A DNA stretch of 64,000 bases. It comes from Streptomyces roseifaciens. GTDB taxonomy: Bacteria > Actinomycetota > Actinomycetes > Streptomycetales > Streptomycetaceae. The DNA is taken from assembly GCF_001445655.1 (NCBI RefSeq), contig NZ_LNBE01000004.1, forward strand, positions 2,232,001-2,296,000. The letters run 5' to 3'. A program made the position numbers and the translations under genes. Below are positions 1 through 64,000 of the stretch, in pieces (position 1 is the first letter of the stretch; each line of letters opens with the position of its first letter). The notes beneath the pieces are model-generated. The model saw nothing but the letters and a program-made list of their open reading frames with translations, searched no databases and had not been told where the DNA came from.

Positions 1-368
1 ACTGGCGGATCCTCAGTGGCGAGGAACTGCCCTTCCACGCCGACGAGATGCGGGAGCGCGAGCGGCAGATCATCGAGCACTCGGGGCGTTACGACGTCTC
101 CACCGCCCACGGCCGCGCCGACCACTCCGGCATGCTCCGTACGGAGGAGCTGGCGCGCAACACCGTCCCCACGCTGGTGACCGACGCCTCCGCCGAGCCC
201 GTCTTCCCGTCGCCCCACCCCCGCCACATCGCCCAAGTGATCGGCAACGCCCGGACGGTGGCCATGCCGGGCATGGGGCACGCGCTGCCGCGCGAGTGCC
301 TGCAGCCGCTGGCCGAGGCGATCCTGGAGCACGCCGCGGCCGCGTCGGCGGCGCCCGCCGCGTCGTAG
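1..368 (+). CDS. Alpha/beta hydrolase, C-terminal part (5' truncated)
   Basis: Only the last 121 codons are present; the frame enters at base 3 and the start lies outside the window. The segment PTLVTDASAEPVFP looks like the strand that carries the acid or substrate-loop region of an alpha/beta hydrolase, and AMPGMGHALP is the usual setting of the catalytic histidine near the C-terminus. The protein ends in an Ala-rich tail. The substrate cannot be judged from this fragment. It runs the same way as the class II aldolase-like gene 70 bases downstream, which has its own strong ribosome binding site. Confidence 0.75.
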   Translation, partial: WRILSGEELPFHADEMRERERQIIEHSGRYDVSTAHGRADHSGMLRTEELARNTVPTLVTDASAEPVFPSPHPRHIAQVIGNARTVAMPGMGHALPRECLQPLAEAILEHAAAASAAPAAS

Positions 369-438
369 GCCTGTTCCCGGCGGGTACCCGGCGGTAGCTT
401 CCGTTTCGTAGTCACGGAACGACCGGAGGAGCGCCGCC

Positions 439-1233
439 ATGTCGCAGGCAACAGCACCGGAACCGATCCCCGCCGATCAGCTCCACTTCGCCATGCCGCC
501 GAAGCACGACACCGTCGAGGAGGAGCGACGTCACCGCAAGGAGCGGCTCGCGGCGGCGCTGCGGCTCTTCGGGCGCTTCGGGTTCGAGGAGGGGGTCGCG
601 GGGCACATCACCGCGCGCGACCCCGAGTTCACCGATCACTTCTGGGTCAATCCGTTCGGGATGTCGTTCAAGCACGTCACCGTGAGCGATCTGATCCTCG
701 TGAACCACAAGGGGCAGGTCGTCGAGGGCCGGTACCACGTCAACCAGGCGGCGTTCGCGATCCATTCGCAGGTCCACAAGGCCCGGCCCGACGTCGTCGC
801 CGCCGCGCACAGCCACTCCACGTACGGCCGGGCGCTGTCCGCGCTGGGGGAGCTGCTGGAGCCGATCACCCAGGACGTGTGCGCCTTCTACGAGGACCAC
901 GCCCTCTTCGACGACTACACGGGCGTCGTGGTGGACGAGGAGGAGGGGCGCCGGATCGCCACGGCGCTCGGGCCGCACAAGGCGGTCGTGCTGCGCAACC
1001 ACGGGCTGCTGACCGTGGGGGACTCCGTGGACGCGGCCGCGTGGTGGTTCGTCACCATGGAGCGCTCCTGCCAGGTGCAGCTCGCGGCGAAGGCGGCCGG
1101 GAAGCCCGTCCTCATCGACCAGGCGAGCGCCCGGCACACGCGCGAGCAGCTCGGCAACGACCTGGCGGCGTGGATCAACTACCAGCCGCTGTACCAGCAG
1201 ATCACGCGGAGCGAGCCGGAGCTGCTTGGCTGA
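439..1233 (+). CDS. Class II aldolase/adducin family protein
   Basis: A 264-residue protein of the class II aldolase/adducin fold, cytoplasmic and probably metal-dependent. The metal-binding histidines are visible: H124 and H126 in AAAHSHSTYG and a third in RNHGLL near residue 188. GHIT near residue 55 is the usual family signature. The start is fixed by GGAGGAG seven bases upstream. Members act as sugar-phosphate aldolases, epimerases or dehydratases, or are uncharacterised. Nothing nearby names a substrate, so only the family is assigned. A strong hairpin and short repeats follow the gene. Confidence 0.9.
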   Translation: MSQATAPEPIPADQLHFAMPPKHDTVEEERRHRKERLAAALRLFGRFGFEEGVAGHITARDPEFTDHFWVNPFGMSFKHVTVSDLILVNHKGQVVEGRYHVNQAAFAIHSQVHKARPDVVAAAHSHSTYGRALSALGELLEPITQDVCAFYEDHALFDDYTGVVVDEEEGRRIATALGPHKAVVLRNHGLLTVGDSVDAAAWWFVTMERSCQVQLAAKAAGKPVLIDQASARHTREQLGNDLAAWINYQPLYQQITRSEPELLG

Positions 1234-1257
1234 CCGGGCGGGCCGCCTGCCCGGGAT

Positions 1258-1312
1258 CCGGGAGGGCTGCCGCCCGGGTCCCGGGAGGGCCGCCGCCGGG
1301 GATCCGGGAGGG
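1258..1312. repeat. 23-bp degenerate tandem repeat, about 2.4 copies
   Basis: Units beginning CCGGGAGGG start at 1258, 1281 and 1304. They lie in the 242-bp gap between the aldolase-like gene and the L,D-transpeptidase gene. Each unit contains an AGGAGG-like tract, but no start codon follows any of them. Confidence 0.6.
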
Positions 1313-1365
1313 GCCCGCGACCCCCTCCTGTCGGCGGGGGTCGCTCGTTCTTCCGGGCGCCGTTT

Positions 1366-1424
1366 CAGGGCATTCGCCCTGCCTACGATGGTCAGGAGCC
1401 GGGGCGTAGCCGCCCCGGCTCCTG
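1366..1424 (+). promoter_or_regulatory. Promoter region with dyad and 13-bp hairpin upstream of L,D-transpeptidase
   Basis: A perfect dyad CAGGGC-ATTC-GCCCTG (1366-1381) is followed by a possible -10 box TACGAT (1384-1389). A perfect 13-bp hairpin, CAGGAGCCGGGGC with GCCCCGGCTCCTG (1393-1424), comes next. The hairpin could end the upstream gene or form the 5' end of the transpeptidase mRNA, since it sits where transcription from TACGAT would start. The roles are inferred. Confidence 0.5.
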
Positions 1425-1475
1425 CATGCCCGGAGGGCCGTCGCGCCCGGATGATCAGAACCTGGTAGGAGAACC

Positions 1476-2519
1476 ATGCGCCGCCTCTCCCGTTGCGTCG
1501 GGCTGTCCGCCGCCCTGGCCCTCGCCGGCCTGGCCGTCACCGGATGCGGCGGCGGTGCCGAGGCCGAGGGGAAGCCGGGCCGGAAGGCCTCCTCGCCGTC
1601 CTCGTCTGCGGCGTCGTCGGGCTCGCACTCGCCCTCGGCGGGCCCCGTGACCGAGAAGCCCGCGCCGGCGGCGAAGATGCTGCCCGGTGCCGCGCGGACC
1701 GTCCGGCCCGAGATAGCCCCCGCCAACGGCGAGAAGGTCGGCGTCGGCCAGCCCGTCGCCCTGGTCTTCAAGCAGCAGAAGGTCTCCAAGGAGCTGCGCG
1801 CGGGCATCGAGGGCCGGCTGAAGGTCTCCACCTCGCCGCAGGTCCCGGGCGCCTGGCACTGGAACGAGACCAAGGGCGACACCCGGGTCCACTTCCGGCC
1901 CGAGAAGTTCTGGCCCGCCGGGACCAAGGTCACCCTGGACGCCCGGCTGGCGGGCGTGCAGCTCGCCGAAGGCACGGCCGCCGCCGGCGACCGCACGGTC
2001 TCCTTCACCGTCGGCGACTCGATGGTCAGCACCGTCGACCTCAAGGCCCGCAAGCTGACCGTCGTCCGCAACGGCAAGACGCTGCGCACGATCCCGGTCA
2101 GCGGCGGCGACGAGAGCAAGGGCTTCGGGACGCGCGGGGGCATCAAGACGATCCTCGCCAAGGAGGGCCGGGTCGTCATGGACTCGCTCTCCATCGGCAT
2201 CCCGCGCAACCACCCCGACGGCTTCTTCGGGTCGTACGACTACAGCATGCGCGAGACGATCAGCGGCGAGTACGTGCACGCGGCCCCCGACAACGCCGAG
2301 TCGTTCGGCAAGGAGAACGTCAGCCACGGCTGCATCGGCATGTCGACGGAAGACGCCAAGTGGCTGTACGGGCTGAGCCTGAAGGGCGACGTCGTCCAGG
2401 TCACCGGCAGCACCAAGCCGAAGCCGATGGACCGCTTCGGCAACGGCTACGGCGACTGGAACATCAGCTGGCAGGAGTGGCTGGAGGGCAGCGCCCTCGG
2501 CGTCCGCACCGGGGCCTGA
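1476..2519 (+). CDS. L,D-transpeptidase lipoprotein (YkuD family, Ig-like domain)
   Basis: A 347-residue peptidoglycan cross-linking enzyme that makes 3-3 links between stem peptides outside the membrane. The N-terminus is a lipoprotein signal with lipobox LAVTGC (Cys24), then a Ser/Pro linker. Residues about 70-185 look like the Ig-like domain of mycobacterial Ldt proteins. The YkuD catalytic domain follows, with the active-site motif SHGCIGM (Cys286); the common version is SHGCVNM or SHGCIRL. AGGAG lies four bases before ATG. DUF or amidase alternatives are unlikely because the catalytic His, Ser-His-Gly-Cys order and spacing fit the family. Confidence 0.93.
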   Translation: MRRLSRCVGLSAALALAGLAVTGCGGGAEAEGKPGRKASSPSSSAASSGSHSPSAGPVTEKPAPAAKMLPGAARTVRPEIAPANGEKVGVGQPVALVFKQQKVSKELRAGIEGRLKVSTSPQVPGAWHWNETKGDTRVHFRPEKFWPAGTKVTLDARLAGVQLAEGTAAAGDRTVSFTVGDSMVSTVDLKARKLTVVRNGKTLRTIPVSGGDESKGFGTRGGIKTILAKEGRVVMDSLSIGIPRNHPDGFFGSYDYSMRETISGEYVHAAPDNAESFGKENVSHGCIGMSTEDAKWLYGLSLKGDVVQVTGSTKPKPMDRFGNGYGDWNISWQEWLEGSALGVRTGA

Positions 2520-2565
2520 CCAGTGCGCCGAGGCCGCGCTGGCCTGATCCCACGGCTCACTCTCA

Positions 2566-2585
2566 GGCCTCCGGCCTCGGAGGCC
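2566..2585 (+). terminator. Hairpin after the L,D-transpeptidase gene
   Basis: GGCCTCC pairs with GGAGGCC around a six-base loop, about 45 bases past the stop codon. There is no T tract, as is usual in streptomycetes. Confidence 0.45.
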
Positions 2586-2695
2586 GTCCCCGGTACCCAG
2601 GTTTATCCACAGGGCTGAACGCGTTTCGCCTCCCGTCCGTATGGTTCGGATGACGACCAGGACGGACAGGACGGAACGGAGAGGCGGCGGACGCC

Positions 2696-3388
2696 ATGGG
2701 CTTCATCGGGCGCGGAAAGCAGGGGGAGAGCGCGCAGTACGCACTGCTGCCGCTGCGCATCTTCCTCGGCATCACCTTCATCTACGCAGGCCTCGACAAG
2801 ATCACGGACTCCGGCTTCCTGGCGGACAGCGGGCCCGGCTCGATCGGCGAGCTGATGCGTACGGTCCGCGGCTCGTCCGCCGTCCCGGGCCTGGTCGACC
2901 TGGCCCTGAAGAACCCCGAGGGCTTCGGCTATGCGATGGGCCTCGGCGAGTTCGCGGTGGGCGTCGGGACGCTCTTCGGCATATTCGCCCGCGTCGCCGC
3001 GGCCGGCGGCGCGCTCATATCGCTCAGCCTCTGGCTGACGGTCAGCTGGCAGACGACGCCGTACTTCTACGGCAACGACCTGATCTACCTGATGGCGTGG
3101 CTGCCGCTGGTGGTGGCGGGGGCGCCGGTGTGGTCGGTGGACGCGGGGCCGCTCCGGGCATCCCGCAAGCCGATACGGAAGCCGTCGCGCAAGCCACGGG
3201 CCAAGGCGTCCGCGAAGTCTCCCGCGAAGTCGCCCTCGAGGTCGTCCGGAAAGCCGTCCGGAAGGCCTGCTGCCAAGTCGCCGGGGAAGCCGTCCGCGAA
3301 GCCTGCTGCCAAGTCCATAGCCAAGCCGGCAGCCAAGTCTGCAGGTAAGCCGTCAGGCAAGGCGCCGGGCGGGTCCGGGAAGCGGTAG
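2696..3388 (+). CDS. DoxX family membrane protein with Lys/Ala/Pro-rich tail
   Basis: A 230-residue protein. Residues 1-150 form a DoxX-type domain with about four membrane helices (for example LRIFLGITFIYAGLDKI and FGYAMGLGEFAVGVGTLFGI); this family is linked to quinone or redox-associated membrane functions. From about residue 155 to the end it is a basic low-complexity tail of KP, AKS and PAAK units, resembling histone H1 or the tails of actinobacterial HU proteins. DoxX proteins normally end soon after the last helix, so the tail is unusual. If cytoplasmic, it could bind DNA or RNA; that is inference. Confidence 0.88.
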   Translation: MGFIGRGKQGESAQYALLPLRIFLGITFIYAGLDKITDSGFLADSGPGSIGELMRTVRGSSAVPGLVDLALKNPEGFGYAMGLGEFAVGVGTLFGIFARVAAAGGALISLSLWLTVSWQTTPYFYGNDLIYLMAWLPLVVAGAPVWSVDAGPLRASRKPIRKPSRKPRAKASAKSPAKSPSRSSGKPSGRPAAKSPGKPSAKPAAKSIAKPAAKSAGKPSGKAPGGSGKR

Positions 3389-3450
3389 GCGGCAGGCGGC
3401 AGGCGGCAGAGGCAGGCCGGCCGAAGGTGGCCGTGGCCGTGGGCGTGGGC

Positions 3451-3706
3451 GTACGGGCGGGAAGCCGCTGCCGTGCGGCCTGCACCCGCCAGGGGTGGGC
3501 CCAGTGCCCGCGCGGGCGACGGCAGTCCGCAGGCCGGCCCTGGGCGTACGGGCGGGAAGCCGCTGCCGTGCGGCCCGCGCCCGCCAGGGGTGGGCCCGGT
3601 GCCCGCGCGAGCGACGGCAGCCCGCAGGCCGGCCCTGGTCGTACGGGGCGGGGAGTCGCCGCGTGGCGGCCGCGCCCGCCAGGGCGGTCCGCGCCCGCCA
3701 GGGCGG
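3451..3706. repeat. Intergenic 95-bp tandem repeat with a 19-bp sub-repeat
   Basis: Units begin with GTACGGGCGGGAAGCCGCTG at 3451 and 3546, and a third, degenerate unit starts at 3641. The period is 95 bp, so a reading frame could not be kept across units. Downstream, CGCCCGCCAGGGCGGTCC is repeated head to tail near 3670-3706. The repeats fill most of the 337-bp gap between the DoxX gene and the convergent small membrane gene. I see no gene in this gap. Confidence 0.8.
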
Positions 3707-3725
3707 TCCGTGCCCGCGCGCAGGG

Positions 3726-3938
3726 CTACCGGTCCCGGCCCGCGCCCTTCCTCCGGCGGACGGCGAAGGCCACGGACGACACCACGCCCGCCAGGCAGAA
3801 GCCCGCTCCCAGCACCGGCAGCAGCACGTACGAAGGGAAGTGCAGATCCCCGCGGGCCGCCCCCAGATACGCGACGGCGCACCCCAGCAGGACGAGCCCG
3901 ACGACCAGCTTGCCCGGCTCGAAGTCATGACGACGCAC
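3726..3938 (-). CDS. Small two-helix membrane protein
   Basis: A 70-residue protein starting with GTG, supported by GGAGG six bases upstream. It has two hydrophobic segments (LVVGLVLLGCAVAYLGAA and YVLLPVLGAGFCLAGVVSSVAF) and a basic C-terminus RRRKGAGR. Its first codons overlap the end of the upstream PspC-domain gene by 14 bases, so the two are probably translationally coupled. The function is unknown; it is likely an accessory subunit of the PspC protein. Confidence 0.75.
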   Translation of the reverse strand: MRRHDFEPGKLVVGLVLLGCAVAYLGAARGDLHFPSYVLLPVLGAGFCLAGVVSSVAFAVRRRKGAGRDR

Positions 3939-5229
3939 GGTCCACCTCCACCTGACCGATACCGACCTTGAGCAGGACCTCCAGCGTTCCGCGGGACGGC
4001 TTCCCGGACGGGGGCTCCAGCGTCATCCGCTTCGTCTGCCCCGGCCGGACGTCGACGTCGTCGCGCGCCTCGCCGGGCAGGCGGATGTCGCCCACGCCCA
4101 CGTCCAGGGTGATCCGCGCCGTGACGTCCTCCGGGAGGACCAGCTTGAGCTGGCCCGCGCCCACTTCCGCGCGGGTGGCGACCGTGCCGGCCCGCGGCCA
4201 GGACAGGCCGGTGAGGTCGAGCACGCCCACGCCGCTGCCCACCCGGTAGTCGCCGCGCACCGCGGAGACGGCGTCGGGGCGCCAGGTGGTGCGCGTCCAG
4301 TCGGTGGAGACCGACTTGGGCAGGGCGGCCGCGCCCGCCAGCAGTGCGCCCGTGAGGACGGCGGCGACGACCGTGCCTCCGCCGGTGCGCCCGTAGCGGG
4401 AGCTGACGGCGATGCCGAGGCCGAAGACGGCCAGCGCACAGGCCAGGCCGGTCTCCAGGCAGGTGCCGAGCGGATGGTGGCGCCAGGTGAGGCCGGCGCC
4501 GAGGCAGAAGGCGGCGACGGCCGTAAGGAACGTCCAGCCGCCGAGCGGCGTCCCGGCGCGGGCCGGGCGGAGCCGGGCGGGGGGACGCTCCCGCCCGTCC
4601 TGCGGTTCGTCGTCCGGACCCCACAGATAGCCGGTCTCGGCGCCCAGCGGGCCCGTCGTGCCGTCCTTGATGATCGGGTCGCGCCACCAGGAGGGGCCGC
4701 CCGGGGCGGGCGGGGCCTTGGTCTCGGGCGGGGGCGCCGACGTCTTCTGCGCCTTCTGGGCCGCGGCGACGGCCGCCTCGGCCTCGGGCTCGTGCCGGTG
4801 GTACGACCAGTAGGCCGCCCCGGCCATCACTATGGTCAGCATCAGCGCGAACGACATCACCGCGCTGTTGTTGAGCATCGACAGGAACAGGCCGCAGCCC
4901 ACCAGCGCGCACAGCACCGCCGTCAGCGCCGGACCCTCGACCCGGCCCGAGAGCATCCTCCGGGCCTCGTTCTCCTCCTCCCCCTCCAGGGGGATCAGCA
5001 GCCACGCGAAGCCGTAGACGATCAGACCCAGGCCGCCGGCCACCGACAGCACACCGAGCACCACCCGGAAGATCACGGGATCCACGTCGAAGAAGCGGCC
5101 GAGGCCGCCGCACACTCCGGACACCACTTTGTGCTCCCGGCTGCGCCGCAGCGGCGGCCGGGCGTCCTGCGGATCACCGTGAACCGGACCCGCCTGATGC
5201 GCGTCCTGGGTGTTGGGTGTGTCGGTCAT
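3925..5229 (-). CDS. PspC domain protein with LiaF-like C-terminal domain
   Basis: A 434-residue membrane protein. A PspC domain lies at about residues 27-90 (VVSGVCGGLGRFFDVDP), followed by several membrane helices. The C-terminal 110 residues are a beta-rich repeat domain (GVGVLDLTGLSWP, VGAGQLKLVLPEDV, VGVGDIRLPG, VGIGQVEV) like the C-terminal domain of LiaF/YvqF cell-envelope stress sensors. The gene is divergent from a Ser/Thr kinase, and a PspC-type histidine kinase and LuxR-type regulator follow that kinase. The set therefore looks like a LiaFSR-type envelope-stress module. The upstream ribosome site is poor. Confidence 0.85.
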   Translation of the reverse strand: MTDTPNTQDAHQAGPVHGDPQDARPPLRRSREHKVVSGVCGGLGRFFDVDPVIFRVVLGVLSVAGGLGLIVYGFAWLLIPLEGEEENEARRMLSGRVEGPALTAVLCALVGCGLFLSMLNNSAVMSFALMLTIVMAGAAYWSYHRHEPEAEAAVAAAQKAQKTSAPPPETKAPPAPGGPSWWRDPIIKDGTTGPLGAETGYLWGPDDEPQDGRERPPARLRPARAGTPLGGWTFLTAVAAFCLGAGLTWRHHPLGTCLETGLACALAVFGLGIAVSSRYGRTGGGTVVAAVLTGALLAGAAALPKSVSTDWTRTTWRPDAVSAVRGDYRVGSGVGVLDLTGLSWPRAGTVATRAEVGAGQLKLVLPEDVTARITLDVGVGDIRLPGEARDDVDVRPGQTKRMTLEPPSGKPSRGTLEVLLKVGIGQVEVDRASS

Positions 5230-5312
5230 ATGGACATGGTGTCAACCGGAACGCGCTTGTGGCACACCCGGCAACCCTGGCCGTTCCCTGAGATCGCCCC
5301 TGAGAAGGTGCC

Positions 5313-5331
5313 GTATATCGTGTCGCGACAC
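5313..5331 (+). promoter_or_regulatory. Possible -10 box and 12-bp palindrome between PspC and kinase genes
   Basis: TATATC (5313-5318) could be a -10 element for the kinase gene. It is followed at once by the perfect palindrome GTGTCGCGACAC (5320-5331), which would cover the transcription start and could act as an operator. The binding protein is unknown. Confidence 0.4.
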
Positions 5332-5361
5332 AGCACAGCAGGGGAACCGGAGGGCTTCGGG

Positions 5362-7179
5362 GTGGATGGGGCAGTGTCCGGACAGGCGGTGTCCGGGCCG
5401 GGGCCGGACACCGGTCGGCTGGTCGCAGGGCGGTACCGCCTCGTCGACCGGATAGGCCGCGGCGGGATGGGCACGGTCTGGCGCGCCCAGGACGAGCTGC
5501 TGGACCGTCAGGTCGCGCTCAAGCAGATCCACGTCTCGCCGTACCTGGACGACGACGAGCTCGCCACGCTCTACGAGCGCACCCGCCGCGAGGCCCGCAG
5601 CGCCGCCCGGATCAACCACCCCAATGTGGTCGTCGTCCACGACGTCGTCGACGACCGGGGCCTGCCCTGCATCGTCATGGAGTACGTGCCCTCCAGAACG
5701 CTCGGCGACGTCCTCAAGCACGGGACCGTCACCCCGGACGAGGCCGCCCGCATCGGGCGCGGCATGATCGCCGCCCTGCGCGCGGCCCACGCGGCCGGCG
5801 TGCTGCACCGCGACGTGAAGCCCGGCAACGTCCTGCTCGGCCACGACGGCCGTGTCGTCCTCACCGACTTCGGCATCGCCCAGTCCACCGGCACTTCCAC
5901 CCTCACCAAGACCGGCGAGATGGTCGGCTCGATCGACTACATCGCGCCCGAGCGCGTCAAGGGCGCCAAGCCCGGCCCCGCGTCCGACCTGTGGGCCCTC
6001 GGCGCGACGCTGTACCAGGCGCTGGAGGGCCGCCCGCCGTTCCGCAAGGACACGGCCGTCGAGACGGCCTACGCGATCGCCATGGACCCCCTGGAGCCGC
6101 CGCGCCGCGCGGGCGCGCTCACCCGCCTCATCGAGACCCTGCTCGCGAAGGACCCGGCCGTACGGCCCCCGGCCGACCTGGCCGAGCAGATCCTGCGCGA
6201 GCCCGCCGCCGAGTCGGAGACCGCCTACATGCCCGCGGCGGAGCAGCGCCGCACCCCCGCGCCCGGCCCCTGGGACGACGCCGCGGACCGCGGCACCACG
6301 GCGGCCGGGCGGACCGCGGCGACGGCGCCGACCGTGCCGGCCCCGTCGGCGGCACCGGCCGCTCCGGCGGAGACCGCGGCCCCCGCGCCTGCGGCTGCCC
6401 CTGCAGCCGCCGATGTCACGGCCACGGCAACAGCAGCGGCCGTGACACCTGCCGCGTCCAGCCCGGCCCCGGCCCCGGACTCGGACACGAAGGCCGGGGG
6501 CAGCGCCCGCGCCGGTCGCCCTGCGCGCACCGGCCGCAGCCACCGCCCCGTCCTGTGGAGCGCCCTGGCACTCGTCACCGTCGCCGGCATCGCGGCCGGC
6601 GCGTACTTCATGACCGGCGGCGACCAGGAGGACGACGACCCCGCCCCCCGTGCCGCGTCCGGCCAGGAAGCCTCTGCGAGCCCGAGCGAGAGGAAGAGCG
6701 CGGCCCCGTCGCCGGTGCCGGACCCGCCGCGCGGCTACCACCTGGTGACGGAGAAGGCGGCCGGCGTCTCCTTCCCCGTACCGGACGGCTGGAAGCGCGG
6801 GAAGCTCAAGGAGAGCGACGAGATCCTCTACACCGACCCGAGCGGGCTGGTGGGCCTGCGGGTCTCCGTCCTCGACCTCGCGAGCAGCGACCCCCTCCAG
6901 CGCTGGAAGGACGACGAGACGAAGTCCGTCAAGGAGGGCAAGCTGCCCGGCTACCACCAGCTGCGCATGCAGGGCACGGAGTACCGCGGGCAGCCCGCGG
7001 CGATCTGGGAGTTCACGTGGCAGGGCCGGGCGCGCGAGTACCGGGCCGCCGACCTCGGGTTCGGCCGCCCGGGCGAGAAGGAGTACGCGATCTACCTCTC
7101 GGCGCCCAAGGCCGACTGGCACAGGCACAGCCAGGTCTTCGACGTGGTGCGCGAAGGATTCCGGCCCGCCGCCCAGTAG
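5362..7179 (+). CDS. Transmembrane Ser/Thr protein kinase (PknB type)
   Basis: A 605-residue Hanks-type kinase. I chose the GTG preceded by GGAGGG seven bases upstream; in-frame GTGs also occur at 5308 and 5320. The kinase domain holds the glycine loop GRGGMGTVW (from residue 32), Lys54 in VALK, HRDVKPGN (His149), DFG at 169-171 and APE. An Ala/Pro-rich linker, one membrane helix at about 396-417 and a 150-residue outer domain follow. That outer domain resembles the one at the end of the membrane protein encoded at 46570-47616. It carries no PASTA repeats, so it is not an orthologue of PknB of the cell-division cluster. Confidence 0.92.
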   Translation: MDGAVSGQAVSGPGPDTGRLVAGRYRLVDRIGRGGMGTVWRAQDELLDRQVALKQIHVSPYLDDDELATLYERTRREARSAARINHPNVVVVHDVVDDRGLPCIVMEYVPSRTLGDVLKHGTVTPDEAARIGRGMIAALRAAHAAGVLHRDVKPGNVLLGHDGRVVLTDFGIAQSTGTSTLTKTGEMVGSIDYIAPERVKGAKPGPASDLWALGATLYQALEGRPPFRKDTAVETAYAIAMDPLEPPRRAGALTRLIETLLAKDPAVRPPADLAEQILREPAAESETAYMPAAEQRRTPAPGPWDDAADRGTTAAGRTAATAPTVPAPSAAPAAPAETAAPAPAAAPAAADVTATATAAAVTPAASSPAPAPDSDTKAGGSARAGRPARTGRSHRPVLWSALALVTVAGIAAGAYFMTGGDQEDDDPAPRAASGQEASASPSERKSAAPSPVPDPPRGYHLVTEKAAGVSFPVPDGWKRGKLKESDEILYTDPSGLVGLRVSVLDLASSDPLQRWKDDETKSVKEGKLPGYHQLRMQGTEYRGQPAAIWEFTWQGRAREYRAADLGFGRPGEKEYAIYLSAPKADWHRHSQVFDVVREGFRPAAQ

Positions 7180-7272
7180 GCCCGTCGCCGGCCGGCGCCC
7201 CGGCACCAGTAGGGGTCCCGTCAGGGGCGAACCCTGATGCCCCGGCCCCCGCGGACATGTGACGATCAGTAC

Positions 7273-8553
7273 ATGACCGCCCCCGCCCGCCCGCAGCACC
7301 CCGACGGCCCACCCCTGCGCAAGCTCTACCGCAGCGCCGAGGGCCGCATGCTCGGCGGTGTCGCGCGCGGGCTCGCCGGGCACCTGGGCCTGCCGGTCTC
7401 CTGGGTGCGTCTGGTCTTCGTCGCGCTGCTGATGGCCCAGGGCATGGGCGCCGTGCTGTACGCGGTGTTCTGGTTCGTGGTGCCGCTCGGCGTGGGCGGC
7501 GTCGGGGCCCCGCGCCCGGCCCCCGCCGAGACGGGCTCCGACGGCCGCCGGCGCCTCTTCGCCCGCAAGCCGGACCGCGGGCAGGTCGTCGCCCTCGTCG
7601 CCCTGGTCATCGGCGCCGCGATCTTCGTGGACAACCTCCACCTCGGCCGCGCCAACGCCTACATCTGGCCGCTGCTGCTCGTCGGCGCGGGCGTCGCCCT
7701 CGTCTGGCGCCAGGCCGACAACGCCCGCCGGGCCCACTGGATGGAGGTCGGTCGCAGCAAGCGGGTCCTGCCGCTCGCGCGCGGCGCGGCCGGCGTGGCC
7801 CTCGCCGCCGCCGGCGTCACGGGCATCGTCGTCCTCCAGGGCTCGGCCGAGCACCTGGGCACCGTCCTGCAGGCGTCGCTGGCGGTCCTGGTCGGCATAG
7901 CGCTGCTGGCCGGTCCCTCCCTCGTGCGCATGACCCAGGACCTCTCCGCCGAGCGCACGATGCGCATCCGGGCCCAGGAGCGCGCCGAGGTCGCGGCCCA
8001 CGTCCACGACTCCGTCCTGCACACCCTCACCCTGATCCAGCGCAACGCCGAGGACGCCCGCGAGGTCGCCCGCCTGGCCCGGGCCCAGGAGCGCGAGCTG
8101 CGCGCCTGGCTCTACCGGCCCGAGGGCCGCGGGAAGGACGAGGCCGAGCAGCCCGACACCCTCGCCGAGGCCGTCAAGGCCACCGCGGCCGAGGTCGAGG
8201 ACCACCACGGCGTGCCCATCGAGGTGGTCGTCGTCGGCGACTGCCCGCTGGACGAGGGCCTGGCCGCCCAGATGCAAGCCGCCCGTGAGGCCATGGTCAA
8301 CGCCGCCAAGTACGGTGGCGAAGGCGGCGCCGTCCAGGTGTACGCAGAGGTCGAGGGGCGTACGGTCTTCCTCTCCGTGCGCGACCGCGGCCCCGGCTTC
8401 GACCTGGACGCGGTGCCGGACGACCGCATGGGCGTCCGCGAATCCATCATCGGCCGGATGCAGCGCAACGGCGGCACGGCGAGACTGCGGTCCGTGCCCG
8501 GTGGGGGAACCGAAGTGGAGCTGGAAATGGAGAGGGCGGAGAACGCGTCATGA
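7273..8553 (+). CDS. Sensor histidine kinase with N-terminal PspC domain
   Basis: A 426-residue membrane kinase of the NarL-partner class. Residues about 15-75 form a PspC domain (RMLGGVARGLAGHLGLPVSWVRLVF). Several membrane helices follow, then a HisKA_3 dimerisation helix with phospho-acceptor His245 in AAHVHDSVLHTL, and a HATPase domain (N box EAMVNAAKYGG, then DRGPGFD and GGTEVELEM). The stop overlaps the start of the response regulator as ATGA, so the pair forms a two-component system. Linkage to the PspC/LiaF-like gene suggests envelope stress as the input; this is inferred. Confidence 0.93.
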   Translation: MTAPARPQHPDGPPLRKLYRSAEGRMLGGVARGLAGHLGLPVSWVRLVFVALLMAQGMGAVLYAVFWFVVPLGVGGVGAPRPAPAETGSDGRRRLFARKPDRGQVVALVALVIGAAIFVDNLHLGRANAYIWPLLLVGAGVALVWRQADNARRAHWMEVGRSKRVLPLARGAAGVALAAAGVTGIVVLQGSAEHLGTVLQASLAVLVGIALLAGPSLVRMTQDLSAERTMRIRAQERAEVAAHVHDSVLHTLTLIQRNAEDAREVARLARAQERELRAWLYRPEGRGKDEAEQPDTLAEAVKATAAEVEDHHGVPIEVVVVGDCPLDEGLAAQMQAAREAMVNAAKYGGEGGAVQVYAEVEGRTVFLSVRDRGPGFDLDAVPDDRMGVRESIIGRMQRNGGTARLRSVPGGGTEVELEMERAENAS

Positions 8554-9233
8554 CGACCGAAGAGACGGTGCAGCGCCACGCACGGGTCGTGCTGGTGGAC
8601 GACCACCGGATGTTCCGTACGGGCGTGCAGGCCGAGATCGGGGCCACCGACCGGACGGGTGTCGAGGTCGTCGGCGAGGCCGCCGACGTCGACCAGGCGG
8701 TCACCGTCATCACCGCCACCCGCCCCGAGGTCGTCCTGCTCGACGTCCACCTCCCCGGCGGCGGTGGGGTCGAGGTGCTGCGCCGCTGCGCGCCCCTGAT
8801 GGTCGACGCCGAGCGCCCGGTCCGCTTCCTGGCCCTGTCCGTCTCCGACGCCGCGGAGGACGTCATCGGCGTCATCCGCGGCGGCGCCCGCGGCTACGTC
8901 ACCAAGACCATCACCGGCGCGGATCTGGTCGACGCCGTCTTCCGGGTCAAGGACGGCGACGCCGTCTTCTCCCCGCGGCTGGCCGGCTTCGTCCTCGACG
9001 CGTTCGCCTCCACCGACGCCCCGCCCGTGGACGAGGACCTCGACCGGCTCACCCAGCGCGAGCGCGAGGTGCTGCGCCTGATCGCCCGCGGCTACGCCTA
9101 CAAGGAGATCGCCAAGCAGCTGTTCATCTCGGTGAAGACGGTCGAGTCGCACGTTTCGGCGGTGCTGCGCAAGCTCCAGCTCTCCAACCGCCACGAGCTG
9201 ACCCGGTGGGCGACGGCCCGGCGCCTGGTCTGA
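8550..9233 (+). CDS. LuxR/NarL-family response regulator
   Basis: A 227-residue regulator and partner of the PspC-type kinase directly upstream (4-base overlap). The receiver domain has acidic DD at 17-18, phospho-acceptor Asp65 in VVLLDVHLPG and the conserved Lys in YVTKTIT. The C-terminal LuxR-type helix-turn-helix begins at about residue 160 (LTQREREVLRLIARGYAYKE) and continues with FISVKTVESHVSAVLRKL. Its targets are unknown; the nearby PspC and kinase promoters are the obvious candidates. Confidence 0.95.
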   Translation: MTTEETVQRHARVVLVDDHRMFRTGVQAEIGATDRTGVEVVGEAADVDQAVTVITATRPEVVLLDVHLPGGGGVEVLRRCAPLMVDAERPVRFLALSVSDAAEDVIGVIRGGARGYVTKTITGADLVDAVFRVKDGDAVFSPRLAGFVLDAFASTDAPPVDEDLDRLTQREREVLRLIARGYAYKEIAKQLFISVKTVESHVSAVLRKLQLSNRHELTRWATARRLV

Positions 9234-9243
9234 CCCTGCCGCC

Positions 9244-9262
9244 GGATCCCCGTCGGGGATCC
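9244..9262 (+). terminator. Hairpin after the response regulator gene
   Basis: GGATCCCC and GGGGATCC form a perfect 8-bp stem with a GTC loop, 10 bases past the stop codon. A partial copy of the arm follows at 9266-9273. Confidence 0.55.
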
Positions 9263-9427
9263 CGTCGGGGATCGCCGCCCTTCCGGCCCGATTTCGGATA
9301 AGCCCGGCTCCTGCCGGGGGAGGGGCGGAACCCCGGCGGCCCGCTCGCACTCTTGAACGGACGAGAGGCTCTCACTCACGCAGGGCCCCGGCCCCGCGCG
9401 GGGCCCGAGATCCGAAACGAGAGCCCG

Positions 9428-10543
9428 ATGAGCCTGACGGGGACCCCCTTCCTCCTCACCACGGTCGCGCTGGTCGTGGTGGCCCTCGTGCTGCCGCTCG
9501 CGCTGTGGGGCAGGATCGGCGGCCCCAAGCTCGTACGGCACGCGGCGCGGCTGCTCATGCTGCTGTTCGCCCAGGTCACCGCGATAGCCATGGTCTTCGT
9601 GATGGTCAACAACGCCAACGGGCTCTTCGACAACTGGGACGACCTCCTCGGCACCGGCGACCACGTCCGGACCGCGGCCGACCTCGGCCCGGACGGCACC
9701 GGCGGCAAGAACCTCGATGCGGCGCCCAGGAACCCGCAGAAGTTCAAGCCCGCGTCCGACAAGCGGATGGGCCCGGGCGTGCAGGAGACCCAGTTCAAGG
9801 GCCACATATCGGGGGTGGAGGGCGAGGTCTACGTCTGGCTGCCGCCGCAGTACGACGACCCCGCGTACAAGGACAGGAAGTTCCCGGTGGTCGAGGTGCT
9901 CCCCGGCTTCCCCGGCTCGGCGAAGGCCTGGTTCGGCACGCTGGAGGTCAACAGCCAGCTCAAGCCGATGATGGAGAAGGGCGAGGTCGAGCCCTTCATC
10001 ATCGTGGCCCCGCGCACCACGCTCCTCGGTGACGTGGACACCGGCTGCGCCAACATCACCGGCAAGGTCAACGCCGACACCTGGCTCAGCGTCGACGTCC
10101 GCAAGATGGTCACGGACACCTTCCGCGCGCAGGAGAAGCCCGAGGGCTGGGCCGTCGCGGGCTACTCGGCGGGTGCGCACTGCGCCGCCAAGCTGGCCGT
10201 CGCCCACCCCGACCGCTACCGCGCCGGCGTCAGCCTCTCCGGCTACAACGACCCCGCTGGCGAGCCCTCCTCGCTGACGGCGAAGACGCCAGGGCTGCGC
10301 GACGAGAACAACGTCCTGAAGATGCTCCAGCGGGCCAAGACCCCGCCGCACGTGGCGCTGTTCGTCTCCGGCGCGGAGGGCGACGGCTACCAGGGCGGCC
10401 TGGCGCTCAAGCAGGCGGCCAAGCCGCCGACGACGGTGCACGTGACGAAGGTCCCCGCGGGTGCGGGCGGCCACGGCACGGCCGTGTGGAAGCGGCAGGT
10501 CCCCGACGTCTTCCGCTGGCTCTCGCAGCAGATCAAGCCGTAG
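9428..10543 (+). CDS. Membrane-anchored alpha/beta hydrolase (esterase family)
   Basis: A 371-residue protein with two N-terminal membrane helices (residues about 8-28 and 40-60), then an extracytoplasmic esterase domain. The nucleophile elbow GYSAGAH places the catalytic Ser at 247, and GGHGTAVW near the end carries the likely catalytic His. The fold resembles the esterase D / mycolyltransferase-like group often annotated as putative esterase. The start ATG was chosen because the hydrophobic helix begins right after it. The natural substrate is unknown. It converges on the marR gene. Confidence 0.87.
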   Translation: MSLTGTPFLLTTVALVVVALVLPLALWGRIGGPKLVRHAARLLMLLFAQVTAIAMVFVMVNNANGLFDNWDDLLGTGDHVRTAADLGPDGTGGKNLDAAPRNPQKFKPASDKRMGPGVQETQFKGHISGVEGEVYVWLPPQYDDPAYKDRKFPVVEVLPGFPGSAKAWFGTLEVNSQLKPMMEKGEVEPFIIVAPRTTLLGDVDTGCANITGKVNADTWLSVDVRKMVTDTFRAQEKPEGWAVAGYSAGAHCAAKLAVAHPDRYRAGVSLSGYNDPAGEPSSLTAKTPGLRDENNVLKMLQRAKTPPHVALFVSGAEGDGYQGGLALKQAAKPPTTVHVTKVPAGAGGHGTAVWKRQVPDVFRWLSQQIKP

Positions 10544-10611
10544 TCCGGACCCGGGCGACCTGCAGGGGTCCGGCCGAGGCCGTCCTCTGTGCCTCCTCTG
10601 TGCCTCCTCGA

Positions 10612-11130
10612 TCAGGTGAGCGTGGTGTCGCCCCGGGCCTCGAAGATCTTGCGCAGCCCCGAGGCGATCCGATCGCACTCCTCGGGGGTCAGGACGGACA
10701 GGATCTCCTCGTAGTCCCGCAGGTGGGCGACCATGGCCTCGTCGATCAGTGCCTTGCCGCGCTCGGTGAGGCGGATCCGTACCGATCGCCGGTCGGCGCG
10801 GTCGCGGATCCGCTCGACCAGACCCTTGTCCTCCAAGCGGTCCAGGCGGTTCGTTACGGCGCCCGGGGACACCATGGCCGCTTTCGCGAAGGCGCCGGCG
10901 CTGAGCGTGTAGGGCGGGCCCGAGCGGCACAGCGTGGACAGCACGTCGAACTCGCCCACGTTCACGCCGAATTCGTCACTGATCCTCTTGAAGTGCTGGT
11001 CGTACACGCGCTGCATGCGCTGCACGCGCCCCAGCACCTCCACGGACTGCAGGCTGCCCGCCAGCTCGGGCCGTTCCTTGCGCCACTGCTCGATGACCAG
11101 GTCCACCGCATCGGTCACGTCATCACCCAC
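10612..11130 (-). CDS. MarR family transcriptional regulator
   Basis: A 172-residue winged-helix regulator. Readable parts are the recognition region FAKAAMVSPGAVTNRLDRLEDKG and the wing RIRDRADRRSVRIRLTERG, here split only for reading; both are typical of MarR. The start is uncertain: GTG at 11130 follows AGGAG closely, and GTG at 11118 is also possible. It is divergent from the unknown protein and MFS transporter genes, with inverted CGTTGAA repeats between them. It most likely represses itself and that operon and is released by a small ligand. Confidence 0.92.
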   Translation of the reverse strand: MGDDVTDAVDLVIEQWRKERPELAGSLQSVEVLGRVQRMQRVYDQHFKRISDEFGVNVGEFDVLSTLCRSGPPYTLSAGAFAKAAMVSPGAVTNRLDRLEDKGLVERIRDRADRRSVRIRLTERGKALIDEAMVAHLRDYEEILSVLTPEECDRIASGLRKIFEARGDTTLT

Positions 11131-11160
11131 CCTCTCCTCGATTGATTCAACCCTAAAAGA

Positions 11161-11218
11161 CTTGACGTTGAACAAGCAAGCATGCTGTTATTTCAACGTC
11201 AAAAGATCTGGCGTTGAA
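11161..11218. promoter_or_regulatory. MarR operator and promoter for the MFS operon
   Basis: CTTGACGTTGAA (11161-11172) and TTCAACGTCAAA (11192-11203) are inverted repeats matching at 11 of 12 positions. A third CGTTGAA lies at 11212-11218. TTGACG inside the left arm and TGTTAT (11186-11191), 18 bases apart, form a likely -35/-10 pair for the rightward operon. A bound MarR dimer would therefore cover the promoter. Confidence 0.7.
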
Positions 11219-11235
11219 GGACCTCAGGAGCAGCA

Positions 11236-11979
11236 ATGACGACCGCAGACCACGGAACCCTGAAGCTCTCGTACTCCGACGGCCGCCCGGCCACCACCGG
11301 CGTCGAGGCGGTCAACCGCGTCCTGCGCACGGTGGGCGTGCGGGTCGGCCGGGTTCCCGTTCCCGAGGAGGCCCACCCGCTTCTGGAGGCGTCCGAGGAC
11401 CGGGCGCTCTCGGAAGAGGAAGGCGCGGAACTGCTCGCGCTGTTCAGCATGCACCGGGGGCAGCTGGTGGAGCAGATCGAGCTGGCCGGCCGCTGCCCGG
11501 AGGCGCACCGGGGCGGATACCTGAACACCTCCGAGGCCGGCGTTCCCCCGTACCCGAAGGTGTACGACATGAAGACGATGGACGCCGACGCCCGGCACGC
11601 CGTGCAGGCGCGCTTCGGCAGGCTCCACGTGAACAGCTCCGACCACGGCGTCGGCGTCGACGAAGTGATGACGGTCGTCTCCGGTGGCCCGTGGACGTGG
11701 TTCTACCTGCTGCCCGACGGCGTGGTCGCGAAGCTGTCGGTGGGCGCGGTCGAAACCGGCGATCCGGCCTGGCGCCTGAGCTACCCCGGCCTGGGCCCCC
11801 ACGGCGCCTACCTCGACGCCGAGCACGGCCTGATCGTGGCCCACGTCCACGGCCCCGAGGAGTTCGTCATGCGCTACGAGGAACCGAGCGTGGACGGCGC
11901 ACAGGCGCTGGGCACGAATCCGTGGATCGACTTCAGCGGCGACGCCCCGCGGCTGCTCGGCGAAGTGACCGCGCACTGA
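11236..11979 (+). CDS. Hypothetical protein in MarR-regulated operon
   Basis: A 247-residue soluble protein that I do not recognise. It has no signal peptide, membrane helix or clear catalytic motif. The N-terminal half is acidic and helical (HPLLEASEDRALSEEEGAEL). The C-terminal half is richer in beta structure, with many Gly and aromatic residues (GGPWTWFYLLPDGVVAKL). AGGAG precedes the ATG. It is first in the operon ahead of an MFS transporter and divergent from marR, so it may bind or process the compound that the transporter exports. Confidence 0.8.
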   Translation: MTTADHGTLKLSYSDGRPATTGVEAVNRVLRTVGVRVGRVPVPEEAHPLLEASEDRALSEEEGAELLALFSMHRGQLVEQIELAGRCPEAHRGGYLNTSEAGVPPYPKVYDMKTMDADARHAVQARFGRLHVNSSDHGVGVDEVMTVVSGGPWTWFYLLPDGVVAKLSVGAVETGDPAWRLSYPGLGPHGAYLDAEHGLIVAHVHGPEEFVMRYEEPSVDGAQALGTNPWIDFSGDAPRLLGEVTAH

Positions 11980-12059
11980 CCGGCGCCCACGGCGAACGCC
12001 TCGTGCCCGCCCTCTGATCCGCCCCTCACCCGCAGACACACGAACCGGCAGGAAGAGAC

Positions 12060-13304
12060 ATGCCCACCACCACCGGGGCGGCCGCCACGCGCACGCCCTC
12101 CCTCTCCGCCTCGCCCTCCCCCTCCGCCGCCGAATCCGTGCGTCGCGTCCCCATCCTGTGGCTGGCGCTGCTCGCCACACCGGTCGCCGCCGCCAACAAC
12201 GCGACCGTCCTGATCCTCGACGACATGGGCCGCGCACTCGGTATCAGCACCGCCGGCGCATCATGGCTGGTCACCGTCTTCGCGCTGGCACTGGCGATCG
12301 CGACACCGCTGATCGCGACGCTGGTGCGCCGGCGCGGCACGCGCACCGCGCTGTGGCTGAGCGCCGCCTTCGTCGCCGTCGGGACCGCGGTGGTGGCCAC
12401 CTCACCGTGGCTGCCGCTCACCCTCGCCGGGCGGGCCGGTCAGGCGGCGGGCGGAGCGGGCATGGTGGCCATCGCCATGAACCTGGCCGGCACCGCCCGC
12501 CGCATGGGCGTGATCAGTGCCGGGTCCGGGATCCTCGGCGCAGTGGGTCCGCTGCTCGGCGAGCGCCTCACCGACGGCCTCTCCTGGCGGGCCGCCCTGG
12601 CCGTCGTACTGGTCACCCTCCTGGCCGTCCCGGCGGTCAGCCGCCACACCACCCGGGTTCCGGCCGCCGAGGGCCGCTTCGACGCCCGGGGCGCGGTACT
12701 GCTGGCGGTCCTGTCCAGCAGCCTCGTCCTGCTGCCGTCGAACCCGCTGCCCGCCCTCGCCGCGGCAGTCGTCACCGGCGTCCTGCTGTCCCTGCACATA
12801 CGCCGCCGCCCGGACGGCTACGTCCCGGCAGCCGCCCTGCGCTCCCGGCTCTTCCGCAGTTCGGTCCTGATGGCCCTCGCCCTGTCCGCGTCGTACTTCA
12901 CGCTGCTGTTCGCGATCCCGCGGCTGGTCGCCGACCGGGCCGGCTGGTCGACCGGCTCGGTGGCCACCGGCCAGATGGCCGCCATGATCACCGGATCTCT
13001 GCTCACCCTCGTCTTCGCGGCCGTCGCCGCGCGCCTGGGGCGGACCAGGGTGCGAGCGATCCTGCTCGTGGTGGGGGCGCTCGCCGCAACGGCAGCGGTC
13101 TTCGCCCACAACGCGATCATCCTGTTCGCGGCCATCGGCTTCGCCGTCTTCAGCGCCACCGGCGTCAACGCCACCCAGTCCATGATCGCGGCCTCCGCCG
13201 TCCCCGATTTCCAGCGCCCCACCGGTATCGGCCTGTTCCAGCTCGCCTACCTCATGGGCGGAGCCCTCGGCCCGGCGCTCGCCACCATGCTGGTCCTCGG
13301 CTAG
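12060..13304 (+). CDS. MFS transporter, probable drug exporter
   Basis: A 414-residue integral membrane protein with about 12 helices. The loop after helix 2 (TLVRRRGTRTALW) is the MFS signature region, and helix 1 contains TPVAAANNATVLIL. A repeat-like second half starts near residue 210. Length and helix number suit the DHA-type drug exporters. It lies 80 bases after the unknown protein and under the same MarR-controlled promoter, which fits an inducible efflux system. The substrate is unknown. Confidence 0.9.
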   Translation: MPTTTGAAATRTPSLSASPSPSAAESVRRVPILWLALLATPVAAANNATVLILDDMGRALGISTAGASWLVTVFALALAIATPLIATLVRRRGTRTALWLSAAFVAVGTAVVATSPWLPLTLAGRAGQAAGGAGMVAIAMNLAGTARRMGVISAGSGILGAVGPLLGERLTDGLSWRAALAVVLVTLLAVPAVSRHTTRVPAAEGRFDARGAVLLAVLSSSLVLLPSNPLPALAAAVVTGVLLSLHIRRRPDGYVPAAALRSRLFRSSVLMALALSASYFTLLFAIPRLVADRAGWSTGSVATGQMAAMITGSLLTLVFAAVAARLGRTRVRAILLVVGALAATAAVFAHNAIILFAAIGFAVFSATGVNATQSMIAASAVPDFQRPTGIGLFQLAYLMGGALGPALATMLVLG

Positions 13305-13366
13305 CACCGGCGTGGAGGCGGGCGTGTGCGCCCGGGGTTCAGCGGTGCGCGGCGACGCAGGCCTGC

Positions 13367-14443
13367 TCACACCGGCCGCGACGCCCCCGCGAAGGGCATC
13401 TGGTCGACCGGGGCGATCCGGACCGGCGCACCCGGGTGCGGAGCGTGGATCATTTGCCCGCCGCCGATGTAGAGCCCGACGTGGCTGATGCCCGAGTAGA
13501 AGAACACCAGGTCGCCGGGGGCGAGGGCGCTCCGGGAGATCCGCCGGCCCGCGTTGATCTGGGTGTACGTGGTGCGCGGCAGCGAGACGCCCGCCGCCTG
13601 CCAGGCGGCCTTGGTGAGTCCCGAGCAGTCGAAGGCGGCGGGGCCGGTCGCCCCCCACACGTAGGGCTTGCCGAGCGCGGAGTACGCGAAGGCGACGGCC
13701 CGGGCGGCCCGCTCCGTGGGGGCCTGCACGCCGCCGTGCGGTACGGCCGCGCGGTCGGCCGCGGCCGTCGCGGCGCCCGCCGCCCCGGCGGCGTCCCCGC
13801 GCTCGACGGCGGCGCGCTCCTCGTCCGGCAGCTCCGCCAGCACCCTCCTGGCCTCCGCGAGCTTGCCCTCGACGGTCCGCTTGTGGCGGGCGAGGCCGGC
13901 CTGCTCGTGCTTGAGCTCCGCGAGGCGGGCGTCGGCGGCCCTGCGGACCTGCCGGATCTCCCGCACCTCGCGCTCGTAACGGCTGACGGCCACCGCCTGG
14001 CGGCTGCCCGCCTGGTGGGCCAGGGAGGCCCGCTCCAGGTACTGGCCGGGGGAGGAGGAGAGCATCAGCTGCACGCCCGGGGGCATCCCGCCCTCGCGGT
14101 ACTGGGCGGTGGCGTAGGAGCCCAGGGCGTTGCGGGCCGCGTTGAGCCGCTCGGTCCTGCGGGCGGCCCGGTCCTGCAGCTCTTCGAGGGCGGCCTCCGC
14201 GCGGTCGGCCTTCTCCTTGGCGCCGTTGTACCGCTCGGTGGCCTCCTCGGCCTCCCGGTAGTACCGGTCGACCTGGGATCTGAGCTGGGCCGTGGAGGGC
14301 GGGGGAGCGGCCTGCGCGGTGCCGTCGAGGAGCGTGGCGGTGGCGGCGCCCGCGAGGGCGAGACCGGCCGCGGTCCGTACGGTGCTGCTGGTGAGCGGGT
14401 GCTGCCTGGGCTTGCGGTGCGCTGCTGCCACGCCGGCCGTCAC
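13367..14443 (-). CDS. NlpC/P60 peptidoglycan endopeptidase (C40)
   Basis: A 358-residue secreted cell-wall hydrolase that cleaves stem peptides. Start GTG follows GGAAGGA. A signal peptide ends near AQAAPPP (residue about 45). Residues about 50-190 form a coiled coil (YYREAEEATERYNGAKEKAD), as in RipA-like enzymes. The catalytic domain at the C-terminus has Cys273 in FDCSGLTKAAW, His321 in SHVGLY and His333 in MIHAPHPG. It converges on the MFS gene. Upstream lies a long leader containing a strong hairpin. Confidence 0.93.
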   Translation of the reverse strand: MTAGVAAAHRKPRQHPLTSSTVRTAAGLALAGAATATLLDGTAQAAPPPSTAQLRSQVDRYYREAEEATERYNGAKEKADRAEAALEELQDRAARRTERLNAARNALGSYATAQYREGGMPPGVQLMLSSSPGQYLERASLAHQAGSRQAVAVSRYEREVREIRQVRRAADARLAELKHEQAGLARHKRTVEGKLAEARRVLAELPDEERAAVERGDAAGAAGAATAAADRAAVPHGGVQAPTERAARAVAFAYSALGKPYVWGATGPAAFDCSGLTKAAWQAAGVSLPRTTYTQINAGRRISRSALAPGDLVFFYSGISHVGLYIGGGQMIHAPHPGAPVRIAPVDQMPFAGASRPV

Positions 14444-14506
14444 TTCCTTCCAGACCTGCTGTTCCTGCCCTGCCCGCCGGGCCCTGTGGCCGCGCCGGAC
14501 GGTGAC

Positions 14507-14550
14507 CGGCGGCGGTCCGTCGCGAGGGGGGAGCGCGCGGACCGCCGCCG
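14507..14550 (-). promoter_or_regulatory. Strong 13-bp hairpin in the leader of the NlpC/P60 gene
   Basis: CGGCGGCGGTCCG (14507-14519) pairs perfectly with CGGACCGCCGCCG (14538-14550) around an 18-base loop, about 65-105 bases before the peptidase start. It lies in the 307-bp divergent gap that also serves the membrane gene at 14751. Some actinobacterial cell-wall hydrolase genes carry c-di-AMP riboswitches, but I could not match that consensus here. Confidence 0.45.
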
Positions 14551-14750
14551 TCTGGGCCAGGACGCTATTCCGCAGGGTCACGCTCCAGAACACAGATGAC
14601 CGGTAGTGGATGAAATCGATCAGCGCGCTTTGGCGGGTGATCATGTCGACCCCGCCCCCGCGGATGGATATATGCCGCCCGTGACCGAAGTGGCGATTGC
14701 GCCCCACCTGCCTGCCCGTGGGTGATATGGCCCCCGCTAGGGTCGGCCTC

Positions 14751-15104
14751 ATGGACGTACTCATTCACGCCGTCGTCGGCCTGCACATCGTCGGCATCGG
14801 CGCGCTGCTCGGCGGCTTCATGACCCAGATGAAGGCCATGGGCAGGGGCGAGGCGCGGATGGTGCCCGCCATGCTGCACGGCGCACTGACCATGCTGGTC
14901 ACGGGCGTGGCGCTGGTGGGCCTCAACCAGGCGCAGGACCACACCCTGAACATGGTCAAGATCGGCACGAAGCTCGCGCTGCTCGTCGTGATCCTCGGCC
15001 TGGTCTACGTCAAGCGCGACGACGAGAAGGTCCCGGCCCCGGTGTTCGGCGCGGTGGGCGCGCTGACCCTGGTGAACATCTTCATCGCGGTGATGTGGGT
15101 CTGA
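14751..15104 (+). CDS. Small four-helix integral membrane protein
   Basis: A 117-residue protein made almost wholly of four membrane helices (HAVVGLHIVGIGALLGGFM, ALTMLVTGVALVGLN, LALLVVILGLVYV, ALTLVNIFIAVMWV). The N-terminal helix carries a His that could bind haem or metal, but no known motif is complete. TAGGGT (14738-14743), eight bases before the ATG, is a likely -10 box, so the message may be leaderless. The function is unknown. It sits just upstream of pcrA but is separated by 130 bases and pcrA's own promoter. Confidence 0.8.
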   Translation: MDVLIHAVVGLHIVGIGALLGGFMTQMKAMGRGEARMVPAMLHGALTMLVTGVALVGLNQAQDHTLNMVKIGTKLALLVVILGLVYVKRDDEKVPAPVFGAVGALTLVNIFIAVMWV

Positions 15105-15202
15105 CCTCCGCCGTGATGCGGTGGTGCGGCCGGTGCTGCGGTGCGGCGCCGGCCGCGCCCGCGCTGTGGGGGTGACCACTGTCGCCGGGAATCGGGGCCC
15201 GG

Positions 15203-15225
15203 CTGTCAGTGGGGCGGCCTAGACT
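15203..15225 (+). promoter_or_regulatory. PafBC-type (RecA-independent) DNA-damage promoter of pcrA
   Basis: CTGTCAGTG, eight bases, then TAGACT fits the actinobacterial RecA-NDp motif (tTGTCRGtg-N8-TAnnnT), differing only at the first, weakly conserved base. The pcrA start codon is ten bases beyond the -10 box, so the transcript would be almost leaderless. Helicases of this family are known members of that regulon. Confidence 0.8.
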
Positions 15226-15234
15226 CGGGAGGCG

Positions 15235-17700
15235 ATGAGCAGCCTCTTTGACGACAGCTTCCTGGCGGACCTCGGCCCCGCGGACGAGGAGCACCCCCCT
15301 CCCCCGGAGGACGCGGCCCCGGAGCCGGTGCCGGACGATCTCTTCCAGGGCGCCTTCGACGTGCCCGTCCCCCGCGAGGCCTACTACCGCGACGGCGCCC
15401 ACCGGCCCGCCGTGGACCCGGCCGCGCTGCTCGAGGGGATGAACGAGCAGCAGCGCGCCGCAGTGGTGCACAAGGGCTCCCCCCTGCTCATCGTCGCCGG
15501 CGCCGGCTCGGGCAAGACGCGCGTGCTCACCCACCGCATCGCCCACCTGCTGGGCGCCCGGCACGTGCACCCCGGCCAGATCCTCGCGATCACCTTCACC
15601 AACAAGGCCGCGGGCGAGATGAAGGAGCGCGTCGAGCAGCTCGTCGGCCCCCGGGCCAACGCCATGTGGGTGATGACGTTCCACAGCGCGTGCGTGCGGA
15701 TCCTGCGCCGGGAGAGCAAGAAGCTCGGCTTCACGTCCTCCTTCTCGATCTACGACGCGGCCGACTCCAAGCGGCTCATGGCGCTCGTCTGCCGGGACCT
15801 CGACCTCGACCCGAAGAAGTTCCCGCCGAAGTCCTTCAGCGCGAAGATCTCGAACCTGAAGAACGAGCTCATCGACGAGGAGGCCTTCGCGGCGCAGGCC
15901 GCGGACGGCTTCGAGAAGACGCTCGCCGAGGCGTACGTGATGTACCAGTCGCGGCTGCGCGAGGCCAACGCCCTCGACTTCGACGACATCATCATGACCA
16001 CGGTGCACCTGCTCCAGGCCTTCCCCGACGTGGCCGAGCACTACCGCCGCCGCTTCCGGCACGTCCTGGTCGACGAGTACCAGGACACCAACCACGCGCA
16101 GTACACCCTCGTGCGCGAGCTCGTCGGCACCGCGGAGTCGTCGCCGGAGGAGGGCCCGGCCGAGCTGTGCGTCGTCGGTGACGCCGACCAGTCGATCTAC
16201 GCCTTCCGCGGCGCCACGATCCGCAACATCCTCCAGTTCGAGGAGGACTACTCCGACGCCACGACGATCCTGCTGGAGCAGAACTACCGCTCCACGCAGA
16301 CGATCCTCAACGCCGCCAACGCGGTCATCGAGCGCAACGAGAGCCGCCGCCCGAAGAACCTGTGGACCGAGGCCGGCGCCGGCCCGTCCATCACCGGCTA
16401 CGTCGCCGACACCGAGCACGACGAGGCCCAGTTCGTCGCCGACGAGATCGACCGCCTCACGGACGCGGGCGACGCCAAGGCCGGGGACGTCGCGGTCTTC
16501 TACCGGACCAACGCCCAGTCCCGTGTCTTCGAAGAGATCTTCATCCGCGTCGGCCTGCCCTACAAGGTCGTCGGCGGCGTGCGCTTCTACGAGCGCAAGG
16601 AGGTCCGCGACGTCCTGGCCTACCTGCGCGTCCTCGCCAACCCCGAGGACACCGTCCCGCTGCGGCGCATCCTCAACGTGCCCAAGCGCGGCATCGGCGA
16701 GCGCGCCGAGGCCATGATCGACGCCCTGTCGCTGCGCGAGAAGATCAGCTTCTCGCAGGCGCTGCGCCGCGTCGACGAGGCCTACGGCATGGCCGCCCGC
16801 TCGGCGAACGCGGTCAAGCGCTTCAACGTCCTCATGGAGGAGCTGCGCACGATCGCCGAGTCGGGCGCCGGCCCCGCCACCGTCCTGGAAGCGGTGCTGG
16901 AGCGCACGGGCTATCTCGCCGAGCTCCAGGCCTCCACCGACCCTCAGGACGAGACCCGCGTGGAGAACCTGCAGGAGCTCGCGGCCGTGGCCCTGGAGTT
17001 CGAGCAGGAGCGCGAGGAGGGGGAGCCCGGCACGCTGGCCGAGTTCCTGGAGAAGGTGGCCCTCGTCGCCGACTCCGACCAGATCCCCGACGAGGACGCG
17101 GAAGGCACCGGCGTCATCACGCTGATGACCCTGCACACCGCGAAGGGCCTGGAGTTCCCCGTCGTCTTCCTCACCGGCATGGAGGACGGCGTCTTCCCGC
17201 ACATGCGCGCCCTCGGCCAGGCCAAGGAGCTGGAGGAGGAGCGCCGCCTCGCCTACGTGGGCATCACCCGCGCCCGGGAGCGGCTGTTCCTGACGCGCGC
17301 GAGCATGCGCAGCGCGTGGGGCCAGCCCTCGTACAACCCGCCGTCGCGGTTCCTCGAGGAGATCCCCGACCAGTACGTGCAGTGGCGGCGCACCGGGCCC
17401 GCGAAGCCGTCGGCGTCGATGAGCTCGATCGGCTCGGGCGGCGGTGCGGGCTCCGGCATCACGTCGGGGTTCACGTCCTCGCGTGCCAAGGCAGGGCCGA
17501 GCGGTTTTGCGACGCGGCGTGCCAAGGACCGACCGGTGGTGGCGCTCGCCGTCGGCGACCGGGTCACGCACGACTCGTTCGGGCTGGGCACCGTCGTCGG
17601 GGTCAAGGGCAGCGGTGACAACGCCGAGGCCACGGTCGACTTCGGCGAGGAGAAGCCGAAGCGCCTGCTCCTGCGGTACGCACCGGTCGAGAAGCTCTAG
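15235..17700 (+). CDS. pcrA: ATP-dependent DNA helicase PcrA/UvrD
   Basis: An 821-residue superfamily 1A 3'-5' helicase used in repair, replication restart and clearing of stalled RNA polymerase. The Walker A motif GAGSGKTR is at about residues 89-96. Other helicase motifs follow in order: FTNKAAGEM (Ia), VDEYQDTNHAQY (II), GDADQSIYAFRGA (III), QNYRST (IV), TLHTAKGLEFP (V) and YVGITRARERL (VI). The C-terminal 50 residues (VGDRVTHDSFGLGTVV) form the Tudor-like domain that contacts RNA polymerase in PcrA. Length and order are typical of actinobacterial PcrA. A DNA-damage promoter lies directly upstream. Confidence 0.96.
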   Translation: MSSLFDDSFLADLGPADEEHPPPPEDAAPEPVPDDLFQGAFDVPVPREAYYRDGAHRPAVDPAALLEGMNEQQRAAVVHKGSPLLIVAGAGSGKTRVLTHRIAHLLGARHVHPGQILAITFTNKAAGEMKERVEQLVGPRANAMWVMTFHSACVRILRRESKKLGFTSSFSIYDAADSKRLMALVCRDLDLDPKKFPPKSFSAKISNLKNELIDEEAFAAQAADGFEKTLAEAYVMYQSRLREANALDFDDIIMTTVHLLQAFPDVAEHYRRRFRHVLVDEYQDTNHAQYTLVRELVGTAESSPEEGPAELCVVGDADQSIYAFRGATIRNILQFEEDYSDATTILLEQNYRSTQTILNAANAVIERNESRRPKNLWTEAGAGPSITGYVADTEHDEAQFVADEIDRLTDAGDAKAGDVAVFYRTNAQSRVFEEIFIRVGLPYKVVGGVRFYERKEVRDVLAYLRVLANPEDTVPLRRILNVPKRGIGERAEAMIDALSLREKISFSQALRRVDEAYGMAARSANAVKRFNVLMEELRTIAESGAGPATVLEAVLERTGYLAELQASTDPQDETRVENLQELAAVALEFEQEREEGEPGTLAEFLEKVALVADSDQIPDEDAEGTGVITLMTLHTAKGLEFPVVFLTGMEDGVFPHMRALGQAKELEEERRLAYVGITRARERLFLTRASMRSAWGQPSYNPPSRFLEEIPDQYVQWRRTGPAKPSASMSSIGSGGGAGSGITSGFTSSRAKAGPSGFATRRAKDRPVVALAVGDRVTHDSFGLGTVVGVKGSGDNAEATVDFGEEKPKRLLLRYAPVEKL

Positions 17701-17786
17701 CCGTTCCACTGGATCCGCACGGGGGATGAGCCCCGGTCCGGCGGGATGGGCACCCGCCGTGGCCGGCGCTTCGTCCGTCGCCGACC

Positions 17787-17829
17787 GCTAGGTCGGGTCG
17801 TAGCGCCGACTGCTAGGTCGGGTCGTAGC
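17787..17829. repeat. 18-bp direct repeat duplicating the end of the M23 gene
   Basis: GCTAGGTCGGGTCGTAGC occurs at 17787-17804 and again at 17812-17829, a period of 25 bp. The second copy holds the last codons and stop of the M23 peptidase gene (minus strand). The first copy is therefore a duplicate lying just past the stop codon. Confidence 0.8.
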
Positions 17830-19465
17830 CGTGCGCGCGCAGCCACGGCAGCGGGTCGACGGCGGAGCCGCCCGGCCGGACCTCGAAGTGCAGGTGCGGT
17901 CCGGTGGAGTTGCCGGAGTTGCCGGAGTAGGCGATGACGTCGCCGGCCTTGACCTGGCCGGAGCGGAGCTTGGTGCTGCTGAGGTGGCAGTACCAGGTCT
18001 CGACGCCGTCGGGCGACGTCACTATGGCCATGTTCCCGTAGGCCACGTTGTACTGCGTGCGGACCGTGCCGTCCGTGGCGGCCATGACCGGTGTGCCGTA
18101 GCTGACCGGGAAGTCGATGCCCGTGTGCACGGACATCCAGTTGACGCCCGCCTGGCCGTACATCGCGCTGAGGCCGTGCTGCGCGACGGGCAGGGAGAAC
18201 TTCGGGCGCTCGGCCTCCTTGCGGGCCGCTTCCTCCGCTTTACGTTTCTTCTCCGCTTCCTGGCGCGCCTTGAGGTCGATGCGCTCCTGGGTGCGGTTGG
18301 CGCGGTTCGCGAAGTCGTCGGCGCCGTGGCTGAGGCTCGCGAGCTGGGTGTCCAGCTTGCTGTTGGCGACGGAGGGAACGGGCGCGCTGTCGGGGGCGGA
18401 CGCCGCCTGGATCTCCTTCTTGTCGTCGCCCTGCCCGCCGGAGACGGTCGCGGCGGCGATCCCGGCGACCCCTATGACGGCGACCGACGGCACGGCGACG
18501 GTCAGCAGGGCCTTGCGGCGCGGCCGGTAACCGGTGCGGGCGGGCGCGCTCTTGCGGCGGCTGCTGCGGGTGGGGGTGTCGCGGGGGGCGTCGTCCGGGG
18601 CGGCCTCGTCGCGGGCCGGGGGGACGAACAGCATGGCCTGCGTCTCGGCGTTCGCGACGACACCGGCGGGGGAGGCCTCCGCCTTGCCGGCCGCCTGTCC
18701 GTCCGTTTCGTCCATCGCGGGCGCGGAGTCCATGGACGCCATGCCGGAAAGGTCGGTCATGCCGGAGAGGTCGGTCATGAGGGTCGGGGCGTGCTCCGGC
18801 TCGCCCTGCGTGCCGTCCACGGAGGCGAAGGCACCGGCATCCCAGATCTGGGTCTGGCCTGCGCCCGCCTCCCACTGGCCGGCCCCGGTCTCCCACTGGC
18901 CCGAGGTGTCCCACTGCCCGGACGTGTCCCTCCCCCGAACTTCGTCCGGGAGGTGCCCCCAGCCCGAGGCGTCCGCCGCCTGGCCGGAGCCGTCCCAGGA
19001 GGTGAACTGCCCGGTTCCCGTGGTGTCCCAGCCCTGTGCCGCGGGCTGGTCGGGGGCGGGTGCCTGGGCCTGGCCGGGGAAGCCGGTCTGGCCGGTCAGC
19101 TCCCAGTGGCCGGAGGTGTCGTAGGTGCCGTTCGCCCCCCAGGCGCTCGGCGTCATGGCGCTCGTGTCCCACTGCCCGGTGGCGGGGGCCGTGAGGCCGG
19201 CGGAGGTGTCCCACTGCCCGGTGGCGTCGGCCTGCCCGGCGTCGTAGGCGCTGAAGTCCCAGATCTGGGTCTGGCCGGTGACTCCGCCCCACTGACTGGT
19301 GCTGGCCCACTGGCCCGTGGTCTCCCACTGACCGCTGTCGTAGCCGTCGTACCCGGTGTAGTTGTGCGGTGCGCTCTGCTGACCGTACGACGCGTACTGC
19401 CCGTAGGAGCCATCCTGAGCGGGGTCGGACGGGCCGGGGCCCGCCGCCGGGTGACGGTCGTTCAC
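17813..19465 (-). CDS. M23 metallopeptidase with Trp-rich repeat N-terminus
   Basis: A peptidoglycan endopeptidase of about 550 residues. Three GTG codons stand in a row at the start (19471, 19468, 19465) and the ribosome site is weak, so the exact start is uncertain. The N-terminal 230 residues are acidic and carry many copies of a GQWDTS-like hexamer (GQWETTGQWASTSQW, GQWDTSAG). A basic stretch and one membrane helix (about 325-350), a short coiled coil and the M23 domain follow. HTGIDFPVSYGTPV and GPHLHFEVRPGG supply the zinc ligands. The repeats lie on the cytoplasmic side. Confidence 0.92.
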   Translation of the reverse strand: MNDRHPAAGPGPSDPAQDGSYGQYASYGQQSAPHNYTGYDGYDSGQWETTGQWASTSQWGGVTGQTQIWDFSAYDAGQADATGQWDTSAGLTAPATGQWDTSAMTPSAWGANGTYDTSGHWELTGQTGFPGQAQAPAPDQPAAQGWDTTGTGQFTSWDGSGQAADASGWGHLPDEVRGRDTSGQWDTSGQWETGAGQWEAGAGQTQIWDAGAFASVDGTQGEPEHAPTLMTDLSGMTDLSGMASMDSAPAMDETDGQAAGKAEASPAGVVANAETQAMLFVPPARDEAAPDDAPRDTPTRSSRRKSAPARTGYRPRRKALLTVAVPSVAVIGVAGIAAATVSGGQGDDKKEIQAASAPDSAPVPSVANSKLDTQLASLSHGADDFANRANRTQERIDLKARQEAEKKRKAEEAARKEAERPKFSLPVAQHGLSAMYGQAGVNWMSVHTGIDFPVSYGTPVMAATDGTVRTQYNVAYGNMAIVTSPDGVETWYCHLSSTKLRSGQVKAGDVIAYSGNSGNSTGPHLHFEVRPGGSAVDPLPWLRAHGYDPT

Positions 19466-19670
19466 CACCACTTCTCTTTCGCCGAGGGAGGAGAATTAGC
19501 GGCGACTGTACCCGGCGGTATGGGACGGCGACAATCTTCGTCACGTTTCGGGCGGCCGGGGCCCGGGCATTTAGCCGCCTTTTGGCTGACTGAACCCCGG
19601 AAAACCGATTTGACGTTCGATCCGCGTTCGGTTTCGGGGCCCCCGGGAGCGCCCCTGGAGCACCGGTGAA

Positions 19671-20537
19671 TCAGGCGACGGAAGCCGCCCCCGACGCATC
19701 GTCCTGCGCCTCTTCCGTGGTCAGGGCCTGCCGTATGCCGGCGGCCACCTCCCAGTGCACCGGCAGGGCGAGGTGCCCCACGCCCGTCACCCGGACATTG
19801 CGTGCGCTCAGATCCGGGTGGTCGATGCGGGCGCATTCCACGGGCATCATCAATTGGTCCAGGTCACTCCAGAAACCGATGAATTGCGTCGCGCAATCCG
19901 GTGCGGGGCCCGCGAGTTCGGCGACGACGTCCGATCCCGGGCGCATCTGGCGCACCAGGGGATGCGCGGGCAGCAGCGACGCCGCGCGGGTGCCGGCGTG
20001 CGGCGTGCCGAGCGTGACCAGGGTCCTGACGCGGACGTCGCCGCCCATCCGCTGGACGTAGTAGCGCGCGATCAGGCCGCCGAGGCTGTGCCCCACCACG
20101 TCGATCCGCTGCTGCCCCGTGCGGGCGCAGATGTCCTCGATGTGGCGGCCCAGCAGGCGGGCGGCCGTGCGGATGTCGCAGGTCAGGGGGGAGTAGTTGA
20201 GCGATTCGACCTGCTGCCAGCCGTGCCGGCGCAGGGACCTGCGCAGCAGGACGAAGACCGAACGGTTGTCGATGAAGCCGTGGAGGAGCAGAACAGGCAG
20301 ATGACCTTCTTGTCCTGTTTCGACTGATTCATGCAGTCCGGGCGTGTCGGGCGTGTCGCCGGCGGCCGGAAGCGCGGGCAGCGCCCGCCGGGGCGGCGGG
20401 CGCTCCTGGACGACACCGGTCGGGTACAGCAGCAGATGGCCGGTGAGAATCGCCAGCTCCAGCACCGTGGACCGGACGAGCGCGGTCGACGGGCGCAGCA
20501 AGGCGGCAAGGATGGTGATGAAGGGCAGGGTCCTCAT
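19671..20537 (-). CDS. Secreted or membrane-associated alpha/beta hydrolase (lipase-like)
   Basis: A 288-residue protein. Start ATG follows GGGAGG six bases upstream. A hydrophobic N-terminus (LPFITILAALL) and a second hydrophobic stretch (LELAILTGHLLLYPTG) suggest membrane association. The domain contains VLLLHGFIDNRSVF (oxyanion region), nucleophile elbow VVGHSLGGLIARYYV and TLGTPHAGT, all typical of bacterial triacylglycerol lipases. The catalytic His is probably in TGVGHLALPVHW. The substrate has not been established. Confidence 0.87.
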   Translation of the reverse strand: MRTLPFITILAALLRPSTALVRSTVLELAILTGHLLLYPTGVVQERPPPRRALPALPAAGDTPDTPGLHESVETGQEGHLPVLLLHGFIDNRSVFVLLRRSLRRHGWQQVESLNYSPLTCDIRTAARLLGRHIEDICARTGQQRIDVVGHSLGGLIARYYVQRMGGDVRVRTLVTLGTPHAGTRAASLLPAHPLVRQMRPGSDVVAELAGPAPDCATQFIGFWSDLDQLMMPVECARIDHPDLSARNVRVTGVGHLALPVHWEVAAGIRQALTTEEAQDDASGAASVA

Positions 20538-20890
20538 GGCCGACCTCCCGAACGGCACCCGGGAAGCGCGGCTGTCGTCCCCCGTGTGCGCCCACGGGCA
20601 GCTGCGCACGACCGGCCGCACCGCTGTGCCGTGCGGCTGTCGGCACAGTGGTGCGGCGGCCTCGCCGCGGCTCCCCTCGCGACCGCCCGAAGACTCGCCA
20701 CCCCGGCGACGCGGGTGGCTGGGCGACCCGTAAGACGCGGAAGCGCGCGGACGGTGCGTAGCGACGTGTTGTCCCACGTGTGATTTCCCCCTCGCTCCGC
20801 ACCGCGAAACGGCCGCGTGCGGGATGCTGGAGATAACGTTCGTTCACATCCCTGGGCGCCGGTTACCGGCAGTCGTACATGGAGGCAGTG
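20538..20890. other. 353-bp divergent intergenic region, lipase-like gene and icmB
   Basis: This gap must hold the promoters of both flanking genes. I see no conserved reading frame, no strong hairpin and no convincing operator. The stretch AACGTTCGTTCAC near 20838 is the only AT-richer patch and may belong to the icmB promoter. Confidence 0.4.
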
Positions 20891-21304
20891 ATGGGAGTGA
20901 CCGGTCCGATCCGCGTGGTGGTGGCCAAGCCCGGGCTCGACGGCCATGACCGCGGCGCGAAGGTCATCGCACGGGCGCTGCGCGACGCCGGCATGGAGGT
21001 CATCTACACGGGCCTCCACCAGACGCCCGAGCAGATCGTGGACACCGCCATCCAGGAGGACGCCGACGCGATCGGCCTGTCCATCCTCTCCGGCGCCCAC
21101 AACACCCTGTTCGCCAAGGTCCTGGAGCTGCTGCGCGAGCGCGACGCGGAGGACATCAAGGTCTTCGGCGGCGGGATCATCCCCGAGGCGGACATCGCAC
21201 CGCTGAAGGAGCAGGGCGTCGCCGCGATCTTCACCCCGGGGGCCACCACGGCCTCCATCGTGGAGTGGGTCAACGCGAACGTCCGTCAGCCGACGGAGGC
21301 CTGA
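20891..21304 (+). CDS. icmB: Cobalamin-binding small subunit, isobutyryl-CoA mutase type
   Basis: A 137-residue B12-binding domain protein. Start ATG follows GGAGG five bases upstream. [10 protein letters not shown] contains the DxHxxG motif whose His ligates cobalt. GLSILSGAH and FGGGIIP are the conserved loops around the cofactor tail. The size matches the stand-alone IcmB subunit of Streptomyces, which pairs with the large IcmA to interconvert isobutyryl-CoA and n-butyryl-CoA. No large subunit lies in this window. It could instead serve another small-subunit acyl-CoA mutase. Its 3' end overlaps the convergent DUF5691 gene by 35 bases. Confidence 0.88.
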
Positions 21305-22922
21305 CGGAGCCGGCGGGCAGCCCCGCCAGCTCCGCCCGCATCGTGGCCCGCAGCCGCAGCGTGCCCACGAGGCGCTGGAGCGCCTCCGCCCAGTACGCGG
21401 TGGCCCCGGCACGCCCGGGGGTGTCCGCGGCGGGGTCCTCCGGCAGCAGGGTCAGTGCCTCCAGCCGGTCCGCCTGCGCCGGGTCCAGGCAGCGCTCGGC
21501 CAGGCCCATCACCCCGCTGAAACTCCACGGATAGCCGCCCGCGTCGCGGGCGGCGTCCAAGGCGTCCACGATCGCCCGGCCCAGCGGCTCCGCCCACGGC
21601 ACCGCGCACACCCCGAGCAGCCGGAACGCGTCCGACAGCCCGTGCGCCGAGACGAACTCCGCCACCCACGCCGCCCGCTCGTCCCGCGGCAGCGCCGACA
21701 GCAGCTTCGCCGGATCCCTCCACGAGGTGCCCTCGGCCGCGGGCGGGGCCGACGCGGGGCCCAGCAGCGCCCGCGCCCACTCCGCGTCCCGCTGCCGGAC
21801 CGCGGCCCGGCACCAGGCGGCGTGCAGCTCGGGCTGCCAGCCGTCCGCGACCGGCAGCGCCACGATCTCCGCCGGGCTCCGCCCGCCGAACCGCCCGGAC
21901 CAGGCTGCCGGCGGGGTCGCCTCCACGATCTGGGCCAGCCACCACGAGCGCTCGCCGCGCCCGGACGGCGGCTTCACCACGACGCCGTCGCGCTGCATGC
22001 CCTTGTCGCACTCGTGCGGCGCCTCCACCGCGATCCGCGGGCCCTCTCCCTCTCCCGTGCGGTCCAGGGAGACGCAACTGCGGGCCCGCTCGGCCATGCG
22101 GGCCGCGAGTGCCGAGCCGGGCAGTGCCGACAGCAGCTCCGCCGCAGTGGCCCGGACGTTGCGGCTCCGGTCGGACAGGGCGCGCTCCAGGAACGGCTCG
22201 TCCTGCGCGGACAGCCCCTCGCGCAGCGCGTCGAGGAACATCAGGCGGTCCTCCGCCCGCTCCGTCGCCCACGAGCCGGCGAGCAGTTCGCGGGCGGCCG
22301 CGGGGTCCCGCTGCCGTACGGAGGCGAGGAGCGCGGCCCGCTCGGCGAACAGCCCCTCCTCCCAGACCCCGGTGTCCGTGCCTGTGCCTGTGCCCGTGCC
22401 CGCGGCCGGGCCCGTGTCCGCGGCGGGGCCGGGCCGCAACGCGTACTTCCACTGCGGGTTGAGCGCCGCCAGCCAGCGGGCCCGGGGCCCGCCGAACGCG
22501 AGCGCCTCCTGCCGCAGATCGCTACGGGACCTGGCCGCCTCCAGGAGGGCGGGCAGAAGTGCGGGAGGCGCCTGATAGCCGTGCCCGTTGGCGGCGGCCA
22601 GCCACTGGGGCAACAGCTCCGTCAGATCCGGGGAGGCGCCCCGTCGCCCGCCACCGCCGCTGCCGCTGCGGTCCGCGAGCAACAGGGCGAGCCGCCGCCG
22701 GGCCGCCGGAGGCAACGGAGGCCGGGCGTCCGCCGGCGCCGGCGCGGGCCGGGCGAGCGCCGCGGCGGGCACCGCCCCGGCGCGCCGCCGCACGGTGTCC
22801 ACCGCGGCGGCGTCCAGCAGCGCCACGGCCGCGTCCTGCCCGCCCCGCACCTCCACAGGCGGCACACGCCGCCCGGTCCCGAGCAGAGCGGAGGTGACGA
22901 GCTCGTCCCAAGTACGGTTCAT
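21270..22922 (-). CDS. DUF5691 family protein
   Basis: A 550-residue soluble, Ala/Leu/Arg-rich protein recognised as DUF5691 from its opening [15 protein letters not shown] and later [13 protein letters not shown]. Much of it reads as helical hairpins (HEAT-like; [20 protein letters not shown]). GGAAAGG precedes the ATG. The gene lies downstream of the SWIM gene on the same strand after a 336-bp gap with repeats, and belongs to the SWIM / MoxR / DUF5682 / VWA gene set. In the E. coli yeh cluster a HEAT-like protein (YehI) stands in a comparable position. A scaffold role is inferred only. Confidence 0.87.
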
Positions 22923-22952
22923 GCGCTGCCTTTCCTGACGGATACGGCGGTA

Positions 22953-23227
22953 CGGGCTGCCTGGGGCGGGCCCGGCACCGCCGGTGGGGTTGTGGGTGGT
23001 TGCTCGCCGTTGCGGCGGGGGTTGGGTGCCGGGCGAGGCTTGGCCGGTCGGCCGGGTGGCCGGTGGTTGCGGGTTGGGGGCCGGCCGCTTGTTTCCGCCG
23101 CGATGGTGATCAGCCGCAGCGGCGGTGTCCGGCGGTGCCGGGCTGCCTGGGGTGGGCTCGGCACCGCCGGTGGGGTTGTGGGGTGGTTGCTCGCCGTTGC
23201 GGCGGGGTTGGGTGCCGGAGTGAGGTT
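22953..23227. repeat. Imperfect direct repeat of about 88 bp in SWIM-DUF5691 gap
   Basis: A block beginning CGGGCTGCCTGGGG at 22953 (to about 23040) recurs at 23139 (to about 23227), with only a few mismatches and one-base indels, including GGGTGGTTGCTCGCCGTTGC in both. The 98 bp between the copies are GGCCGG-rich. No convincing gene occupies this 336-bp gap. Confidence 0.7.
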
Positions 23228-23258
23228 GGGGGTGCGGTTCGGCATCCGGTGGTGGCTG

Positions 23259-24638
23259 TCAGAGAGGGACCGGCTCCGGGGTCCACGTCGTCAGAGGGGT
23301 TGCGCCCCTGTGGCCGTACTCGGCGAAGATCTTGATCGGGGCGCCGCCCGATATCGATGCCAGCTGCCACAGGGCCGTGCTGTCGCGGTGCCGGGGATCG
23401 ACGGGCAGGGCGGCCGAACCGCCCTCGCCGTCGGCCAGTTGCCAGTGGCCGTCCGGGCCCGGAACCGGGACCACGCCGTCGAGGACGACCGGCCACGTCT
23501 CCAGCCAGGGGTCGTCGCGCAGGGCCTCCCCGTACGCGGAGAGGGCCGCTTCCACGCCGCCCCCCGCCGGCGGTCCCGCACTCTCCGCGGGCGGGGCGTG
23601 GCGCGTGCCGAGCACGGCGCGGAGCGGGTGCGCCGCCGGGTAGTAGACGAGGTCCGCGTCCAGGGTCAGGCCCACGGGCAGTGACAGCTCCGGCGCCCGG
23701 CCGGCCGCTCCGTAGGAGAGGAGCAGGGCCATCCGGCCCGAGTCCCGGCCGTGGAGCCAGATCCGGCGGGTGACCAGGCGCCCGTCATCGCCGTCCCGCT
23801 GCGCAAGGACCAGCCAGTGGTCGCGCACCGGCGTGCCGGACGCGAGCAGCGCCGCGGCGTCCGTGGTCAGGCCGACCCGCGACCGGACCGTCGCGGCCAG
23901 GGGCTCCGGCAGCTCCTGCAGGCGCAGCCACCCCTGGTTGAGGGTGTGCAGCAGGGCGCACTCCTCCAGCAGCCGGCCCGCCCAGTCGGCGCCCGAACCC
24001 GGCAGGGACGCCAACTCCCGCACTCGCGAGGCGAGACCGGGCGCCTGGGCGTCGACCATGCGGGCCGCCGTCTCCTCCCACTGCCCGTACCCCGCGCCCT
24101 CCGCGGCCGCCAGCCCCCCGCGCAGCAGATCGGCGAGCCGCTGCTCCAACTCCGTGACACCCGCGCCGATCCGCTCCGCCCGGCGCTCCCCGCGCCGCCG
24201 CGCGGCCTCCTCGTCCGCGGGCGTCGCGGGCCCCGCCGCGGCCGGGCCCGCGACGGCCTTCTCGGCCCGCTTCCGGCGCCGCTCCAGCCACTGCTCCGCC
24301 CAGCCGGGCGGAGCCTCCTGCGCGGCCGGCACCGCGGCCTCGCCGGAAGCCCACAACAGCAGCAGCCCCAGCGCGTGCTTGCACGGGAACTTGCGGCTCG
24401 GACAGGAGCAGTTGAAGCCCGGCCCGCCCTCCCCGGACAGGTCCACCACCGTGCGGTACGGCTTGCTGCCGCTGCCGGAGCACTCACCCCAGACCGCGCC
24501 CCCGCCCTCCTCCGGGCGCGCCCCCGCGCCCGACCACGGACCGGGCGCCGCGAGCTTGCTTCCTGCTTTGCGTGATGCGGCGTCAGGCGCCAGCGAGAGC
24601 ACCGTCTCCGCCGTCCATCGATCCCCCTGCGGATTCAT
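23259..24638 (-). CDS. SWIM zinc finger protein
   Basis: A 459-residue protein with a SWIM motif CxCx6CxH: Cys77, Cys79, Cys86 and His88 in FNCSCPSRKFPCKHALGLL. SWIM fingers bind DNA or proteins. The rest is helical and Ala/Glu/Arg-rich, with EEAARRRGERRAERIGAGV in a likely coiled coil. The ATG was chosen because it lies seven bases past a -10 box, giving a leaderless mRNA from a damage-type promoter. It is divergent from the MoxR-DUF5682-VWA operon and shares its promoter region. E. coli YehQ is the analogous SWIM member of the yeh cluster. Confidence 0.9.
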   Translation of the reverse strand: MNPQGDRWTAETVLSLAPDAASRKAGSKLAAPGPWSGAGARPEEGGGAVWGECSGSGSKPYRTVVDLSGEGGPGFNCSCPSRKFPCKHALGLLLLWASGEAAVPAAQEAPPGWAEQWLERRRKRAEKAVAGPAAAGPATPADEEAARRRGERRAERIGAGVTELEQRLADLLRGGLAAAEGAGYGQWEETAARMVDAQAPGLASRVRELASLPGSGADWAGRLLEECALLHTLNQGWLRLQELPEPLAATVRSRVGLTTDAAALLASGTPVRDHWLVLAQRDGDDGRLVTRRIWLHGRDSGRMALLLSYGAAGRAPELSLPVGLTLDADLVYYPAAHPLRAVLGTRHAPPAESAGPPAGGGVEAALSAYGEALRDDPWLETWPVVLDGVVPVPGPDGHWQLADGEGGSAALPVDPRHRDSTALWQLASISGGAPIKIFAEYGHRGATPLTTWTPEPVPL

Positions 24639-24645
24639 GCCCCAA

Positions 24646-24668
24646 ACGCTAGGGCCACCCACTGACAA
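24646..24668 (-). promoter_or_regulatory. PafBC-type DNA-damage promoter of the SWIM gene
   Basis: On the minus strand TTGTCAGTG, eight bases, then TAGCGT matches the RecA-NDp consensus at every defined position. Transcription would begin at or next to the ATG at 24638, so translation is probably leaderless. It forms the left arm of an inverted repeat with the promoter facing the other way. Confidence 0.82.
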
Positions 24669-24704
24669 TGGCCCTGACCTGCGGATTCGACACGTCCCGG
24701 CCCA

Positions 24705-24727
24705 TTGTCAGTGGGGTGGTGCAGGGT
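24705..24727 (+). promoter_or_regulatory. PafBC-type promoter of the MoxR-DUF5682-VWA operon
   Basis: TTGTCAGTG, eight bases, then CAGGGT. The upstream box is perfect; the -10 differs from TAnnnT only at the first base. The operon start is 38 bases further on, with its own ribosome site. The arms at 24655-24671 and 24702-24719 (ACTGACAATGG with CCATTGTCAGT) form a near-perfect inverted repeat. Confidence 0.75.
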
Positions 24728-24765
24728 GGTTCGCACATCCCGGATCCGCACACCTAGGGGGACTT

Positions 24766-25902
24766 GTGACCGTGCCCGGAACCGAAGGCGAAGCCGAGAA
24801 CGAGACCGAGACCGAGACCGAATCCCAGGCCCTGCGCCCGCACGCGGAGCACGCCTTCGCCGAGGAGCTCAAGGCCCTCGCCGCCGCCGACGACCGGCCC
24901 CGCCCCGAGCGCTGGAAGCTCTCGCCGTGGGCCGTCGCCACCTACCTGCTCGGCGGCACCCTGCCCGACGGCACCGTGATCACGCCCAAGTACGTGGGCC
25001 CGCGCCGCGTTGTCGAGGTGGCCGTCACCACGCTCGCCACCGACCGCGCCCTGCTCCTGCTCGGCGTCCCCGGCACCGCCAAGACCTGGGTCTCCGAGCA
25101 CCTGGCCGCCGCCGTCAGCGGCGACTCCACGCTGCTCGTCCAGGGCACGGCGGGCACCCCGGAGGAGGCCATCCGCTACGGGTGGGACTACGCCCGGCTC
25201 CTCGCCCACGGCCCCAGCCGCGAGGCGCTCGTGCCCGGCCCCGTCATGCGGGCCATGGCCCAGGGCATGACCGCCCGCGTCGAGGAGCTCACCCGCATCC
25301 CCGCCGACGTCCAGGACACCCTGATCACGATCCTCTCCGAAAAGACCCTTCCCGTCCCCGAGTTGGGCGAGGAGGTGCAGGCCGTCCGCGGCTTCAACCT
25401 GATCGCCACCGCCAACGACCGCGACCGCGGCGTCAACGACCTCTCCAGCGCCCTGCGCCGCCGCTTCAACACCGTCGTGCTGCCCCTGCCCGCCACGCCC
25501 GAGGACGAGGTCGACATCGTCTCCCGGCGCGTCGACCAGATCGGCCGCTCCCTCGACCTGCCGTCCGTGCCCGACGGCACCGACGAGATCCGGCGCGTCG
25601 TCACGGTCTTCCGCGAGCTGCGCGACGGCGTCACCACCGACGGCCGCACCAAGGTCAAGTCCCCTTCGGGAACGCTCTCCACGGCCGAGGCGATCTCCGT
25701 CGTCACCGGCGGCCTCGCCCTCGCCGCCCACTTCGGCGACGGCGTGCTGCGCGCGGGCGACGTGGCCGCCGGCATCCTCGGCGCGGTCGTCCGCGACCCG
25801 GCCGCCGACCGCCTCGTCTGGCAGGAGTACCTGGAGACGGTCGTCCGCGAACGCGACGGCTGGAAGGACTTCTACCGCGCCTGCCGTGAGGTCTCGGCGT
25901 GA
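24766..25902 (+). CDS. MoxR-type AAA+ ATPase
   Basis: A 378-residue AAA+ ATPase. Start GTG follows AGGGGGA. After a Glu/Thr-rich N-terminus it has Walker A GVPGTAKT (residues 100-107), a Walker B-like segment RVEELTRIPADVQ in which the usual DE reads EE, sensor 1 LIATANDRD and arginine finger ALRRRF. MoxR ATPases act as chaperones that remodel VWA partner proteins; here the VWA partner is two genes downstream. It resembles E. coli YehL. The stop overlaps the next start by GTGA. Confidence 0.92.
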   Translation: MTVPGTEGEAENETETETESQALRPHAEHAFAEELKALAAADDRPRPERWKLSPWAVATYLLGGTLPDGTVITPKYVGPRRVVEVAVTTLATDRALLLLGVPGTAKTWVSEHLAAAVSGDSTLLVQGTAGTPEEAIRYGWDYARLLAHGPSREALVPGPVMRAMAQGMTARVEELTRIPADVQDTLITILSEKTLPVPELGEEVQAVRGFNLIATANDRDRGVNDLSSALRRRFNTVVLPLPATPEDEVDIVSRRVDQIGRSLDLPSVPDGTDEIRRVVTVFRELRDGVTTDGRTKVKSPSGTLSTAEAISVVTGGLALAAHFGDGVLRAGDVAAGILGAVVRDPAADRLVWQEYLETVVRERDGWKDFYRACREVSA

Positions 25903-28484
25903 GCGGCACCGGAACCGGCACCGGCACCGGCCCCTTTCTGCTGGGCATCCGCCACCACGGGCCCGGCTCCGCGCGGGCGGTACGGGCGGCCCTGGAGCAG
26001 TGCCGGCCCGCGGCCGTCCTCGTCGAGGGGCCGCCCGAGGCCGACGGGATCGTTTCCCTCGCGGCCGACGAGGGCATGCGGCCGCCCGTCGCCCTGCTGG
26101 CCCACGCGGTGGACGACCCGGGCCGCGCCGCGTTCTGGCCGCTCGCCGAGTTCTCCCCGGAGTGGGTGGCGATCCGCTGGGCCCTGGCGCACGGGGTGCC
26201 CGTGCGGTTCATCGACCTGCCGGCGGCGCATTCGCTCGCGCTGGGCGAGGAGAACGGGCCCGGGCCCGAGGGCCCGCAGCCCGGCGCCCCCGCTTCCGGC
26301 GGCGCCGTGCAAAGCAACCATGCCGTGCAAAGCAACCATGCCGAGCGAAGCAGCCGTGCCGCGCGAACCGGCCGTGCCGCCGCCCCCGAAGCGCACCCCG
26401 CGCCCGGCGGGCCCGTAGAAGAGAAGCCCCCCGCCCTGCACGCCGCCCCCCGTCTCGACCCCCTCGCCGTGCTCGCCGCCGCCGCGGGCTACGACGACCC
26501 CGAAGTGTGGTGGGAGGACGCCGTCGAACACCGCCGCGGCCGGGACGGCGCCGACGCCCTCGCCCCCTTCGCCGCGCTCGCCGACGCCATGGCCGAACTG
26601 CGGTCCGCGTTCGGCGACGGCAACGGCGGCACCGGCGGCAACGACGGTGATGACGATAGCGACGGCGACGGATCCGGCGGCGCGCGGGACCTCGTCCGCG
26701 AAGCGCACATGCGGCTCAGGATCCGCGACGCCCGGCGGGAGTTCGGCGACGGGATCGCCGTCGTCTGCGGCGCCTGGCACGTGCCGGCCCTCGCCGAGCG
26801 GCGGACCGTCACCGCCGACCGGCAGGCCCTCAAGGGCCTGCCGAAGGTCAAGGCCGCGATCGGCTGGGTCCCCTGGACCCACCGGCGCCTCTCCCGTCAC
26901 AGCGGCTACGGCGCCGGCATCGACTCGCCCGGCTGGTACGGCCACCTCTTCCACGCCGCGGACCGCCCGCTCGAACGCTGGATGACGAAGGCCGCCCGGC
27001 TGCTGCGGGACGAGGACTTCCCCGTCTCCTCCGCCCACGTCATCGAGGCCGTCCGCCTCGCCCGCTCCCTCGCCGCCCTGCGCGGCCGCCCGCTCGCCGG
27101 CCTCACCGAGACCACCGACGCCGTCAGGGCCGTGATGTGCGACGGCTCCGACGTGCCCCTCGCGCTCGTACGGGACCGGCTCGTCATCGGGGACGTCCTC
27201 GGCGAGGTGCCCGACACGGCCCCCGCCACGCCCCTGCAGCGCGACCTCTCCCGCCTCCAGCGCAGCCTGCGCCTCAAGCCCGAAGCGGACGCCCGCGAGG
27301 TGGAGTTCGACCTGCGCAAGGACACCGACGCCGCGCGCAGCCGGCTGCTGCACCGCCTGCGGCTCCTCGGCGTCGGCTGGGGCGAGCCGGTCCGCTCCCG
27401 CACGGGGACCGGCACCTTCCGCGAGACCTGGCGGCTGATCTGGGAGCCCGAGCTGGCCGTACGGGTCGCCGAGGCCTCGGCCTGGGGCACCACCGTGCTC
27501 GCGGCGGCCACCGCGAAGGCCGAGGCCCGGGCCGTCGGCTCCGCCGCCCTCGCCGACGTCACGGCCCTCGCCGAGCACTGCCTGCTGGCGGAGCTTCCCG
27601 ACGCCCTCCCGGTCGTGATGCGCGTCCTGGCCGACCGCGCCGCCCTCGACGCGGACGTCGCCCACCTGGCCGAGGCCCTGCCGGCCCTCGTCCGCTCCGT
27701 GCGCTACGGCGACGTCCGCCGCACCGGCACCGCTGCGCTCGCCGAAGTGGCCGAGGGCCTGGCCGAGCGCGTGTTCGTAGGCCTGCCCGCCGCGTGCGCC
27801 GGCCTGGACGCGGACGCCGCGGCGGCCATGCGGGGCCTGGTCGACGGGGTCCACCGGGCGGTGGGGCTGCTGGCCTCGGAGCCGGGGCCCGGCGCGGAGG
27901 CCGGAGCCGCCCCGGAGGCCGGAACGACCGCACGTTCCCGGGGCGGTGCCGCGCCCGCCCTCCGGGACCGCTGGGCCGCCGTGCTCCGCGTGCTCGCCGA
28001 GCGGGAGGGGCTGCCCGGCGGGATCCGCGGGCGGGCCGTACGACTGCTGCTCGACGACGGGCTGCTGCCCGACGGGCGCGCCGCCCGGCTCATGGGACTC
28101 GCCCTCTCCGCCGGTGCGGAGCCGGCCGGGGCCGCCGCCTGGATCGAAGGCTTCCTCGGCAGCGGCGGGGCCGGCGGCACGCTCCTCGTCCACGACGAGC
28201 GCCTGCTCGCCCTCGTCGACGACTGGCTCACCGCCGTGCCGGGGGACTCCTTCACCGACGTCCTGCCGCTGCTGCGCCGCACCTTCTCCGCGTTCGATCC
28301 GGGAACGCGCCGCGTGCTGGGCGAGCAGATCCGCCGGGGCGGCCCGGGAGGAGCGGGAGCGGTACACGGCGGCCGGGCGGGGCACGGGACCGGGGCACGT
28401 CTCGACGAGGAGCGGGCGGCGGCGGTGCTGCCGACGATGCGCCTGCTGCTGGGCATGGCACACACAGGGGGAGCACGACGATGA
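25899..28484 (+). CDS. DUF5682 family protein
   Basis: An 861-residue protein with the DUF5682 opening LLGIRHHGPGSARAV, then LVEGPPEADGI and RFIDLPAAHSL. The N-terminal part resembles the TraB/erythromycin-esterase-like architecture with paired GHH-type and E residues, which hints at an enzyme; this is tentative. A low-complexity linker (residues about 125-175) includes hexapeptide repeats. The C-terminal half is helical. The gene overlaps both neighbours by 4 bases, so MoxR, DUF5682 and VWA are likely made together in fixed ratio. E. coli YehM is the counterpart. Confidence 0.9.
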   Translation: MSGTGTGTGTGPFLLGIRHHGPGSARAVRAALEQCRPAAVLVEGPPEADGIVSLAADEGMRPPVALLAHAVDDPGRAAFWPLAEFSPEWVAIRWALAHGVPVRFIDLPAAHSLALGEENGPGPEGPQPGAPASGGAVQSNHAVQSNHAERSSRAARTGRAAAPEAHPAPGGPVEEKPPALHAAPRLDPLAVLAAAAGYDDPEVWWEDAVEHRRGRDGADALAPFAALADAMAELRSAFGDGNGGTGGNDGDDDSDGDGSGGARDLVREAHMRLRIRDARREFGDGIAVVCGAWHVPALAERRTVTADRQALKGLPKVKAAIGWVPWTHRRLSRHSGYGAGIDSPGWYGHLFHAADRPLERWMTKAARLLRDEDFPVSSAHVIEAVRLARSLAALRGRPLAGLTETTDAVRAVMCDGSDVPLALVRDRLVIGDVLGEVPDTAPATPLQRDLSRLQRSLRLKPEADAREVEFDLRKDTDAARSRLLHRLRLLGVGWGEPVRSRTGTGTFRETWRLIWEPELAVRVAEASAWGTTVLAAATAKAEARAVGSAALADVTALAEHCLLAELPDALPVVMRVLADRAALDADVAHLAEALPALVRSVRYGDVRRTGTAALAEVAEGLAERVFVGLPAACAGLDADAAAAMRGLVDGVHRAVGLLASEPGPGAEAGAAPEAGTTARSRGGAAPALRDRWAAVLRVLAEREGLPGGIRGRAVRLLLDDGLLPDGRAARLMGLALSAGAEPAGAAAWIEGFLGSGGAGGTLLVHDERLLALVDDWLTAVPGDSFTDVLPLLRRTFSAFDPGTRRVLGEQIRRGGPGGAGAVHGGRAGHGTGARLDEERAAAVLPTMRLLLGMAHTGGARR
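26304..26375 (+). repeat. 18-bp tandem repeat inside the DUF5682 gene
   Basis: Four 18-bp units, the first two identical (GCCGTGCAAAGCAACCAT) and two degenerate, encode AVQSNH, AVQSNH, AERSSR and AARTGR. They keep the reading frame and use AAA and CAA-type bases that are rare around them. They lie in the low-complexity linker. Confidence 0.8.
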
Positions 28485-29692
28485 CCACGGACGCGAACAC
28501 GACCACTCGTACGGGCACCGGCACGACCGCCGCCGCCCCGGCCGACGAGCGCCTGCGCCGCTGGCGCCTCGTCCTGGGCGGCGACGGCTCCGCGGACGGC
28601 ACCGGCCGCGCCCTCTCCGGCACCGACGCCGCCATGGACCGCACCCTCGAAGCGCTCTACGGCGGCTCCGGCGTCCCGGGCGCGCAGGGCGCCGGTTCCC
28701 GCGAGGCCGGCCTCGGCGGCTCCGCGCCGCGCGTCGCCCGCTGGCTGGGGGACATCCGCACGTACTTCCCGGCGTCCGTCGTTCAGGTGATGCAGCGCGA
28801 CGCCGTCGACCGGCTCGGCCTGTCCTCTCTGCTCCTGGAGCCGGAGATGCTCGAGGCGGTCGAGGCCGACGTCCATCTCGTCGGCACGCTGCTCTCCCTC
28901 CACAAGGCGATGCCCGAGACCACGAAGGAGACCGCCCGCGCCGTCGTCCGCAAGGTCGTCGAGGACCTGGAGCGGCGCCTGGCCGGCCGCACCCGCGCGA
29001 CCCTCACCGGAGCCCTCGACCGCTCCGCCCGCATCAACCGCCCCCGCCACCGCGACATCGACTGGGACCGCACCATCCGGGCGAACCTCAAGAACTACCT
29101 GCCCGAGTACCGCACGGTCGTCCCCGAGCGGCTGGTCGGCTACGGCCGGGCCGCACGGGCGGTGAAGAAGGACGTCATCCTCTGCATCGACCAGTCCGGC
29201 TCCATGGCGGCGTCCGTCGTCTACGCCTCCGTCTTCGGCGCCGTCCTGGCCTCGATGCGCACCCTCGACACCCGCCTCGTCGTCTTCGACACCTCCGTCG
29301 TCGACCTCACCGACCAGCTGACCGACCCGGTCGACGTGCTCTTCGGCACCCAGCTCGGCGGCGGCACCGACATCAACCGCGCGCTCGCCTACTGCCAGTC
29401 ACGGATCACCCGCCCGGCGGAAACCGTCGTCGTCCTCATCAGTGATCTCTACGAGGGCGGGATCCGCGAGGGAATGCTCAAACGGGTGGCGGCCATGAAG
29501 GCCTCCGGCGTGCAGTTCGTGACGCTGCTCGCGCTCTCCGACGAGGGGGCCCCGGCCTACGACCGCGAGCACGCCGCGGCCCTGGCCGCCCTCGGCGCAC
29601 CGGCCTTCGCCTGCACTCCGGACCTCTTCCCGGAGGTGATGGCCGCCGCCCTGGAGAAGCGCCCGCTGCCCGTGCCCGACACGGCCGCCTGA
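28481..29692 (+). CDS. VWA domain protein (CoxE/YehP-like)
   Basis: A 403-residue protein whose ATG overlaps the DUF5682 stop. The N-terminal 220 residues are helical (VVQVMQRDAVDRLGL, then a basic stretch RINRPRHRDIDWDRTIRANL). The C-terminal von Willebrand A domain has a complete metal-dependent adhesion site: DQSGSM for DxSxS, a downstream Thr in GGGTDINRAL and an Asp in ISDLYEGG. It is cytoplasmic, with no signal peptide. It is the probable client of the MoxR ATPase of the same operon, like YehL-YehP. Confidence 0.92.
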   Translation: MTTDANTTTRTGTGTTAAAPADERLRRWRLVLGGDGSADGTGRALSGTDAAMDRTLEALYGGSGVPGAQGAGSREAGLGGSAPRVARWLGDIRTYFPASVVQVMQRDAVDRLGLSSLLLEPEMLEAVEADVHLVGTLLSLHKAMPETTKETARAVVRKVVEDLERRLAGRTRATLTGALDRSARINRPRHRDIDWDRTIRANLKNYLPEYRTVVPERLVGYGRAARAVKKDVILCIDQSGSMAASVVYASVFGAVLASMRTLDTRLVVFDTSVVDLTDQLTDPVDVLFGTQLGGGTDINRALAYCQSRITRPAETVVVLISDLYEGGIREGMLKRVAAMKASGVQFVTLLALSDEGAPAYDREHAAALAALGAPAFACTPDLFPEVMAAALEKRPLPVPDTAA

Positions 29693-29975
29693 CGGGCCGC
29701 CGAGCCCGTCCCGCAGGCCGGACGCGTACGGATTCCGTTGCGATCTGTGAGCGTAATCACGGCCGTAGTGTGACCTCTGATTTAGGGCCTCCCCGCCAGC
29801 GGGGATAACCTGCGAGACGGACATGCCGCGTCAACGGTGAACGTGTGCCGCCCTCGCCCGTGCTATCCCGGGGCGCAACCCCCGGACCCCCGCGGAGATC
29901 GCGCTCTCACGCCGCCCAGCGGCACGCCCGCGCAGACAACGAACCGCGATATCCATGGAAAAGGGACGGACGCGC
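29693..29975 (+). promoter_or_regulatory. sucCD upstream region with Crp-like dyad
   Basis: This 283-bp gap holds TGTGAGCGTAATCACG (29746-29761), which fits the Crp pattern TGTGA-N6-TCACA at nine of ten positions. A CCCCGCCAGCGGGG dyad follows at 29793-29806. The sucCD promoter must lie here. Streptomyces Crp binds GTG/CAC dyads, so the site is plausible but unproven. Confidence 0.4.
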
Positions 29976-31154
29976 GTGGACCTGTTCGAGTACCAGGCGA
30001 GGGACCTCTTCGCCAAGCACGGTGTACCGGTGCTGGCCGGTGAAGTCATTGACACGCCTGAGGCGGCCCGCGAGGCGACCGAGCGGCTGGGCGGCAAGTC
30101 GGTCGTCAAGGCCCAGGTCAAGGTCGGCGGCCGTGGCAAGGCCGGTGGCGTGAAGCTCGCCGCCACCCCGGACGAGGCCGTCGCCCGCGCGACGGACATC
30201 CTCGGCATGGACATCAAGGGCCACACGGTCCACAAGGTGATGATCGCCGAGACGGCTCCCGAGATCCTCGAGGAGTACTACGTCTCGTACCTCCTCGACC
30301 GCACCAACCGCACCTTCCTGGCCATGGCCTCGGTCGCGGGCGGCATGGACATCGAGGAGGTCGCCGCGACGACCCCCGAGAAGCTCGCCAAGGTGCCGGT
30401 CGACGCCAACGACGGCGTCACCATCGAGAAGGCCCGCGAGATCGTCGCCCAGGCGAAGTTCCCGGAAGCGGTCGCCGAGAAGGTCGCCGAGGTCATGGTG
30501 ACCCTGTGGAAGACCTTCGTCGCCGAGGACGCGCTCCTCGTCGAGGTCAACCCGCTCGCCAAGGTCGCCAACGGTGACGTCATCGCCCTCGACGGCAAGG
30601 TCTCGCTCGACGAGAACGCCGACTTCCGCCAGCCGGAGCACGAGGCGCTCGAGGACAAGGCCGCGGCCAACCCCCTTGAGGCGGCCGCCAAGGCCAAGGG
30701 CCTGAACTACGTCAAGCTCGAGGGCCAGGTCGGCATCATCGGCAACGGCGCGGGTCTCGTCATGAGCACCCTCGACGTCGTCGCCTACGCCGGCGAGAAC
30801 CACGGCGGCGTCAAGCCCGCCAACTTCCTCGACATCGGTGGCGGCGCCTCGGCCGAGGTCATGGCCAACGGTCTCGAGATCATCCTCGGCGACCCGGACG
30901 TCAAGTCCGTCTTCGTCAACGTCTTCGGTGGCATCACCGCGTGCGACGAGGTCGCCAAGGGCATCGTCCAGGCCCTGGAGCTCCTCAAGAGCAAGGGCGA
31001 GGACGTCAGCAAGCCGCTGGTCGTGCGCCTCGACGGCAACAACGCGGAGCTGGGTCGCAAGATCCTGTCCGACGCCAACCACCCGCTCGTGCAGCGCGTG
31101 GACACCATGGACGGCGCGGCCGACAAGGCCGCCGAGCTGGCTGCGGCTAAGTAA
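29976..31154 (+). CDS. sucC: Succinyl-CoA synthetase beta subunit
   Basis: A 392-residue TCA-cycle enzyme subunit that binds nucleotide and, with SucD, converts succinyl-CoA to succinate while making ATP or GTP. It opens with [19 protein letters not shown] and continues with the ATP-grasp fold ([20 protein letters not shown], and the C-terminal [10 protein letters not shown] loop). Start GTG follows AAGGGACGGA. The length equals the family norm. sucD follows 20 bases downstream in one operon. Confidence 0.97.
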
Positions 31155-31174
31155 GGGACGAGGACTCCACAACC

Positions 31175-32059
31175 ATGGCTATCTTCCTCACCAAGGACAG
31201 CAAGGTCATCGTCCAGGGGATGACCGGCGCCACGGGCATGAAGCACACCAAGCTCATGCTGGCCGACGGCACCAACATCGTGGGTGGCGTGAACCCGCGC
31301 AAGGCCGGCACGAGCGTCGACTTCGACGGCACCTCCGTGCCCGTCTTCGGCTCGGTCGCCGAGGCGATGGAGAAGACCGGTGCCGACGTCACCGTCGTCT
31401 TCGTGCCGCCGGCCTTCGCCAAGGCCGCCGTCGTCGAGGCGATCGACGCCGAGATCCCGCTGGCCGTCGTGATCACCGAGGGCATCGCCGTCCACGACTC
31501 CGCCGCCTTCTGGGCGTACGCGGGCTCGAAGGGCAACAAGACCCGCATCATCGGCCCGAACTGCCCCGGTCTCATCACCCCGGGCCAGTCCAACGCCGGC
31601 ATCATCCCGGGCGACATCACCAAGCCCGGCCGCATCGGTCTCGTGTCCAAGTCCGGCACGCTGACCTACCAGATGATGTACGAGCTCCGTGACATCGGCT
31701 TCTCCTCGGCCGTCGGCATCGGTGGCGACCCGGTCATCGGCACCACGCACATCGACGCGCTCGCCGCGTTCGAGGCCGACCCGGAGACCGAGCTGATCGT
31801 GATGATCGGCGAGATCGGCGGCGACGCCGAGGAGCGTGCCGCGGACTTCATCAAGGCCAACGTCACCAAGCCGGTCGTCGGCTACGTGGCGGGCTTCACC
31901 GCGCCCGAGGGCAAGACCATGGGCCACGCCGGCGCCATCGTCTCCGGTTCGTCCGGCACCGCCCAGGCGAAGAAGGAGGCCCTCGAGGCCGCCGGTGTGA
32001 AGGTCGGCAAGACCCCGTCCGAGACGGCCCGCCTCGCGCGCGCCGCGCTGGGCGCCTGA
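31175..32059 (+). CDS. sucD: Succinyl-CoA synthetase alpha subunit
   Basis: A 294-residue subunit that binds CoA and carries the phosphohistidine. [14 protein letters not shown] and [10 protein letters not shown] form the CoA-binding domain, [12 protein letters not shown] is a family signature and GHAGAIVSG contains the phosphorylated His. It forms the tetramer with SucC. A long GC-rich hairpin downstream ends the operon. Confidence 0.97.
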
Positions 32060-32076
32060 GCCTGACGGTTCCCGCG

Positions 32077-32114
32077 CGCGGGCCCGCACCCCTTGAGGGG
32101 GGTGCGGGCCCGCG
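32077..32114 (+). terminator. Terminator of sucCD
   Basis: CGCGGGCCCGCACCCC and GGGGTGCGGGCCCGCG form a perfect 16-bp stem with a six-base loop, 17 bases past the sucD stop. Confidence 0.85.
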
Positions 32115-32238
32115 CCCGTTTCCGGGGTCCACGTAAGGGTAATTGCGCGTCAAATAGGTTTATCCGGGTATCAAAAGCGACACGACGGTCATTTACCCGC
32201 TACCCGAACGAAAGGCGTGTTCTTGGCAGCATGACCAT

Positions 32239-34311
32239 GTGACCCACGATGCCGAGCACAGCCCGCCGCCGCCCGCGCCCGGCCGGCCCGCCGCGAGCGC
32301 GCCGCCCCCCGCGGGCACGGTGTTCGTCGGCGGGGCGATCGCCGCGGGGCTGGGGCTCGGGGCGCTGGCCGTGGTCGTCCTGCTGCTGTGGATCACCTCG
32401 CCGTACCCGGACGGCGGCGCGGGCGAGGCCCTGCGCTCCGCCGCCGGCCTGTGGCTGCTCGCCCACGGCGCGGACCTCGTCCGCACGGACACCCTCACCG
32501 GGGCGCCCGCCCCGATCGGCCTCACGCCGATGCTGCTGGCCGTGCTGCCCTGCTGGCTGCTCTACCGGGCCGCGCGGCACGCCCTGGAACCGGCGGTCGA
32601 GCCGCCCGACGACCACGACGGCTTCCCGTACCCGGAAGCCGTCCCCTTCGAGGAGCTCACGCCCGAGGAGATCCTCGCAGCGGCCCAGCCCCCGGCCCCG
32701 GCCCCGGCGGAGGCCGCGCCCCGTCCCGCCCCGGGCAGGACCGCCGCGGCCCTCCTCGGCGGCTATCTGCTCGTCGCCGTCGGCGCCGTCCTCTACGCCG
32801 CCTCGGGCCCGGTACGGGCCGAGCCGCTGAGCGCCCTGCTCCACGTGCCGGTCGTCGCGGGGGCGTCCGTCGCGGCCGGGATGTGGGCTGCGGGCCGCCC
32901 GCACGACACGCCGTCGCCGGTTCTGCGCCGAGCGCTCGCGGCGGTCCCCGCGCGGCTGCGGCGCCGCTTCACCCGGGCCCGGTCGGCCGCGGCCCTGCGC
33001 GCCGGGACCGCCGGCACCGTCGTCCTGCTCGGCGGGGGCGCCGTCCTCCTCGCGGCCTCCCTCGCCGTCCACGCGGGCGCCGTACGCGAGTCCCTCCTGC
33101 AGATCACCGCGGCCTGGTCGGGCCGCGTCGCGGTGCTGCTGCTGTGCCTCGCCCTGCTGCCCAACGCCGTCGTCTGGGCCGCGGCCTACGGGCTCGGGCC
33201 GGGCTTCGCCGTGGGCACGGCCGGCGTCGTCGCGCCCCTCGGCATCACCGCGTACCCGCTGCTGCCGTCCTTCCCGCTCTTCGCGATCCTCCCCGCCCCG
33301 GGCCCCGCCGAGCCGCTGCCCCTGGCGGCCTCGGCGGCCGTGAGCCTCGCGGCCGGGGCCACCGTCGCCTACGCCGCCGTGCCGCGCCGCAGCGCGGACC
33401 TGGCCCGGGCGGGGCTCGGCGAGACCGTCGCCGTCGCCGCCCTCGGCTCCGTGTTCTGCGCGCTCGTCGTCACCCTGCTGACCTACGCGGCGGGCGGCAC
33501 CCTGGGCGCATCCGTCCTCGCCACCTTCGGGCCCTCGTGGCGGCTGGTGGGCGCGGCCGCGCTCGTCTGGACGACCGCCGTGAGCGTCCCCGGGGCGATC
33601 GTTCTGCGCTGGCTGCGGCGGCGCATCGCCCTGGGCGCCGGAGCCGGCGCCGGTGCCGTCGCCGGTGGACTGTCGGCGGAGGCCCTTGCGGGCGCCGTCG
33701 CCCCGGCCCGCGGCGCGGGAGCCGTCGTCCTGGCCGGGACACCGTCCCTGCGGCTGTCCGCGGGCACCCACCGCCGGGTCCCGCCGACGCGGGCGGACCG
33801 GCCCCGCAAGGCGCGCCGGGCGCGCGCCCGCTGGTGGACCGGCGGCCGGGCCGCCCGCGCGGTGGGCTCCTGGCTGGGCTTCGGGGCGGGTACGGACCGC
33901 GCGGCGAGCGGGCTGCGCGCCGACACGGCGACCCTCTCCTTCACCCGGCCCGGGGCGACGGGGCCCGCGTGGTCGGCCGAGCCGGGGGCCACCCCCGTGG
34001 AGGCGCTGCCCGTACGGGGTGCTCCGGCGGGCTCCGCTGCGGTCGGGCTCGCTGCGCCGGCCATGTCGTCCGGGCCGTCCGTGCCGTCCGGAGCCGAGGA
34101 GCGGGCCGCGCGGCGCGGGTGGTTCGGGCGCCGGAAGACGAAGGGGAGCAGGCGGCGGGGGAGAGGGGCGCCGCGGGTGCCGGCGTTCGATGCGGCGGCC
34201 TGGCACGACACGGGGGCGCGGCAGGTGCGGTGGGCTGCGCTGCGGGATTCCGGGGGCGGGCTGATGCCGGCGTTCGAGCCGCACGATGCGGCGCCGCAGG
34301 ACCGGGGCTGA
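32239..34311 (+). CDS. DUF6350 multi-spanning membrane protein
   Basis: A 690-residue integral membrane protein of the actinobacterial DUF6350 family. About 10-12 hydrophobic helices occupy residues 25-480 (GAIAAGLGLGALAVVVLLLW first), with long Ala/Pro loops. The last 190 residues are basic, low-complexity and probably cytoplasmic. The start is GTG; no strong ribosome site is seen. It always sits near sucCD or purN in streptomycetes as I recall, but no function is known. Confidence 0.85.
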   Translation: MTHDAEHSPPPPAPGRPAASAPPPAGTVFVGGAIAAGLGLGALAVVVLLLWITSPYPDGGAGEALRSAAGLWLLAHGADLVRTDTLTGAPAPIGLTPMLLAVLPCWLLYRAARHALEPAVEPPDDHDGFPYPEAVPFEELTPEEILAAAQPPAPAPAEAAPRPAPGRTAAALLGGYLLVAVGAVLYAASGPVRAEPLSALLHVPVVAGASVAAGMWAAGRPHDTPSPVLRRALAAVPARLRRRFTRARSAAALRAGTAGTVVLLGGGAVLLAASLAVHAGAVRESLLQITAAWSGRVAVLLLCLALLPNAVVWAAAYGLGPGFAVGTAGVVAPLGITAYPLLPSFPLFAILPAPGPAEPLPLAASAAVSLAAGATVAYAAVPRRSADLARAGLGETVAVAALGSVFCALVVTLLTYAAGGTLGASVLATFGPSWRLVGAAALVWTTAVSVPGAIVLRWLRRRIALGAGAGAGAVAGGLSAEALAGAVAPARGAGAVVLAGTPSLRLSAGTHRRVPPTRADRPRKARRARARWWTGGRAARAVGSWLGFGAGTDRAASGLRADTATLSFTRPGATGPAWSAEPGATPVEALPVRGAPAGSAAVGLAAPAMSSGPSVPSGAEERAARRGWFGRRKTKGSRRRGRGAPRVPAFDAAAWHDTGARQVRWAALRDSGGGLMPAFEPHDAAPQDRG

Positions 34312-34374
34312 CGCCGCGGGGCGCTGCCCCGGACCCCGGTCCTCAATCTCCGGACGGGCTGATTTGTTCCTGCG

Positions 34375-35115
34375 TCAGTCCCGCGTCCCCAGCAGCGGCC
34401 GCAGCTGCTTCGGGAGGTGCTTCTCGCACGCCTGCTCCGAGCTCTGGGTCAGGGCGTCGTCCACGCACGTGTAGTAGTCGCTGTAGACGATCTGGAAGAC
34501 GAACGTCGCCGCCACGATGGCCAGCGCCAGCCCGCCCGTCACCAGGCCGCTGACCGCCGCCGTCGTCTGCGGCCGGAAGGCGCCGGGCGCCGGGGCGGGG
34601 GCCGCCGGGGTGTCCGGGTCCTGTCGCTGCGGCCGGGCCTTGGCGCGCAGGGCGCTGACGCCCCAGTAGAGGGAGAGGGCGCCGAGCAGCAGGGCGACGT
34701 AGGGGATGCTGAACAGGGCGAAGAAGAAGCCCCACATGCCCGCGAGCAGGGCGTAGCGGGCGCGCCGCTGGGCGGGGTCCGTGGGGTCCCAGCGCAGGCC
34801 GCCGTTCCCGCCCGGGCCGCCGGGGCCGCCTGCGGGGCCGCCCGGGCCGCCGCCGAAGCCGCCGTCGTGGCGGCCGGGCTGCCTGCTGCTCCACTGGCTG
34901 CCCCAGGCGGGGGGCTGCTGCCGCCCGTCGCCGGAGTCGTTCCCGTCCTGCGAGCCGTCCTCCTGGCCGCCGTCCCGGCCGTTCCCGTGGCCCTGCGGTC
35001 CCTGCGGGTGCTGCCGCGGCTGCCAGGGCCGGTCGGGCTGTCCCTCCGGCGGCGGCGCGAAGGGGTTGTCCCGCTGCTCGTCGGGGGAGGGCGGCGTGGG
35101 GCGGTCGTGCGACAT
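34375..35115 (-). CDS. DUF4190-like membrane protein
   Basis: A 246-residue protein. The N-terminal 110 residues are hydrophilic and rich in Pro, Gln and Gly (including [18 protein letters not shown]). Three hydrophobic helices follow ([55 protein letters not shown]), then a short tail with two Cys. ATG at 35115 is preceded by GAGGA; another ATG lies 15 bases upstream. The function is unknown. Confidence 0.8.
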
Positions 35116-35557
35116 GCGGGCGTTCCTCATCGCACCGCCGCCGGGGGTTTCGGTGGGCAGCGCGAGGCGGTGAGCCGCGTGACGGCGTCGGTCCGGCATG
35201 TGGAGTGTGTCTTCCCCTTGTGTCGTCGTCCGGCACGCCCAGGATGTGCGCCGTCCAGGATGTGTGCCCGAACGCCCGGGACGTACGGCACATCCCCGGC
35301 GTCCGTGCCTACCGCACTCCGAACGTACGGCGTCGCGCCCGGATTCCGTGCACGTGGCCCGCGCTTTTCCGTGCGCTGCTTCCAGACGCTACCTTCCGCG
35401 CGCGCCCCCGTCCCGCGGGGGCCGTTCGGTGTGCCGGTATCGTTGCTGGCGGTCGGCGGGTTCGTAGAGTCCCCCGTATTCGGCGACGCCCTCGTCTCGT
35501 ACGACCATACAAACCGTACGGCCATCACACCGCTCGCCCGCGAGAAAGGGCCCCACC
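35116..35557. other. 442-bp divergent intergenic region before purN
   Basis: The region separates the DUF4190-like gene from purN. TAGAGT (35465-35470) could be a -10 box for a purN transcript with a leader of about 80 bases, and GAGAAAGGG precedes the GTG start. Several GTACGG motifs recur (35284, 35324, 35517). I recognise no riboswitch or gene. Confidence 0.4.
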
Positions 35558-36190
35558 GTGGCCTCCCCGCCTCCCGCGCCCCCCGCCCGCCTCGTCGTCC
35601 TGGTCTCCGGCTCCGGCACCAATCTGCAGGCCCTGCTCGATGCGATCGCCGCCGACCCGGAGGGCTACGGCGCCCGGATCGTGGCCGTGGGCGCCGACCG
35701 GGACGGCATCGCCGGCCTGGAGCGGGCCGAGCGCGCCGGGATCCCCACGTTCGTCTGCCGCGTCAAGGACCACCCGACGCGCGACGCCTGGGACCGTGCG
35801 CTGACGGAGGCCACCGCGGCCCACGAGCCGGACCTGGTGGTCTCGGCCGGTTTCATGAAGATCGTGGGCAAGGAGTTCCTGGCCCGCTTCGGGGGCCGCG
35901 TGATCAATACGCACCCCGCCCTGCTGCCCAGCTTCCCCGGCGCCCACGGCGCGCGCGACGCGCTCGCGTACGGCGTCAAGGTGACCGGGTGCACCGTGCA
36001 CTTCGTCGACGACGGCGTCGACACCGGTCCGATCATCGCCCAGGGCGTGGTCGGGGTCCGGGACGAGGACGACGAATCCGCGCTGCACGAGCGGATCAAG
36101 GAAGTCGAGCGCGAGCTGCTCGTCGAGGTCGTGGGGCGCCTGGCCCGCAACGGCTACCGCATAGAGGGACGAAAGGTGAAATTCCTGTGA
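35558..36190 (+). CDS. purN: Phosphoribosylglycinamide formyltransferase
   Basis: A 210-residue enzyme of purine synthesis that transfers formyl from 10-formyl-tetrahydrofolate to GAR. The nucleotide loop [28 protein letters not shown] and [17 protein letters not shown] are diagnostic, with catalytic Asn, His and Asp in their usual places. Start GTG. It overlaps purH by four bases (GTGA), so the two formyl-transfer steps of the pathway are co-translated. Confidence 0.97.
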
Positions 36191-37749
36191 CCGCCGAAGG
36201 TATGAAGCGGCCCATCCGCCGCGCGCTGGTCAGCGTCTACGACAAGGCCGGGCTGGAGGAGCTCACGCGCGGTCTGCACGAGGCGGGCGTCGAGCTCGTC
36301 TCGACCGGCTCGACGGCCGGCCGGATCGCCGCCGCCGGCGTCCCGGTCACCCGGGTCGAGGAGCTCACCGGATTCCCCGAGTGCCTGGACGGCCGCGTCA
36401 AGACGCTCCACCCGCGCGTCCACGCCGGCATCCTGGCCGACCAGCGCCTGGACTCCCACCGCGAGCAGCTGGCCGAGCTGGGCGTCGAGCCGTTCGAGCT
36501 GGTGATCGTCAACCTCTACCCGTTCCGGGAGACCGTCGCCTCCGGCGCCTCGCCCGACGAGTGCGTGGAGCAGATCGACATCGGCGGCCCCTCGATGGTC
36601 CGCGCCGCCGCCAAGAACCACCCCTCGGTGGCCGTCGTGGTCAACCCCGGCCGCTACCAGGACGTCCTCAAGGCCGTCGCCGACGGCGGCTTCGACCTCG
36701 CGCAGCGCAAGCGCCTGGCCGCCGAGGCGTTCCAGCACACCGCCGCCTACGACGTGGCCGTCGCCAACTGGTTCGCCGAGGGCTACGGCGCCGACGACGG
36801 CGAGTGGCCGGACTTCATCGGCGCCTCCTACGAGCGCAAGCAGGTCCTGCGCTACGGCGAGAACCCGCACCAGCCCGCCGCCCTCTACACGGACGGCACG
36901 GGCAAGGGCCTCGCCTACGCCGAGCAGCTGCACGGCAAGGAGATGTCCTACAACAACTACGTCGACACCGAGGCGGCCCGCCGGGCGGCGTACGACCACA
37001 CCGACCCCTGCGTCGCGATCATCAAGCACGCCAACCCGTGCGGCATCGCCGTCGGTTCGGACGTCGCCGAGGCCCACCGCAAGGCCCACGAGTGCGACCC
37101 GCTGTCGGCGTTCGGCGGCGTGATCGCCGTCAACAGCCCCGTGTCGGTCGCCATGGCCGAGCAGGTCGCCGAGATCTTCACCGAGGTCATCGTCGCCCCG
37201 GCCTACGAGGACGGCGCCGTCGAGGTGCTCGCCCGCAAGAAGAACATCCGCGTGCTGCGCTGCGCCGACGCCCCCGCGGCGCACGGCGAGACCCGTCCCG
37301 TCGAGGGCGGCGTCCTGGTCCAGGTCAAGGACCGGCTGCAGGCCGGGGGCGACGACCCGGCCAACTGGACGCTCGCCACGGGCGAGGCGCTCTCCGCCGC
37401 CGAGCTCGCCGAGCTGGCCTTCGCCTGGCGCGCCTGCCGCGCGGTCAAGTCCAACGCGATCCTGCTGGCCAAGGACGGCGCGACCGTCGGCGTCGGCATG
37501 GGCCAGGTCAACCGCGTCGACTCCGCGAAGCTGGCGGTGCAGCGGGCGGGCGAGGAGCGGGTGCGCGGCTCGTACGCCGCCTCCGACGCCTTCTTCCCCT
37601 TCCCGGACGGGCTGGAGGTGCTGACGGCCGCGGGCGTCAAGGCCGTGGTGCAGCCGGGCGGTTCGGTCCGCGACGAGCAGGTCGTGGAGGCCGCGAAGGC
37701 GGCGGGCGTGACGATGTACTTCACCGGTACGCGCCACTTCTTCCACTAG
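36187..37749 (+). CDS. purH: AICAR formyltransferase/IMP cyclohydrolase
   Basis: A 520-residue bifunctional enzyme for the last two steps of IMP synthesis. The N-terminal cyclohydrolase domain begins [19 protein letters not shown] with [14 protein letters not shown]. The C-terminal formyltransferase domain carries [24 protein letters not shown] and the closing [10 protein letters not shown]. Start GTG overlaps the purN stop. It uses 10-formyl-tetrahydrofolate, which FolD, encoded 0.9 kb downstream, can supply. Confidence 0.97.
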
Positions 37750-37761
37750 GCCGCGGAACGG

Positions 37762-37805
37762 GCGGAGGCCCGTACCCCGATGCGATCGGGTGTACGGGCC
37801 TCCGC
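37762..37805. terminator. Bidirectional terminator, purH and convergent gene
   Basis: GCGGAGGCCCGTAC pairs with GTACGGGCCTCCGC, and inside it CCCGA pairs with TCGGG, giving a stem of about 19 bp. It lies between the two convergent stops. Confidence 0.85.
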
Positions 37806-37824
37806 GTCCGTCACGTGCGTGCGC

Positions 37825-38427
37825 TCAGAAGCGCGGGCGGCGGAACCAGTCCTGCGAAGCCTGCTTGGCCGCGAAGACGATCACCAGGATCGACAGGATC
37901 AGGCCGATGAGGCCGACGCCGTAGAAGACGATGCACACCAGGCCGCTGATGATGCCGAACGCCGCATAGACGATCGAGCCGACGCGGACGCCATTGCCGC
38001 CCTTGGCGTAGCGCACCGCGAGAATGATGCCGATGATCGCAAAGATCACGGCCAGCGCGGCGAGGAACGCGAACACGCCCTTTCCGGCGTCGAAGACCGT
38101 GTCGGCATCCACGGTGTCGCCCTGCGCGGTGGTGACCGTGCCACCTCCGTGGGTCTTCTTCGCGTCACCGATCGCCGCGATCGCGGCGGCGCACAGGCCC
38201 GCCACGATCACGTGCACCGCGGCGATCGCGTACAGCATGACGCGGGCCGCCTTGGTGATGCCCGGCATCACCTGCGGCCCCTGCGGGGCACCGGCGTAGC
38301 CGCCCTGCGCCTGCGGGTACGCGGCGTACGGCTGGCCGGGCTGGCCGCCCTGGGGCTGCTGCGGATATCCGTAACCGGGCGCCTGCTGGGGCGCACCGTA
38401 CGGGTTGTTCTGATCGCCGAAGCTCAT
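37825..38427 (-). CDS. Pro/Gln-rich integral membrane protein
   Basis: A 200-residue protein. The first 55 residues are hydrophilic and rich in Pro, Gln, Gly and Tyr ([18 protein letters not shown]). Four hydrophobic helices follow ([74 protein letters not shown]). GGAGGAAA precedes the ATG. It resembles many small actinobacterial membrane proteins with disordered N-termini. The function is unknown. Confidence 0.82.
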
Positions 38428-38677
38428 GCTGGGGATTTCCTCCGTCGGTGTCGTGCGGGGACGGCGCGGGCATTCGGAGGAGAGTTGTGTCAGCGGCTCG
38501 CCCCCGATTTGCACGCGCGGCACGCGGATCATCGTTATCGGGCCTCTGACTTTTGTCCAGCTGATACCCGTATCCGAGGGGCCGCGGGGGCTGCAGGGAA
38601 TAACCGAAGCGAATTCGTCACCTGCGGCGGGCCGCCCTGATTGGAACCATGGCCGCCCCATCCGCGAGGATGGGGTC

Positions 38678-39547
38678 ATGACCGCCCAGATTCTCGATGG
38701 CAAGGCCACCGCAGCAGCGATCAAGTCCGAACTCACCGTGCGCGTGGAGGCGCTGAAGGCCAAGGGCGTGCAGCCCGGTCTCGGCACCGTCCTCGTCGGC
38801 GACGACCCCGGCAGCAAGTGGTACGTCGCCGGCAAGCACCGCGACTGCGCCGAGGTCGGCATCGCCTCGATCCAGCGCGAACTCCCCGCCACGGCCACCC
38901 AGGAGGAGATCGAGGCGGTCGTCCGCGAGCTCAACGACAACCCCGACTGCACCGGTTACATCGTCCAACTCCCCCTCCCCAAGGGCATCGACACCAACCG
39001 CGTCCTGGAGCTGATGGACCCGGCCAAGGACGCCGACGGCCTGCACCCGATGAGCCTCGGCCGCCTGGTGCTGAACGAGACCGGCCCGCTGCCCTGCACC
39101 CCCAACGGCATCATCGAGCTGCTGCGCCGCCACGACGTCGAGCTCAACGGCAAGCACGTCGTGGTGGTGGGCCGCGGCATCACCGTCGGCCGCTCGATCG
39201 GCCTGCTGCTGACCCGCAGGACCGAGAACTCCACGGTCACCCTCTGTCACACCGGCACCCGTGACCTGTCGGCGCACCTGCGCGACGCCGACATCATCGT
39301 CGCCGCGGCGGGCGTGGGCCACCTGATCAAGCCGGAGGACGTCAAGCCCGGCGCGGCCGTGCTGGACGTCGGCGTCAGCCGCGACGGCGAGGGCAAGATC
39401 ATGGGCGATGTCGACCCGGCGGTCGCCAAGGTCGCCGGCTGGGTCTCGCCGAACCCCGGCGGCGTCGGCCCGATGACCCGGGCCCTGCTGCTGGTGAACG
39501 TGGTGGAGGCCGCCGAGCGCGCCACCGGAAGCGGCAATGCGGCCTGA
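38678..39547 (+). CDS. folD: Methylenetetrahydrofolate dehydrogenase/cyclohydrolase
   Basis: A 289-residue bifunctional enzyme that makes 10-formyl-tetrahydrofolate for purine synthesis. [11 protein letters not shown] carries the catalytic Lys. [29 protein letters not shown] and the NADP-binding [17 protein letters not shown] are all present. Length is normal. It overlaps the DUF3017 gene by 11 bases. Its product feeds PurN and PurH encoded just upstream. Confidence 0.96.
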
Positions 39548-39968
39548 GGAGGAGCCGGGCAGCGGACCGGGCAAGGAGCCGGGCGCCGGCAAGGGCCGCC
39601 GCTTCCAGCTCACGCGGGACACCGCCCGCCCCGAGGGCGGCGGACGCGCCGCCCCGGGTGACGCCCCGGCGCCGGCGCGCCAGTGGCCGCTGCTGGCGGT
39701 CATGGGCGTGACGGGGCTCGGGCTGCTGATCGTCGCCTTCGACGCGTTCCGGGTCGGGACGCTGCTGATCGGGCTGGCGATGGCCGGCGGCGCGGTGCTG
39801 CGCTGGGCCCTGCCGTCCGTGGGCATGCTGGCCGTGCGCTCGCGGTTCACGGACATGATCACGTACGGCGGGCTGGGCGGGGCGATCCTGCTGCTGTCCC
39901 TGATGGCGCAGCCGCACCCGTGGCTGAAGGTGCCGTTCCTGGAGGACATCCTCCACTTCACGGTCTAG
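39537..39968 (+). CDS. DUF3017 membrane protein
   Basis: A 143-residue protein coupled to folD by an 11-base overlap. After 45 hydrophilic residues it has three hydrophobic helices ([51 protein letters not shown]). The DUF3017 family is conserved after folD in streptomycetes as I recall. The function is unknown. Confidence 0.85.
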
Positions 39969-39990
39969 ATCCGGCTCCGCGGTCCGGATC
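39968..39990 (+). terminator. Hairpin after folD-DUF3017
   Basis: GATCCGG pairs with CCGGATC around a nine-base loop right at the end of the DUF3017 gene. The stem is short, so termination is only possible. A second, imperfect hairpin lies at 40052-40083. Confidence 0.4.
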
Positions 39991-40116
39991 CGACTCCACG
40001 GCCCGAACTCGACCGGCTTTGCCCGATTTCGAGTAGTTTGATGACGAGGTGATCCCTTTCCTGCCCCGCAGGGCGGGAAGGGGCCGGTGCTGCCCGCGAG
40101 AGGGACGTTCCCCGTC

Positions 40117-41343
40117 ATGGCCAAGATCAAGGTAGTCGGCCCGGTCGTCGAGCTCGACGGCGACGAGATGACCCGGATCATCTGGCGGTTCATCAAGGAC
40201 CGGCTGATCCTGCCCCACCTCGACCTCGAGCTGAAGTACTTCGACCTGGGCATCGAGAACCGCGACGCCACCGGCGACCAGGTGACCGCCGACGCCGCGC
40301 GCGCCATCCGGCAGTACGGCGCCGGCGTGAAGTGCGCGACGATCACGCCGGACGAGGCGCGGGTCGAGGAGTTCGGCCTCAAGGCGATGTACCCCTCGCC
40401 CAACGGCACCATCCGCAACATCCTCGGCGGGGTGATCTTCCGCGAGCCGATCATCATGGCGAACGTGCCGAAGCACGTCCCCGGCTGGACGAAGCCCATC
40501 GTCATCGGCCGTCACGCCTTCGGCGACCAGTACTGCGCGACCGACCTGAAGATCCCCGGCGCGGGCACCCTGACCCTGGCCTACACCCCGAAGGACGGCT
40601 CCGAGCCGCTGGAGCTGGAGGTCTACGACTTCCCCGGCCCCGGCGTCGCCCTCGCCATGTACAACCTGGACGCGTCGATCCGCGACTTCGCGCGCGCCTC
40701 CTTCCGCTACGGCCTGGACCGTGGCTACCCGGTCTACCTCTCCACCAAGAACACGATCCTGAAGAAGTACGACGGCCGGTTCAAGGACCTCTTCCAGGAG
40801 GTCTTCGACAGCGAGTTCAAGCCGGACTTCGACCGGGCCGGGCTGACGTACGAGCACCGCCTCATCGACGACATGGTGGCGACCGCGCTGAAGTCCTCCG
40901 GCGGCTACGTCTGGGCCTGCAAGAACTACGACGGCGACGTCCAGTCCGACACCGTCGCCCAGGGCTTCGGCTCGCTCGGCCTGATGACCTCGGTCCTCAT
41001 GTCGCCCGACGGCCGCACGCTGGAGGCCGAGGCCGCGCACGGCACCGTCACCCGCCACTACCGCCGCCACCAGCAGGGCAAGGAGACGTCGACCAACCCG
41101 ATCGCCTCGGTCTTCGCCTGGACCCGGGCCCTGGCCCACCGGGGCAGGCTGGACGGCACGCCCGAGGTCGTCGGCTTCGCGGAGACGCTGGAGCGGGTGT
41201 GCGTCGAGACCGTCGAGGGCGGGCGGATGACCAAGGACCTGGCGCTGCTGATCGGCCCCGAGGCCCCCTGGCTGACCACCGAGGAGTTCCTCGCGGCCGT
41301 GGAGGCGAACCTGCGCGGGAAGCTCGTGCCGGCAGCCGTGTGA
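40117..41343 (+). CDS. icd: NADP-dependent isocitrate dehydrogenase (dimeric, eukaryote-like type)
   Basis: A 408-residue TCA-cycle enzyme making 2-oxoglutarate and [35 protein letters not shown] and [13 protein letters not shown] match the type II homodimeric NADP enzymes best known from eukaryotes, not the 740-residue monomeric form common in actinobacteria. ATG was chosen because family members begin shortly before [21 protein letters not shown] lies 11 bases upstream. A strong hairpin follows. Confidence 0.94.
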
Positions 41344-41372
41344 ACGGCGTGCCGGCAGTCGCGTGAGCGGCC

Positions 41373-41415
41373 GCGGTGGCCGGTCCTCCACCCCCGTGGG
41401 GGGACCGGCCACCGC
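41373..41415 (+). terminator. Terminator of icd
   Basis: GCGGTGGCCGGTCC pairs with GGACCGGCCACCGC, a perfect 14-bp stem, 30 bases past the icd stop. Confidence 0.8.
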
Positions 41416-41732
41416 CCCGCAGACGAGTTTCATGATCGTGAGTTCGGGCTTCAAGATCTTCAAGCCTGCTGTGGCCGGGGGGTGACGGTTCTGCGACGAG
41501 TTCGCCGTCGCGTATCAGTTGTGCAGCAGATGTGACAAGGGCGCGTGGCGGGACTCCTGATTAACCCAAATGCCACGATGCGCCCCGCCTGTGGGAACTG
41601 CCATGCTGGATTGCGGCATCCCCCTGGGTAGCCAGCACCGAGGCTGCGGAAGGGGCGCCGCGGCACGCACGGCACGGAAATGGGTCACGGCACGGGAAGA
41701 GCACCGCAGACATCGGGGGACAGGGGAGTGCA
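41416..41732 (+). promoter_or_regulatory. Upstream region of the HTH-DUF2690 gene with a 20-bp palindrome
   Basis: GGCTTCAAGATCTTCAAGCC (41447-41466) is palindromic at 18 of 20 bases. No gene is evident in the 317 bp. GGGGAG precedes the next start. The promoter position is unclear; an AT-richer stretch TGATTAACCCAAATG lies at 41559-41573. Confidence 0.4.
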
Positions 41733-42917
41733 ATGCCTCGTTGGAGGGCGCTACCGGAGGAACTCGACCCGGAAGTGCGCGAATTCACCGAACAGCTGCG
41801 CAGACTCGTGGAGCGCAGCGGGCTGAGCATCGGCGCCGTCGCGGACCGCACGGGTTACAGCAAGACGTCGTGGGAGCGCTATCTCGGCGGGCGGCTGCTG
41901 CCGCCGCTGGGGGCCGCCGAGGCGCTGGCCGAGGCGACCGGGACCGACGTGGTCCACCTGAGCACGATGTGGGAGCTCGCGGAGCGGGCGTGGAGCCGCA
42001 GCGAGCTGCGGCACGACTCCACGGTGGAGTCGGCCCGGATCGCCCGGGCGCGGGCCGCGCTGGGGGAGTTCGGCCCGCCGCAGGCCGCCCCGGAAGCCGC
42101 CTCGCAGGCCCCGCAGGCCTCGCAGTCCGCGCAGGCTGCCCCGCAGTCCGTCCGGGCCGGCGGCCGTCCGGGGGCGGTGATCTCGGAGCCGCTCTGCCAC
42201 GAGACGGCGCGCCGGGCGGCAGCCGCGGAGGAGAGCCCGGCCACGGGCCCCGCCGGATCCCCGGGCCCCGCCGGACCCCCGGCTTCCGGCGGATCCCCGG
42301 GCCCCGCCGGGTCGGCCCCGCGCCCGCCCGTCCCAGGCTCGCCCCGCCCGCCCGACTACCGCGCGAAGGCCATCCCGGCCGACGGCCCGGCGCCCCGCCG
42401 GCGCGCGGCCCTCTTCGTCACGGGCGTGGTGGGCGCCCTCCTCGTCGTCGCGGCGGTCGTCCTGCTGCTGGGCGTCGGCGAGGGCACGGGCGGGGGCCCC
42501 GGCAGCGCGCCGCCGCTCGCCTCGCCCTCCGTCGTCCTGCCCGCCGGCGTCAAGTGCACGGGCGCCGAGTGCAGTGGCAAAGACCCCGAGGCCATGGGCT
42601 GCGGCGGCGGCCGGGCGACGACCGCCGGATCCGCGACCGTCGGCACGTCCTACGTCGAGGTCCGTTACAGCCAGGTGTGCGGCGCGGCGTGGGCGCGGAT
42701 AACGCAGGCGGCCCCGGGCGACGCCGTCCGGATAGACGCGGCCGCGGACGGCGGCGTGCCCGCCCGTTCGGAGTCCGGCCGGGTGGTGCGCGACGCCGAC
42801 GGCTACACCCCGATGGTCGCCGTGTCCGGACCGGGGAAGGCCAAGGCCTGCGCGGCGCTGACCTCGGGGCCCGAGGGGTGCACGGTGGCGCGCGCCGCCT
42901 CCGCCCCGGCCGGGTGA
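41733..42917 (+). CDS. Membrane-anchored HTH (XRE) protein with outer DUF2690 domain
   Basis: A 394-residue protein. Residues about 15-65 form an XRE-type helix-turn-helix (LSIGAVADRTGYSKTSWERY). A long Ala/Pro/Gly linker, one membrane helix (about 225-247, LFVTGVVGALLVVAAVVLLL) and a 130-residue outer DUF2690 domain with paired cysteines (VKCTGAECSGKDPEAMGC, then VCGAAW and KACAAL) follow. The topology puts the DNA-binding domain inside and a sensing domain outside. It could transmit an envelope signal, but that is inferred. Confidence 0.88.
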   Translation: MPRWRALPEELDPEVREFTEQLRRLVERSGLSIGAVADRTGYSKTSWERYLGGRLLPPLGAAEALAEATGTDVVHLSTMWELAERAWSRSELRHDSTVESARIARARAALGEFGPPQAAPEAASQAPQASQSAQAAPQSVRAGGRPGAVISEPLCHETARRAAAAEESPATGPAGSPGPAGPPASGGSPGPAGSAPRPPVPGSPRPPDYRAKAIPADGPAPRRRAALFVTGVVGALLVVAAVVLLLGVGEGTGGGPGSAPPLASPSVVLPAGVKCTGAECSGKDPEAMGCGGGRATTAGSATVGTSYVEVRYSQVCGAAWARITQAAPGDAVRIDAAADGGVPARSESGRVVRDADGYTPMVAVSGPGKAKACAALTSGPEGCTVARAASAPAG

Positions 42918-43001
42918 GCGCCGGGATGCCGCGGCGCCGGGCGCGGCACGGTGAGGCGTCCCACACGGGGGCGGGGGTTCGGAGCGGGCCGGGTCGGATA
43001 G

Positions 43002-44075
<1,074 letters not shown>

Positions 44076-44113
44076 TCCACGGACTCCGGATCCCCGGATC
44101 TCCGGATTCTTCG

Positions 44114-44160
44114 ACGGGAGTGCCCCGGCGGCCTTTTGCCGCCGGGGCACTCCCGTTTTT
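44114..44160 (+). terminator. Intrinsic terminator of mdh
   Basis: A 19-bp perfect stem (ACGGGAGTGCCCCGGCGGC with its complement at 44138-44156) and a five-base loop, followed by TTTTT. This is the most classical terminator in the window. Confidence 0.95.
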
Positions 44161-44319
44161 CCGTACGGACGTGCGGTCGTGCACCCGTACGGGGTCGGTT
44201 TTCCGTCCGTTATCCGAGTGCAAGTGGGGTCCGCGGGAAGCGGATTGGCTTATTGTGAGTTCTCCGAAAATCCGTCAACTCCTGCATATTCGCAGGTGAG
44301 TTCGACGATCGGAGAGCCA

Positions 44320-45996
44320 ATGTCCTTATCCGCCGGATCCGCAAGAACCGATCAGGCCATGTCGTCCGGGTCCGCGAGAACGGCCGGTACCGGCAGGCCC
44401 GACGTGCGGCCCGACTCGCGGAGTGAAGCCACCCGCCTGCTCTGTGCGGGGGCGTACCTCGATCTCGACTTCCGCCGGCGCGTCGTCGAAGAGCTGGTGG
44501 AGCACGAGGAGCGGCCGATCGCGCCGTCGCTCGGCGTCGACGTCGTGCCGGTGCTCACCCACGCGCTGCGGGCGCGTGCGCAGGACGTGCTCACGGCGGT
44601 GCTGCTGGCCTGCTTGTGGGCCGCGTTCTTCGCCGTCGGGTTCGCGACCGACGCGGGCACCGACCCGGAGACGGAGATCCCCTGGGCCGTCCTCTACGCC
44701 GCGGTCTGCGTGGTGCAGTGGATCGGGCAGGCGGCCGCCGGGCGCGGGAGCGCCGTCTACGCGGTCGACAACAAGACCCTGCGGGAAGCCGTCAAGGGGC
44801 GGACGTCGCTGCGCGCCCTGCGGGCGGTCGGGCCGCCCATCCTGCAACTCGCCTACTGGATCGTCGCCCTGGTCGCCCTGTTCGAGGGCGCGGGCAACTG
44901 GGCGGCCCTGCTCTTCCCGCTGCTCCTCGTGCTGCCCGTGTGGATGCACCGCTCGCGCGTCGCCTCCGTCATGCGCCTGGAGCTCGGCCGGGAGGCCTTC
45001 GCCCACCACCCCCGCGCGGTGCCGCGCTCGCGCCACCACCGCCGCATCGCGGGGACGATCGACCGCGAGCAGTACGCGGGGCTGACCATCTACGACCCCT
45101 CCCGCCCGTTCCTCGGCATGGGCCGCCCGCACGAGCCGTGGTCGCTCGTCCTGGAGCTCAAGCCCCGGGACGGCGGCAAGGGCGGTGCGCGGCCGCCGTT
45201 CACCGCCCGCGCCGTCGTGGACCTGATCCGGCCGCGCCTGGAGGCGCTGCGCGACTCCGCCGCCGCGACCAGCCGCGACCGGCTCAAGGACCTGGAGATC
45301 GAGGAATTCGTCTACCTGCCCGTGGGCCCGCCCCGGCCCGAGGTCCGCTACGACGCGCCCGTCGTCCGGCAGCACCTGCGGGACGCCGTGGACGAGGGCG
45401 GCGAGGCCCGCCGCTACTTCCTGCGGGTCCGCGTCGGCGCCTGGGACGAGCAGGTCGTCGTCTCCGTGCTGGTCAGGGTGCACACCCAGGGCGGCATGCT
45501 GGTGCTGGAGGTCGTGCCGCACGTGCTCAAGCCGGTCAAGCCGGAGTTCCGCGCGGTCGACGTGATCGCCGCCCGCGGCGAGGACGACATCCTGCGCGAC
45601 GGCGTCCGCGCCCTGCTGACCGCGCCCGCCGCCGGGTTCGCGTCCGCCGTCTCGGCGGTGCGCACGGCCGTCGCCGGTTTCCGCACGTGGCTGGCCGACC
45701 CGCGCCGCGCGGTCCCGGACGGCCCCGCGGGCTCGGTGCGGGAGATCGCCGGGGTGAACTCCGTCTCGCTGTTCCAGGAGATGGACATCAGCCGCTACGT
45801 GAAGACGGTCCAGGACCGGATCGCGAGCGGCGTGCGGGACGCGCTGCGCTCCCAGGGCTATGAGACCGACCAGTTCGAGCAGCAGATCGTGCAGGTCAGC
45901 GAGGGAGGCGTCTTCATCGGCTCGATGAGCGGCGGCGCCGTGGCCGCGGGCAGCGGCGCCCAGGCGAAGAACACCACGAAGGACGGGGGATCATGA
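44320..45996 (+). CDS. Four-helix membrane protein of unknown function
   Basis: A 558-residue protein that I do not recognise. GGAGAG precedes the ATG. Residues about 60-80 are helical and charged (CAGAYLDLDFRRRVVEELVEHEE), then four membrane helices lie at about 95-225, followed by a 330-residue soluble part. It ends in EGGVFIGSMSGGAVAAGSG, a motif found twice in the next protein. The stop overlaps that gene by ATGA. It heads a three-gene operon. The shared motif suggests the two proteins touch each other. Confidence 0.82.
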   Translation: MSLSAGSARTDQAMSSGSARTAGTGRPDVRPDSRSEATRLLCAGAYLDLDFRRRVVEELVEHEERPIAPSLGVDVVPVLTHALRARAQDVLTAVLLACLWAAFFAVGFATDAGTDPETEIPWAVLYAAVCVVQWIGQAAAGRGSAVYAVDNKTLREAVKGRTSLRALRAVGPPILQLAYWIVALVALFEGAGNWAALLFPLLLVLPVWMHRSRVASVMRLELGREAFAHHPRAVPRSRHHRRIAGTIDREQYAGLTIYDPSRPFLGMGRPHEPWSLVLELKPRDGGKGGARPPFTARAVVDLIRPRLEALRDSAAATSRDRLKDLEIEEFVYLPVGPPRPEVRYDAPVVRQHLRDAVDEGGEARRYFLRVRVGAWDEQVVVSVLVRVHTQGGMLVLEVVPHVLKPVKPEFRAVDVIAARGEDDILRDGVRALLTAPAAGFASAVSAVRTAVAGFRTWLADPRRAVPDGPAGSVREIAGVNSVSLFQEMDISRYVKTVQDRIASGVRDALRSQGYETDQFEQQIVQVSEGGVFIGSMSGGAVAAGSGAQAKNTTKDGGS

Positions 45997-46556
45997 CGGA
46001 TCGCAAGCAGGACGGCGACAGCGGTGTCGGCGGCGGTGCCGGCGGCGGCGGCATCGCCATCGGCCGGATGACGGGCGGTGCGGTCGCCGCCGGGGACCGC
46101 GCGCAGGCCGAGAACCACGCGGAACGGGCCGGGAGCCACGCCGAGCGGGCCGGCCGGGACGCTCACCCCGGCACTGCCTTAGCCCCCGTCCCTGCGGAGG
46201 CGCCCGGCCATGGGGGCGTCGCGGTCGGCGAGCTCTCGGGAGGCGCGGTAGCCGCCGGCCGGCAGGCCCGGGCCGTCGACTCCTCCCGGGAGGTCCTGGC
46301 CGTGCCGCCCGAGCTGCTGGAGGCCGTCGCGGAGCTGCGCCGCCAACTGCCCCTGCTCGTACGGGCCGAGGGCGACGGCGTCGACGCGGTCGGGGACGAG
46401 CTCGCCGGCCTGGAGGACGAGGCCCGCCGCACCGGCTGCACGCAACGCGGCCGCCTGGTGCGGCTGCGGGCCCTGCTGAGCAGTGGAGCCACGGCCGCCG
46501 GCGGCCTGGCCTCGGCGGCCACGGTCGCCGAGGCGGCCGGCCGGCTGCTGGCGTGA
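45993..46556 (+). CDS. Small protein with two GGAVAAG motifs
   Basis: A 187-residue protein with no membrane helix. Its N-terminal 95 residues hold two copies of a motif: GGIAIGRMTGGAVAAGDR and GGVAVGELSGGAVAAGRQ. The C-terminal 90 residues are helical (LLEAVAELRRQLPLLVRAEG, LVRLRALLSSGATAAGGLAS). Four-base overlap with the membrane-protein gene upstream and 13 bases to the next gene indicate one operon. Function is unknown; the motifs may mediate homotypic binding to the membrane partner. Confidence 0.8.
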   Translation: MTDRKQDGDSGVGGGAGGGGIAIGRMTGGAVAAGDRAQAENHAERAGSHAERAGRDAHPGTALAPVPAEAPGHGGVAVGELSGGAVAAGRQARAVDSSREVLAVPPELLEAVAELRRQLPLLVRAEGDGVDAVGDELAGLEDEARRTGCTQRGRLVRLRALLSSGATAAGGLASAATVAEAAGRLLA

Positions 46557-46569
46557 GGGGGCGGGGCAC

Positions 46570-47616
46570 ATGAGCCGCTGGGACGCGGATCTCCAGCAGT
46601 GGGTGGAGGACGACCCGCCCGGACGGCGACCGCACGCAGCACCGGGGGACGCCGCGGACGAGCACGACCGCCTCCACGACCGCCTCCACGACCCCGACGA
46701 GCCCGAGGTCCACCTGCTCCCCGGGCCGCCGGACGGCCTGCCCGAGGGGCCGTCGCACGCGGCGATCCTGGCCGGTGCGCTGGCCGGGGTGGTCCTCGTG
46801 GGCGGCCTGGGCGTCGGCGCCTGGGCCCTGATGCGGGACGACGGCGGCGATCCGGGCGCGGGCGGCTCCGGCGGCGCGTCGCCCAGCGCGAGCGCGAGCG
46901 TCCTGCCGAGCCCGGGCCCGTCGTACGGCAGCATCTCCGGCACCACGGGGAGCATGGGCACCACGGGCGGCACGGGGACGACAGGAGGGACGACCAGCGG
47001 GACCACCGGGGGGTTCACGGGCGGTTTCACCGCCGGTGCCACGGGTTACGGCACGGGCGGCTACAGCCCGGGCACTCCGAGTGCCCCGCCCAGCGCCTTC
47101 TCCGGAACCGGACCGGGGTCCGGTCAGGGCTCCACCCAGGACGCCCCGGCCGGCTTCCACCGCACGGAGGACGTGTCCGGCTTCCGCGCGGACGTCCCGC
47201 AGGGGTGGGAGCGCACCACGGAGGGCGCCAGCGTCTTCTTCAAGCGGGCGGACGGCAACAGCCTGATCCAGGTGTTCACCCTGGCGGGCCCCGAGCCGAC
47301 GCCCTACGCGGCGCTGGAGGAGACCGAGCGGGCCGTGTCCAAAAACAAGGGGTACCGCAAGCTGGGCCTGACCACGGTGGGCAGCCCCTCGTACGACGCG
47401 GCGGAGCTGGAGTACACCTACGTCAGGCCCGACGGCACCGTGCGCCGCATCGTCGACCGGGCGTTCACCGGGCCCGACCGGCGGCAGTACGCGCTGCTGG
47501 TCGCGGGGCCCGCCGACGAGTGGTCCGGGCACCAGGAGATCTACCGGGTGCTGCTGGGGTCGTTCTGCCCTTCCGGGTACTGCGCGAGCAGCGGTGGCGG
47601 CAGCGACGCTCAGTGA
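46570..47616 (+). CDS. Single-pass membrane protein with PsbP-like outer domain
   Basis: A 348-residue protein. An N-terminal cytoplasmic stretch (SRWDADLQQWVEDDPP), one membrane helix at about 75-97 (AAILAGALAGVVLVGGLGVGA), a Gly/Thr/Ser-rich linker and an outer domain from about 195 (FRADVPQGWERTTEGASVFF) are seen. That domain resembles the one ending the Ser/Thr kinase at 5362-7179. GAGGGGGCGGGG precedes the ATG. It is third in the operon. The function is unknown. Confidence 0.82.
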   Translation: MSRWDADLQQWVEDDPPGRRPHAAPGDAADEHDRLHDRLHDPDEPEVHLLPGPPDGLPEGPSHAAILAGALAGVVLVGGLGVGAWALMRDDGGDPGAGGSGGASPSASASVLPSPGPSYGSISGTTGSMGTTGGTGTTGGTTSGTTGGFTGGFTAGATGYGTGGYSPGTPSAPPSAFSGTGPGSGQGSTQDAPAGFHRTEDVSGFRADVPQGWERTTEGASVFFKRADGNSLIQVFTLAGPEPTPYAALEETERAVSKNKGYRKLGLTTVGSPSYDAAELEYTYVRPDGTVRRIVDRAFTGPDRRQYALLVAGPADEWSGHQEIYRVLLGSFCPSGYCASSGGGSDAQ

Positions 47617-47742
47617 CCCGCGTCACTCTTTGTGAAGAAAGAGGCATAGCTTTTCGCCTTTTGGTTAGGCGCGTCCCGTTGCCGCCCGAGCGTCCTGCCC
47701 GGCGGCAGCGGGACAGACCAGGAACCGGAAGGCAGAGAAGAC

Positions 47743-49251
47743 ATGTCGTCAGTCGAGACCATCCACGTCGACGGGGTGTGGCGCGCCGCCGCGTCCGGTG
47801 CCCAGCGGGAGGTGCTCGACCCCGCGGACGCCAAGACCCTCGCCGTGGTCTCCGAGGGCGGCGCCGACGACACGGACGCCGCCGTCGCCGCGGCCCGCCG
47901 CGCCTTCGACGGCGGGCAGGGCGTCTGGCCGCGGACGCCCGTGGCCGAGCGGGCGGCGCTGCTGCGCCGCGTCGCGGACCTCCTCCAGCGCGACCGCGAG
48001 GAGATCGCGCTGACCGAGAGCCGGGACACCGGCAAGACCCTCGAAGAGGGCCGCACCGACGTCGACTGCGTGACCGACGCCTTCCGCTACTTCGCCGACC
48101 TCGTCGTGAACGAGGGCGGCGGGCGCGTCGTCGACGCGGGCTCGGACACCGTGCACAGCGTCGTCGTCCACGAGCCGGTCGGCGTCTGCGCGCTGATCAC
48201 CCCCTGGAACTACCCCCTGCTGCAGGCCAGCTGGAAGATCGCCCCCGCGCTGGCGGCGGGCGACACCTTCGTCATCAAGCCCAGCGAGGTCACCCCGCTG
48301 TCCACCGTGCTGCTGATGAAGCTGCTGGTGGAGGCGGGCCTCCCGGACGGCGTCGGCAACCTCGTCACCGGCGCTGGCGACCCCGTGGGCGCCCGCCTGT
48401 CCGAGCACCCCGACGTCGACCTCGTCTCCTTCACCGGCGGCCTCTCCTCCGGCACCAAGGTGATGCAGGCCGCGGCGCCCACCGTGAAGAAGGTCGCCCT
48501 CGAACTCGGCGGCAAGAACCCCAACGTGGTCTTCGCCGACGCCTGCGCGACCGACGAGGACTTCGACACCGCCGTCGACCAGGCCCTCAACGCCGCGTTC
48601 ATCCACAGCGGCCAGGTCTGCTCGGCCGGCTCCCGCCTCATCATCGAGGAGTCCGTCCGCGACCGCTTCGTCGCCGAACTCGCCCGCCGCGCCGCGAAGA
48701 TCCGCCTCGGCCGCGGCACCGAGGACGGCGTCGAGTGCGGCCCGCTGGTCTCCGCGCAGCAGCTCGACAAGACCGAGGCCTACGTCGCCTCCGCCCTCGC
48801 CGAGGGTGCAACCCTGCGCTGCGGCGGCTCCCAGCCGGAGCCGGACGAGGTGCGCCCCGAAGGCGGCTACTTCTTCTCGCCGACCGTCCTCGACCACTGC
48901 CACCGTGCGATGAAGGTCGTCCGCGAGGAGACCTTCGGCCCGATCCTCACCGTCGAGGTCTTCCGCACCGAGGACGAGGCCGTGGCCCTGGCCAACGACA
49001 CCGAGTACGGCCTCGCCGGCGCCGTGTGGACGAAGGACGCGGGCCGCGCGCGCCGCGTCGCCGGCCGGCTGCGCCACGGCACCGTCTGGATCAACGACTT
49101 CCACCCCTACCTGCCGCAGGCGGAATGGGGCGGCTTCGGCAAGTCCGGCATCGGCCGCGAGCTCGGCCCCGCGGGCCTGGCCGAATACCGCGAGGCCAAG
49201 CACATCTACCAGAACCTCGCGCCCGAGCCGGTGCGCTGGTTCGCCGGCTGA
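47743..49251 (+). CDS. betB: Betaine-aldehyde dehydrogenase-type aldehyde dehydrogenase
   Basis: A 502-residue NAD-dependent enzyme, likely oxidising betaine aldehyde to glycine betaine. ITPWNYPLLQASWKIAPALA binds cofactor, ALELGGKNPN holds the general base Glu and SGQVCSAGSRL the nucleophile Cys. It opens a five-gene operon with a GMC oxidoreductase and a betaine/proline-type ABC importer, which makes the substrate choice likely, although the family also uses other aldehydes. Confidence 0.88.
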   Translation: MSSVETIHVDGVWRAAASGAQREVLDPADAKTLAVVSEGGADDTDAAVAAARRAFDGGQGVWPRTPVAERAALLRRVADLLQRDREEIALTESRDTGKTLEEGRTDVDCVTDAFRYFADLVVNEGGGRVVDAGSDTVHSVVVHEPVGVCALITPWNYPLLQASWKIAPALAAGDTFVIKPSEVTPLSTVLLMKLLVEAGLPDGVGNLVTGAGDPVGARLSEHPDVDLVSFTGGLSSGTKVMQAAAPTVKKVALELGGKNPNVVFADACATDEDFDTAVDQALNAAFIHSGQVCSAGSRLIIEESVRDRFVAELARRAAKIRLGRGTEDGVECGPLVSAQQLDKTEAYVASALAEGATLRCGGSQPEPDEVRPEGGYFFSPTVLDHCHRAMKVVREETFGPILTVEVFRTEDEAVALANDTEYGLAGAVWTKDAGRARRVAGRLRHGTVWINDFHPYLPQAEWGGFGKSGIGRELGPAGLAEYREAKHIYQNLAPEPVRWFAG

Positions 49252-49302
49252 GCCAGCCTCATTCCGTAAGCGAAGAACCTTCCTGCCCCGAGGAGTACCC
49301 CC

Positions 49303-50865
49303 ATGCCCCCCGTAGCCCAGAAGATCACGGCCGACTATGTCGTCGTCGGCGGCGGCACCGCCGGCTCGGTCATCGCCTCCCGCCTCGCGGAGGACCCCGG
49401 GACCTCCGTCGTCGTCATCGAAGGCGGCCCGTCCGACATCGACCGCGAGGACGTGCTGACGCTGCGCAAGTGGCTCGGCCTGCTCGGCGGCGAGCTGGAC
49501 TACGAGTACACCACCACGGAACAGCCCCGCGGCAACTCGCACATCCTGCACAGCCGGGCCAAGGTGCTGGGCGGCTGCTCCTCCCACAACACCCTCATCT
49601 CCTTCAAGCCCCTGCCCTCCGACTGGGACGAGTGGGAGGCCGCGGGCGCCGCCGGCTGGGGCGCGAAGGACATGGACCCCTACTTCGGCAAGCTCCGCAA
49701 CAACATCGTGCGGGTCGCCAAGAAGGACCAGAACGCCATCGCCTCCGACTGGATCGAGGCCGTCAAGAGCGCGCTCGGCGTCCCCGAGGTCACCGGCTTC
49801 AACGACAAGCCCTTCGACGAGGGCGTCGGCTTCTTCGACCTCGCGTACCACCCGGAGAACAACAAGCGCTCCTCCGCCTCCGTCGCCTACCTCCACCCCC
49901 ACATGGAGGCCGGCGACCGGCCCAACCTCCACCTGATGCTGGAGACCTGGGCGCACAAGCTGGAGCTGGAGGGCACCCGCGCCAAGGGCGTGCACGTCCG
50001 CACCAAGGCCGGCGAGGAGATCTACGTCGAGGCCGGCCGCGAGGTGCTGGTGTGCGCCGGCGCCGTCGACACGCCCCGGCTGCTGATGCACTCCGGCATC
50101 GGCCCGAAGAAGGACCTCGAAGCGCTCGGCATACCCTGCGTGCTCGACCTGCCGGGCGTCGGCGAGAACCTCATCGACCACCCCGAGTCGGTCATCGTCT
50201 GGGAGACCGAAGGCCCCATCCCGGGCAACTCCGCGATGGACTCCGACGCGGGCCTGTTCGTCAAGCGGGACCCGGAGCACCAGGGCCCGGACCTGATGTT
50301 CCACTTCTACCAGATCCCCTTCACGGACAACCCCGAGCGCCTGGGCTACGAACGCCCCGAGCACGGCGTGTCCATGACCCCCAACATCCCCAAGTCCCGC
50401 GCCCGCGGCCGCCTCTACCTCACCTCCGCGGACCCCGAGGTCAAGCCCGCCCTCGACTTCCGCTACTTCGAGGACGAGGACGACTACGACGGCCGCACCC
50501 TCGTCGACGGCATCAAGCTCGCCCGCAAGGTCGCCGAGGCCGAGCCGTTCAGGAAGTGGCTCAAGCGCGAGGTCTTCCCCGGGCCCGAGGTCACCGACGA
50601 CGCCGAGATCAGCGAGCTCGTGCGCAAGGCCGCGCACACCGTCTACCACCCCGCCGGCACCTGCCGGATGGGCGACGCGGGCGACGCCCTCGCCGTGGTC
50701 GACCCCCAGCTGCGGATCCGCGGCCTGGAGAACATCCGCATCGCGGACGCGTCCGTCTTCCCGACGATGCCCGCCGTGAACCCGATGATCGGAGTCCTGA
50801 TGGTGGGAGAGAAGTGCGCGGAGATGCTTGTAGCAGGCCCCGGCACCGGGGGTGACTCCCGATGA
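49303..50865 (+). CDS. GMC oxidoreductase, choline dehydrogenase-like
   Basis: A 520-residue flavoenzyme. [20 protein letters not shown] is the FAD-binding loop; [10 protein letters not shown] and the C-terminal [11 protein letters not shown] (catalytic His region) are GMC signatures. Together with the adjacent aldehyde dehydrogenase it would oxidise choline to betaine in two steps. GAGGAG precedes the ATG. Another alcohol substrate cannot be excluded, so betA is not claimed. The stop overlaps the ABC ATPase gene by ATGA. Confidence 0.87.
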
Positions 50866-51977
50866 ACGGCACCGGCGCCGGCACCGGCGCACCCACCGAC
50901 CGCACGCCCGGGAGCACGCCGCAGACCGCGGGCGACGCACCGGCCGTCTTCTCCGTCCGCAACCTGTGGAAGGTCTTCGGGCCGAAGGCCGACCGCGTCC
51001 CCGGCAGCGACCTCGCCGCCCTCTCCGCCGAGGAACTGCGCGAGCAGGCCGGCTGCACCGTGGCCGTCCGCGACGTCTCCTTCGACGTCCGCCAGGGCGA
51101 GGTCTTCGTCGTCATGGGCCTCTCCGGCTCCGGCAAGTCCACGCTCGTCCGCTGCCTGACCCGGCTCATCGAGCCGACCTCCGGCACCATCGCCATCGAC
51201 GGCGAGGACGTGTGCGGCATGGACAAGGGCGCCCTGCGCGAGCTGCGCCGCCACCGCGCGGCCATGGTCTTCCAGCACTTCGGCCTGCTCCCGCACCGCT
51301 CCGTCCTCGACAACGTCGCCTACGGGCTGGAGATCCAGGGCATCGCCAAGGCCGAACGCCGCGCCAAGGCCGCCGAGATGGTGGAGAAGGTCGGCCTCGC
51401 GGGCATGGAGGCCCGCCGCCCCGGCCAGCTCTCCGGCGGCCAGCAGCAGCGCGTGGGCCTCGCCCGCGCCCTCGCCGCCGACCCCGAAGTCCTCCTGTTC
51501 GACGAGCCGTTCAGCGCCCTCGACCCGCTCATCCGCCGCGACATGCAGGAAGAGGTCGTCCGCCTGCACCGCGACGAGGGCCGCACCATGGTCTTCATCA
51601 CCCACGACCTGTCCGAGGCGCTGCGCCTCGGCGACCGGATCGCCCTGATGCGCGACGGCCGCGTCGTGCAGTGCGGCACGCCGGAGGAGATCGTGGGCTC
51701 CCCCGCGGACGACTACGTCCGCGACTTCGTGCGGGACGTCCCGCGCGAACAGGTCCTGACCGTCCGGCGCGCCATGCGGCCCGCCGCCGCGGGCGAGTCG
51801 GAGTCGGGCGAGTCCCTCGCCCCCACGACGACCGTCGCGGAAGCGATCGAGACGGTCGCGCGCACGGGCAACCCGGCCCGCGTCGTCGACGGCGGCCGCT
51901 GCGTCGGCGTCGTCGACCACCGGAGCCTGCTCGGCGTGGTCGCGGGCCTGGACGCCGGCGAAAGGACGGCCGCGTGA
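50862..51977 (+). CDS. Glycine betaine/proline ABC transporter, ATP-binding subunit
   Basis: A 371-residue ATPase of the ProV/OpuAA type. Walker [10 protein letters not shown], signature [15 protein letters not shown] and Walker [13 protein letters not shown] are clear. The early segment [10 protein letters not shown] and [20 protein letters not shown] is the ProV-specific N-terminus. One CBS-like domain remains at the C-terminus ([17 protein letters not shown]), where related proteins sense ionic strength. It overlaps both neighbours by four bases. Confidence 0.94.
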
Positions 51978-54025
51978 CCGTACACACAGCTCCCCCTCAG
52001 ATGAAGACGGCGCCGCCCGGCCGCGACGCCACCGGGCCGAACCCCGGGGCGCTCGCGCTGCGCACCCTGTGGGCCCGCCCCGCGGCCCGCAAGCTGCTCG
52101 TCCTCGCCGCCGCCGCGGCCGTCCTCGTGCCCGTGGCGGCAGCGGTCCACGGCAGCGGCACCTGGCCGTCCGCGCTCACCGTCGACCTGACCGGGCCCCT
52201 GACCGGGGCCAGTGACTGGATCATCGACAACCGCGACGGCCACTGGGCCTTCCTCTACTTCTTCGGGCACATCAGCGGCGCGATCATCGGCGCCGTGCAC
52301 GCCGTCTACACCGTCCTCCTGGCCCTCGGCTGGGCCGGAGTGACGGCAGCGGCGGCGCTGATCGCCTGGCGCGTCGCGGGCGCACGGGTCGCCGTGACCG
52401 CCCTCGCCTCGTTCGCCGCCTGCGGCCTGCTCGGCATGTGGGTGCCCACGATGCGCACGCTCGCGCTGATGATCGTCGCGGTGGCGGTGTCCGTCGTCGT
52501 GGGCGCGCTGATGGGCCTCGCAGCGGGCCTGTCGGACCGTACGTTCCGCGCGCTGCGGCCCGTCCTCGACACCATGCAGGCGCTGCCCGCCTTCGCGTAC
52601 CTGCTGCCCGTCGTCCTCGTCTTCGGCATCGGCGTGGCGCCCGCCGTCCTGGCGACCGTCGTCTACGCGGCGCCGCCCATGGCCCGCCTCACCGCGCTCG
52701 GCCTGCGCTCCACCGACCAGGGCGTCCTGGAGGCGGTGGAGTCGCTCGGCGCGACCGGACGGCAGCGGCTGCTGACCGCACGCCTGCCGCTCGCCCGCCG
52801 CGAGCTGCTCCTGGGCGTCAACCAGACCATCATGATGGCCCTGTCCATGGCCGTCATCGCCTCCGTGATCGGCGCGGACGGCCTGGGAGACCGCGTCTAC
52901 CAGGCCCTGTCGACGGTGGACGTCGGCAGCGCCCTGGCCGCGGGCATCCCGATCGTCCTCCTGGCGATCGTCCTGGACCGCACGACGGCGGGCGCGGCCG
53001 CCCCCCGGCCCACCCGCCGCTCCCGCTTCCCCAGGTTGTGGGCAGGCGTTCCGCAGGGCGGAACGGGTGGGCACAACCCGACGACGGGCCGCACCCGAAC
53101 GGCAGCCACGTGGGCGCTGGGCATAGCGCTGACCGTGGCCCTAGGCCGACTCGGCGGCACGGCGTGGCCCGACGGCTGGACCGTCGCCATCGCCGGCCCC
53201 GTCAACGAGGCCAAGGACTGGATGGTCGACCACCTCTACACCGGCCTCCCCGGCATCGGCGGCACCGCCGACCTCGCCGCCCACTACACCGCCTGGGTCC
53301 TCGACCCCCTGCGCGACGGCCTCCTGGCCCTCCCCTGGTGGGGCGCCCTGCTCATCGTGGCGGCCCTCGCCTGGCTCATCGGCACGTGGCGGACCGCGCT
53401 GACGGCAGTCCTGTCGCTGGCCGCGATCGGCGTGCTGGGCCGCTGGGAGCTGTCGATGGACACGCTCTCGCAGGTGGTCGCCGCCGTGGCCGTCACGCTC
53501 GTCCTCGGCTTCACGATCGCCGTGCCCGCCGCGCGCAGCCCGCGCGTGGAGCGGCTGCTGCGGCCGGTCCTGGACGTCTTCCAGACGATGCCGCAGTTCG
53601 TGTACCTGATCCCCGTCGTGGCGCTGTTCGGCATCGGCCGGGCCCCGGCCGCCGCGGCCGCGGTCGTCTACGCGCTGCCCGCCGTCGTCCGCATCGCGAG
53701 CGAGGGCCTGCGCCGGGTGAACCCCGGTGCGATGGAGTCGGCCCGCTCGCTGGGCGCGACCGGCGGTCAGCAGCTGCGCCAGGTGCAGTTCCCGCTGGCC
53801 CGCCCGCAGCTGCTGCTCGCGGTCAACCAGGCCGTGGTGCTGGTGCTGTCGGTCGTCATCATCGGCGGTCTCGTCGGCGGCGGCGCGCTCGGCTACGAGG
53901 TCGTCTTCGGCCTGGCCCAGGGCGACCTGGCCACGGGCCTCACCGCGGGTGTGGCCATCGCGTGCCTGGGGCTGATGCTCGACCGGGTCACGCAGCCGAC
54001 GAAGGGAGCGCGTGATGGCGCATAA
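51974..54025 (+). CDS. Glycine betaine/proline ABC transporter, fused double permease
   Basis: A 683-residue membrane protein made of two ProW-like permeases in one chain. Each half has its own EAA loop contacting the ATPase: [14 protein letters not shown] near residue 255 and [14 protein letters not shown] near residue 590. Each also has its own set of helices and a VNQ motif ([38 protein letters not shown]). Usual OpuAB/ProW are single permeases that dimerise. Fusion means the channel is a built-in heterodimer. It overlaps the binding-protein gene by 11 bases. Confidence 0.92.
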
Positions 54026-55016
54026 GACGCAGAGAACGCGTGGCACGCGCAGGACGGTGGTGGCCGCAGCCGCCCTGGCCCTCCTGGCCACCGCCACGGC
54101 CACCGGCTGCGGCGCGGCCGACATGACCAAGCAGGCGTCCCCGTACGCCGCTGCGGCGGGGACGAAGACCGTCACCCTGTCCGTGCAGTCCTGGGTGGGC
54201 GCGCGGGCCAACACGGCCGTCGCCAAGTACCTGCTGGAGCACGAGCTGGGCTACCGCGTCGACACCGTGCAGGTGGACGAGGTGCCCGCCTGGGACGCCC
54301 TCAGCCAGGGCCGCGTCGACGCGATCATGGAGGACTGGGGCCACCCGGAGCAGGAGAAGCGGTACGTCGAGGACAAGAAGACGATCGCCTCCGGCGGCGA
54401 CCTCGGCGTCACCGGCCACATCGGCTGGTGGGTGCCGAAGTACTTCGCCGACGCGCACCCCGACGTCCTCGACTGGCGGAACCTCAACAAGTACGCGTCG
54501 CAGCTGCGCTCGCCCGAGAGCGGCGGCAAGGGCCAGCTCCTGGACGGCTCGCCGTCGTACGTCACCAACGACAAGGCGCTCGTGAAGAACCTCGGCCTGG
54601 ACTACAAGGTCGTCTTCGCGGGCTCCGAGGCGGCGCAGATCACCCAGCTCCAGCAGTCCGCCAAGGAGAAGAAGCCCTTCCTCACCTACTGGTACGAGCC
54701 CCAGTGGCTCTTCAACGAGGTGCCGATGGTGGAGGTGAAGCTGCCCGCGTACACCCAGGAGTGCGCGGACAAGGGCGCGAAGGATCCGGCGACGGTGAAC
54801 TGCGCCTACCCCACCACGCCGCTGAAGAAGTTCCTCAATGCGGACTTCACCCGCAAGGGTGGCAAGGCGGCCCGCTTCCTGAAGAACTTCCAGTGGTCGA
54901 AGGACGACCAGAACGCCGTCTCGCAGATGATCGCCGAGGACAAGCTCAGCGCGGACGAGGCCGCGAAGCGGTGGGTGGAGAAGAACCCGGACGTCTGGAA
55001 GAAGTGGCTGCCGTGA
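54015..55016 (+). CDS. Glycine betaine/proline-binding lipoprotein
   Basis: A 333-residue substrate-binding lipoprotein (OpuAC/ProX type). Start ATG follows GAAGGGAG; a GTG lies three bases earlier. The lipobox ATATGC places Cys at 32. Aromatic residues for a cation-pi cage occur in VQSWVGAR, MEDWGHPE, GWWVPKYF and YWYEPQW. It is the last gene of the choline/betaine operon and is followed by a strong hairpin. Confidence 0.94.
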   Translation: MAHKTQRTRGTRRTVVAAAALALLATATATGCGAADMTKQASPYAAAAGTKTVTLSVQSWVGARANTAVAKYLLEHELGYRVDTVQVDEVPAWDALSQGRVDAIMEDWGHPEQEKRYVEDKKTIASGGDLGVTGHIGWWVPKYFADAHPDVLDWRNLNKYASQLRSPESGGKGQLLDGSPSYVTNDKALVKNLGLDYKVVFAGSEAAQITQLQQSAKEKKPFLTYWYEPQWLFNEVPMVEVKLPAYTQECADKGAKDPATVNCAYPTTPLKKFLNADFTRKGGKAARFLKNFQWSKDDQNAVSQMIAEDKLSADEAAKRWVEKNPDVWKKWLP

Positions 55017-55067
55017 GCGCGTAGCGCGTAGCACGCAGCACGTACGCCAAGGAGCAGGAAGCAGCCG

Positions 55068-55100
55068 AGCGGCGCCGTACCCCCCGGGGACGGCGCCGCT
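55068..55100. terminator. Terminator of betaine operon (bidirectional)
   Basis: AGCGGCGCCGT pairs with ACGGCGCCGCT, a perfect 11-bp stem, between the convergent binding-protein and AhpD-like genes. Confidence 0.8.
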
Positions 55101-55118
55101 CCCGCGTGCAAGGGGGGA

Positions 55119-55601
55119 TCAGGCGGAGTACGCGCCCGGCGCCAGGCCCGTGGTCACGCCGATCCGGTTCCACGCGTTGATGGTGGTGATCAGCGCGATC
55201 AGGTGGGCGAGCTCCTCCTGGGGGAAGTGCTTCGCCGCCCGCTCGTAGACCTCGTCGGACACGCCGGAGGGCAGCAGGGTGACCGCCTCGGTCAGGGCGA
55301 GTGCCGCCTGCTCCTTCTCGGTGTAGAAGCCGGCCGCCTCCTGCCACGCGCTGAGGAGGTGGATGCGCTCCTCGGTCTCGCCCAGGCGGCGGGCGTCCTT
55401 GGTGTGCATGTCCAGGCAGAAGGCGCAGCGGTTGAGCTGCGAGGCACGGATCTTGACCAGCTCGATGAGGGAGGTCTCCAGGCCCTTCCGGGCGGCCCGC
55501 TCCAGGCTCAGCATCGCCTTCTGGACCTCGGGGGCGACCTCGTGGAGCAGCATGCGGGGGGCGTGGTGGTGGGTGGTGGTCTGTGCGGTCGCGTTCGTCA
55601 T
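55119..55601 (-). CDS. Carboxymuconolactone decarboxylase/AhpD-like protein
   Basis: A 160-residue protein with the AhpD-type redox motif CAFCLDMH (CxxC then His) inside KIRASQLNRCAFCLD. Such proteins act as alkylhydroperoxidase-type enzymes or related disulfide reductants. TAGTGT lies seven bases before the ATG, so the mRNA is probably leaderless. It is divergent from a MocR-type regulator 47 bases away, its probable controller. Confidence 0.9.
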   Translation of the reverse strand: MTNATAQTTTHHHAPRMLLHEVAPEVQKAMLSLERAARKGLETSLIELVKIRASQLNRCAFCLDMHTKDARRLGETEERIHLLSAWQEAAGFYTEKEQAALALTEAVTLLPSGVSDEVYERAAKHFPQEELAHLIALITTINAWNRIGVTTGLAPGAYSA

Positions 55602-55608
55602 GGATACG

Positions 55609-55644
55609 ACACTAGGCCGGGGGCAGCCCACGGGTATGGTCCAT
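55609..55644. promoter_or_regulatory. AhpD-like gene promoter and MocR operator candidate
   Basis: On the minus strand TAGTGT (55609-55614) is the likely -10 of the AhpD-like gene. The dyad ATGGTCCAT (55636-55644) lies in its -35 region and five bases before the MocR start, where a regulator could control both genes. Confidence 0.5.
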
Positions 55645-55648
55645 TCCC

Positions 55649-57127
55649 ATGGAGAAAACATGGGCCACTTCGGGGGGCGCGCCGGAGGGTGTCCCGGGGG
55701 CTGCGGAGGCGTTCCCGGGGGACGGCGCCGGCGCGGGCGTGGATTTCCACCTGGACCTGAGCGGGCCGGGCGGGGTGCGCGCCTCCCTCATCCGGGCCCT
55801 GCGCGACGCCGTCCGCAGCGGCCGGCTCGCGCCCGGCAGCCGGCTGCCCTCCTCCCGTACGCTCGCGGCCGACCTCGGCCTGGCCCGGAACACGGTGGCC
55901 GACGCGTACGGGGAGCTGGTCGCCGAAGGATGGTTGACGGCCCGTCAGGGGTCGGGCACGCGGGTGGCCCGGCGGGCTGCCGCGCGGGCGCCCGAGCGCC
56001 GGACGCCGCCCGTGCGGACGCCGCCGCGGCCCGTCTACAACCTGCGCCCCGGCACCGCCGACGTCTCCGCCTTCCCGCGCGCCGCATGGCTCGCCGCGGC
56101 CCGCCGGGCCGTGGCGGCGGCCCCCAACGACGCGTTCGGACACGTCGACGAGCGGGGCCGGACCGAGCTGCGGACCGCCCTCGCGGGCTACCTGGCGCGG
56201 GCCCGCGGCGTGCACGCGGATCCGGAGCGGATCGTGGTGTGCTCGGGGTTCACGCAGGGGCTGGGGCTGGTGAGCCGGGTGCTGCGGGAGCGCGGGACGC
56301 GGGAGATGGGGGTGGAGGAGTACGGGCTGTGGTTCCACCGGGAGGCGCTGGAGCGGGCCGGGCTGCGGTGCCTGCCGATGCCGCTGGACGGGCAGGGCGC
56401 CGACGTCGGCGTGCTGGAGGGCGGCAAGGCGGCCGCCCGGTCGGTGCTCATCACCCCCGCGCACCAGTTCCCCACCGGCGTGCCCCTGCACCCCGACCGG
56501 CGCGCCGCGGTCGTCGACTGGGCGGCCCGTACCGGCGGGACGATCCTGGAGGACGACTACGACGGCGAGTTCCGCTACGACCGGCAGCCGGTGGGCTGCC
56601 TGCAGGGCCTCAGCCCGGAGCGCATCGTCTACTTCGGCACCGCGAGCAAGGCGCTCGCGCCGGGGCTGCGGCTCGCGTGGATGGTCCTGCCGGAGCACCT
56701 CGCCGGCGAGGTGCTGGCCCACAAGCGGGCGGGGGAGTGGAGCTCGGGCGCCCTGGAGCAGCTGACGCTCGCGGAGTTCATCACATCCGGGGCGTACGAC
56801 CGTCACGTCCGCGCGATGCGGCTGCGGTACCGGCGGCGGCGCGACCGGCTCGTGGAGGTCCTCGCCGAGCGCGCCCCGCACATCAAGGTCACCGGCATCG
56901 CGGCGGGCCTGCACGCCGTCCTCGAACTGCCGCCGGGCACGGAGCACCCCACCCTGCAGGCCGCGGCGTGGGAGGGCCTGGCCCTGGAGGGCCTCTCCCG
57001 CCTGCGCTGCACCCCGGCCCCGGACGCCGCCCCCAGCGGCCTCATCGTCGGCTACGGCACCCCGCCGGACCACGCGTTCCCGGGCGCGCTGGAAGCGCTG
57101 CTGAGGGTCCTGCCGCCGGCGGAGTGA
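55649..57127 (+). CDS. MocR/PdxR-type transcriptional regulator (GntR-aminotransferase fusion)
   Basis: A 492-residue protein. A GntR winged helix lies at residues about 40-110 (GRLAPGSRLPSSRTLAADLG, then NTVADAYGELVAEGW). A class I aminotransferase-like domain follows, with EDDYDGEFRYD and the PLP-binding Lys in FGTASKALAPGLRLAW. Such proteins bind PLP or amino compounds and control nearby genes. No pdxST genes lie in the window, so the PdxR name is not given. The AhpD-like gene is the likely target. Confidence 0.92.
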   Translation: MEKTWATSGGAPEGVPGAAEAFPGDGAGAGVDFHLDLSGPGGVRASLIRALRDAVRSGRLAPGSRLPSSRTLAADLGLARNTVADAYGELVAEGWLTARQGSGTRVARRAAARAPERRTPPVRTPPRPVYNLRPGTADVSAFPRAAWLAAARRAVAAAPNDAFGHVDERGRTELRTALAGYLARARGVHADPERIVVCSGFTQGLGLVSRVLRERGTREMGVEEYGLWFHREALERAGLRCLPMPLDGQGADVGVLEGGKAAARSVLITPAHQFPTGVPLHPDRRAAVVDWAARTGGTILEDDYDGEFRYDRQPVGCLQGLSPERIVYFGTASKALAPGLRLAWMVLPEHLAGEVLAHKRAGEWSSGALEQLTLAEFITSGAYDRHVRAMRLRYRRRRDRLVEVLAERAPHIKVTGIAAGLHAVLELPPGTEHPTLQAAAWEGLALEGLSRLRCTPAPDAAPSGLIVGYGTPPDHAFPGALEALLRVLPPAE

Positions 57128-57286
57128 GGCGGTCGGGCGGCGGCGTGGCGGGACCCCTGTCGGCCGGGGGCGGCGCACCGGGCCGGCTGCGGTCGGCCGG
57201 GCTGCCGGTGCCGCCGCGAAGGGTGCTCGTGCCCCGGCAGCGGCGGCTTCACGGCCCGGCTTGAGGGCACCCCGCCGACGCCGCCT

Positions 57287-58138
57287 TCAGGCGGCCTCCG
57301 CGGTCCCCTCGGCGCCGCCCTCGCCGAAGCGGGCCAGGGCCAGGGCGCCCGCGACCGCCAGGACGAAGCCCGCGGCGGCGAGCGGCGTCAGGCCCGGGCG
57401 GGTGCGGTCGCCGAGCCAGACGACGCCGACCAGCGCCGGGCCCAGGGTCTCGCCGATGACCATGCCGGCCGTGGCCACCGTCACCGAGCCGCGCTGCAGC
57501 GCCGACGTCAGCAGCAGGAACGCGGCGGCCCCGCCGAGCAGCAGCGCGTACGCCGCCGGATTGCGGAGCAGCGCCCCGGGGGAGAGGTCGTCGATCAGCC
57601 GGACGGCCACCTCCACCACGCCGAAGCCCAGGCCCGCGCCCAGCCCGAGGGCCGCCGCACGGGCCCGGCCGGGCAGCCGGCCGGCCGCGGCACCCAGCGC
57701 CAGGACCCCGGCCGCGGCGGCGAGCGAGCCGGCGCGCAGGGCCGTGGAGCCCGTGCCGTCCCCCTCCGCGCCCGACGCCGGCCCGAGCATCGCGAGACCC
57801 CCGCAGACCACGGACACCGCGCCCCACTCGACCCCGCTGAGCCTCACCCGCAGCACGCGCGACGCCACGATCGCCGTCACCGCCAGGCTCGCGGCCAGGG
57901 CGGCGCCCACGGCGTAGATCGGCAGGGACCGCAGCGCGACGAGCTCCAGCGCGAAGCCCGCCGCGTCCAGCGCGAGCCCGGCCAGATAGCGCCACTGCCG
58001 CAGCACCCGCAGCAGCAGGACGGGGTCCACCCCCGAGCCGCTGCCCGGCGCGGCCGCCCGTGCGGCGACGGCCTGCAGAACGGACGCGGTGCCGAAACAC
58101 ACCGCCGAACCCAGCGCGCAGAGCATCCCGAGAAGCAC
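57287..58138 (-). CDS. DMT-type integral membrane protein
   Basis: A 283-residue protein with about nine or ten membrane helices in two halves (LGMLCALGSAVCFGTASVLQ first; ALELVALRSLPIYAVGAALA), like the DMT/EamA transporters. I start it at GTG because TACAGT eight bases upstream looks like a -10 box, giving a leaderless mRNA; ATG at 58126 is possible too. The substrate is unknown. Confidence 0.8.
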   Translation of the reverse strand: MLLGMLCALGSAVCFGTASVLQAVAARAAAPGSGSGVDPVLLLRVLRQWRYLAGLALDAAGFALELVALRSLPIYAVGAALAASLAVTAIVASRVLRVRLSGVEWGAVSVVCGGLAMLGPASGAEGDGTGSTALRAGSLAAAAGVLALGAAAGRLPGRARAAALGLGAGLGFGVVEVAVRLIDDLSPGALLRNPAAYALLLGGAAAFLLLTSALQRGSVTVATAGMVIGETLGPALVGVVWLGDRTRPGLTPLAAAGFVLAVAGALALARFGEGGAEGTAEAA

Positions 58139-58293
58139 CGTCCGACTGTAGGCCGCCCCACCGTCCGCCGGGCGGAAGCGCCCCTTAGGGTGAGTGGCCT
58201 CATCGCACGTGAGTGCGGGAGTGAAAACTGCTGGCGACACAGCAGACGAACCACCAGAAACACCAGAAGCAGAACATGACGGGGGTCATCTGC

Positions 58294-58656
58294 ATGACGG
58301 AAAAGACGGGCAGGACACGGCGCAGGCTGCGCTCGTCCACGGTCGTCCTCGGCGGGATGGGCGCGCTCGCCGCGGCCCTGACCTCCTGCGGATCCGAGCC
58401 GGACAAGCGCTGCGTCGACCCGAACAGCTACGACGTCGGGCGCGGCGGCTACCGGGTCGTCGACTCCAAGGCGTGCAAGAGCAAGGGCGGCGGCAGCGGG
58501 AACGGCGGCGGCAGCGGCGGCAGCAGTTCGGCGGGCCGCTGGTACTACGGCTCGGACAAGTCCGGCGGTTACGCCGAGAGCGGCACCTTCAGCAAGAGCC
58601 AGGCCGCCGACCGGGGCGGCTTCGGCTGCTCGAACTCCGGCTCCGGCGGCGGCTGA
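58294..58656 (+). CDS. Small Gly/Ser-rich lipoprotein
   Basis: A 120-residue lipoprotein. Basic N-terminus TGRTRRRLRSS, a hydrophobic stretch and lipobox AALTSC. The mature part is short, with three Cys and Gly/Ser runs (GGGSGNGGGSGGSSS) and RWYYGSDKSGGY. An in-frame ATG lies 18 bases upstream, but GGGGG supports the one chosen. Its stop is four bases before the ligase gene, so the two probably work together at the envelope. Confidence 0.75.
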   Translation: MTEKTGRTRRRLRSSTVVLGGMGALAAALTSCGSEPDKRCVDPNSYDVGRGGYRVVDSKACKSKGGGSGNGGGSGGSSSAGRWYYGSDKSGGYAESGTFSKSQAADRGGFGCSNSGSGGG

Positions 58657-58660
58657 CCCG

Positions 58661-59848
58661 ATGCGCCGCCACCGCACCGAGCCCCGCCCCGGCTGGCAGG
58701 CCACCGTCGAGGAGCAGGGCGTGATCTACCCCCTGACCCGCCTCCCCGACGGCTCCCTGCGCCCGTACTGGGACGAGAGCGCGTACTACTCCTTCACGCT
58801 CGCCGAGGTCGAGGAGCTGGAGGAGACGGTCGCGGAGCTGCAGGAGATGTGCACGGCCGCGGCCGCGCACATCGTCGAGCACGACCGCTTCGCCGACCTC
58901 GGCCTCACCGACCCGGCGCTGACCGCCCTGATCGCCGAGTCCTGGCGCCGCCGTGACGAACTCCCCTCCGTCTACGGCCGCTTCGACCTGCGCCACGACG
59001 GCGGCGGCCCGGCCAAGCTGCTGGAGTACAACGCCGACACGCCCACCTCCCTGGTGGAGGCGGCGAGCGCCCAGTGGTTCTGGATGGAGGACCGCTTCCC
59101 CGGCCTCGACCAGTGGAACTCCCTGCACGAGCGCCTCGTCGACGCCTGGAAGCGGCAGGCGCCGCTGCTGCCGCCCGGCACGCCCCTGTACTTCGCGCAC
59201 TCGGCCGGCGACGAGCTCGGCGAGGACCTGATGACGGTCGCCTACCTGCGCGAGACCGCCGAGCAGGCCGGCCTGGACACCCGGGCGATCTCCATGGAGA
59301 ACATCGGCTGGGACCCCCTCTCCGGCCGCTTCGTCGACGAGCGGTACGCCTTCATCCGCGCCTGCTTCAAGCTCTACCCGTGGGAGTGGCTGACGACCGA
59401 CCGCTTCGGCCCCAACGCCCTGGACACCCTCGACAACGGCGGCGGTACGGGATCCACGCTGTGGATCGAGCCGGCGTGGAAGATGCTGCTGTCCAACAAG
59501 GCGCTCCTGGCGATCCTGTGGGAGCTCCACCCGGGCCACCCCAACCTGCTCCCCGCCTACCTCGACGGCCCGCGCGAGCTCGCCCGCAGCGGCGGCTGGG
59601 TCGCCAAGCCGCTGCTGGGCCGGGAAGGCGCCGGCATCACCGTCCACGAGGCGGGCACGGATCCGGTGCTGCGGGACGAGCCGTGCTGCTACCAGCAGTT
59701 GTGCCCGCTCCCGGACTTCGACGGCAACCGCACGGTCCTCGGCGCGTGGGTGGTCGACGGCGAGCCGGCCGGGCTGGGCATCAGGGAGTCGGCGGGGCTC
59801 ATCACCGACGAGTACGCGCGGTTCCTCCCGCACGTGATCGACGGCTGA
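58661..59848 (+). CDS. Glutathionylspermidine synthase-like ATP-grasp ligase
   Basis: A 395-residue cytoplasmic protein matching the C-terminal synthetase half of glutathionylspermidine synthase (YgiC/YjfC group) without the amidase half. LLEYNADTPTSLVEAA, KLYPWEWL, LLSNKALLAILWELHPGHPN, WVAKPLLGREGAGI and the terminal GLGIRESAGLITDE mark the ATP-grasp site. Actinobacteria use mycothiol and lack glutathione, so the real substrates must differ. It is paired with a small lipoprotein gene. Confidence 0.9.
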   Translation: MRRHRTEPRPGWQATVEEQGVIYPLTRLPDGSLRPYWDESAYYSFTLAEVEELEETVAELQEMCTAAAAHIVEHDRFADLGLTDPALTALIAESWRRRDELPSVYGRFDLRHDGGGPAKLLEYNADTPTSLVEAASAQWFWMEDRFPGLDQWNSLHERLVDAWKRQAPLLPPGTPLYFAHSAGDELGEDLMTVAYLRETAEQAGLDTRAISMENIGWDPLSGRFVDERYAFIRACFKLYPWEWLTTDRFGPNALDTLDNGGGTGSTLWIEPAWKMLLSNKALLAILWELHPGHPNLLPAYLDGPRELARSGGWVAKPLLGREGAGITVHEAGTDPVLRDEPCCYQQLCPLPDFDGNRTVLGAWVVDGEPAGLGIRESAGLITDEYARFLPHVIDG

Positions 59849-59882
59849 ACCGCCCGGCGGGCGGCGTCGGCGGCCCGGGCGG

Positions 59883-60449
59883 TCAGAGCTCCGGCGCGGA
59901 CAGGTGCAGCACCTCGTACCGTTCGGTGACGTCCTCGTCGTCCGGGACGGCCTCCTGCCACAGCACGAAGCGCAGCAGCTGCCAGTGGTGCGGGTCGACC
60001 GCGAGTGCGGCCGTGTGCACGCCGTCGTGCCCGGCCGCCAGTTCGCGCAGCGCCGCGGTCTCCGCCGCCACCGCTTCGGCCGGCCCCTCGGCGGGCAGCT
60101 GCGTCAGCCGCCGGGACGCCGCCCGCGGCACCGCACCCCGCGCGGGCCCGGCCTCACGGACGACCCCGGCCCAGTGCCGCACGACGGGCCGCCCGAAGTC
60201 CCGGACGACGCCCTCGAACCCGCCCCCGCCGACGAGGAAGTGGCTCATCGCCGCGGTGTCGTTCCACAGGTAGAACGGTGCGTACTGGTTGACGGGCGAC
60301 CCGTCCACGCCGCGCTCGCGGATGACGTAGGCCTTCAGGGCCAGGCCGGCGCGGTCGTCGAGGGCGTGGCCGCGCGTGGCGACGCGGTCGCGGATGATCC
60401 CCATGTCGTAGTCGGCGGGGAGGGTGATCTCGTACTGCTTCGCATACAC
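59883..60449 (-). CDS. DUF4865 family protein
   Basis: A 188-residue soluble protein of DUF4865: opening MYAKQYEITLPADYDMGIIR, then YAPFYLWNDTAAMSHFL and a closing WQLLRFVLWQEA. The pattern is reminiscent of small ferredoxin-like (dimeric alpha-beta barrel) enzymes. It follows the TetR gene on the same strand after 106 bases and is probably under its control. The function is unknown. Confidence 0.85.
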   Translation of the reverse strand: MYAKQYEITLPADYDMGIIRDRVATRGHALDDRAGLALKAYVIRERGVDGSPVNQYAPFYLWNDTAAMSHFLVGGGGFEGVVRDFGRPVVRHWAGVVREAGPARGAVPRAASRRLTQLPAEGPAEAVAAETAALRELAAGHDGVHTAALAVDPHHWQLLRFVLWQEAVPDDEDVTERYEVLHLSAPEL

Positions 60450-60555
60450 GGTGCGTTGTGCCTTTCGCGTGCTCAGGCTACGGGTCCGGACGGGTAGCAG
60501 GCGGCGGGCGGGGCGCGGTGGATCAGCATGGGGTGCGCTCCGGGGGAGTGGCGGA

Positions 60556-61128
60556 TCAGGCGGACTGCGCGGCGAGGAGCCCGAGCACCCCGTCGACGGC
60601 CTCCTCGAACGGCGCCGGCGAACCGGCGGCGCGGGCCAGGACGTAGCCGCCCTGGAGGACGGCGACGACGGTCGCGGCGGTGACCGCCGGGTCGAGGCCG
60701 GCGGACAGCTCGCCGCGCGCGACGCCCTCGGCGAGCACCTCGGCGAGCCGCCCCCGCAGCCACACGAACGTCTCGTCCACCGGTGCCCGCAGCGCGGCGT
60801 CGGCCATCACGTCCGGATCCTGCGTCAGCCGCCCGACCGGGCACCCCTTGAGCACGTCGCGCTCGCGCCGCAGATAGGCGGTGATCCGCTCCACGGCGGT
60901 GCCCGGCCCGCCGAGCTGCTGCTCGGCCTTGCCGCGCATCTCCTGCGCCGTCCGCCGGATCGCGGCCAGTGCGAGGTCGGGCTTGCCGCTGAAGTGGTGG
61001 TACATGCTGCCCTGCCCGGCCCCGGCGCGCTGCTGGATGGCCTTGGGGCTGGTGCCGACGTAGCCGCGCTCCCACAGCAGCTCGCGGGTGCTCTCGATGA
61101 GGCGTTCCGAGGTGTCCGAGGTGCTCAT
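60556..61128 (-). CDS. TetR family transcriptional regulator
   Basis: A 190-residue repressor. The N-terminal helix-turn-helix reads RGYVGTSPKAIQQRAGAGQG then SMYHHFSGKPDLALAAI. The C-terminal ligand domain is helical, with VGRLTQDPDVMAD. A perfect-dyad operator stands just upstream of its start, pointing to autorepression and control of the DUF4865 gene. The ligand is unknown. Confidence 0.93.
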   Translation of the reverse strand: MSTSDTSERLIESTRELLWERGYVGTSPKAIQQRAGAGQGSMYHHFSGKPDLALAAIRRTAQEMRGKAEQQLGGPGTAVERITAYLRRERDVLKGCPVGRLTQDPDVMADAALRAPVDETFVWLRGRLAEVLAEGVARGELSAGLDPAVTAATVVAVLQGGYVLARAAGSPAPFEEAVDGVLGLLAAQSA

Positions 61129-61138
61129 GGAAAGAGTG

Positions 61139-61154
61139 TACATACTAGTAGGTA
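61139..61154. promoter_or_regulatory. TetR-type operator
   Basis: TACATACTAGTAGGTA is a dyad of the form TACnTACTAGTAnGTA, with every paired position matching. It lies 11-26 bases before the tetR start, over its promoter. This is a common operator form for this regulator group. Confidence 0.85.
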
Positions 61155-61178
61155 CAGAAGATCGACTCCTGGATGCGA

Positions 61179-61210
61179 AAGAGGGGCCGGCGCGCACGCC
61201 GGCCCCTCTT
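61179..61210 (-). terminator. Terminator of rocD
   Basis: AAGAGGGGCCGGCG pairs with CGCCGGCCCCTCTT, a perfect 14-bp stem with a four-base loop, 20 bases past the rocD stop. The minus-strand arm is flanked by A/T bases. Confidence 0.85.
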
Positions 61211-61229
61211 CCACCTCGCGACCGCTCCG

Positions 61230-62435
61230 TCAGGAGCCCAGCACCGCCCGCAGCTGGTCCAGGCCCCAGTCCAGGTCCTCCTTGCTGATCACCAGCGGCG
61301 GGGCGATCCGGATCGTGGACCCGTGGGTGTCCTTCACCAGCACGCGCCGCTCCATCAGCCGCTCCGAGATCTGCCGGCCCGTGCCGTGCGACGGGGCGAT
61401 GTCGATGCCCGCCCACAGGCCGCGCCCGCGCACCGCCTCCACGGCGCCGCCGCCCACCAGCAGGCCCAGCTCCTGGTGGAGGTGCTCGCCGAGCTCCGTG
61501 GCCCGCTGCTGGAACTCGCCGGACTTCAGCATCGCGATGACCTCCAGCGCCACCGCGCACGCCAGCGGGTTCCCGCCGAAGGTCGAGCCGTGCTCGCCGG
61601 GCCGGTACACGCCGAGGACCTCCCGGGAGGCCACCACGGCGGACACCGGCACCACGCCGCCGCCCAGCGCCTTGCCCAGTACGTACATGTCGGGGACGAC
61701 GTCCTCGTGGTCGCACGCGAACGTTCTGCCGGTGCGGCCCAGCCCGGACTGGATCTCGTCCGCGATGAACAGCACCCCGCGCTCGGCGGTCAGCCGCCGC
61801 ACGCCCGGCAGGTATCCGGCGGGCGGCACGAGCACCCCCGCCTCGCCCTGGATCGGCTCCAGCAGCACGGCGACCGTGTTGTCGTCCACGGCCTCCTCCA
61901 GCGCGGCCAGGTCGCCGTAGGGGACGATCTCGAAGCCCGGCGTGTACGGGCCGTAGTCCGCGCGGGCCTCCTCGTCCGTCGAGAAGCTGATGATCGTGGT
62001 CGTGCGGCCGTGGAAGTTGCCGCCCGCCACGACGATCTTCGCCCGGCCGTCCGGCACGCCCTTGACCTTGTACCCCCACTTGCGGGCGGTCTTCACGGCC
62101 GTCTCGACCGCCTCCGCGCCCGTGTTCATGGGCAGCACCATGTCCTTGCCGCACAGCGCGGCGAGCTCGGTGCAGAATTCGGCGAAGCGGTCGTGGTGGA
62201 AGGCGCGCGAGGTCAGCGTCACCCGATCGAGCTGCGCCTTCGCGGCGTTGATCAGACGCCGGTTGCCGTGGCCGAAGTTGAGCGCGGAGTACCCGGCGAG
62301 CATGTCGAGATAGCGCCGTCCCTCGACGTCCGTCATCCAGGCGCCCTCCGCGTACGCGACGACGACCGGCAACGGATGGTAGTTGTGCGCGCTGTGGGCC
62401 TCGGCGGCGGCGATGCTGCGTTCCGTGGAAGTCAC
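61230..62435 (-). CDS. rocD: Ornithine aminotransferase
   Basis: A 401-residue PLP enzyme converting ornithine and 2-oxoglutarate to glutamate semialdehyde and glutamate. HNYHPLPVVVAYAEGAWMTD, MNTGAEAVETAVKTARKWGY, FIADEIQSGLGRTG and the PLP Lys in VLGKALGGGVVPVSA are characteristic. Start GTG follows GGAG. It stands alone, without an arginase or rocF partner in view, and ends in a clear terminator. Confidence 0.94.
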   Translation of the reverse strand: MTSTERSIAAAEAHSAHNYHPLPVVVAYAEGAWMTDVEGRRYLDMLAGYSALNFGHGNRRLINAAKAQLDRVTLTSRAFHHDRFAEFCTELAALCGKDMVLPMNTGAEAVETAVKTARKWGYKVKGVPDGRAKIVVAGGNFHGRTTTIISFSTDEEARADYGPYTPGFEIVPYGDLAALEEAVDDNTVAVLLEPIQGEAGVLVPPAGYLPGVRRLTAERGVLFIADEIQSGLGRTGRTFACDHEDVVPDMYVLGKALGGGVVPVSAVVASREVLGVYRPGEHGSTFGGNPLACAVALEVIAMLKSGEFQQRATELGEHLHQELGLLVGGGAVEAVRGRGLWAGIDIAPSHGTGRQISERLMERRVLVKDTHGSTIRIAPPLVISKEDLDWGLDQLRAVLGS

Positions 62436-62547
62436 CGTGTGCTCCGTTCGTGTACGGGCATGCGTGTGCGGGCATTGCTGTGCCCCCTGTTCCACCTTTC
62501 TACTACTCGCGGCCCCACCGTCGGACGGAGTCGGGCACCGCACCTGA

Positions 62548-63573
<1,026 letters not shown>

Positions 63574-63605
63574 GGGCGGCCGGGCCACCGGAAGCGCTCC
63601 GGGCC

Positions 63606-63632
63606 CCTGGTCCCGGCCCGTACGGGACCAGG
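63606..63632 (+). terminator. Terminator of trpS
   Basis: CCTGGTCCCG pairs with CGGGACCAGG around a seven-base loop, 32 bases past the stop; the stem can extend outward as GCTCC/GGAGC. Confidence 0.7.
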
Positions 63633-63706
63633 AGCTCTGGCACGGGGTGTGGCACAGCCGTCACACTGGCCACGGGGACATACAGGCGCACAGGAGGGAG
63701 AACGCA

Positions 63707-64000
63707 ATGGGGACCGTAACGCTCGGCGTTTCGATCGCGGTCCCGGAGCCGTACGGCAGCTTCCTCCAGAAGCGCCGCGAGGGCTTCGGGGACCCGCACG
63801 CGCACGGCATCCCCACCCACGTCACCCTGCTGCCGCCCACCGAGGTCGACACCTCGTCCCTGCCCGCGATCGAGGCGCACCTCGCCCGGGTCGCCGCCGA
63901 GGGCCGGCCGTTCCCCATGCGCCTGTCCGGCACCGGCACCTTCCGCCCCCTCTCGCCCGTCGTCTACGTCAACGTGGTCGAGGGCTCCTCCTCCTGCGCC
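63707..64000 (+). CDS. 2'-5' RNA ligase/cyclic phosphodiesterase family protein (3' truncated)
   Basis: The first 98 codons are present and the gene runs off the window. GGAGGGAG precedes the ATG. GIPTHVTLLPP contains the first HxT motif of the 2H phosphoesterase family; the second would lie beyond the edge. Members process cyclic phosphates on RNA ends or nucleotides. It follows trpS by 133 bases and a terminator. Confidence 0.85.
   Translation, partial: MGTVTLGVSIAVPEPYGSFLQKRREGFGDPHAHGIPTHVTLLPPTEVDTSSLPAIEAHLARVAAEGRPFPMRLSGTGTFRPLSPVVYVNVVEGSSSCA

Follow-up and report, generated by a model that had tools for sequence, protein, structure and literature searches.

We describe a set of five genes from Streptomyces roseifaciens, coding for a SWIM zinc-finger protein, a DUF5691 protein, a MoxR-type AAA+ ATPase, a DUF5682 protein and a VWA protein, whose composition, order, gene fusions and conserved promoter sites are established here at the level of sequence, and whose products, with a probability of roughly 55%, constitute one DNA-damage-induced AAA+ machine that remodels proteins on DNA and acts on a putative client. 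The evidence joins these families as a single unit, and connects systems of this kind with the response to DNA damage in three phyla. The locus lies in a window of 64,000 nucleotides (the whole stretch of contig NZ_LNBE01000004.1 that was analysed), to which the coordinates below refer.

A divergent locus with a pair of damage-type promoters

On the minus strand, the DUF5691 gene (21270..22922; 550 aa; 585.8 bits) and the SWIM gene (23259..24638; 459 aa; 26.4 bits against a cut-off of 19.6) lie 336 bases apart. The plus strand carries the genes for the MoxR ATPase (AAA_5; 24766..25902, with a GTG start; 378 aa; 128.2 bits), the DUF5682 protein (25899..28484; 861 aa; 955.5 bits) and a VWA protein of the CoxE type (VWA_CoxE; 28481..29692; 403 aa; 206.3 bits), with four-base overlaps at the MoxR/DUF5682 and DUF5682/VWA junctions. 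These coordinates and overlaps confirm the arrangement given in the earlier note, namely five genes in two divergent units with a shared control region (24639-24765). A scan of the window with the pattern TTGTCAGTGG-N7-YANNNT recovered two perfect matches in this region, one per strand: a RecA-NDp/PafBC-type promoter of the SWIM gene on the minus strand (24646..24668; TTGTCAGTGG-GTGGCCC-TAGCGT) and another of the MoxR-DUF5682-VWA unit on the plus strand (24705..24727; TTGTCAGTGG-GGTGGTG-CAGGGT). With one mismatch allowed, there are three matches in the window, whereas 100 shuffles gave 0.02 on average. The SWIM ATG lies 7 nucleotides downstream of the -10 hexamer, and the transcript is probably leaderless.

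Both sites are present in 65 of the 76 divergent loci of Streptomycetaceae (the SWIM-side site in 68 and the MoxR-side site in 72), i.e. the locus shows a TTGTCAGTGG-N7-TANNNT-type promoter kept in relatives, by which we delimit the RecA-NDp/PafBC regulon. These two divergent, conserved sites bear out the earlier proposal of damage-type promoters. The 1,404,311 bases of DNA flanking the loci hold seven further sites, all of which are the promoter of pcrA, where the pattern is found in only 13/38 covered starts. The S. roseifaciens genome has 27 sites as opposed to none with a reversed control, and among the genes they precede are recA, uvrB, polA and those for a uracil-DNA glycosylase (ung), a DinB-type polymerase (dinB) and an Lhr-type helicase. 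By their sequence, the two promoters of the locus would come under the control of PafBC in Streptomyces. RecA-NDp is functional in S. coelicolor, in which UV raises SCO6735 5-fold. On the basis of a preliminary search, it has been suggested in print that S. venezuelae does not conserve the RecA-NDp motif of mycobacteria; in contrast, we show the motif to be recurrent in Streptomyces.

Conservation across phyla and the question of defence

Across 149 Actinomycetota genomes, DUF5682 was found in 10 and DUF5691 above its cut-off in nine of those, with the two side by side on one contig within about 6 kb; a further DUF5682, reported in L017/L039, was not recovered by hmmscan of the translation and is left out of account. 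The order SWIM, DUF5691, MoxR, DUF5682, VWA is kept on alphaproteobacterial plasmids (Rhizobium, Methylosinus and Methylobacterium) and on those of Deinococcota (Deinococcus) and is nearly kept in Bacteroidota, in agreement with the co-occurrence and the conservation across distant phyla that the earlier note had anticipated. Fusions join SWIM to DUF5691 in Hymenobacter and in a partial Nocardia protein (P0291), and DUF5682 to VWA in S. atratus. The repetition of the gene order in other phyla, together with the presence of both promoter sites in 65/76 loci, places the locus beyond chance.

This distribution also bears on the earlier suggestion of a defence system. Related vWA-MoxR ternary systems have been proposed as conflict systems, going by the available text of that work (PMC7159879), and an anti-phage or anti-plasmid system of this type, sensing damaged or foreign DNA, might fit the occurrence of copies on plasmids, some adjoining recombinases or IS elements, as well as the accessory nature in Streptomyces of the WGR-DUF4132 partner of E. 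coli-type sets (20/199 genomes). However, DUF5691 is present in 98/101 Streptomyces genomes, which argues against mobile defence, and SucC lies within the same locus in 57/63 long loci. In a PADLOC defence-family search, the MoxR protein matched only IetA (E 0.017 and 0.039) and the other four proteins nothing, while profile searches of the five detected no known effector domain and left bpMoxR, the mark of the ternary systems, under its cut-off (23.2 bits vs 27). When 2.9 million viral contigs were scanned by pattern, no YehL-type relative turned up, the one match being generic, at 22%. No convincing virus copy emerged: the sole phage match, MT835988, is a faecal contig with bacterial-looking genes (polysaccharide deacetylase, MgsA/RarA, DUF5717 and DUF5716), and was rejected as a case of phage carriage. 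Defence is thus disfavoured, and we regard a conflict system as distinctly unlikely.

Domains and predicted structures of the five products

The MoxR protein displays the motifs GVPGTAKT (at 100), EEL (at 173) and LRRRF (at 230), and is 40% identical to E. coli YehL over 356 residues (E 2e-72) in a comparison confined to the YehL subfamily. It belongs with the YehL subfamily in this full-length similarity and in the adjoining VWA_CoxE and DUF5682 genes; invariant blocks are common to eight diverse YehL-like members. The VWA protein, 36% identical to YehP, has the MIDAS-like motifs DQSGS (at 237), GGGTD (at 293) and ISDLYE (at 320). In the SWIM protein C78, C80, C87 and H89 are invariant (in model and alignment numbering, which runs from 24641, one codon upstream of the ATG at 24638, and is hence higher by one). 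Its C-terminal half is predicted to form tandem OB folds (pLDDT 92), and the structural matches of the model are mostly OB folds, e.g. those of SSB, PriB, RPA, telomere-end and HIN domains. DUF5691 has a weak HEAT-repeat match of 16.1 bits, under the cut-off of 23.5.

The DUF5682 model comprises an N-terminal alpha/beta domain followed by a C-terminal helical solenoid. Its head carries R18 and H19, E43, S86-P87-E88, D106, G291 and H294, all invariant across 20 diverse members, with G16 nearly so; R18, H19 and E43 each exceed 90% in a 79-row alignment that includes truncated rows. We took GxxH ... E ... GxxH on an alpha/beta fold as the signature of TraB/TIKI/ChaN/EreA-like hydrolases, and the head may belong to the TraB/TIKI/ChaN hydrolases: weak profile matches (E 0.036-0.11) to TraB in 3/20 members and ChaN in 1/20 fall at the second GxxH. 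A comparison with EreA-like proteins gave an hhalign probability of 0.3% with an EreA profile built from few sequences; searches in 80 genomes each matched EreA, TraB and ChaN in 10, 1 and 1 genomes, too few for good profiles. The matches of a fold search with the whole model were all taken up by the C-terminal solenoid, and querying PDB sequences with the head returned nothing credible (best E 0.023).

The invariant His, Glu and Asp residues, the appearance of the haem-binding ChaN among the weak matches and the CoxE type of the VWA protein are also what one would expect if MoxR-VWA matured a metal-binding DUF5682 protein by metal or cofactor insertion, much as CoxD-CoxE does for CO dehydrogenase. 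This, however, leaves the damage promoters, the SWIM protein and DUF5691 unexplained, and depletion of DdrO is without effect on moeA and moeB of D. radiodurans (PMC8533742); an insertion chaperone is in our view very unlikely.

Links to DNA damage and topology

The S. coelicolor genes SCO4803-SCO4805 are, by synteny and size, the likely orthologues of genes in the present set, with SCO4804 (815 aa; the DUF5682 protein of S. coelicoflavus has 814 aa) as the DUF5682 gene and SCO4805 as the VWA gene. A possible role in transcription regulation has been put forward for SCO4804, perhaps acting jointly with SCO4803 and SCO4805, in a report whose available text mentions no MoxR, VWA, SWIM or PafBC link (PMC8120823). 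In that work, topA promoter activity and the TopA level fall when sco4804 carries a Tn5 insertion, overexpressing the gene increases topA and also acts on gyrase transcripts, and TopA depletion induces sco4804 eightfold and adjacent genes too (PMC8120823). On this evidence, DUF5682, perhaps with the VWA protein, could be a DNA-topology regulator that activates topA and gyrase transcription upon supercoiling. We consider this unlikely: the head and solenoid of the DUF5682 model include no recognisable regulator fold, the family adjoins an AAA+ ATPase across phyla, and the Tn5 insertion was polar on sco4805 (PMC8120823). Furthermore, the supercoiling imbalance of TopA depletion also induces recA, lexA, dinP and dnaE2, so the SCO4804 response may be damage signalling through RecA-NDp sites, which offers a second reading of the published supercoiling response of SCO4803-4805. 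The earlier note knew of no description of these genes, which is partly wrong: SCO4804 (PMC8120823) and molR in the LexA regulon (PMC11039860) have been described individually. The literature searched assigns no role to DUF5682, DUF5691 or YehL-type ATPases as a system.

In D. radiodurans, DRA0165-DRA0166 (DUF4132) and DR2173 (WGR) are DdrO targets, and mitomycin C raises the DRA0166 and DR2173 proteins (PMC8533742); their likeness to our set lies in these partner families of the yeh type. In D. taeanensis, the one locus (L149) scanned with the published DdrO consensus, a DdrO-type site with two mismatches allowed lies 20 nucleotides upstream of the SWIM gene. In 15 loci from other groups, the sequence upstream of the operon showed none of the alpha LexA, actinobacterial LexA, E. 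coli LexA, RDRM or TGTCARTG core motifs. Streptomyces also has a second, yeh type with WGR domains, whose WGR-DUF4132 gene occurs in 20/199 genomes and is preceded by the promoter site in 18 of the 20. Across three phyla, yeh-type genes are thus connected with three unrelated damage regulators: PafBC-type, LexA and DdrO. Both this and the WGR domains of the second type speak against the reading that the resemblance is one of promoters only, with genes under RecA-NDp-like control that serve general stress proteostasis rather than DNA. Chaperone-like behaviour is on record for MoxR proteins of several systems (PMC3893208), and DNA binding by the five products is a prediction; we nonetheless hold this reading to be highly doubtful.

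A putative machine acting on DNA-bound proteins

Returning to the damage-induced AAA+ machine, we infer assembly of the products in one complex, binding of ssDNA, the client and any hydrolase activity. DNA damage would generate ssDNA, which would activate PafBC, as it does in mycobacteria, and thereby induce transcription from the two divergent promoters. The SWIM protein, with its zinc finger and predicted tandem OB folds, would sit on a DUF5691 scaffold as the arm that recognises DNA or the substrate. ATP-driven force would come from the MoxR ring, coupled through the VWA metal site, and DUF5682, a solenoid with a conserved His/Glu/Asp-rich head, would join the VWA protein and process or hold the client, most probably a protein that sits on damaged DNA.

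A more specific version, which we offer as a speculative and rather unlikely one, is that the machine clears proteins stuck on DNA, such as trapped topoisomerases, stalled polymerases and DNA-protein crosslinks. Here, the SWIM/tandem-OB arm would find ssDNA at the site of the lesion, MoxR-VWA would unfold the stuck protein and DUF5682 would cut it as a TIKI/TraB-type metallopeptidase, with PafBC, LexA and DdrO each having independently recruited relatives of the machine. If true, such clearing would account for what SCO4804 does to topA and gyrase, and the machine would be analogous to the pair of Cdc48/p97 and SPRTN in eukaryotes.

Comparison with known systems

The vWA-MoxR ternary conflict systems (PMC7159879), as set out in the available text, likewise combine a MoxR and VWA pair with further proteins, but here bpMoxR, VMAP and STAND are all without a match above cut-off, and neither 'SWIM' nor 'YehL' occurs in the main text of that paper. 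RavA-ViaA of E. coli also pairs MoxR with VWA, but the ViaA model scores 18.8 bits on our VWA protein against a cut-off of 500, which sets it apart from ViaA-type partners.

The closer likeness is to the yehF-yehI-yehL-yehM-yehP-yehQ set of E. coli (the molR region), in MoxR, VWA, DUF5682, a SWIM protein and the link to damage. The yeh-like make-up proposed in the earlier note holds for MoxR, DUF5682 and VWA, which are homologous to YehL, YehM (DUF5682, at 330.8 bits) and YehP. It is not supported for DUF5691 as the counterpart of YehI: the latter is a DUF4132 protein by profile search, and a profile comparison of the two finds no relation (hhalign probability 0.1%, with only three YehI sequences). 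In the case of YehQ it holds in part: the SWIM finger is common to both, but profile comparison, with only two YehQ sequences, finds no further relation at this sensitivity. WGR and DUF4132 proteins, neither of which is among the five of the window, replace in E. coli the DUF5691 of the Streptomyces set, and the yeh genes all lie on one strand whereas the Streptomyces set is divergent. We take molR to be the yehF/yehH/yehI region, and a LexA-like box lies 7 nucleotides upstream of the yehF start. In keeping with LexA in place of the PafBC-type promoter of Streptomyces, molR is listed among the E. coli LexA-regulon genes (PMC11039860). Through this comparison, what has been a long-standing unknown in both E. 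coli (yehLMPQ, molR) and Streptomyces becomes directly testable.

Five genes in one conserved unit

The five genes form one unit. In the window they occupy 21270-29692, with DUF5691 and SWIM read leftward (the SWIM gene starting at an ATG at 24638) and MoxR, DUF5682 and VWA read rightward with a 4-base overlap at each junction, confirming the two divergent arms described in the earlier note. The MoxR sequence contains GVPGTAKT, EEL and LRRRF, and the VWA sequence DQSGS, GGGTD and ISDLYE, which we take to be the Walker A, Walker B, arginine-finger and metal-site motifs and read as intact. For the SWIM protein, a tandem-OB make-up is newly predicted.

Among 149 Actinomycetota genomes, DUF5682 is present in 10 and DUF5691 over the cut-off in 9 (a tenth match, below it, lies in a genome lacking DUF5682); all nine also hold DUF5682, adjoining on the same contig, which bears out the proposed association of the two families (Fisher p=1.3e-13, a statistic that ignores kinship, the nine belonging to four families, with four being Streptomyces and three sharing one other family, where the DUF5691 match covers only the first 146-210 of 491 positions). 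A genome scan with a MoxR alignment recovered at least 584 relatives, and the nearest 80 of these, which lean to close kin, have SWIM in 79, DUF5691 in 73, DUF5682 in 79 and VWA in 71. The absences are contig-end cuts, as for SWIM in locus L128, except the VWA of L103, for which the contig end does not account. The divergent layout recurs in 76 of the 80, and in Catenulispora, Planomonospora and Rhodococcus all five genes lie on one strand.

Gene orders were examined in 10 of 36 matching plasmid records. The order SWIM-DUF5691-MoxR-DUF5682-VWA is shared by annotated plasmids of Rhizobium etli, Deinococcus taeanensis and Methylosinus, in agreement with the earlier view of a set kept across distant phyla; the D. 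taeanensis plasmid has a small additional gene, and the Methylosinus VWA appears broken. By tblastn, the same order was seen in Methylobacterium, Nocardia and Nonomuraea. In Hymenobacter, a single 1009-residue gene combines SWIM and DUF5691, and the set has a small extra gene; the Fusobacterium set comprises SWIM, a 637-residue protein without a Pfam match, MoxR, DUF5682 and VWA. Separately, a GenBank 'Bacteriophage sp.' record (L157, MT835988) looks bacterial and carries MoxR-DUF5682-VWA followed by MgsA/RarA, DUF5717 and DUF5716 genes.

Damage-type promoters in Streptomyces

RecA-NDp/PafBC-type sites are co-conserved with the five-gene set, a new observation: across the 76 divergent loci, the pattern TTGTCAGTG-N8-YANNNT gives the plus site, serving MoxR-DUF5682-VWA, in 72, the minus site, serving SWIM, in 68, and both in 65, while the remaining 1,404,311 bases of these loci hold 7 sites, all at the pcrA promoter. 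In the whole 8.64-Mb genome of the window's own strain, TTGTCAGTGG-N7-YANNNT occurs at 27 places, against 0 for the reversed pattern, counting every match irrespective of intergenic position (L040-L066). Some have no sensible gene downstream; a Pfam scan of 14 downstream reading frames revealed a DinB-type polymerase, uracil-DNA glycosylase, the 5'-3' exonuclease part of PolA, UvrB, an Lhr-type helicase and RecA, and further a macrodomain, WGR and gyrase/topoisomerase IV A proteins, with a glyoxalase and an ABC ATPase also among the genes with such sites. These 27 sites outline a putative Streptomyces PafBC regulon, and the damage-type promoters of the earlier note are upheld by the pattern preceding recA, uvrB and other repair genes. 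The SWIM ATG lies 7 nt past its -10 hexamer and several repair-gene starts lie 6-7 nt past theirs, which suggests leaderless transcripts for SWIM and these repair genes.

A one-mismatch site (CTGTCAGTGGGGCGGCCTAGACT, window 15203-15225) lies just before pcrA (15235-17700), and among relatives the pattern occurs at 13 of the 38 pcrA starts that the loci cover. Another site, some 2 kb away from that of uvrB, belongs to a protein (L054:22-1449) that combines a WGR domain with a part resembling a beta-propeller and may be a stand-alone relative of the WGR component in yeh sets.

RecA-NDp is reported to reach beyond mycobacteria and to match the PafBC motif (PMC8223512), and SCO6735, preceded by such a promoter, to be induced 5-fold by UV, its deletion not being damage-sensitive (PMC5087735). 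PafBC homologues are described in Streptomyces, although a first search for the motif in S. venezuelae pointed to a lack of conservation (PMC9380542); our site counts, made in Streptomyces genomes other than S. venezuelae, suggest the opposite for the genus as a whole.

A proposed repair function

Almost every Streptomyces genome examined has DUF5691 (98 of 101), and 57 of the 63 long loci also contain SucC; both counts agree better with a central role in repair than with a variable defence system. The earlier interpretation, a DNA- or chromatin-directed remodelling or defence system with damage-type promoters, is partly borne out: the damage-type promoters and the conservation hold, and defence is the less fitting element. 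We posit that damage would generate ssDNA, reported to activate PafBC (PMC11804915), which would switch on both divergent units. Past transcription, we infer that SWIM-DUF5691 may recognise the lesion or client and that MoxR-VWA would act as the motor, remodelling it jointly with DUF5682.

Our search of open-access papers found none with DUF5682, DUF5691 or bpMoxR and no description of the five genes as a system, in line with the earlier note; one component, nonetheless, appears to be published. SCO4804 (815 aa; PMC8120823) is taken to be DUF5682, since its S. coelicoflavus counterpart, of 814 aa, occupies the same place. According to that study, Tn5 insertion in sco4804 lowers and overexpression raises topA transcription, supercoiling is unaffected in the mutant, and TopA depletion raises sco4804 eightfold along with adjacent genes. 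A change in TopA is also reported to induce recA, recX, lexA, dinP, dnaE2 and uvrA, ascribed by the authors to LexA (PMC6637917).

Damage wiring beyond the window's type

Type B systems, with WGR/DUF4132 where type A, as in the window, has DUF5691, carry damage-type sites too. Their WGR-DUF4132 protein occurs in 20 of 199 Streptomyces genomes (the other yeh genes being checked in G128 only), and in 18 of these a site in the gene's orientation lies upstream of, or at, the residue where the alignment starts: 10 by script and 8 by hand, the latter with alignments starting 21-105 residues into the query and sites 69-154 nt before the alignment start, or touching the alignment in L190. In two of the 18 sites the first T is mismatched; in genome G209 the site is on the other strand, and at the G168 gene no site was found.

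In E. coli, the LexA-like box AACTGGATAAAATTACAGGG stops 7 nt short of yehF, in what is presumably the molR (yehF/yehH/yehI) region; it is 1 of 10 sites at threshold in 30 kb and ranks second by consensus count. Published accounts of LexA-regulated genes include molR (PMC11039860; PMC8533742), and another paper names it as an SOS gene that Acinetobacter lacks (PMC3978071). In Deinococcus radiodurans, ChIP, RNA and motif data mark DRA0165, whose operon includes DRA0166 (DUF4132), and the WGR gene DR2173 as DdrO targets, and mitomycin C raises the DRA0166 and DR2173 proteins (PMC8533742). In the type A set of D. taeanensis, a lone DdrO-type site with 2 mismatches (L149:3747) stands 20 nt ahead of the SWIM gene (3768); the observation comes from a single locus, against 0.16 sites per locus in plain shuffles. 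Other motif patterns were absent before the operon in 15 loci outside the Streptomyces group. This convergence on three damage regulators is new.

Comparison with the E. coli yeh systems

Several arrangements extend the repertoire. Streptomyces G128 carries both types, its type B MoxR being 64% identical to YehL. The S. atratus megaplasmid set (L154:2872-15582), with DUF4132, a 1640-residue protein without a Pfam match, MoxR, DUF5682 fused to VWA, and SWIM (a weak match, below the cut-off), is a third type. In Streptomyces G023, an unclassified set (L039:3549-8217) has a 1161-residue protein with a VWA domain at its end, then MoxR, and a RecA-NDp-like site, TTGTCAGTGG-N7-TAAGTT, directly before the first gene. 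A conjugative E. coli plasmid (L153) bears yehI-yehQ with btsSR and mlrA; this block, moved there from a chromosome, lies near IS26 and a gene for a beta-lactamase.

In MG1655, yehL, yehM, yehP and yehQ are consecutive, and the yeh-like make-up proposed earlier holds for three products: YehL is 40% identical to the window MoxR, YehP 36% to the VWA protein, and YehM is DUF5682. The equation of YehI with DUF5691, however, is unsupported, YehI being DUF4132; YehF, moreover, is a WGR protein, and there are accordingly at least two kinds of system, types A and B.
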